Source: a virus. Taken from it: DNA of 21,936 bases. Where the stretch lies: the IMG/VR virus record IMGVR_UViG_3300007533_000367, positions 1 through 21,936 of that record; one strand, given 5' to 3'. Positions 1 through 21,936 of the stretch are shown here, piece by piece. A model generated the notes under the pieces. That model did no database searches, was not told where the DNA came from, and worked only from the letters and a program-made list of their open reading frames with translations. The first letter of the stretch is position 1; every line of letters starts with the position of its first letter. A program made the translations under genes and the position numbers.

Positions 1-216
1 GAGGAAGCGGCCGGGCGCTTCGGGATGGGCGCGCACGGTGATGGGCTGTTTGACGCCGCGCAGTTTGATGTCGGCGGCCAGCTCGGCGATGTAGCCGCCG
101 TCAATGTCTTTGCGCGGCTGGTCGAGGTCGAGGCTGACGCATTCGAGCGGCAGTTCCGCGACGACGCCGGGCTGCATTTCGATGGTGTGTTCGATGGTGT
201 CGGCGGTGGCACTCAT
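1..216 (-). CDS. ParB/Spo0J N-terminal-like protein (partial)
   Basis: This is the first 72 residues of a gene that runs off the left edge. After an acidic leader the sequence reads LPLECVSLDLDQPRKDIDGGYIAELAADIK and then GVKQPITVRAHPE, shown here in pieces. The pattern of a position-specific hydrophobic start, the QPRKD box, a helix and G-V-QPITVR is the N-terminal (ParB/Srx fold) domain of ParB-family proteins. In partition proteins this domain binds CTP and slides on DNA; in phages such domains also occur in small nuclease-like or modification-related proteins. Its start ATG overlaps the stop of the dNMP kinase gene as ATGA, so it is the next gene of the leftward operon. Whether a DNA-binding HTH and a partition role exist cannot be judged because the C-terminus is missing. 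Confidence 0.75.
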   Translation of the reverse strand, partial: MSATADTIEHTIEMQPGVVAELPLECVSLDLDQPRKDIDGGYIAELAADIKLRGVKQPITVRAHPEAPGRFL

Positions 217-821
217 GCAATGGGCTCCTCTGGCGGGGTGAAGGCCGGCGCGCCGCGGTCGGCGAAGTTGCGGTAGATCGCGATGCGCAGTTCGTTGTGG
301 AATTGTTCGATGGTGCCGAGGTTCGGCACCGTGCAGTCGACCAGGTCATCAGGCAGACCGAGTTCGCTGACACGCGCGTTGACGCCGGCCGCGGCCGGTC
401 GATCGATGTTCCAGACGCGCCCGCCGAGCGAGCGAATCCATCGCGCCTCGTTCTGGACGCGGATGTCGGTGACCGCGATGGCGAGCCGGAAGTTCGGCGC
501 CGGCTCCATGGCGAGGATGCGGGACTCGGCGATGGCCATCCACAGGTCGCCGTTGACCTGCTGGCGGCCCCATTCGGTGCCGAGGGTCTGCATCAGCTGG
601 CGCGGGCTTTTGCCCAGGCCCGGGATCGACTGCTCTTTGCTCGCGCGGTCGGCGAGCAGCTGCTCGTCGACGCCGAACTCGCCGAGCATGGCGCACAGGC
701 CCCAGCGGATCGGATCGGCCAGGGCGATGGCCTGAAAGCCCCAGGTTTTGAGGAACTCGGCGGCGGTGTCTTTACCGGCGCCGGCGGGGCCATGGAGACT
801 AATCAATATCATCGTCGTCAT
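213..821 (-). CDS. deoxynucleoside monophosphate kinase
   Basis: A 202-residue protein with a P-loop near its N-terminus (GPAGAGKDT, residues 11-19, K17 as the phosphate-binding lysine). It is followed by ALADPIRWGL and by GKSPRQLMQTLGTEWGR, which are hallmarks of the phage deoxynucleotide monophosphate kinase family (T4 gene 1 type). Such enzymes phosphorylate dNMPs to dNDPs for phage DNA synthesis, sometimes including modified bases. A second methionine at residue 4 gives an alternative start. The gene begins inside the end of the upstream 68-residue gene and ends in an ATGA overlap with the ParB-like gene, so translation is probably coupled. The family call is strong; substrate preference cannot be read from the sequence. 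Confidence 0.85.
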   Translation of the reverse strand: MTTMILISLHGPAGAGKDTAAEFLKTWGFQAIALADPIRWGLCAMLGEFGVDEQLLADRASKEQSIPGLGKSPRQLMQTLGTEWGRQQVNGDLWMAIAESRILAMEPAPNFRLAIAVTDIRVQNEARWIRSLGGRVWNIDRPAAAGVNARVSELGLPDDLVDCTVPNLGTIEQFHNELRIAIYRNFADRGAPAFTPPEEPIA

Positions 822-1005
822 CCTCGGGTTCGGGCGGACGGCTCTTCAGCCAGGCATGCGCTGCGGCCCGCAGCGCCCGGGCGACGGCCGGCTCGGCCAT
901 GGCGCGATCGAATGTGACGTAGAGGCGGCGAAGGCGTGGGCTGCGCTCGAAGGCGACGTGCAGCGCCAGTTCCTCGTCTGTCCAGTTCGGTTCGGCCATG
1001 GCCAT
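799..1005 (-). CDS. small hypothetical phage protein, acidic tail
   Basis: A 68-residue protein that starts at an ATG at 1005 (or 999, two codons later) just after the DUF2303 gene and ends 23 bases inside the dNMP kinase frame. A longer in-frame extension to 1134 exists but would lie within the DUF2303 gene, so the short start is preferred. The middle is rich in alanine and arginine and looks helical, with a WTDEELALHVAFE segment near the start. The C-terminus ends in a run of five aspartates followed by ID. No family is recognised. Its place in the tight leftward early operon supports it as real. A start further upstream of 1005 at a non-ATG codon cannot be ruled out. Confidence 0.55.
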   Translation of the reverse strand: MAMAEPNWTDEELALHVAFERSPRLRRLYVTFDRAMAEPAVARALRAAAHAWLKSRPPEPEDDDDDID

Positions 1006-1022
1006 GCCGGCGGGCGCCTCGC

Positions 1023-1847
1023 TCAGGGATCGCCGTGCAGGAACAGTCGGGGCTTCGCCTGGGCGCGGATCTGCTCGAGCACGTCTTTGACGGCGCTCTC
1101 GTGGACTTTGTGCGGGCGCACCAGGTCGTACCACATGACCAGGTTGCCTTTGTCCAGGCGATAGCGGAAACGCGCGGTCAGCTCATACGGCTCGGTTCCC
1201 TCGAAGACGCGGATGCCGAGCTTGAGCGTCTCGGGGATGGTGATATCGCCGGCATGGCCGGCGCGGCCCTCGATGACCTCGTTGTATTGGAACTGCACCT
1301 GGCCGTCGTTGAGGCGCTTGCCGCTCTTGAAATCGACGGTCGTTTTCGCCTTGAGCGAGGTCGCGATTTCGAGCATCTGCGCCGCCTCGGGCTGCACGAT
1401 CTCGTCGAAGTTCTGCTCGATGAAGCAGGCGAAGGTCAGCTGATCCATCTTCTCGCCGTCGTTTTCCACCCATGCCTTCCATTCCTTGGTCTGGCGACAG
1501 GTGAACACGACATGGTGACGGCACCAGGCGGGCCTGTCCTGGCTGACGTGGTAGTCGATGACGCCGCGGAACATGGCCATCTCGATATTACAGAAGACGA
1601 CGCTGACGTTCGGATCGCCGAACGCGTTGAAATAGGCGATGAACGAGTCGGCGTTGTCGACGGCGATCTTCGTGTCGAGATCGCGCGGCGTCTCCCGCAA
1701 ATGCGGGAGCTGGTGGAGCTCCATGTCTTTGGGCAGCGTGATGACAGGAATGCCGCCGACCTGCTTGACGTCGATGGCGCCCATCTGGCGGCCGGCCGCG
1801 AGGGCGGCTGCGACGTCGGATGAATTCGGGTTGGTTTCGTCGGTCAC
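1023..1847 (-). CDS. DUF2303 family protein (YfdQ-like)
   Basis: A 274-residue protein matching the DUF2303 family known from lambdoid prophages (YfdQ of the E. coli CPS-53 prophage). Features include the GAIDVKQVGGIPVITLPKDM segment near the N-terminus, DADSFIAYFN-type text (here DNADSFIAYFN), and the central HHVVFTCRQTKEWKAW block followed by FACFIEQN. The family's biochemical role is not established; it is typically carried in early operons of temperate phages. It starts with GTG, overlapping the previous gene's TGA as GTGA, which indicates translational coupling. Length is about that of the family, with no truncation seen. Confidence 0.85.
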   Translation of the reverse strand: MTDETNPNSSDVAAALAAGRQMGAIDVKQVGGIPVITLPKDMELHQLPHLRETPRDLDTKIAVDNADSFIAYFNAFGDPNVSVVFCNIEMAMFRGVIDYHVSQDRPAWCRHHVVFTCRQTKEWKAWVENDGEKMDQLTFACFIEQNFDEIVQPEAAQMLEIATSLKAKTTVDFKSGKRLNDGQVQFQYNEVIEGRAGHAGDITIPETLKLGIRVFEGTEPYELTARFRYRLDKGNLVMWYDLVRPHKVHESAVKDVLEQIRAQAKPRLFLHGDP

Positions 1848-2200
1848 TGGGTTTCCTCCACGGTTTTGAGCGAGCCGCTCGATTGCTGTTTGTCCGCGCT
1901 GCGCAGGTCGAGCTTGTGCTGGTCCGGATCGTCACGGGTGAGGTTGCCGTCGGGCGTGCCGAACATGAGCGTGGCGCCGCGCTCGAACTCGGGCAGCTTG
2001 TCGTTGATCTTGTAGCGCAGCTCGTACTGGCCATCGCCAATGGGCTTGACGAGGAGCTTGAGCGTGATTTCGGCTTGTTTGCCGGTATCGCGCGCGGCGT
2101 TGACCGCGGCGGCGAGCTTCTCGCTGAGCTCTTCCTGGGCGGTGCCGCTGCGCAGCTGCGCGACGGTGGCATTCCATAAATCGGGGCGTGGTCTGGGCAT
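1844..2200 (-). CDS. hypothetical protein upstream of DUF2303
   Basis: A 118-residue protein with an N-terminal helix-rich half (WNATVAQLRSG, then EELSEKLAAAVNAARDTGK) and a beta-like half (AEITLKLLVKPIGDGQYELRYKINDKLPE). It ends in a polar, probably disordered tail. Proteins of this shape commonly sit directly before DUF2303 genes in proteobacterial prophages, which suggests a shared function, but no function is known to me. The stop overlaps the GTG start of the DUF2303 gene by four bases, so the two are likely co-translated. No signal peptide or membrane segment is present. Confidence 0.7.
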   Translation of the reverse strand: MPRPRPDLWNATVAQLRSGTAQEELSEKLAAAVNAARDTGKQAEITLKLLVKPIGDGQYELRYKINDKLPEFERGATLMFGTPDGNLTRDDPDQHKLDLRSADKQQSSGSLKTVEETQ

Positions 2201-2229
2201 GGGGCGTTGGGCTCCTGTGGTTGTGGCGG

Positions 2230-2478
2230 CTATTGGGCGGTGGACGTTTGGCGTTGGAGGTAATGGCGCGCGCGCATGTGGCCTTCCTCGACGCCGGCCA
2301 GCCAGGCATCGAATTCGACGGTGCCGGGCTGGTATTCAGCGGGCCGTACGCGGCTGATTTCCGGCCCGCCGTCGATGAGGCGCTCCAACGCGGCGCGAAC
2401 GCCGCGTTTGTAGGGCTCGCTGCGCGGGGTGCGCGGCTTTTGAAAGGCGGCGTGATAGATCTGCGCGGCTTGGCTCAT
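2230..2478 (-). CDS. small hypothetical phage protein
   Basis: An 82-residue protein that begins MSQAAQIYHAAFQKPR. It contains a helical stretch (PYKRGVRAALERLIDG) and a charged, aromatic end (EFDAWLAGVEEGHMRARHYLQ) that resembles the small early-operon proteins that sense or bind host factors in many phages, but no family is recognised. The ATG at 2478 is chosen because it lies just after the stop of the upstream gene at 2487; a GTG at 2529 would create a long overlap. The Shine-Dalgarno match (AGGGA) is distant, so initiation may rely on coupling to the upstream gene. Confidence 0.6.
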   Translation of the reverse strand: MSQAAQIYHAAFQKPRTPRSEPYKRGVRAALERLIDGGPEISRVRPAEYQPGTVEFDAWLAGVEEGHMRARHYLQRQTSTAQ

Positions 2479-2486
2479 GGTGGCGA

Positions 2487-3245
2487 TTACTGTCCCTGCC
2501 GGCACGGTTCGTGATGGCGGGCCTCCCACAGGGCGTTCATGGCGTCGAGGCGCCGGTCAAAGCGGCCGAGACAGATTTCTCGCGGTGGCTGCCCCCGCAT
2601 GATCCCCGCGCGCCACAAGCTATACTCGCTGCGCACGACGCTGCCCAGGCATAGCGAATCACGCATCAGGATGGCCGGCGCATCCGGCCAGTCGACGCGC
2701 GCGGTATCGATTTCCAGACGGAAAGGCCCATCAAAAAAACTGGCTGCCTCATCCAACTCCAACGGAGTCGGCGACCCGAGACGCATAGCCCATAAGGCAT
2801 GCACGGCGTCCAGGGGCGTCGGGAAGCCGCTCAGTGTGGTCGTACCACGGGCGAGTCGCTCCGGGGCCTCGACATGCCAAAGGCCGGACGCCAGGCGGCT
2901 CGCGGAGCCGATCGGGAGACCGTCGCGATATAACGTTGCTCGCTGATCTTCGAACGGCAGGTGTTTCCACTCGAATTGCAGCGCGAAGGGTGGATCGATA
3001 AAACTCTCTGCCCGAAGGTCGGCGATGCTCTGGATCGTGGTCAGGCCCGCGTCATGACTCATCCCGGCGCGGCGCAATGTTTCCCGGGAAATCTGCTGTT
3101 CCCGATCGCCAACGCGAGTGGTCGTGACGGTCGTCTCGATGTCGCGATCCGACCAGGCGGCGATGCGGCACAGCGACCAGGCCAGCACGAAGCCGATCAG
3201 CAGGAAGAGCAGGGCGAGGCCCGCGATCTGGGCGCCAGCGCTCAT
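2487..3245 (-). CDS. membrane-anchored protein with internal duplication
   Basis: A 252-residue protein with a single N-terminal membrane segment (about residues 8-30, ALLFLLIGFVLAWSL core) and a soluble remainder. Two 69-residue units, one beginning FALQFEWKHL and one beginning FRLEIDTARV, align without a gap and share a LYRD/LMRD box, an IGS/LGS box, a GLW/SLW box and a closing LDAVHALWAMR/LDAMNALWEAR. The second unit follows the first with a period of about 88 residues, so the domain arose by tandem duplication. The start ATG at 3245 overlaps the previous stop as TGATG; the longer open frame to 3560 would run through the preceding gene and the operators and is rejected. Function is unknown. 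A membrane-tethered early protein could act in superinfection exclusion or host takeover, but this is speculation. Confidence 0.7.
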   Translation of the reverse strand: MSAGAQIAGLALLFLLIGFVLAWSLCRIAAWSDRDIETTVTTTRVGDREQQISRETLRRAGMSHDAGLTTIQSIADLRAESFIDPPFALQFEWKHLPFEDQRATLYRDGLPIGSASRLASGLWHVEAPERLARGTTTLSGFPTPLDAVHALWAMRLGSPTPLELDEAASFFDGPFRLEIDTARVDWPDAPAILMRDSLCLGSVVRSEYSLWRAGIMRGQPPREICLGRFDRRLDAMNALWEARHHEPCRQGQ

Positions 3246-3469
3246 CAGGCGGGCTCCGGCGCGGTGGGCAGCGCGGCGTGGAGGAACTGTTTGCGGTAGC
3301 GCGGCACCTTGACGCAGTGGCTGTTGCCCTGGGCGTTGCGCGGGACGGCCAGGTAGCTGCCGTCGGGCCGCTGGCGCAGGTGGCAGTCGAGGTTGTCGGC
3401 CAGGCCGACCAGGTCGCCGTTGGTGACGCTTTTGGGCAGGTGCAGCGTGATGGTCTCGTTGTCGCTCAT
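3245..3469 (-). CDS. first gene of leftward operon, hypothetical
   Basis: A 74-residue basic protein (MSDNETITLHLPKSVTNGDLV at the start, then CHLRQRPDGSYLAVPR and KVPRYRKQFL). The N-terminal text resembles a short beta-strand plus helix as in small regulatory or host-interaction proteins, but no family is recognised. It is the first gene behind the leftward promoter and its operators, so it should be made at once on derepression, the position of early regulators such as N in lambda. No antiterminator-like arginine-rich N-terminus is present. Its stop overlaps the next start as TGATG. Confidence 0.65.
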   Translation of the reverse strand: MSDNETITLHLPKSVTNGDLVGLADNLDCHLRQRPDGSYLAVPRNAQGNSHCVKVPRYRKQFLHAALPTAPEPA

Positions 3470-3530
3470 GGCTCTGCGTCTCCCATCGTTGGTGAAAAAA
3501 AGCCATCCCTGGCACTGGGTGGGGGCTGTT

Positions 3531-3599
3531 GGTAAGTATGTTTACCAGAGGATTCGGCAAGAGTCAACATGCTTACCCTCGGCGGTAAGCATGTCAGCC
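3531..3599. promoter_or_regulatory. left operator region, three repressor-like sites
   Basis: Three related 16-bp partial palindromes lie in front of the leftward operon. They are GGTAAGTATGTTTACC at 3531-3546, the complement of GGTAAGCATGTTGACT at 3562-3577, and GGTAAGCATGTCAGCC at 3584-3599. Their centres are 31 and 22 bp apart, i.e. close to whole helical turns. The same motif occurs three times at 5403-5461 beside the repressor gene and nowhere obvious elsewhere, which makes them the likely binding sites of the phage repressor and Cro. Confidence 0.75.
3539..3567 (-). promoter_or_regulatory. leftward early promoter (PL-like)
   Basis: On the minus strand a TTGACT hexamer (plus-strand 3562-3567) is followed after 17 bases by TAAACA (3539-3544). 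The -35 is the end of the middle operator and the -10 lies inside the first operator, so repressor bound there would block polymerase. It faces the leftward operon, whose first start codon is at 3469. The -35 is strong and the -10 is weak by eye. Confidence 0.55.
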
Positions 3600-3652
3600 G
3601 GGGCTTGAGTTAGCGTTTCCCGCTATATGGTGAGCATTGGAGGCCAGGGGGC

Positions 3653-5008
3653 ATGGGGGACGAGGAGAAGTGGCGGGCCCGCGAGGGCCGAAATGCCGTG
3701 GAAAAGGCCAGGCGAGAGCTTGCCGGATTGGCCGATGGCATTTTGGCCGATAGTGCGATTCGCGTGGACGAATTGGTCCATCTGGCCACCTGGCTTCGGG
3801 AGCGGCGCCGGAATTTGGGGCCTGAATACGCGCCATTGGCCGAAGAGGTCGATGATGTGCTGGCCGATGGGCGAATCGATGCCGATGCGGAAATCCGCCT
3901 GCGCGACGCCCTGGTTGACGCCACGGAGCGCTGCGACCCGAGTGCGGCTATGACTCCGCAGGATGCCGCGGTGCTTCGGCTGATCGGGTTCCTCAAGGGG
4001 ATAACATCGGACCGGGAGGTGAATGAGGCAGAGCTCGGGGAGCTGGAGTACCGCCTCGATGAGCCGGAGTTGAGCCAGAGTTCGATTGCCGGCGTAATAA
4101 GGAGGACGGTCGACGCCTATGCGATGGATCCTGGGCGATTGCAGCGTTCACTGGCGGCCATCGCCGGGCATGATCCGGAGTCTGGCGTGGTTTCGGGCTT
4201 GGCTATCAGCAGCAGTTTCGACGATCCAGACGACCCGGCGGAGATTATGTTTGCGGGCTCGAGCTTCTGTCTTACGGGCTCATTTCAATACGGGCCCCGT
4301 TCGCGATGCACGGCGCGCATCCACAGCCTGGGGGGAGAATTCCATAAAACCGCGACGAGGCAAACGGACTATCTCGTGATCGGGACGATGGAGACAAAGG
4401 CCTGGGCTGGACCCAGCTACGGCCGCAAGATCGAAGCGGCATTGGCGGCACGAGAAAAGGGCCGAGGCGCGCAAATTATAAGCGAGGCGACGTGGCATGA
4501 GGCCGCGAAGCGAGCTGAGTCAAGGCGTGCGTGGACGGAGGAGGTGGATCCGGAGCAGTATTTTGCCGGATGGGTATATCGCCCGAATCGTGCACAACGG
4601 CCAGCGCTCGGTATCGAGCTACGTGAACGGATCGAGCCAGAGAAGACGAGGGCGGCGCGCGATCGGGCTATCGCGAAAGGACTCGAAAGGAAGAACGCAG
4701 CGAAGATTCGAATTACTGTTAATCGCTGGACTGCGACGCGGCCGCTCGCCTATTCGCTTCAAAGAGGCGATCTATTTCACTCGGACGGCGAAAAGCGCTC
4801 GATTCAGATCGCGCATGACGGTGAGCCGTTAGAGGTGCATTCAGATCAATCGGGCATTTGGCGGGCATATCAGATATCGGCGGCGGACTTGGCACAATGG
4901 CTGCGCACCGGCATCGAGCCCATGCAATGCCGAATCGATCCGAACCTGTGCAGGAGCGAAATTCATCGATTCCTGCTGACGGCCGAGTTGAAAAAAGCTG
5001 CAAAATAG
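3653..5008 (+). CDS. BRCT-domain protein in the immunity region
   Basis: A 451-residue protein. Residues about 20-135 hold two or more helical repeats with the ADG/ADx-I-x-x-E-L pattern (GILADSAIRVDELVHLATWL, VLADGRIDADAEIR), like the TerB/EF-hand-like helices often found before phage and bacterial BRCT domains. Residues about 199-285 are a BRCT domain: MFAGSSFCLTGSF, SLGGEFHKTATRQTDYLVIG and IISEATWHEA, with T209-G210 and W281 at the conserved places, as in NAD-dependent DNA ligase. The roughly 165-residue C-terminal part is unrecognised. BRCT domains bind DNA ends or phosphopeptides. A GGAGG at 3639-3643 supports the start. It is transcribed away from the leftward operon and converges on the repressor gene (8 bp between stops). 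By eye it is less GC-rich than its neighbours, suggesting separate acquisition. No ligase or nuclease catalytic core is visible. Confidence 0.8.
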   Translation: MGDEEKWRAREGRNAVEKARRELAGLADGILADSAIRVDELVHLATWLRERRRNLGPEYAPLAEEVDDVLADGRIDADAEIRLRDALVDATERCDPSAAMTPQDAAVLRLIGFLKGITSDREVNEAELGELEYRLDEPELSQSSIAGVIRRTVDAYAMDPGRLQRSLAAIAGHDPESGVVSGLAISSSFDDPDDPAEIMFAGSSFCLTGSFQYGPRSRCTARIHSLGGEFHKTATRQTDYLVIGTMETKAWAGPSYGRKIEAALAAREKGRGAQIISEATWHEAAKRAESRRAWTEEVDPEQYFAGWVYRPNRAQRPALGIELRERIEPEKTRAARDRAIAKGLERKNAAKIRITVNRWTATRPLAYSLQRGDLFHSDGEKRSIQIAHDGEPLEVHSDQSGIWRAYQISAADLAQWLRTGIEPMQCRIDPNLCRSEIHRFLLTAELKKAAK

Positions 5009-5016
5009 AATGCGCG

Positions 5017-5400
5017 TCAGCCGTCCTCGGCCTGATCGTCTATCTCTGCTTCTGCATCAAACGTAGCAACAATCGTCTGGATGCGGGCGCGGTCAGCAGG
5101 GCTGAGGTGGCGATATTTCGCCAGTAGGACCTCTTCTTCCCTGGATTCCGCGCCCGCTCCATAGGGCGTTTGGGGCTCGCTGACCTGATACGGCGGCGCG
5201 CCTGTTAATAATTCATCGACCGTCATTCCGAACACCCGCGCCAGGGCGATCAGATTGCCCTCGCGGACGTTTTTGGTCGAACCGTTTTCCCATTGCGTAA
5301 CCGTCGGGCGCGCCACGTGAAGGCGGCGCGCCAGTTCGCCCTGCGTCCAATCGAATGATTCCCGCAGCTCTTTGATGCGCTCTCCGAGGCGTTTTCGCAT
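5017..5400 (-). CDS. XRE-family phage repressor (CI-like, short)
   Basis: A 127-residue protein with an N-terminal HTH_3/XRE domain (residues about 5-66): IKELRESFDWTQGELARRLHVARPTVTQWENG, quoted here as its pieces, followed by the typical LIALARVFGMTVDELLTG. The remaining 60 residues are short and charged, with YRHLSPADRARIQTIVATF, a segment common at the end of compact XRE regulators. There is no room for an S24/LexA-type autocleavage domain, so RecA-driven self-cleavage as in lambda CI is unlikely. The ATG at 5400 is chosen because the XRE domain begins there; an upstream start at 5478 would cover the operators and overlap the Cro-like gene. No Shine-Dalgarno is visible and an operator ends 3 bases before the ATG, so a leaderless message is possible. 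It lies opposite the Cro-like gene across the right operators. Confidence 0.85.
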   Translation of the reverse strand: MRKRLGERIKELRESFDWTQGELARRLHVARPTVTQWENGSTKNVREGNLIALARVFGMTVDELLTGAPPYQVSEPQTPYGAGAESREEEVLLAKYRHLSPADRARIQTIVATFDAEAEIDDQAEDG

Positions 5401-5402
5401 GC

Positions 5403-5461
5403 GGTAAGGATATTGACTACCGCCGTAGGCAAGTTGACATTGTGTAGTAAGCATGTTTACC
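5403..5461. promoter_or_regulatory. right operator region, three repressor-like sites
   Basis: Three 16-bp sites between the divergent repressor and Cro-like genes: GGTAAGGATATTGACT at 5403-5418, CGTAGGCAAGTTGACA at 5424-5439 and AGTAAGCATGTTTACC at 5446-5461. Centres are 21 and 22 bp apart. The first matches the middle left operator at 14 of 16 positions and the second matches it at 12 of 16; the third is nearly the same as the 3531-3546 site. The first site also sits in a larger inverted repeat (GCGGTA / TACCGC, 5401-5423). This is a three-site operator of the lambda OR kind. Confidence 0.75.
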
Positions 5462-5463
5462 AT
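5434..5463 (+). promoter_or_regulatory. rightward early promoter (PR-like)
   Basis: A perfect -35 hexamer TTGACA (5434-5439) is followed after 18 bases by TACCAT (5458-5463). The -35 is the end of the middle right operator and the -10 overlaps the third operator, matching the design of the leftward promoter. Transcription would start close to the Cro-like ATG at 5471, leaving almost no leader. The -10 is a weak match and its exact register is uncertain. Confidence 0.55.
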
Positions 5464-5470
5464 CGGCGCC

Positions 5471-5668
5471 ATGACCAAGACCCAAGCAGTAGAGATATTT
5501 GGTTCGGTGCCGCGGTTGGCGACGGCGGTCGGTGTGACGCGCCATGCGGTCTATCAGTGGCCCGAGCAGTTGTCGCAGGCGACGACCGATCGCGTAGTCG
5601 GGGCGGCCATTCGGGCCGGGATCGATATCCCCAGCGAGCTGAAGACCTGGGACGCGCGGTCGGCATAG
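5471..5668 (+). CDS. P22-Cro/YdaS-like DNA-binding protein
   Basis: A 65-residue protein: MTKTQAVEIFGSVPRLATAV then GVTRHAVYQWPEQLSQATTD. The pattern of a short first helix, FGS, and an A-x-A-x-G-V-T-x-x-A-V-x-Q-W recognition helix is that of P22 Cro and YdaS-type regulators. Such proteins bind the early operators and turn down repressor synthesis during lytic growth. The start at 5471 is preferred over the in-frame ATG at 5453 because the family begins at MTKTQ and because 5453 lies inside an operator. It is the first gene of the rightward early transcript, directly opposite the repressor gene. Confidence 0.8.
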   Translation: MTKTQAVEIFGSVPRLATAVGVTRHAVYQWPEQLSQATTDRVVGAAIRAGIDIPSELKTWDARSA

Positions 5669-5695
5669 AACCAATGGGCAACGCAAATAACTGTC

Positions 5696-5715
5696 TGTTC
5701 ATGCGAACATTTTTT
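5696..5715 (+). terminator. weak hairpin with T-run after cro-like gene
   Basis: TGTTC (5696-5700), loop ATGC, GAACA (5705-5709) is followed by six Ts (5710-5715). A 5-bp AT-containing stem is weak, so it could be at most a partial early terminator of the tR1 kind or an RNA-processing site. It lies between the Cro-like gene and the next gene. Confidence 0.3.
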
Positions 5716-5725
5716 ACCCGCAAAA

Positions 5726-5760
5726 CGACCGTCAAGACGAGTCAACCGACATGACGGTCG
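5726..5760 (+). repeat. inverted repeat covering a start codon
   Basis: CGACCGTCA (5726-5734) and TGACGGTCG (5752-5760) are perfect 9-bp arms around a 17-base loop. The second arm includes the TG of the ATG at 5751, so in RNA this hairpin would hide the start codon of the HTH gene. It may instead be an operator. Confidence 0.45.
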
Positions 5761-6185
5761 AGGATCGACAGGGCGATTTGCCGCTGCGGCCGCGCCCAGC
5801 GCGCCAACCGCAGGAGGTGCCGCTCTCGGTCATTCTCAAGCAGCCGAACCGTCTGGCCGTGCTCAAGCTGCAGGCGCAGGCCTCGGGCCTGACGGACGAT
5901 CAGATTGCGCGCGAGATGGAGATCGACCCTGGTCAATGGGCGCGCATCGTCGCCGGCAAGGCCCATTTACCAACGAACAAATATCACCGTTTCAATCAGA
6001 TCACCGGACTGCATTACATCCTGCTCTGGGATGTCTATGACGAGGGGTTCGATCCGGATTCGTTGCGACCGATGGAGTCGGACCTCGAGCGCCGACTGGC
6101 TGAGGCGGAAGAGCGCAATCGCGAGCTGCAAAACGAGATCGAGATCATTACGCGATTCACGCGGCAGACTGGGGCGAGATCATGA
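5751..6185 (+). CDS. HTH regulator with coiled-coil tail (CII-like position)
   Basis: A 144-residue protein. After a proline-rich leader, residues about 25-95 (PLSVILKQPNRLAVLKLQAQ, then LTDDQIAREMEIDPGQWARI) look like a lambda-repressor-fold HTH of the phage CII/CP76-type regulators. Residues about 108-140 (DLERRLAEAEERNRELQNEIEI) form a clear coiled coil, suggesting a dimer or tetramer. Being second on the rightward early transcript, directly after cro, it holds the place of cII, so it may activate lysogeny genes or help replication; this is inference from place and fold. The ATG at 5751 lacks a good Shine-Dalgarno and lies in a hairpin. The end overlaps the next start as ATGA. Confidence 0.65.
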   Translation: MTVEDRQGDLPLRPRPARQPQEVPLSVILKQPNRLAVLKLQAQASGLTDDQIAREMEIDPGQWARIVAGKAHLPTNKYHRFNQITGLHYILLWDVYDEGFDPDSLRPMESDLERRLAEAEERNRELQNEIEIITRFTRQTGARS

Positions 6186-6526
6186 GCGGCGCGGTGCCCG
6201 ACCTATCAAAAATATCAGGCCTGCGCCGGGTCCGTTTAGTGAAGTGCCTGCTGCACAAGTGGGCGACGGCGTCCCTGCCGCCCGGGCGCGAGCTCACGCC
6301 GGAACAGCAGATGTGGCTCGATGTCATCTGCCGGGCCATCGACGATTTCCTGGAGCCGCCGGGCACGCTCGGCCCATATTCGCCGCGGCACTATTTCAAT
6401 TCCGAATTTCCCTTCGCGATGCACGCGCACCTGGTGAACCTGGAGCCGGTCGCCGTGCTCGAGGTCCTCAAGCAGGTCGGCTTTACGGTCGAGCCGCATG
6501 CGCTCGCCTGCGCGGAGGCCTGGTGA
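6182..6526 (+). CDS. hypothetical early protein
   Basis: A 114-residue protein (KISGLRRVRLVKCLLHKWAT near the start, then LTPEQQMWLDVICRAIDDFL and NSEFPFAMHAHLVNLEPVAV). It looks mostly helical and soluble and matches no family I recognise. It overlaps both neighbours by a few bases (ATGA at its start, TGATG at its end), so it is part of the rightward early operon and likely translationally coupled. No catalytic or metal-binding motif is seen. Confidence 0.65.
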   Translation: MSGAVPDLSKISGLRRVRLVKCLLHKWATASLPPGRELTPEQQMWLDVICRAIDDFLEPPGTLGPYSPRHYFNSEFPFAMHAHLVNLEPVAVLEVLKQVGFTVEPHALACAEAW

Positions 6527-6897
6527 TGGCCTGCTGCTATTACCTCCTGTCGATGAAGCGCTCCAAGCCGGCCGACGGCTGCTACACCTGGTGGCGTCCG
6601 CAGCGCGCCGGCTACACGGTCAATCTGAACGAGGCGGGCCTGTACCGCGAGGCCGAGGCGCAGCAGCTGGCCGACGGGGCCGATACGTTCGCGGTGCCGG
6701 CGAAGATGGTGGAGTCCGCGACGGTGCTGCGGGTCGAGTATGGGCGGCTCGATGGCGTGCTCAAGCGGGCGAGCGATGCCGTTGGCTATTGCCCGGCCTG
6801 CCAGCAGGAGCGTCCGAGTCTGCCCTGGCCGGCAGTCGGGACGTGCGCGGCCTGCTGCAATCATCTGGTGATGCCTGAATCGGAACCCGCTGGCTGA
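6526..6897 (+). CDS. hypothetical protein with zinc-ribbon-like cysteines
   Basis: A 123-residue protein. The N-terminus MACCYYLLSMKRSKPADGCY is followed by a central region (YTVNLNEAGLYREAEAQQLA, then DTFAVPAKMVESATVLRVEY) and two C-terminal CxxC pairs: CPAC at residues 89-92 and CAAC at 107-110. The paired CxxC motifs about 14 residues apart are typical of a zinc ribbon. The start is the ATG at 6526, overlapping the previous stop (TGATG); the longer open frame upstream from 5905 is a shadow of the two preceding genes. Function is unknown; zinc ribbons in this setting often bind nucleic acids or proteins. Confidence 0.7.
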   Translation: MACCYYLLSMKRSKPADGCYTWWRPQRAGYTVNLNEAGLYREAEAQQLADGADTFAVPAKMVESATVLRVEYGRLDGVLKRASDAVGYCPACQQERPSLPWPAVGTCAACCNHLVMPESEPAG

Positions 6898-6921
6898 CGT
6901 CGCGCGGCGCGCCGGCCATCA

Positions 6922-7047
6922 ATGCGAAGGGCAGCATGGTCCGCCGCTGCCGAAAGAAATGCGGACCGATTTTTTGAATGCGAGCGTTGCGGGGCGGTCC
7001 GCGAGACCGAGCTCAGTGATTTCGCTGACGGTTGGGAGCTGATGTAG
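6922..7047 (+). CDS. tiny zinc-ribbon-like protein, possibly frameshifted
   Basis: A 41-residue frame ending FFECERCGAVRETELSDF-ADGWELM, with one CxxC. The end looks like the second half of the small zinc-ribbon proteins common in phage early operons, but the N-terminal half lacks the expected first cysteine pair. In another frame, an ATG at 6936 gives MVRRCRKKCGPIF before a stop; the two frames meet at a run of six Ts (6970-6975). Loss of one T would join them into a 36-residue protein with both cysteine pairs. So either the gene is frameshifted (mutation or sequencing error in the T-run), or the annotated frame is real but degenerate. The stop directly abuts the ATG of the next gene. Confidence 0.4.
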   Translation: MRRAAWSAAAERNADRFFECERCGAVRETELSDFADGWELM

Positions 7048-7209
7048 ATGGATCCAGTGACACTCTTGCACGAGCCGTTCTTCTGGCTCTGCGTTTTCGT
7101 GGGCAGCGTGGTCGGGAGTGTGTTCCTGACGCTGGCGATCCTGTCCTTCACGTCCGGGCCGCCGTTGGCGCCGCTCGTGACGGACGGTGCGGCCGACGGC
7201 GATTGTTAG
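7048..7209 (+). CDS. small single-pass membrane protein
   Basis: A 53-residue protein: MDPVTLLHEP followed by a strongly hydrophobic segment of about 24 residues (FFWLCVFVGSVVGSVFLTLA core, residues about 11-34) and a short polar tail ending DGAADGDC. A GGGAG about ten bases before the ATG (7034-7038) supports initiation, and the start abuts the previous stop TAG. It is a membrane protein of unknown role in the rightward early operon; small early membrane proteins in phages often act in exclusion or host control, but nothing here proves it. Confidence 0.55.
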   Translation: MDPVTLLHEPFFWLCVFVGSVVGSVFLTLAILSFTSGPPLAPLVTDGAADGDC

Positions 7210-7212
7210 CCG

Positions 7213-7410
7213 ATGGCGTGGCGCGAATCCGAGCTGACGCCGGTCGAGCGGGCGGTGCAGGACCTGCAGGTCCGCGAGGCGCGCTGCGCGGTCTGCCGGC
7301 ATCGTGAGCACGAGGTGTTCGACGGCGAATGGACCTGCCGCCAGGGGCTGCGCTGGCCGGCCGGGCAGGACCGGCGGTGCCGACGTTTCGCGCTGGACGA
7401 GTCGGCGTGA
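7213..7410 (+). CDS. small cysteine-rich protein
   Basis: A 65-residue protein beginning MAWRESELTPVERAVQDLQV and then carrying four spaced cysteines: CAVC (C25, C28), C42 in WTCRQG and C56 in RRCRRF. The spacing suggests a single small metal-binding fold. It is compact and basic near the end. It lies 3 bases after the previous stop and 42 bases before the primase-helicase, so it is part of the same operon. No family is recognised; a nucleic-acid or primase-associated role would be a guess. Confidence 0.6.
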   Translation: MAWRESELTPVERAVQDLQVREARCAVCRHREHEVFDGEWTCRQGLRWPAGQDRRCRRFALDESA

Positions 7411-7452
7411 GTGTTTCTCGGGAAGTCAGAACAATGAAAAGGGCGATGTGAC

Positions 7453-10098
7453 GTGGCGTTGATACCCGACGAGTTTATACACGAGATCCTGGCGGCGACC
7501 GACCTGGTCGAGTTGATCGGCGAAGGCTTGGCGCTGAAGAAGACGGGCGGCGAGTACCAGGCCTGCTGCCCGTTCCATGAGGAAAAGACGCCGTCGTTTA
7601 CGGTCAGTCCGCGCAAGCAGTTCTATCACTGCTTCGGCTGCGGGGCGCATGGCAATGCGATCGGCTGGCTGGTGGAGCGCGGCCACGATTTCCGCGAGGC
7701 GGTCGAGGTCCTGGCGCGGCGGCTGGGTAAGGATATTCCGCGGGCGCCGGAGACCGAGGCGCAGAAGGCGCAGCGCCGGCAGCGCGCGGCCATCGTCGAT
7801 GTGTTGGGCGAGGCCGACCGGTTGTATCGCCAGGCGCTGCGTCAGTCAGACGAGGCGAAGAGCTATTTGCGCGACACGCGCGGGCTGTCGGGCGAGGTGG
7901 CGGCTCGGTTCCGGCTGGGCTGGGCTTCGCCGGATGCGTTACGGGCGAGCGGCGTGGATGACGCGTCCCTGGTCGCGGCCGGGTTGTTGGTCCGGCGCGA
8001 TGACGGCTCGACCTATGAGCGGCTGCGCAATCGCGTCACGTTTCCGATTCGCGATCCGGCCGGGCGTGTCGTCGGCTTTGGCGGGCGCCTGATCGGTGAT
8101 GGTAAGCCCAAATATTTGAATACGCCCGAGACGGCGGCCTTTCAAAAGGGCCGGTTGCTCTATGGGCTGTATGAGTATCACACGGACCAGGACGGCGACC
8201 GGGAGTTGTTGATCGTCGAGGGCTATCTGGACGTGATTCAGCTGGCCGAGGCGGATATCAGCGCGGCGGCGACGCTGGGCACGGCCGTGACGCCGGCACA
8301 GCTGCAGGCGGCCTATCGATTCACGGATTCGCTGCTGTTCATGTTCGACGGCGACGCCGCCGGCGAGAAGGCGGCCTGGCGCGCGCTCGAGGCGGCGCTG
8401 CCGTTGCAGGACGGGCAGCGCTCGGCCCGGTTCGTGACGTTGCCGGACGGCAAGGATCCCGATGATCTGGTGCGCGAGCTCGGCCAGGCGGAATTTCGGG
8501 CGTGGCTGGATGCGAACGCGGTGCCGTTGTCGGAAAAGCTGATCGGCGGTTTGGCGAAGCGCGAGGCGGCCGCGCCGGATTCCCTCGAGGGCAGAGCGCG
8601 CCTGGTCGGGGCGGCGGCGCCATGGTTGGCGACGGTGCCCGACGGCGTGTTCAAGGACATGCTCATCGAGGAGGCGCGAAGGGCCTGGAGCTGCAAGCTC
8701 AAGACGCTACAGGAGGCCATCGCCCAGGAAGGTCGGCAGAATGCGTCAAATACGCGGTCCGGCGATCCATCACCAGTCCGGGACGGCGCCGCTCGCGCGT
8801 CCCCGCAGCCGCCGCCGCGCCGGGATGAGTCGGACCCGCTGTATTTCGATCTGGACGTGCTGCTGCGCTGTTACATCCTGATCTACGGAACGGAGACGGC
8901 CTTCGATGAGCGGTCGCGTTGCATCGTGAGCCTGGCCGCACTGCGGGCGGCGGCCAGTCGCGATACGGTCGAGGCCTGGCTCGAGCATCCGCGCCGGCGC
9001 ATCGTCGCGCGCGATGGCGTGGTGTTCGACCCGACGCGAACCGCCGACCCGCAGAAGACGGTAAATTTGTTCCGCGGATTCGAAATCGAGCCGCGCCCAG
9101 GCGACTGCTCGAAGCTGCTGCGGTTGCTGCATTACCTGTGCGGCGAGTCGGACAATATATTCGATTGGGTGCTCAAGTGGACGGCCTATCCGTTGCAGTA
9201 TCCCGGCGCGAAGATGCGCACGGCGGTGATCATGCACGGCGGCGAGGGCACCGGCAAGAACACCTGGTGGGGCGCCGTGCGTGAGATTTACGGCGAGTAC
9301 GGCGCCATCATCTCGCAGCAGGAGCTGGAGAGTCAGTTCACCGGCTGGGCCAGCGGCAAGTTGTTCATCATCGGCAATGAGGTGGTGAGCCGCCAGGAGA
9401 TGTACCACCAGTCGGGCCGGCTGCGGAACATGATCACGGAGCCGGAGTGGTCCATCAACGAGAAGCACCTGCCGAGCCGCATGGAGGCGAATCACTGCAA
9501 TCTCGTGTTCCTCGCCAACGCCCACCAGCCCGCCACGCCAAACCCGGATGACCGGCGCTATCTGGTCGTGTGGACGCCGCCGAAGCTCGACAAGGCGATT
9601 TACAAGGCGGTCGGCGACGAGCTCGCGGCCAACGGTGTGCGGGCGCTGTACGACTACCTGCTGCAACTCCCGCTGGATGAGTTCAATGAATGGACCGAGC
9701 CGCCTATGACGCAGGCCAAGGAGGATTTGATCGAGGCCTCGATGGACTCGCATGAGCGGTTCTGGCGCCAGTGGCGCAAGGGTGAATTGCCGATTGCGTA
9801 TCGGCCGTGCAAATCGATGGATGCCTATCGCGCCTATCGAAAATGGTGTGACGAGCGCGGCGAACGGGCGCCGGCCAGGGAGGCGGTGTTCCTGTCGGCG
9901 ATGGGCAAACGATTGCCGAAGCGGGTCGAGCGCTACCTCGACAGCTCGGATACCCGACAGGCGACATTCCTGGTCCCGGTCGACGACGACCTGGACGACT
10001 TCTGCCGCCAGCGCGACGGGCAATCGAAGCCGGCCTGGCTGAGCGAGCAGCTCGAGCACTTTCGCCAGGAGCTACAAGGCTGGACTGGGCAGAATTAA
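7453..10098 (+). CDS. primase-helicase fusion (CHC2-TOPRIM plus SF3-type helicase)
   Basis: An 881-residue protein. Residues about 1-100 match the DnaG N-terminus (IPDEFIHEILAATDLVELI) with a CHC2 zinc finger: C39-x2-H42 and C60-x2-C63. Residues about 140-320 follow the DnaG core, with the TOPRIM motifs VEGYLD (E256) and FDGDAAG (D299, D301). After a proline-rich linker (about residues 430-455), the C-terminal half is a DUF5906/SF3-like helicase with a P-loop GGEGTGKNT (596-604, K602) and a downstream LFIIGNEVVSRQEM block. It would both make primers and unwind DNA for phage replication, so no separate helicase is needed. It starts with GTG at 7453, preceded by AAGGG. The repeat block downstream at 10118-10377 is a fitting target. 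A separate DnaB or loader is not present in the window. Confidence 0.9.
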   Translation: MALIPDEFIHEILAATDLVELIGEGLALKKTGGEYQACCPFHEEKTPSFTVSPRKQFYHCFGCGAHGNAIGWLVERGHDFREAVEVLARRLGKDIPRAPETEAQKAQRRQRAAIVDVLGEADRLYRQALRQSDEAKSYLRDTRGLSGEVAARFRLGWASPDALRASGVDDASLVAAGLLVRRDDGSTYERLRNRVTFPIRDPAGRVVGFGGRLIGDGKPKYLNTPETAAFQKGRLLYGLYEYHTDQDGDRELLIVEGYLDVIQLAEADISAAATLGTAVTPAQLQAAYRFTDSLLFMFDGDAAGEKAAWRALEAALPLQDGQRSARFVTLPDGKDPDDLVRELGQAEFRAWLDANAVPLSEKLIGGLAKREAAAPDSLEGRARLVGAAAPWLATVPDGVFKDMLIEEARRAWSCKLKTLQEAIAQEGRQNASNTRSGDPSPVRDGAARASPQPPPRRDESDPLYFDLDVLLRCYILIYGTETAFDERSRCIVSLAALRAAASRDTVEAWLEHPRRRIVARDGVVFDPTRTADPQKTVNLFRGFEIEPRPGDCSKLLRLLHYLCGESDNIFDWVLKWTAYPLQYPGAKMRTAVIMHGGEGTGKNTWWGAVREIYGEYGAIISQQELESQFTGWASGKLFIIGNEVVSRQEMYHQSGRLRNMITEPEWSINEKHLPSRMEANHCNLVFLANAHQPATPNPDDRRYLVVWTPPKLDKAIYKAVGDELAANGVRALYDYLLQLPLDEFNEWTEPPMTQAKEDLIEASMDSHERFWRQWRKGELPIAYRPCKSMDAYRAYRKWCDERGERAPAREAVFLSAMGKRLPKRVERYLDSSDTRQATFLVPVDDDLDDFCRQRDGQSKPAWLSEQLEHFRQELQGWTGQN

Positions 10099-10138
10099 CG
10101 CTCGCGTGACAGGGTTTTGTGAAGGGTGTGAAGGGTCT

Positions 10139-10158
10139 TGTGAAGGGTACCCTTCACA
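10139..10158. repeat. perfect 20-bp palindrome within the repeat block
   Basis: TGTGAAGGGTACCCTTCACA is its own reverse complement. It is formed by a forward and an inverted copy of the 9-mer joined by TA, and is the only place where two copies face each other this closely. Confidence 0.85.
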
Positions 10159-10225
10159 GGATTTCAATAGCCGCATCATGGAGTTATGGCATGTGTGAAG
10201 GGTGTGAAGGGTCTCGGGCAAAACT

Positions 10226-10271
10226 TATACGCGCGTGCGCGCGCGTGTGCGTGCGCGCGCATACGCGCGTA
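10226..10271. repeat. 46-bp alternating pyrimidine-purine tract (Z-DNA-prone)
   Basis: Every base from 10226 to 10271 alternates pyrimidine and purine, mostly CG and TG/CA steps, with TACGCGCG at 10228-10235 and its reverse complement CGCGCGTA at 10264-10271. Such tracts take up the left-handed Z form under negative supercoiling. It directly precedes the all-A/T tract. Confidence 0.8.
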
Positions 10272-10411
10272 AATAAATTAAAAATACCCTTCACACCCTT
10301 CACACCCTTCACAGACATTGATTTTAAACGGAAAATTCTGTGAAGGGTCTCACGGTAGACCCTTCACACCCTTCACAGCACCACAACACCGACCAACGAC
10401 CGGAGAAAACG

Positions 10412-10804
10412 ATGATGACCGTAGAGACGACGACTGAGCAGTGGGCCCTGGAATATGCGCAGGAGCGACTCAAGGACTGGGCACAATGGCTGGCGAACCT
10501 GCCGGGCGTGCAGCTGAATTCGATGACGCATGCTCCCTACATCGAGGAGCGGGCCAGCGGGAAGTTCGGCGACCGGACGCTGGACGATTTCGCCATCGAC
10601 CAGACCGAGGAGGTTGAGCGGCTGATGTGCCAGCTGGCGCGCTATGCGCCGGCGCTGCACCAGGCGTTGATCCAGTGGTACCTGCGGGATATCGGGCAGA
10701 AGATGGCCGCCGATGCCTGCCGTTGCAGCGTTGCCGAGTACAAGAATCGCCGTCAGCGCGGCGAATGTTTCATTGCCGGCGGGCTGCTGAAAAAAAATCC
10801 TTGA
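10412..10804 (+). CDS. Q-like late antiterminator/regulator (sigma-region-4-like HTH)
   Basis: A 130-residue protein. The C-terminal half (EVERLMCQLARYAPALHQAL, then LRDIGQKMAADACRCSVAEY and KNRRQRGECFIAGGL) resembles the sigma-70 region-4-like HTH found in small phage late regulators and Q-type antiterminators: an initial helix of pairwise-comparison type, then an HTH and a short basic end. The start at 10412 is supported by GGAG at 10402-10405 with good spacing; the open frame upstream to 10340 runs through the repeat block and is discarded. It lies just before a candidate late promoter and terminator ahead of the lysis genes, the usual place of Q. No close family can be named, so this is a call from position plus HTH pattern. 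Confidence 0.6.
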   Translation: MMTVETTTEQWALEYAQERLKDWAQWLANLPGVQLNSMTHAPYIEERASGKFGDRTLDDFAIDQTEEVERLMCQLARYAPALHQALIQWYLRDIGQKMAADACRCSVAEYKNRRQRGECFIAGGLLKKNP

Positions 10805-10829
10805 AAGGCTAGCCAGAAACCGGTAGGTT
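10801..10829 (+). promoter_or_regulatory. candidate late promoter (PR'-like)
   Basis: TTGAAA (10801-10806) is followed after 17 bases by TAGGTT (10824-10829). It starts in the last codons of the Q-like gene. Overlapping it is an inverted repeat GAAACC-GGTA-GGTTTC (10816-10831) that could bind a regulator. The -10 is weak, so this is tentative; the terminator downstream at 10949 gives the context. Confidence 0.35.
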
Positions 10830-10948
10830 TCATCTAACCTCAACGAAGTGCGCGTGACGAATCGAGGACGGCATAATGTAACGAGATGGAGACGGAACCG
10901 ATAGACGGCACGGCGCTCTGCAAGCGTCCCAGCGCCGCCGAGCCACTC

Positions 10949-10985
10949 AAACCCCGACCGGGTAACCGGCCGGGGTTTTTCTTTT
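10949..10985 (+). terminator. Rho-independent terminator before the lysis genes
   Basis: Stem AAACCCCG (10949-10956) with CGGGGTTT (10971-10978), one A/C mismatch, then CCGG (10958-10961) with CCGG (10966-10969), closing a GTAA tetraloop, followed by TTTTTCTTTT. It is a strong terminator and lies 14 bases before the endolysin start, so the lysis genes need readthrough or antitermination. Confidence 0.85.
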
Positions 10986-10999
10986 CCCGGGAAACGACC

Positions 11000-11563
11000 A
11001 TGGCCGCATTGACCGACAGCGCAATCATCGAAAACATCCTGGACCGCGAGGGCGACGCGTTCACAGACCGCGCGGCCGACCGCGGCGGCCCGACCAAGCG
11101 CGGCATTACCCTGGCCACCCTGTCGCGCTATCTCGGCCGGCCGGCCACGGTCGCCGAGCTGAAGCAGCTGACGCGCGACCAGGCGCGGACCCTCTATCAG
11201 ACGCTCTACATCGATGAGCCGGGCTACCGCGACATCCAGGACGGCCTGCTGCGCGGCGTCGTGGTCGACTGCTGCGTACAGTTCGGCGACGACGATGCGA
11301 CGCCCTGGCTGCAGCGGGCGGCCAATGAGCTCGGCGCGACACTGACGGTCGACGGCAGCTGCGGGCCCAAGACATTGGCGGCGGTGAACCGCCTGTCGGC
11401 GACGGACCTGGCGATCGCCATCATGGCGCTGCGCATCGAGAAGCGGGGCGATGTCATCGCATCGGATGCACGGCACCGCGAGCGCACCGAGGACCAGGCG
11501 CTCAATGCCCATGGCTGGGCGAATCGGGACGGACGCATTCTGCTCGACATCATAGGGGGCTGA
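11000..11563 (+). CDS. endolysin, GH108 glycosyl hydrolase
   Basis: A 187-residue protein. The N-terminus (IIENILDREGDAFTDRAADR, then GGPTKRGITLATLSRYLG) matches the GH108 lysozyme family, where the glutamate of the EGG-like motif (here E17-G18) is catalytic and the downstream GG-x-T-K-x-GIT motif is conserved. Residues about 110-140 (LGATLTVDGSCGPKTLAAVN) match the peptidoglycan-binding domain 3 that usually follows. It would cut cell-wall glycan at lysis. The start at 11000 is the family-consistent one; the open frame upstream is in the terminator. No signal peptide, so release depends on the holin. Confidence 0.88.
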   Translation: MAALTDSAIIENILDREGDAFTDRAADRGGPTKRGITLATLSRYLGRPATVAELKQLTRDQARTLYQTLYIDEPGYRDIQDGLLRGVVVDCCVQFGDDDATPWLQRAANELGATLTVDGSCGPKTLAAVNRLSATDLAIAIMALRIEKRGDVIASDARHRERTEDQALNAHGWANRDGRILLDIIGG

Positions 11564-11565
11564 CG

Positions 11566-12126
11566 ATGAGCTTTTGGGACCAGCTCCTGGGCGAGGTTAA
11601 AGACGTCGCGCCGCAGCTCGCAGGCGCGGCCGGCACGGTGCTGTCCGGCGGCAACCCAGTCGTCGGCGGTGCGCTGGCGTCATTGGCCCGCAAGCTGACC
11701 GGCACGAAGGCGGACGGCAACATGGAGGACGCGGCCAAGGCCATCCTCGAAGACAGCAATAAGTTGAGCGAATTCCGCCTGAAGGCTCGGCAACTGGAGC
11801 TCGATGAGCTGAAGTTGCGCACGCAGGACGTGCAGGATGCGCGCAAGACCTTGCAGGGCAGCAGGGGCTCGATCATCGTGTCGGTGTTCGTCGTGCTTGG
11901 GTTTATGGCGGCGACCATCGTCGTGATGGCGGTCCCGCTGCCGGCCGGCTCGCAGAACGTCGCCTACCTGCTGCTGGGTGCGCTGGCGGCCGGCTTCAGC
12001 CAGGTACTTAATTTCTGGCTGGGCTCCAGCCTGGGCTCGAAGAACAAGGACGCCATCATGGGGAAATACGTCGCGGCGGCCAAGGCCGACGCCGCGGCAC
12101 GAGGTGATGACAAGGTGGCGGCATGA
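11566..12126 (+). CDS. holin, GTA_holin_3TM family
   Basis: A 186-residue protein. The N-terminal half is soluble with a helical stretch (AILEDSNKLSEFRLKARQLE). The C-terminal half holds two clear membrane segments (SIIVSVFVVLGFMAATIVVM at about 103-125 and NVAYLLLGALAAGFSQVLNF at about 130-152) and the conserved FWLGSSLGSKNKDAIMGK ending. This order and the ending match the GTA-type holin family. It would form the membrane lesion that lets the endolysin out. It starts 2 bases after the endolysin stop with a GGGGG Shine-Dalgarno and overlaps the next start by ATGA. Confidence 0.85.
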   Translation: MSFWDQLLGEVKDVAPQLAGAAGTVLSGGNPVVGGALASLARKLTGTKADGNMEDAAKAILEDSNKLSEFRLKARQLELDELKLRTQDVQDARKTLQGSRGSIIVSVFVVLGFMAATIVVMAVPLPAGSQNVAYLLLGALAAGFSQVLNFWLGSSLGSKNKDAIMGKYVAAAKADAAARGDDKVAA

Positions 12127-12428
12127 CGGGAGAGGCGGCGACCCGTGAAGACCTGGACCAACTGAGAGCCAGCCTGGAAAAGAAAATCGACGGATTGACC
12201 GAAGCGCTTCGGGATCTCATTCGTATCGACGGCGACATGAAGCGCATTCAGGATGCGCAGTCCCGCATCGGGCGGCAGGTCGACGATCACGAGACGCGAT
12301 TGCGCGTCGTCGAAATCGCACAGCCGAGCGCGAAACGCGCGAGTCGATTCATGGACAAGATCCCGGAGTGGCTCATCTCGGCATCGCTCGGCGGCATCGC
12401 CGTCTATATCGCGCAGCACCTGGCATGA
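12123..12428 (+). CDS. coiled-coil, tail-anchored lysis protein (XhlA-like)
   Basis: A 101-residue protein: an N-terminal coiled coil of about 65 residues (EDLDQLRASLEKKIDGLTEA, then QSRIGRQVDDHETRLRVVEI) and a C-terminal membrane segment (WLISASLGGIAVYIAQHLA). This is the layout of XhlA-type hemolysin/holin-accessory proteins. It overlaps the holin stop by ATGA and ends the lysis cassette, so it probably helps holin function. A spanin role is less likely because there is no signal peptide or lipobox. Confidence 0.7.
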   Translation: MTGEAATREDLDQLRASLEKKIDGLTEALRDLIRIDGDMKRIQDAQSRIGRQVDDHETRLRVVEIAQPSAKRASRFMDKIPEWLISASLGGIAVYIAQHLA

Positions 12429-12549
12429 GCGCGCTCGCCGGGGTTTCCGGGGGCCCCTGGGCCGCCAGCGCATACCACGGGCACGTGACGGCGCGGTTTT
12501 TGCGCGTTTTTCTGGGCTCTATGGTCTCGGCAGCATAATGGGATGATTC
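12429..12549. other. gene-free region before terminase; candidate cos
   Basis: A 121-base gap between the lysis cassette and the small terminase gene. It holds an imperfect GC-rich palindrome (CCGGGGGCCCCTGG, 12447-12460), and a near repeat GCGCGGTTTTT (12491-12501) / GCGCGTTTTT (12502-12511). Lambda-type terminases cut at a cos site next to the terminase genes, and this is the only gap of suitable size there, but no cos sequence can be proven. GCATAATG at 12533-12540 recurs at 10871-10878 before the lysis genes. Confidence 0.35.
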
Positions 12550-13062
12550 GTGGCAATGGATCCCGATGATTCGCAAGTTACTGATTTCCAGGACCGTTTC
12601 TATTTCTCGCTGTCGCAGCTGAGCAATGCGTTTGGCCCGGCCCGAGAGACGATCGGGAAACGGTTGCAGCTGGCCGGCATCAATGCGGTCAAGCGCCGGG
12701 CCGGCCATCCGGTCTACCACATTGGCGAGGCGGCCAAGGCGATCCTCGCCGGCGAGCAGGCCTCGTTCGAGGGGATCGACAACCCGGACGGGCTGCCGCC
12801 GAAGGAGCGGCTGGATTGGTACCGCTCGGAGAACGAGCGCACGAAGCTCGAACGCGAGCAGGGCGCATTGGTTCCCCGGGAAACGCACGAGCGGATCGTC
12901 GCCGAGCTGGTCAAGTTGATCCTGCAACCGCTGGAGACGCTGCCCGACTCGCTCGAGCGGCAGTGCCGCCTCGAGCCGGAGGCCATCGCCGCAGTCGACC
13001 GCGAGGTGGACCGCGTGCGCGAGGCGCTGGCGCAGCGCCTGGAAAGCTATGAGCTACTGTAA
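12550..13062 (+). CDS. terminase small subunit (Nu1-like, DUF1441)
   Basis: A 170-residue protein. Its N-terminal half (DRFYFSLSQLSNAFGPARETIGKRL, quoted here as its start, then KRRAGHPVYHIGEAAKAIL) is a winged-helix-like DNA-binding domain of the DUF1441/Nu1 type, and a charged linker (DWYRSENERTKLEREQGALV) leads to a C-terminal helix with an ERIVAELVKLI core. The small subunit recognises the packaging site and recruits the large subunit. GTG at 12550 and ATG at 12556 (two codons later) are both possible starts. The stop overlaps the large-subunit start by 14 bases, with GGAAAG ahead of it. Confidence 0.85.
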   Translation: MAMDPDDSQVTDFQDRFYFSLSQLSNAFGPARETIGKRLQLAGINAVKRRAGHPVYHIGEAAKAILAGEQASFEGIDNPDGLPPKERLDWYRSENERTKLEREQGALVPRETHERIVAELVKLILQPLETLPDSLERQCRLEPEAIAAVDREVDRVREALAQRLESYELL

Positions 13063-15151
13063 CGGCGCGGCGGCCGTGCGCGACCTGGCGCGCCTGGTGC
13101 GACCGCCCAAGCGCATGCCGGTCAGCGAGGCGGTCGGGCGCTTCGTGAAGGTGCGCACGCCCAGCGGCGGCGTGGCGGCCTGGGACCGGACGCTCACGCC
13201 GTACATGTGCGAGCCGATGGACATGCTCGCCAGCCGGTATCACGAGGCCGTCGTGTTCGTCGGGCCGGCCCGCACGGGCAAGACCAACGGCCTGGTCGAC
13301 GGCTGGATCGGCTACAACGTGATGTGCGATCCGGGCGACATGCTCATCGTCCAGATGTCGCAGGAGAAGGCGCGCGATTATTCGAAACTGCGCGTCAATC
13401 GCCTGCTGCGCAACAGTCTGGAGATTGGCGCCGAGCTCGCGAGCAGCAAGCAGGACGATAACACCTACGACAAATGGTTCCGCAGCGGCGTGGCCGTGAA
13501 AATCGGCTGGCCGACCATCAACCAGCTGGCGTCGAACGATTTCAAATACGTGGCATTGACGGACTACGACCGCATGCCGCAGGACATCGACCGGGAGGGC
13601 TCGCCGTTCAGCCTCGGCCAGAAGCGCACGCAGACCTATCTGTCGCGCGGCATGACGCTGGCCGAGTCCTCGCCGGGCTTCGAGGTCAACGACCCGAATT
13701 GGAAGCCACGGCCGGAGGCGCCGCACGAGGCACCGCCGACGCGCGGGATCTTGTCGTTGTATAACCTGGGCGACCGGCGCCAGCTGTATTGGCGCTGTCC
13801 ACATTGCGCGGAATACTACCGCCAGCCCATCGGCATCGAGGGGTTCGCGTTCGCGCGAAACCGCGACCTGTTCGGGATCACGGACACGATGCTGGCCGGC
13901 GACGTTCACGTCGTCTGCACATCGTGCGGCGGCCTCATCGACGAGGGCCACAAAGGCGCGATGACGGCGAGCGCCATCTGGGTACCGGAGGGCTGCCACA
14001 TCGAACGCGAGGGGGATGAATACGGCCTGGCCGGCCAGCCGCGGCAGAGCACCATCGCCTCGTTTTGGATGGGCGGCGCCGCGGCGGCCTATCAGAGCTG
14101 GACCTCGATTGCGCAGCGCTATCTCAACGCGATGCGCCAGTTCGACTTGACCGGCGATGAGGAGCTGCTGCGCGCCACGACCAACGTCGACCAGGGCGCG
14201 GCCTACCTGCCGCGTCAGCTCGCGGCCTCCGCCAACCAATCCGACTACGGTCAGCGAACCGAAAGTCTCGAGCGGTTCGCGGTGCCGGAGGGCGTGCGCG
14301 GGCTGCTGGCCGCGGTCGACGTCCAGGGCGGTCAGAATGCGCGGTTCGTGGTGCAGGTCATCGGGCTGGGCCGTCACGGCGAGAAGTGGATCGTGGACCG
14401 CTACGCGCTGACGGACTCGGAACGCACGGACGGGGACGGCAACAAGTTGCCCATTCAGCCGCACGCGCATGTCGAGGACTGGGAGCTGCTCACCAAGCGC
14501 GTGGTGAACGCGACCTACCAGTTGCCGGATGGCCGCGAGCTGCGCATCTATCGCACGGCGGTCGATTCCGGCGGCGAGGACGGCGTCACCGAGCAGGCCT
14601 ATACCTGGTGGCGCGGGTTGCGCAAGACGCGGCTGCATCGCCGCGTCTGGCTCATCAAGGGCGGCAGTACCGACGCCGGCCAGAAGGTGAAGCAGACGTT
14701 CCCGGACAGCTCCGGGCGTTCGGATCGAAAGTCTGGCAGCAGGGGCGACGTACCCGTCCTGATGGTCAATCCGAACAAGATCAAGGACGCGGTCAACAAC
14801 GACCTGGCGCGCGAGACGGTCGGGCCCGGTTATATCCATTTGCCGGATTGGCTCGGCCAGTGGTTCTTCGACGAGCTCTCGGCCGAGCGCCGCGACGACA
14901 AGGGCCGTTGGCGCAAGGTCTCGAAACGCAATGAGGCGTTCGACCTGCTGGTCTACGTCTACGCGCTGCTGTTCCATCTGCGCCTCGAGCGCGTGAATTG
15001 GGGCGCGCCGCCGGCCTGGCTGAGGCCCTGGGACGAGAACAGCGAGGTCATGACGGCCGAGCAGCGCCGCGAGATGAAGGCGCCAAGCGACTCCAGGGCG
15101 GCGAACACCGAGAACGGCGGCCGTCAGGCGCGATTCAAATTCAAGACGTGA
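13049..15151 (+). CDS. terminase large subunit (lambda GpA family)
   Basis: A 700-residue protein. The ATPase has a Walker A GPARTGKT (residues 72-79, K78) and a Walker B YVALTDYD (about 167-174, D172/D174). Paired CxxC motifs at C250/C253 (RCPHCAEYY) and C290/C293 (VVCTSCGGL) match the zinc-binding insert of the GpA family. The C-terminal half (AAVDVQGGQNARFVVQVIG, then VDSGGEDGVTEQAY) is the RNase-H-fold nuclease that cuts cos, and the protein ends in the usual low-complexity basic tail. It pumps DNA into the prohead and cuts it. The match to the lambda type implies cohesive ends. Confidence 0.95.
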   Translation: MSYCNGAAAVRDLARLVRPPKRMPVSEAVGRFVKVRTPSGGVAAWDRTLTPYMCEPMDMLASRYHEAVVFVGPARTGKTNGLVDGWIGYNVMCDPGDMLIVQMSQEKARDYSKLRVNRLLRNSLEIGAELASSKQDDNTYDKWFRSGVAVKIGWPTINQLASNDFKYVALTDYDRMPQDIDREGSPFSLGQKRTQTYLSRGMTLAESSPGFEVNDPNWKPRPEAPHEAPPTRGILSLYNLGDRRQLYWRCPHCAEYYRQPIGIEGFAFARNRDLFGITDTMLAGDVHVVCTSCGGLIDEGHKGAMTASAIWVPEGCHIEREGDEYGLAGQPRQSTIASFWMGGAAAAYQSWTSIAQRYLNAMRQFDLTGDEELLRATTNVDQGAAYLPRQLAASANQSDYGQRTESLERFAVPEGVRGLLAAVDVQGGQNARFVVQVIGLGRHGEKWIVDRYALTDSERTDGDGNKLPIQPHAHVEDWELLTKRVVNATYQLPDGRELRIYRTAVDSGGEDGVTEQAYTWWRGLRKTRLHRRVWLIKGGSTDAGQKVKQTFPDSSGRSDRKSGSRGDVPVLMVNPNKIKDAVNNDLARETVGPGYIHLPDWLGQWFFDELSAERRDDKGRWRKVSKRNEAFDLLVYVYALLFHLRLERVNWGAPPAWLRPWDENSEVMTAEQRREMKAPSDSRAANTENGGRQARFKFKT

Positions 15152-15158
15152 GGTAAGC

Positions 15159-15365
15159 ATGGCATTTACGAGCGCCGATCTGGACGCACTCGACCGCGCC
15201 ATCGCCTCGGGCGAGCTGTCGGTCAAATTCAGCGATCGCGAGGTGACCTATCGCGATGTTGCGAGCCTGAAATCGGCCCGGAATTTCGTGCAGCAGAAAA
15301 TCGCCGAGCAGAACGGCCATCGCCGCACGCGCCAGGTACGCGTGACCGTGGGCAAGGGCGTCTGA
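15159..15365 (+). CDS. head-tail joining protein gpW
   Basis: A 68-residue protein (MAFTSADLDALDRAIASGEL, then FSDREVTYRDVASLKSARNF). The xxLxALDxAIASGxxxVxFxDRxVTYRxVxxL pattern is the gpW family. In lambda, gpW closes the connector after packaging and joins the tail. It follows the large terminase by 7 bases and overlaps the portal start as TGATG, the classic A-W-B order. Confidence 0.92.
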   Translation: MAFTSADLDALDRAIASGELSVKFSDREVTYRDVASLKSARNFVQQKIAEQNGHRRTRQVRVTVGKGV

Positions 15366-16909
15366 TGAGCAAGCCCATCCTGAAATGGCTCGGCGGTGTT
15401 CTGATGAGCGCCGGCGGCTATGGCTCGACGCCGCCGCCCGGGCCGGCGAACCTGCCGTATGAGTCAGCCGGATACGGCCGGCGCTCGAAAAATTGGAACG
15501 CGCCGGGCACCGGTCCGAACATGACGCTCTATGGGGCGCTGATCACGCTGCGCAACCGGAGCAAGGCGGGTTATCGCAACAATCCCTGGATTCGGCGCGG
15601 CATCGAATCGCTGGTCTCGAACGAGGTCGGCGTCGGCATCGTCCCGCGCAGTCGCGCGGAGGATGAGGCGTTCCGCGCCGCAGCCAATGCACTTTGGGCC
15701 AAGTCGGTCGATGAGCTGGACGCCGACGGGATCCTGAATTTCTATGGGCAGCAGGCCCTGTCCAGCCGCACGCGGAACATGGCCGGAGAGGCCTTTCTGC
15801 GCCGGCGGCGCCGGCGTAGCGATTTCGGCACGCACGTGCCGTTGCAGGTCCAGTTGCTCGAGCCTGACTTCGTGCCGCACACCTTGAACGAGGTGCTGCG
15901 CAACGGTAACCGCGTGCGCCAGGGCATTGAGCTGGACAAGCGCGGTCAACGCGTCGCCTACTGGATGTATAAGTCGCATCCGAATGACGGCATGTGGGCG
16001 ACCGACTTCTCGCAGCTCATTCGTGTGCCGGCCTCGGACGTGATTCACCACTACATTCCGCTGCGCCCCGGACAGCTGCGCGGCGAGCCGGTCACGGCGC
16101 AGGCGCTGCTCAAGGCGCATACGTTCGATTCCTATGACGATGCCGAGCTGGTGCGCAAGCAGAGCCGGGCGCCCTACACGGGGTTCATCAAAAAAAGTTA
16201 CACTGGCGAGGAGGATTGGCAATACGACCCGCTGACCGGCGAGCGATACTCGACCGACAGCGAGGGCGTGGCCAACATCTCGGTCGAGGCGGGGACCATG
16301 CTGTCCGGTCTGCCGGGCGAGGAGCCGGTGCTGTTCGACGGCGACGACACCGGCGCCGGCTACGCCGACTTCATGCGCCAGCAGATACTCGGCATGGCGA
16401 CCGGCATTGGCGTGCCGTATGAAATCCTCAGCGGGGATTGGTCGAAGGTCAATGACCGGCTGATGCGCGCCATTTTGCAGGAGTTCCGCCGGCACATCGA
16501 GGCCGCCCAGGACCACCTGATGATTTTCCAGGTCTGCCAGGGCGTGTGGCGCTGGTGGATGGATGCGGCGGTGATGAGCGGCGCACTGGCGGCGCCCGAC
16601 TATCAGAGCCGCCGGTCGGAGTATCAGGCGCATGAATGGCGCCCGCACGGCTGGCCCTATCTCAACCCGCTGCAGGACGTGCAGGCGAAGAAGGAGGCCA
16701 TCGCCGCTAACCTCACCAGCACCGAGGCCGAGGTCGCCAAAACGGGCTATGACGTCGAGGACATCGTGAAGCAGAACATCAAAACAGAAAGCGATATGGT
16801 CCAGAAACGGCGCGAGGCTGGCCTGGCGGACTATCCGGCCGACGGTAAGTCCGCGCCGCGCGCGTCGGCATCCGGCCAATCCGACCCGCCTAACAATCAG
16901 CCCGCGTAA
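15365..16909 (+). CDS. portal protein (lambda GpB family)
   Basis: A 514-residue protein of the lambda portal family: NMTLYGALITLRNRSKAGYR and NNPWIRRGIESLVSNEVGVG near the N-terminus, LLEPDFVPHTLNEV, YWMYKSHPNDGMW, RVPASDVIHHYIPLRPGQLR and a conserved C-terminal QEFRRHIEAAQDHLMIFQVC block. It forms the ring through which DNA enters and leaves the head. Length is typical of the family. The C-terminal 20 residues are polar and disordered (SAPRASASGQSDPPNNQPA). The stop codon lies in the loop of a hairpin at 16899-16916. Confidence 0.93.
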   Translation: MSKPILKWLGGVLMSAGGYGSTPPPGPANLPYESAGYGRRSKNWNAPGTGPNMTLYGALITLRNRSKAGYRNNPWIRRGIESLVSNEVGVGIVPRSRAEDEAFRAAANALWAKSVDELDADGILNFYGQQALSSRTRNMAGEAFLRRRRRRSDFGTHVPLQVQLLEPDFVPHTLNEVLRNGNRVRQGIELDKRGQRVAYWMYKSHPNDGMWATDFSQLIRVPASDVIHHYIPLRPGQLRGEPVTAQALLKAHTFDSYDDAELVRKQSRAPYTGFIKKSYTGEEDWQYDPLTGERYSTDSEGVANISVEAGTMLSGLPGEEPVLFDGDDTGAGYADFMRQQILGMATGIGVPYEILSGDWSKVNDRLMRAILQEFRRHIEAAQDHLMIFQVCQGVWRWWMDAAVMSGALAAPDYQSRRSEYQAHEWRPHGWPYLNPLQDVQAKKEAIAANLTSTEAEVAKTGYDVEDIVKQNIKTESDMVQKRREAGLADYPADGKSAPRASASGQSDPPNNQPA

Positions 16910-16919
16910 GCGGGCTTTG
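16899..16919 (+). terminator. hairpin over the portal stop codon
   Basis: AGCCCGC (16899-16905), loop GTAA containing the stop TAA (16907-16909), GCGGGCT (16910-16916), then TTGT. The stem is strong, but the T-run is short, so it may be a weak terminator or an mRNA-stabilising structure rather than a full stop. Confidence 0.5.
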
Positions 16920-16939
16920 TCATATCCGGAGGAAACGAA

Positions 16940-18085
16940 ATGCCAGCAGCTAACGCGCCCCAGGGGCAGCATTGGTTCCGCGTGGACAATGTGTCCGGCG
17001 AGCCCGGCAGCAGCGACAATCCGCGTGTCGCGGAAATCAACATATTCGCGCAGATCGGCGAGAGCTGGTTCGACGACAGCGGCGTGACCGCCGGCAATTT
17101 CGTGCGCGCCGTCGACGCCCTGGGCGAACTGGACGAAATTATGCTGCGCATCAACTCGCCGGGCGGCGACGTGATGGACGGTCTGACCATCACGAACTAC
17201 CTGATGCAGCATCCGGCCCATATCACGGTGCGCGTCGAGGGCCAGGCCGCCAGCATCGCCAGCGTCATCATGATGGCCGGCGACGAACGCATCATGGGCG
17301 TGGGCACGACAGTGTTCGTACACGACCCGCTGACCATAGCCTTCGGCGACGCCGAGGACATGCGCAAGATTGCCGATGAGCTGGACACCATCCGCGACGG
17401 CATCCTGGAGGTCTACCAGCAGCGCGTCGACATGACCCGCGATGAGCTGGTGACGCTGCTCAACGACGATACCCGCATGACGGCCGACGAGGCCGTCACC
17501 TGGGGCTTTGCGACCGGCTCCGACTCGACCATCAAGGCCGCCGCTACGACCGACCTGAGCGGCGTGCTCGAGGCCGCGCGCGAGCAGTTCACGCAGTTCA
17601 TGCACCGCCAGCCGAGCGAAATCGAACAGGTCCGTGCCCAGCTCGCCGAGCGTGACACGACCATCGAGCAGCTCAACGCTCAGATGGTTGAGCGTGACAC
17701 GACCATCGAGCAGCTGCGCGCCGGCCCGCCGGCGGCCGACGCGGCCGAGGTCATCCAGGCCTGCGCCGATGCCAAGGTCCCGGAGATGGCCGCCGGCTTC
17801 GTGTCCGACAAACTGCCGATGGTGACGGTCGCCGAGCGCCTGGCCTTCGTTGGCCAGGTCCGCGATCTGTGCGCCGCGGCCGAGGAAGACCCGGGCCGGT
17901 ATTTGGCGCATATCGACTCGCCCATCGAGATGCTGCGCACCGCCATCGTCGACCTGCAAGCCGCGAAGGAGCAGGAAATCGAGCACTATATCCCGGGCAA
18001 CGAACGCGGCGGTAAGTCCCGGGTCGCGTCGTCGGACATCTACCGCCAGCGCAACGCTTCCACCCTACTGCAAAGAGGACAGTGA
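16940..18085 (+). CDS. head maturation protease (ClpP-like)
   Basis: A 381-residue protein. The N-terminal 200 residues are a ClpP/S49-like serine protease: INSPGGDVMDG (about 71-81) as oxyanion-region motif, GQAASIAS with S105 as likely nucleophile and VFVHDP with H128. In phages this enzyme cleaves scaffold and capsid proteins in the prohead, as the lambda C protein does. The C-terminal part holds a coiled coil with a 14-residue tandem repeat (AERDTTIEQLNAQMVERDTT) and a further helical region. A scaffold (Nu3-like) function for that C-terminal half is possible by comparison with lambda C/Nu3, but no separate internal start was established. A GGAGG at 16928-16932 supports the start. Confidence 0.88.
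   Translation: MPAANAPQGQHWFRVDNVSGEPGSSDNPRVAEINIFAQIGESWFDDSGVTAGNFVRAVDALGELDEIMLRINSPGGDVMDGLTITNYLMQHPAHITVRVEGQAASIASVIMMAGDERIMGVGTTVFVHDPLTIAFGDAEDMRKIADELDTIRDGILEVYQQRVDMTRDELVTLLNDDTRMTADEAVTWGFATGSDSTIKAAATTDLSGVLEAAREQFTQFMHRQPSEIEQVRAQLAERDTTIEQLNAQMVERDTTIEQLRAGPPAADAAEVIQACADAKVPEMAAGFVSDKLPMVTVAERLAFVGQVRDLCAAAEEDPGRYLAHIDSPIEMLRTAIVDLQAAKEQEIEHYIPGNERGGKSRVASSDIYRQRNASTLLQRGQ
17648..17715 (+). repeat. 26-bp direct repeat in the protease gene
   Basis: The same 26 bases (starting GAGCGTGACACGACC) occur at 17648-17673 and 17690-17715, a 42-base (14-codon) period. They encode repeated ERDTTIEQL in a coiled coil. Exact DNA identity suggests a recent duplication. Confidence 0.85.
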
Positions 18086-18087
18086 TC

Positions 18088-19038
18088 ATGCCCACTCAGA
18101 CCGAAGCCACCCACGCGGGTGAGTTCATTCTCAATGCCGACGGCGAGGCCTTCGATAAGGTGGCCGTGCTGTCGGGCCAGACTCTCAAGGCCGGCAGCGT
18201 GGTCGGCAAGATTCTGCGCGAACTGGCGGCCGCCAACAATCCAGCCGTCGTCGGCACCGGCAACGGCACCATGACCAAGGTCAAGGGCGGCCCGCGCGTC
18301 AAAACTGGCGACTACGTCGTGACCTGCACCGCGATCGCGGCCAACGGCGGCACATTCTCGGTGGTCGACCCGGACGGCAACGCGCTGCCCGACCTGGTGC
18401 TCACCGCCGGCGCCGGCACCGCGACCGACTACGAGAGCGACCAGATCAGTTTCACCGTCACCGACGGCTCGACCGACTTCGCGGTCGATGACGTGTTCAC
18501 CATCGCGGTCACGGCCGGCGCCACGCCCACCGTAGTCGGCACCGGTGACGGCACGCTGTCCGCGCTGGCGCTCGGTCCGAACGCCCAGAACGGCACCTAT
18601 CGCCTGGAGTGCACCGCGGCGGTCACCAACGGCGGCACCTTCTCGGTGACGGCGCCGGACGGCGGCGCGCTGCCGGACCTGGTCATGGGCGCCGGCTCCG
18701 GCGCGTCGACGGATTACGTGAGCGACCAGCTCGACCTGACCGTTACGGACGGCTCGACCGATTTCGCCGTCGGCGACTATTTCCACGTCATCGTCTCGCG
18801 CCCGGCGACCTACGGCCAGGTGGCCGAGTACGACCCGACGGTCTACGACGGTCGGCATCGCGCCGCCGGGATCATGTACGACGCGGTCGATGCCTCGGCC
18901 GCCTCGGCCGACGGCACCGCGGTCGTGCGCGACTCGGAGGTGGCCAGCACCCTGCTGGCCTGGAATGCCAGCCGCACGGCGGCCGAGCAGGCCGCGGCCA
19001 TCGAGGACCTGGAGAAGCTGCTCATCGCGGTCCGCTAA
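18088..19038 (+). CDS. head decoration protein (gpD-like) with duplicated insert
   Basis: A 316-residue protein. Residues about 10-50 (EFILNADGEAFDKVAVLSGQ, TLKAGSVVGKI) and the last 75 (ATYGQVAEYDPTVYDGRHRA, AGIMYDAVDASA, ending EDLEKLLIAVR) are the two parts of the lambda-D-like decoration family that stabilises the capsid shell. Between them two 95-residue units (52-146 and 147-241) are tandem copies: both begin PxVVGTGxGT and contain GGTFSV, LPDLV, TDYxSDQ and TVTDGSTDFAV. So the decoration protein carries a duplicated extra domain, making it much longer than plain gpD. The ATG at 18088 has GAGGA at good spacing (18075-18079); the in-frame GTG at 18082 is too close to it. Confidence 0.88.
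   Translation: MPTQTEATHAGEFILNADGEAFDKVAVLSGQTLKAGSVVGKILRELAAANNPAVVGTGNGTMTKVKGGPRVKTGDYVVTCTAIAANGGTFSVVDPDGNALPDLVLTAGAGTATDYESDQISFTVTDGSTDFAVDDVFTIAVTAGATPTVVGTGDGTLSALALGPNAQNGTYRLECTAAVTNGGTFSVTAPDGGALPDLVMGAGSGASTDYVSDQLDLTVTDGSTDFAVGDYFHVIVSRPATYGQVAEYDPTVYDGRHRAAGIMYDAVDASAASADGTAVVRDSEVASTLLAWNASRTAAEQAAAIEDLEKLLIAVR
18241..18810 (+). repeat. two 285-bp tandem units in the decoration gene
   Basis: Units 18241-18525 and 18526-18810 abut exactly with a 285-base (95-codon) period. DNA identity is partial while the protein pattern is well kept, so the duplication is not very recent. Confidence 0.8.
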
Positions 19039-19066
19039 CCAACAGTCATCGGTATCCGTATAAGAC

Positions 19067-19090
19067 AGGCCCGCCGCGTGCGGGCCTTTT
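19067..19090 (+). terminator. hairpin terminator between gpD-like and capsid genes
   Basis: AGGCCCGC (19067-19074), loop CGCGT, GCGGGCCT (19080-19087), then TTTT. An 8-bp GC-rich stem with four Ts looks like a Rho-independent terminator or attenuator. It lies between the decoration gene and the major capsid gene. Confidence 0.65.
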
Positions 19091-19117
19091 CATTTAACTC
19101 GTAGGAGATTTGCAGAC

Positions 19118-20128
19118 ATGCCCACTCCCGATTTTTTCCAGAGCGACGCGTTTGAGCTGACCCAGCTGACCGCCGCCATCAATGCGCCGGTCGAAGGCCA
19201 GGCCGTGCCGAATATCGTCGATGACCTCTTCCAGGAAGAGGGCGTCGCCGTCAATCGCATGTATATCGAGATGGAAAGCAACACGCTGTCCCTGGTGCCG
19301 GCGCGCGATTACGGCTCGCCGGGCGACCCGACCAGCATCGACCGCCGCCAGGTGAAGGGGTTCGATCTGATTCACCTGCCGACGACCGGCGCCGTCTTCG
19401 CCTCCGAAGTTCAGGGCGTGCGCGAGTTCGGCACCGAGATGGGATTGCAGACCATCGAGAGCAAGCGCAATTCCGTCCTGGCGAAAATGCGCCAGCGTCT
19501 GCAGGCGACCATTCGCTACCATCGCATCAAGGCCTTGCAGGGTCAGATCATGGACGCGGATGGCGCCAAGGTTCTGATGAACGTCTTCACCGAGTTTGGT
19601 GTCACGCAGCAGACCAAGGATTTCAAGCTCAGCACCGACACCACCAAGATCAAGCTGATCATGGAGCAGGCGAAGGAGCTGGCCGAAAACGCTATCGGCG
19701 ACTCGACCAGCATCGTCGGCTGGCGTTGCTATGCCGGTCGCAACTGGTATGACACGTTCGTCACTCACCCGAAACTGGAAAACGCTTTCCAGCGCTGGCA
19801 GGACGGCGCCCTGCTCATGGGCTCGCAGGCCCGCCGGCCGTTCACGGCCTTCGACGTCGACTTCATGAAGCTGTACGGCAAGGTCGGCCAACAGGAGTTC
19901 ATCAACACCGATGAGGCCTATCTGGTGCCGGTGCTCGACGATCCGGATGCCTACATCACGCGCTACGGGCCGGCCAACTACATCGAGACGGTCAACACCA
20001 TCGGCCTGCCGTATTACGCCAAGGCCCAGTTGATGGACTTCGACAAGGGCGTCATGCTCGAGGCGCAGAGCAACGTGCTCAGCATCCCGACGCGCCCGCG
20101 CTCCATCATCAAGTTAACCAAGTCCTAA
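19118..20128 (+). CDS. major capsid protein (lambda gpE family)
   Basis: A 336-residue protein with the lambda-E type layout: FELTQLTAAINAPVEGQAVP near the start, DLFQEEGVAVNRMYIEM, VPARDYGSPGDPTSIDRRQV, LIHLPTTGAVFASEVQGVRE, and the late LVPVLDDPDAYITRYGPANY / NTIGLPYYAKAQL blocks. It builds the icosahedral shell together with the decoration protein directly upstream. The start ATG at 19118 follows GTAGGAGATTT, a good Shine-Dalgarno. Length is that of the family. Confidence 0.95.
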   Translation: MPTPDFFQSDAFELTQLTAAINAPVEGQAVPNIVDDLFQEEGVAVNRMYIEMESNTLSLVPARDYGSPGDPTSIDRRQVKGFDLIHLPTTGAVFASEVQGVREFGTEMGLQTIESKRNSVLAKMRQRLQATIRYHRIKALQGQIMDADGAKVLMNVFTEFGVTQQTKDFKLSTDTTKIKLIMEQAKELAENAIGDSTSIVGWRCYAGRNWYDTFVTHPKLENAFQRWQDGALLMGSQARRPFTAFDVDFMKLYGKVGQQEFINTDEAYLVPVLDDPDAYITRYGPANYIETVNTIGLPYYAKAQLMDFDKGVMLEAQSNVLSIPTRPRSIIKLTKS

Positions 20129-20133
20129 GCGGG

Positions 20134-20159
20134 CGGCCGGGGCTATCAGGCCCCGGCCG
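20134..20159 (+). other. strong hairpin after the capsid gene
   Basis: CGGCCGGGGC (20134-20143), loop TATCAG, GCCCCGGCCG (20150-20159): a perfect 10-bp GC stem just before the next start at 20167. No T-run follows, so it is more likely a stability or processing element than a terminator. It also explains the lack of an obvious Shine-Dalgarno for the next gene. Confidence 0.65.
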
Positions 20160-20166
20160 AATCATT

Positions 20167-20466
20167 ATGGTCGACTTCGATCGGATGGATGCAGTTTGCG
20201 TCGCCACCTTCGGCGAGACGGCGACCTATACGCCCGCCGGCGGCGGCGCGCCGGTCGGTTTGTCGGTCATCTACAAGCGCGAGTACCTGGTGCAAGACGA
20301 GGTCCAGGGCTACGTGACGACGGCCAGTCTACAGGCCTCGCTCGCCGACCTGCTGGGCGTGACGCGCGGCGATGCGCTCACGGTGCACGGCAAGACTTAC
20401 ACCATCCAGGAGGATCCGCATCGGGACGACGGCGGCCTGGCCGTGCTGGTGCTCGAGGTGACCTGA
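20167..20466 (+). CDS. head-tail joining protein (gpFII-like)
   Basis: A 99-residue protein: MVDFDRMDAVCVATFGETAT, then YTPAGGGAPVGLSVIYKREY, with a beta-rich middle and ALTVHGKTYTIQEDPHRDDG at the end. The short beta-barrel pattern and place directly after the capsid gene match the FII-like family that joins head and tail. The start has no good Shine-Dalgarno (a hairpin lies just upstream), and the stop overlaps the next start as TGATG. Confidence 0.75.
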   Translation: MVDFDRMDAVCVATFGETATYTPAGGGAPVGLSVIYKREYLVQDEVQGYVTTASLQASLADLLGVTRGDALTVHGKTYTIQEDPHRDDGGLAVLVLEVT

Positions 20467-21014
20467 TGCTGAACGTGCAACTGGATGTCAGCCAAGTCAC
20501 GTCGATGCTGACGGGCCTGGAACGCGCGGTCATGCCCAAGGCCACGGCCTCGACCCTGAACAAGGTGGCGCGCAAGGCGCAAGCCGTGGCGGTCAAGCGG
20601 ATCGCCAAGGACATCGGGATTAAGCAAATGGAGGTCCGGAAGTACCTGCGGATCCAGAAGGCGACCTGGCGCAATCTGCGGATCTCGGTCAAGAGCCGCG
20701 GTAAGCGGGTGCCGATCTCGAAATTGAGCGCGCGCCAGACGAAAAAGGGCGTGACCTACCGCTCGCAGGGCAAGCGCAAACTGATCCCGGGCGCCTTCAT
20801 CGCGGATGTCCGCGTCAAGGGGTCGCCCGATGTCTACAAGCGCCAGGGCAAGGCGCGCTTTCCGCTCGAGCGCCTGCGCGCGGTCTCGATCCCGCACGTG
20901 ATGATCAAAGCCGCGATCGACCGCGCCCTGTGGGAGGTTTCCCGGGAAACCTGGGACAAAAATTTTCCGCATGAGGTCGAGCATTACCTGCGCCGGGCGG
21001 GCTTCGTGCGATGA
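20466..21014 (+). CDS. tail completion protein (gpZ-like)
   Basis: A 182-residue basic protein: MLNVQLDVSQVTSMLTGLER, ATASTLNKVARKAQAVAVKR, IAKDIGIKQMEVRKYLRI, and later KGSPDVYKRQGKARFPLERL and PHVMIKAAIDRALWE. This matches the prophage tail protein Z family (tail completion). The start ATG at 20466 overlaps the previous stop; the longer open frame upstream to 20196 is a shadow of the FII-like gene. The end overlaps the next start by ATGA. In lambda, gpZ prepares the tail for joining to the head. Confidence 0.85.
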   Translation: MLNVQLDVSQVTSMLTGLERAVMPKATASTLNKVARKAQAVAVKRIAKDIGIKQMEVRKYLRIQKATWRNLRISVKSRGKRVPISKLSARQTKKGVTYRSQGKRKLIPGAFIADVRVKGSPDVYKRQGKARFPLERLRAVSIPHVMIKAAIDRALWEVSRETWDKNFPHEVEHYLRRAGFVR

Positions 21015-21526
21015 GTCATCCGCGTACCGCCATCCGGGAGTATGTGGTCCAGACGCTGGGCAGCGCCGGCGCGGCGCAGACCGAGGGCCGGCGGGCCCAT
21101 CCGCTGCCCGAGGCGACGACCAGCCACGTCACCGCGCGGGTGACGGCCGACGCGGTGCTCGCCAAGCACGCGGATGCGCCGTTGGCGCTCAAGCGCCAGC
21201 TGACCCTCGAGGTCGAGGTCGTGACGCAGGGGGCCTCCTGCGAAGACGATGCGGACACGATCACCGCCGCGGTCGAGGACCTGTTGATGGCCGATCACAC
21301 GCTCGGCGGCACGTGCAGCGAGTGTGTGCTGGAGTCCACGGAGCTGGAGCTAGATTCGGCGGAGACGCGCAAGGCCATGGCGGTGCTCACCTTCGGCGTC
21401 GTCTACTTCACCGAGCACACGAACACCGCCGTCGAGGCCTTCGCGACGGCGGGCGTGACCTGGGATATGGGCCCGGCGCCGGACGGCCAGGCCGAAGCGA
21501 GCGACACTCTCTCATTGCCTCAATAG
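21011..21526 (+). CDS. tail terminator-like protein (gpU-like position)
   Basis: A 171-residue protein: RTAIREYVVQTLGSAGAAQT at the start, a beta-rich middle (PLALKRQLTLEVEVVTQGAS, CEDDADTITAAVEDLLMADH) and a conserved GTCSECVLESTELELDSAE segment followed by AVLTFGVVYFTEHTN. The layout fits the minor tail/tail-terminator U-like proteins that follow gpZ. The end is polar and likely disordered. It overlaps gpZ-like by four bases (ATGA). The match is by gene order and fold pattern rather than a clear motif. Confidence 0.65.
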   Translation: MSHPRTAIREYVVQTLGSAGAAQTEGRRAHPLPEATTSHVTARVTADAVLAKHADAPLALKRQLTLEVEVVTQGASCEDDADTITAAVEDLLMADHTLGGTCSECVLESTELELDSAETRKAMAVLTFGVVYFTEHTNTAVEAFATAGVTWDMGPAPDGQAEASDTLSLPQ

Positions 21527-21537
21527 GAGGAAATCCA

Positions 21538-21756
21538 GTGAAACAGCATCTTCAACCGGCGCCCGGACTGCGCGTCCGCAAGCCGGACGGCAGCATCCTG
21601 CCCGCCGAGGGCGAATCGGTGGCCCTCAACACGTTCTGGCGCCGGCGTATCAATCACGGCGACGTGGTACTCGGCCCGGCGCCGAAGCCGGCGGCCGCCG
21701 GCAGCGTTGGCAGCGCCGGCAAGAGCCGCGGCGCCACCAGCAAACAGGAGGATTAA
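21538..21756 (+). CDS. DUF2635 family protein
   Basis: A 72-residue protein starting with GTG at 21538: MKQHLQPAPGLRVRKPDGSI, then LPAEGESVALNTFWRRRINH and GDVVLGPAP, followed by an alanine/glycine-rich tail. The PxPGxxVRxPDGxxLPAEGxxVxxNxFWRRRxxxGDVV pattern is DUF2635, which in Mu-like phages lies immediately before the tail sheath gene, as here. A clear AGGAGG (21526-21531) supports the GTG start. Function is unknown but the place marks the beginning of a contractile-tail module. Confidence 0.85.
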   Translation: MKQHLQPAPGLRVRKPDGSILPAEGESVALNTFWRRRINHGDVVLGPAPKPAAAGSVGSAGKSRGATSKQED

Positions 21757-21759
21757 GCG

Positions 21760-21936
21760 ATGCCCATCAGCTTCAACGAGATCCCCCTCTCGCTCATGAC
21801 GCCGGGCGTCTATGCGGAGTTCGACAACAGCCGGGCCGTGCGCGGATTGCCGGGGCAGCCGTACAAAGCGCTTATCATCGGCCAGCGGCTGACCGGCGGC
21901 AGCGTGGACGCGCTGGTCGACACGCTGGTCAGCAGC
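21760..21936 (+). CDS. contractile tail sheath protein (Mu gpL-like), partial
   Basis: The first 59 residues of a gene cut by the right edge: MPISFNEIPLSLMTPGVYAE, then FDNSRAVRGLPGQPYKALII and GQRLTGGSVDALVDT. The start pattern (ISFxxIPxxLxxPGVYxEFDNSRAxxGLPxxPYKALxIGQR) is that of Mu-type tail sheath proteins. It begins 3 bases after the DUF2635 stop, with GGAGG ahead at 21746-21750. It shows that the virion has a contractile tail, although the head genes are lambda-like. Confidence 0.88.
   Translation, partial: MPISFNEIPLSLMTPGVYAEFDNSRAVRGLPGQPYKALIIGQRLTGGSVDALVDTLVSS

Follow-up and report, generated by a model that had tools for sequence, protein, structure and literature searches.

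A two-sided iteron array with an alternating core 3' of a phage primase-helicase gene: a probable replication origin

The array and its primase-helicase gene

The window (the whole stretch of DNA analyzed) is a 21.9-kb virus record in which a block of short repeats directly follows the gene for an 881-aa primase-helicase; the genes for terminase, portal, Clp protease and head proteins lie beyond the array. A Q-like antitermination gene is next after the array, as it is in phage H4907. The features of the locus are listed below (F, forward copy; I, inverted copy).

7453..10098, + strand: primase-helicase gene, 881 aa; presumed initiator
10118..10158, no single strand: iteron block 1, F F F I; forward copies at 10118, 10127 and 10139, inverted copy at 10150-10158
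10194..10211, + strand: iteron block 2, F F; two forward copies at 9 bp spacing, forming the left edge of the core
10212..10286, no single strand: core; 75 bp separating the facing inner iteron blocks
10226..10271, no single strand: alternating pyrimidine-purine tract, 46 bp and perfect; Z-DNA-prone, and here also a near-perfect hairpin
10270..10286, no single strand: all-A/T stretch, 17 bp; candidate opening (melting) element
10287..10313, - strand: iteron block 3, I I I; three inverted copies at 9 bp spacing, forming the right edge of the core
10339..10377, no single strand: iteron block 4, F I I; forward copy at 10339, inverted copies at 10360 and 10369

Twelve exact copies of TGTGAAGGG, six per strand, lie within 10118-10377 and none elsewhere in the window; shuffled versions of the window gave a mean of 3.4 matches over the whole window when up to one mismatch was allowed. 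All 12 copies can be extended to the 10-mer TGTGAAGGGT, and the unit may also be written TGTGAAGGG(T), with six forward and six inverted copies placed around the alternating tract and the A/T run. The order F10118 F10127 F10139 I10150 / F10194 F10203 / core / I10287 I10296 I10305 / F10339 I10360 I10369 is the one reported in the first-pass annotation, whose count of six forward and six inverted 9-mers, 46-bp perfect tract and 17-bp A/T stretch were likewise exact. Its description of the outer groups as near mirror images holds approximately (FFFI compared with FII); exact mirror symmetry does not. The first iteron begins 19 nt 3' of the primase-helicase stop codon (gene end 10098), agreeing with the placement directly after this gene. 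The alternating run of 46 bp compares with a next longest run of 15 bp in the window and a maximum of 26 bp across 200 Markov shuffles; the A/T run is the longest of the window (next longest, 9 bp), and the two overlap by 2 bases.

The DnaA box TTWTNCACA, a mark of DnaA-dependent iteron plasmid origins, is absent from the whole window. Short ORFs drawn over the arrays (window 10119-10343, and in relatives L118:2454-2804, L124:3854-3973 and L121:3753-3869) are probably not genes; ORFs over the arrays carry gene annotation in S1, Mcat4 and H4907. The start of window ORF 10340-10804 is likely 10412 instead.

Residues about 1-450 of the 881-aa protein form a DnaG-type primase (zinc ribbon, catalytic core, Toprim and DnaB-binding segment), and residues about 464-881 a DUF5906 / D5-like SF3 helicase with a predicted C-terminal winged helix. 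The primase half (7453-8800) is 45-50% identical to gammaproteobacterial host DnaGs, and because of this resemblance a genome-contig similarity search returned mostly host DnaG genes. The predicted structure of the helicase half had a mean pLDDT of 91.5, and at the C-terminal end of the model a helix-helix-strand-strand unit (residues about 788-840) reads as a winged helix. The best solved structural matches of this half were the NrS-1 C-terminal region (Z 28), with the poxvirus D5/E5 helicases also among them; SaPI5 PriRep1 (7ola) matched with Z 18 over 354 residues. The P4 origin-binding domain was absent among the structural matches listed, a list filled by whole helicases. Farther upstream, 3653-5008 encodes a BRCT-domain phage protein; it is weakly similar to the terminal part of NAD-dependent DNA ligases, but no ligase core was detected in it.

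Related loci, geometry and iteron words

An IMG/VR scan for TGTGAAGGGTGTGAAGGG found 18 contigs; most of their multi-copy arrays directly follow a DUF5906 helicase gene, their gene-side copies being forward and those past the core inverted. A degenerate scan (TGTGNNGGGTGTGNNGGGTGTG) found at least 119 stretches; because the search fixed the TGTG and GGG letters, the information in this set is confined to the geometry, the linkage and the central dinucleotide. The first-pass annotation had proposed looking for the array next to homologous primase-helicase genes. Among the matches listed, 106 pattern-found clusters had at least four copies; 91 had a helicase in the locus, and 89 lay within 100 nt 3' of the stop of a homologous DUF5906 helicase gene (all IMG/VR phage fragments). 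Many of the remaining 15 clusters listed sit at contig ends. The array pattern was found in none of 369 Gammaproteobacteria genomes, and a DNA similarity search with the array region against isolated phages gave no match.

Isolated phages with such arrays are Turba, pAN, S1, Mcat4 and H4907, and the array was found in 9 of the 10 closest relatives by protein similarity (Mcat7, weak). The word is TGTGTTGGG in Turba, pAN and SC_9, TGTGCAGGG in Mcat4 and Mcat5, TGTGCGGGA in S1, TCAGACAGA in H4907, GGTTAGGGT in KT1 and TTTGAGACA in L001, the last having a helicase 60% identical to that of the window and a layout of the same kind. The L001 array (2460-2910) is also bordered, outside its iterons, by the two arms of a long inverted repeat, ATGCGCTATCTCTAACCCATTGATTTAATGGCGT and the complement of this sequence. 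Directly 3' of the gene in the distant helicases PW916 and Vibrio K294 the array is absent, and Bordetella phage BPP-1 likewise lacks a convergent array immediately after the primase gene. In BPP-1 (L260, 26200-30500) a four-copy AACGAGGC group begins about 470 nt downstream of the primase; a stem-loop origin has been proposed for BIP-1/BPP-1 type phages (PMC4234260).

A single cluster per genome was seen in all five isolated phages, in 16 IMG/VR records and in the window (a 21.9-kb fragment). The arrangement also occurs on small plasmids. In a 9.7-kb Roseomonas plasmid the DUF5906 helicase is the only annotated replication-type gene, and TGTCCAGGG copies lie past it at F19 F90 / I207 I216 I225 / F267 F276; plasmid pMP1 (7.6 kb) has a weaker array of a different word. 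On E. coli plasmid pEC224_4 (L265:17479-17780), a CHC2/DUF5906-like primase gene is followed, at a distance of 300-600 nt on its 3' side, by CCCTGACC repeats in both orientations, which perhaps belong to a second replicon beside the RepB initiator of the plasmid.

The usual geometry has four blocks, FFFI / FF / core of 75-104 bp / III / FII or FFF, with a tandem spacing of mostly 9 bp. Counted in nt from the helicase stop, the window reads F19 F28 F40 I51 / F95 F104 / I188 I197 I206 / F240 I261 I270; L152, with TGTGCAGGG, reads F21 F30 F39 I62 / F107 F116 / I203 I212 I221 / F255 I275 I284; and L185, with TGTGTTGGG, reads F13 F22 F33 I54 / F98 F107 / I209 I218 I227 / F272 F283 F303. On an ATPase-domain tree of 50 representatives the iteron word switches at least 21 times, and TGTGAAGGG reappears in separate clades. 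The repeat word is replaceable and the geometry is largely kept. Core length shows some helical-phasing signal (periods 10.5 to 12.5), but the related loci are not independent and we claim no phasing.

The helicase half is the common partner of the array, since the primase halves are exchanged freely: DnaG-type in the window, with P4-type zinc ribbon/Toprim in others and PriCT-type in pAN and H4907. The C-terminal part is the more variable portion of the helicase half; between the window and L001, which differ in iterons, identity is 65% over the ATPase and 36% over the C-terminal part. Allowing for ATPase identity, C-terminal identity was higher in pairs that share an iteron (permutation p 5e-4, a test that ignores phylogeny). 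One pair with identical proteins fell into two iteron classes because its array is mixed.

The genes on the far side of the array vary: a terminase small subunit in L104 and L111, the unknown family phrog_11372 in L113 and L100, an oppositely oriented gene in Turba, and a recombinase gene or none in the plasmids. Unlike these, the upstream helicase is constant across the relatives.

The core tract and the origin interpretation

We examined if the alternation seen in the window core is kept in the relatives. The longest alternating run averaged 17 bp in 53 non-redundant cores compared with 6.4 bp in same-size windows of the same loci, and in 45 of the 53 cores the run was unmatched by any other same-size window of the locus, so the earlier suggestion that a Z-prone tract is part of the block agrees with its conservation. 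The run usually lies near the left FF pair, and the AT content is higher in the right half of the core; CG/GC steps dominate the tract, with TG, CA and TA also present. Self-complementarity was 0.787 for 49 tracts and 0.789 for shuffles that preserve alternation. Since the two are equal, it is the alternation, a sequence signature of Z-DNA potential, that itself looks selected in the core; selection for a hairpin in the tract was rejected, self-complementarity being not above that of the shuffles. The tract is not universal: three AT-rich genomes, L100, L113 and Mcat4, do not have it.

Starting from the computed iterons, helicase linkage and position, block geometry, core alternation and predicted helicase fold, we consider it highly probable that the block is the replication origin of the phage. 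The primase-helicase made from the adjacent upstream gene would use its C-terminal winged helix to bind the TGTGAAGGGT iterons, and the facing iteron blocks would load rings of the SF3 helicase at either side of the 75-bp core, as the behavior of SF3 initiators and the symmetry of the array suggest. The core would open at the A/T run adjoining the 46-bp alternating tract; the attached primase would then prime, and the host polymerase would copy the phage, probably in both directions. The tract probably absorbs negative supercoiling by flipping to Z-DNA, and may act as a torsional switch or place a B-Z junction near the melting site. For this step, a tract that flips under supercoiling beside the melting site, we see the chances as evenly balanced.

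The tract could instead be a hairpin or cruciform that serves as a single-strand initiation or priming site rather than Z-DNA, the block otherwise still being an origin. The window tract itself folds into a near-perfect hairpin (z = -3.0), and plasmid pRN1 makes use of a stem-loop that follows the rep gene (PMC4234260); however, pairing in the 49 tracts was no better than in shuffles that keep alternation, that is, alternation is conserved and pairing is not, and we regard a hairpin role as unlikely.

The precedents described below, the single cluster, the plasmid arrays and the lack of DnaA boxes argue that the array is itself the origin and that the phage helicase opens it. The first-pass annotation had favored an origin, and the relatives keep the array together with the primase-helicase, the opposite of a helicase retained with its array lost. 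Cumulative GC skew, a check that it suggested, lends the origin no support: it has no turning point at the array in the window, and none was seen in Turba, pAN, S1 or H4907 either; transcription shapes skew in such phages. The skew minimum of Mcat4 lies about 1.4 kb from the array and that of P4 inside crr.

P4 crr, which shares the position 3' of the initiator gene and has similar iterons, is the model for another arrangement, in which the array would be a cis enhancer bound by the initiator and needed for replication, with synthesis starting elsewhere. We hold this to be improbable: a P4-like second site is not evident, as one cluster was found in the 16 IMG/VR records and the five isolated relatives, and small plasmids with the same gene-array arrangement are without a second array. 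Use of the array purely as an operator, with a repeat-binding regulator, perhaps the primase-helicase, acting on the antitermination gene beyond it or on late transcription, is very improbable in spite of the Q-like gene that follows in the window and H4907 and of one weak promoter-like site overlapping block 3, for the far-side gene differs between relatives and the upstream helicase is constant; dual use as origin and operator is possible.

We also propose, tentatively and with slightly less than even confidence, that these loci mark a class of temperate phages with a four-block iteron origin in which the Z-forming tract is functional, the winged helix and the iteron word switch together, and the geometry is fixed. 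In this large group of temperate phages, sequence alone would predict the position of an origin that present annotation misses or buries under spurious ORFs, and the loci would make a natural series in which to follow joint changes of initiator and iteron specificity. If the winged helix reads the iterons, swapped winged helices should swap preference (TGTGAAGGGT compared with TGTGTTGGGT and TGTGCAGGGT). Because the many non-redundant cores keep alternation while sharing neither a sequence nor a hairpin, they also open a direct way to test whether Z-DNA has a role at origins.

Comparison with known systems

The first-pass annotation knew of no described origin with this layout; PICI/SaPI origins and P4 crr are close precedents, so the layout is not wholly undescribed. 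According to PMC6092414, the PICI origin directly follows rep and has two sets of iterons around a region rich in AT, and a plasmid is maintained when it carries rep and ori; in EcCICFT073, SaPIbov1 and SaPI1 the origin is 3' of a primase / SF3-helicase initiator, as the array is in the window. The flanking iteron sets of these elements resemble the FF and III blocks of the window around a core with a 17-bp A/T run, and the window protein, by the match of its model to SaPI5 PriRep1, appears to be a primase-linked SF3 helicase initiator of the same type. The four-block geometry and the alternating tract are features of the window family that go unmentioned for PICI/SaPI origins in the accessible text of that paper. 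PICIs are satellites that use helper virion proteins, whereas the window carries its own terminase, portal and head genes; by this comparison the window is not a PICI, though its origin would work like a PICI origin.

In satellite P4, crr lies 3' of alpha and has type-1 iterons in both orientations with the 9-bp tandem unit TGTGAACAG, which shares 7 of 9 letters with the TGTGAAGGG of the window. P4 replication requires crr in cis. P4 has two separate iteron regions, ori1 being some 4.5 kb from crr, whereas the window-family phages have one cluster; crr consists of a pair of 120-bp direct repeats and lacks an alternating tract, its longest run being 7. Alpha joins a Toprim primase to a DUF5906-matching helicase and a C-terminal winged-helix origin-binding domain. 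Both alpha and the window protein match PF19263, and the window model ends in a winged helix; pairwise BLAST of the helicase halves of P4 alpha and the window detected no similarity.

The NrS-1 primase-polymerase, the best solved match of the helicase half, has a primase half of the archaeo-eukaryotic type, and its known recognition sites concern priming (PMC8718748). The origin of the archaeal plasmid pRN1 (PMC4234260) is 3' of a replication gene with primase, SF3 helicase and winged helix, like the array of the window; it is a 100-nt stem-loop without iterons, unlike that array. A literature search, mostly without subscription journals, did not find the full-size-phage class, the four-block switching geometry or the conserved Z-prone core described, and a search for the 10-mers gave no phage-origin paper among the matches listed. 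Iteron-flanked origins that follow a primase-helicase gene are thus a known kind (PICIs, P4); the novelty lies in how common the arrangement is in full-size temperate phages, in its single-site organization, in iteron words that switch within a fixed geometry and in the conservation of the Z-prone element.
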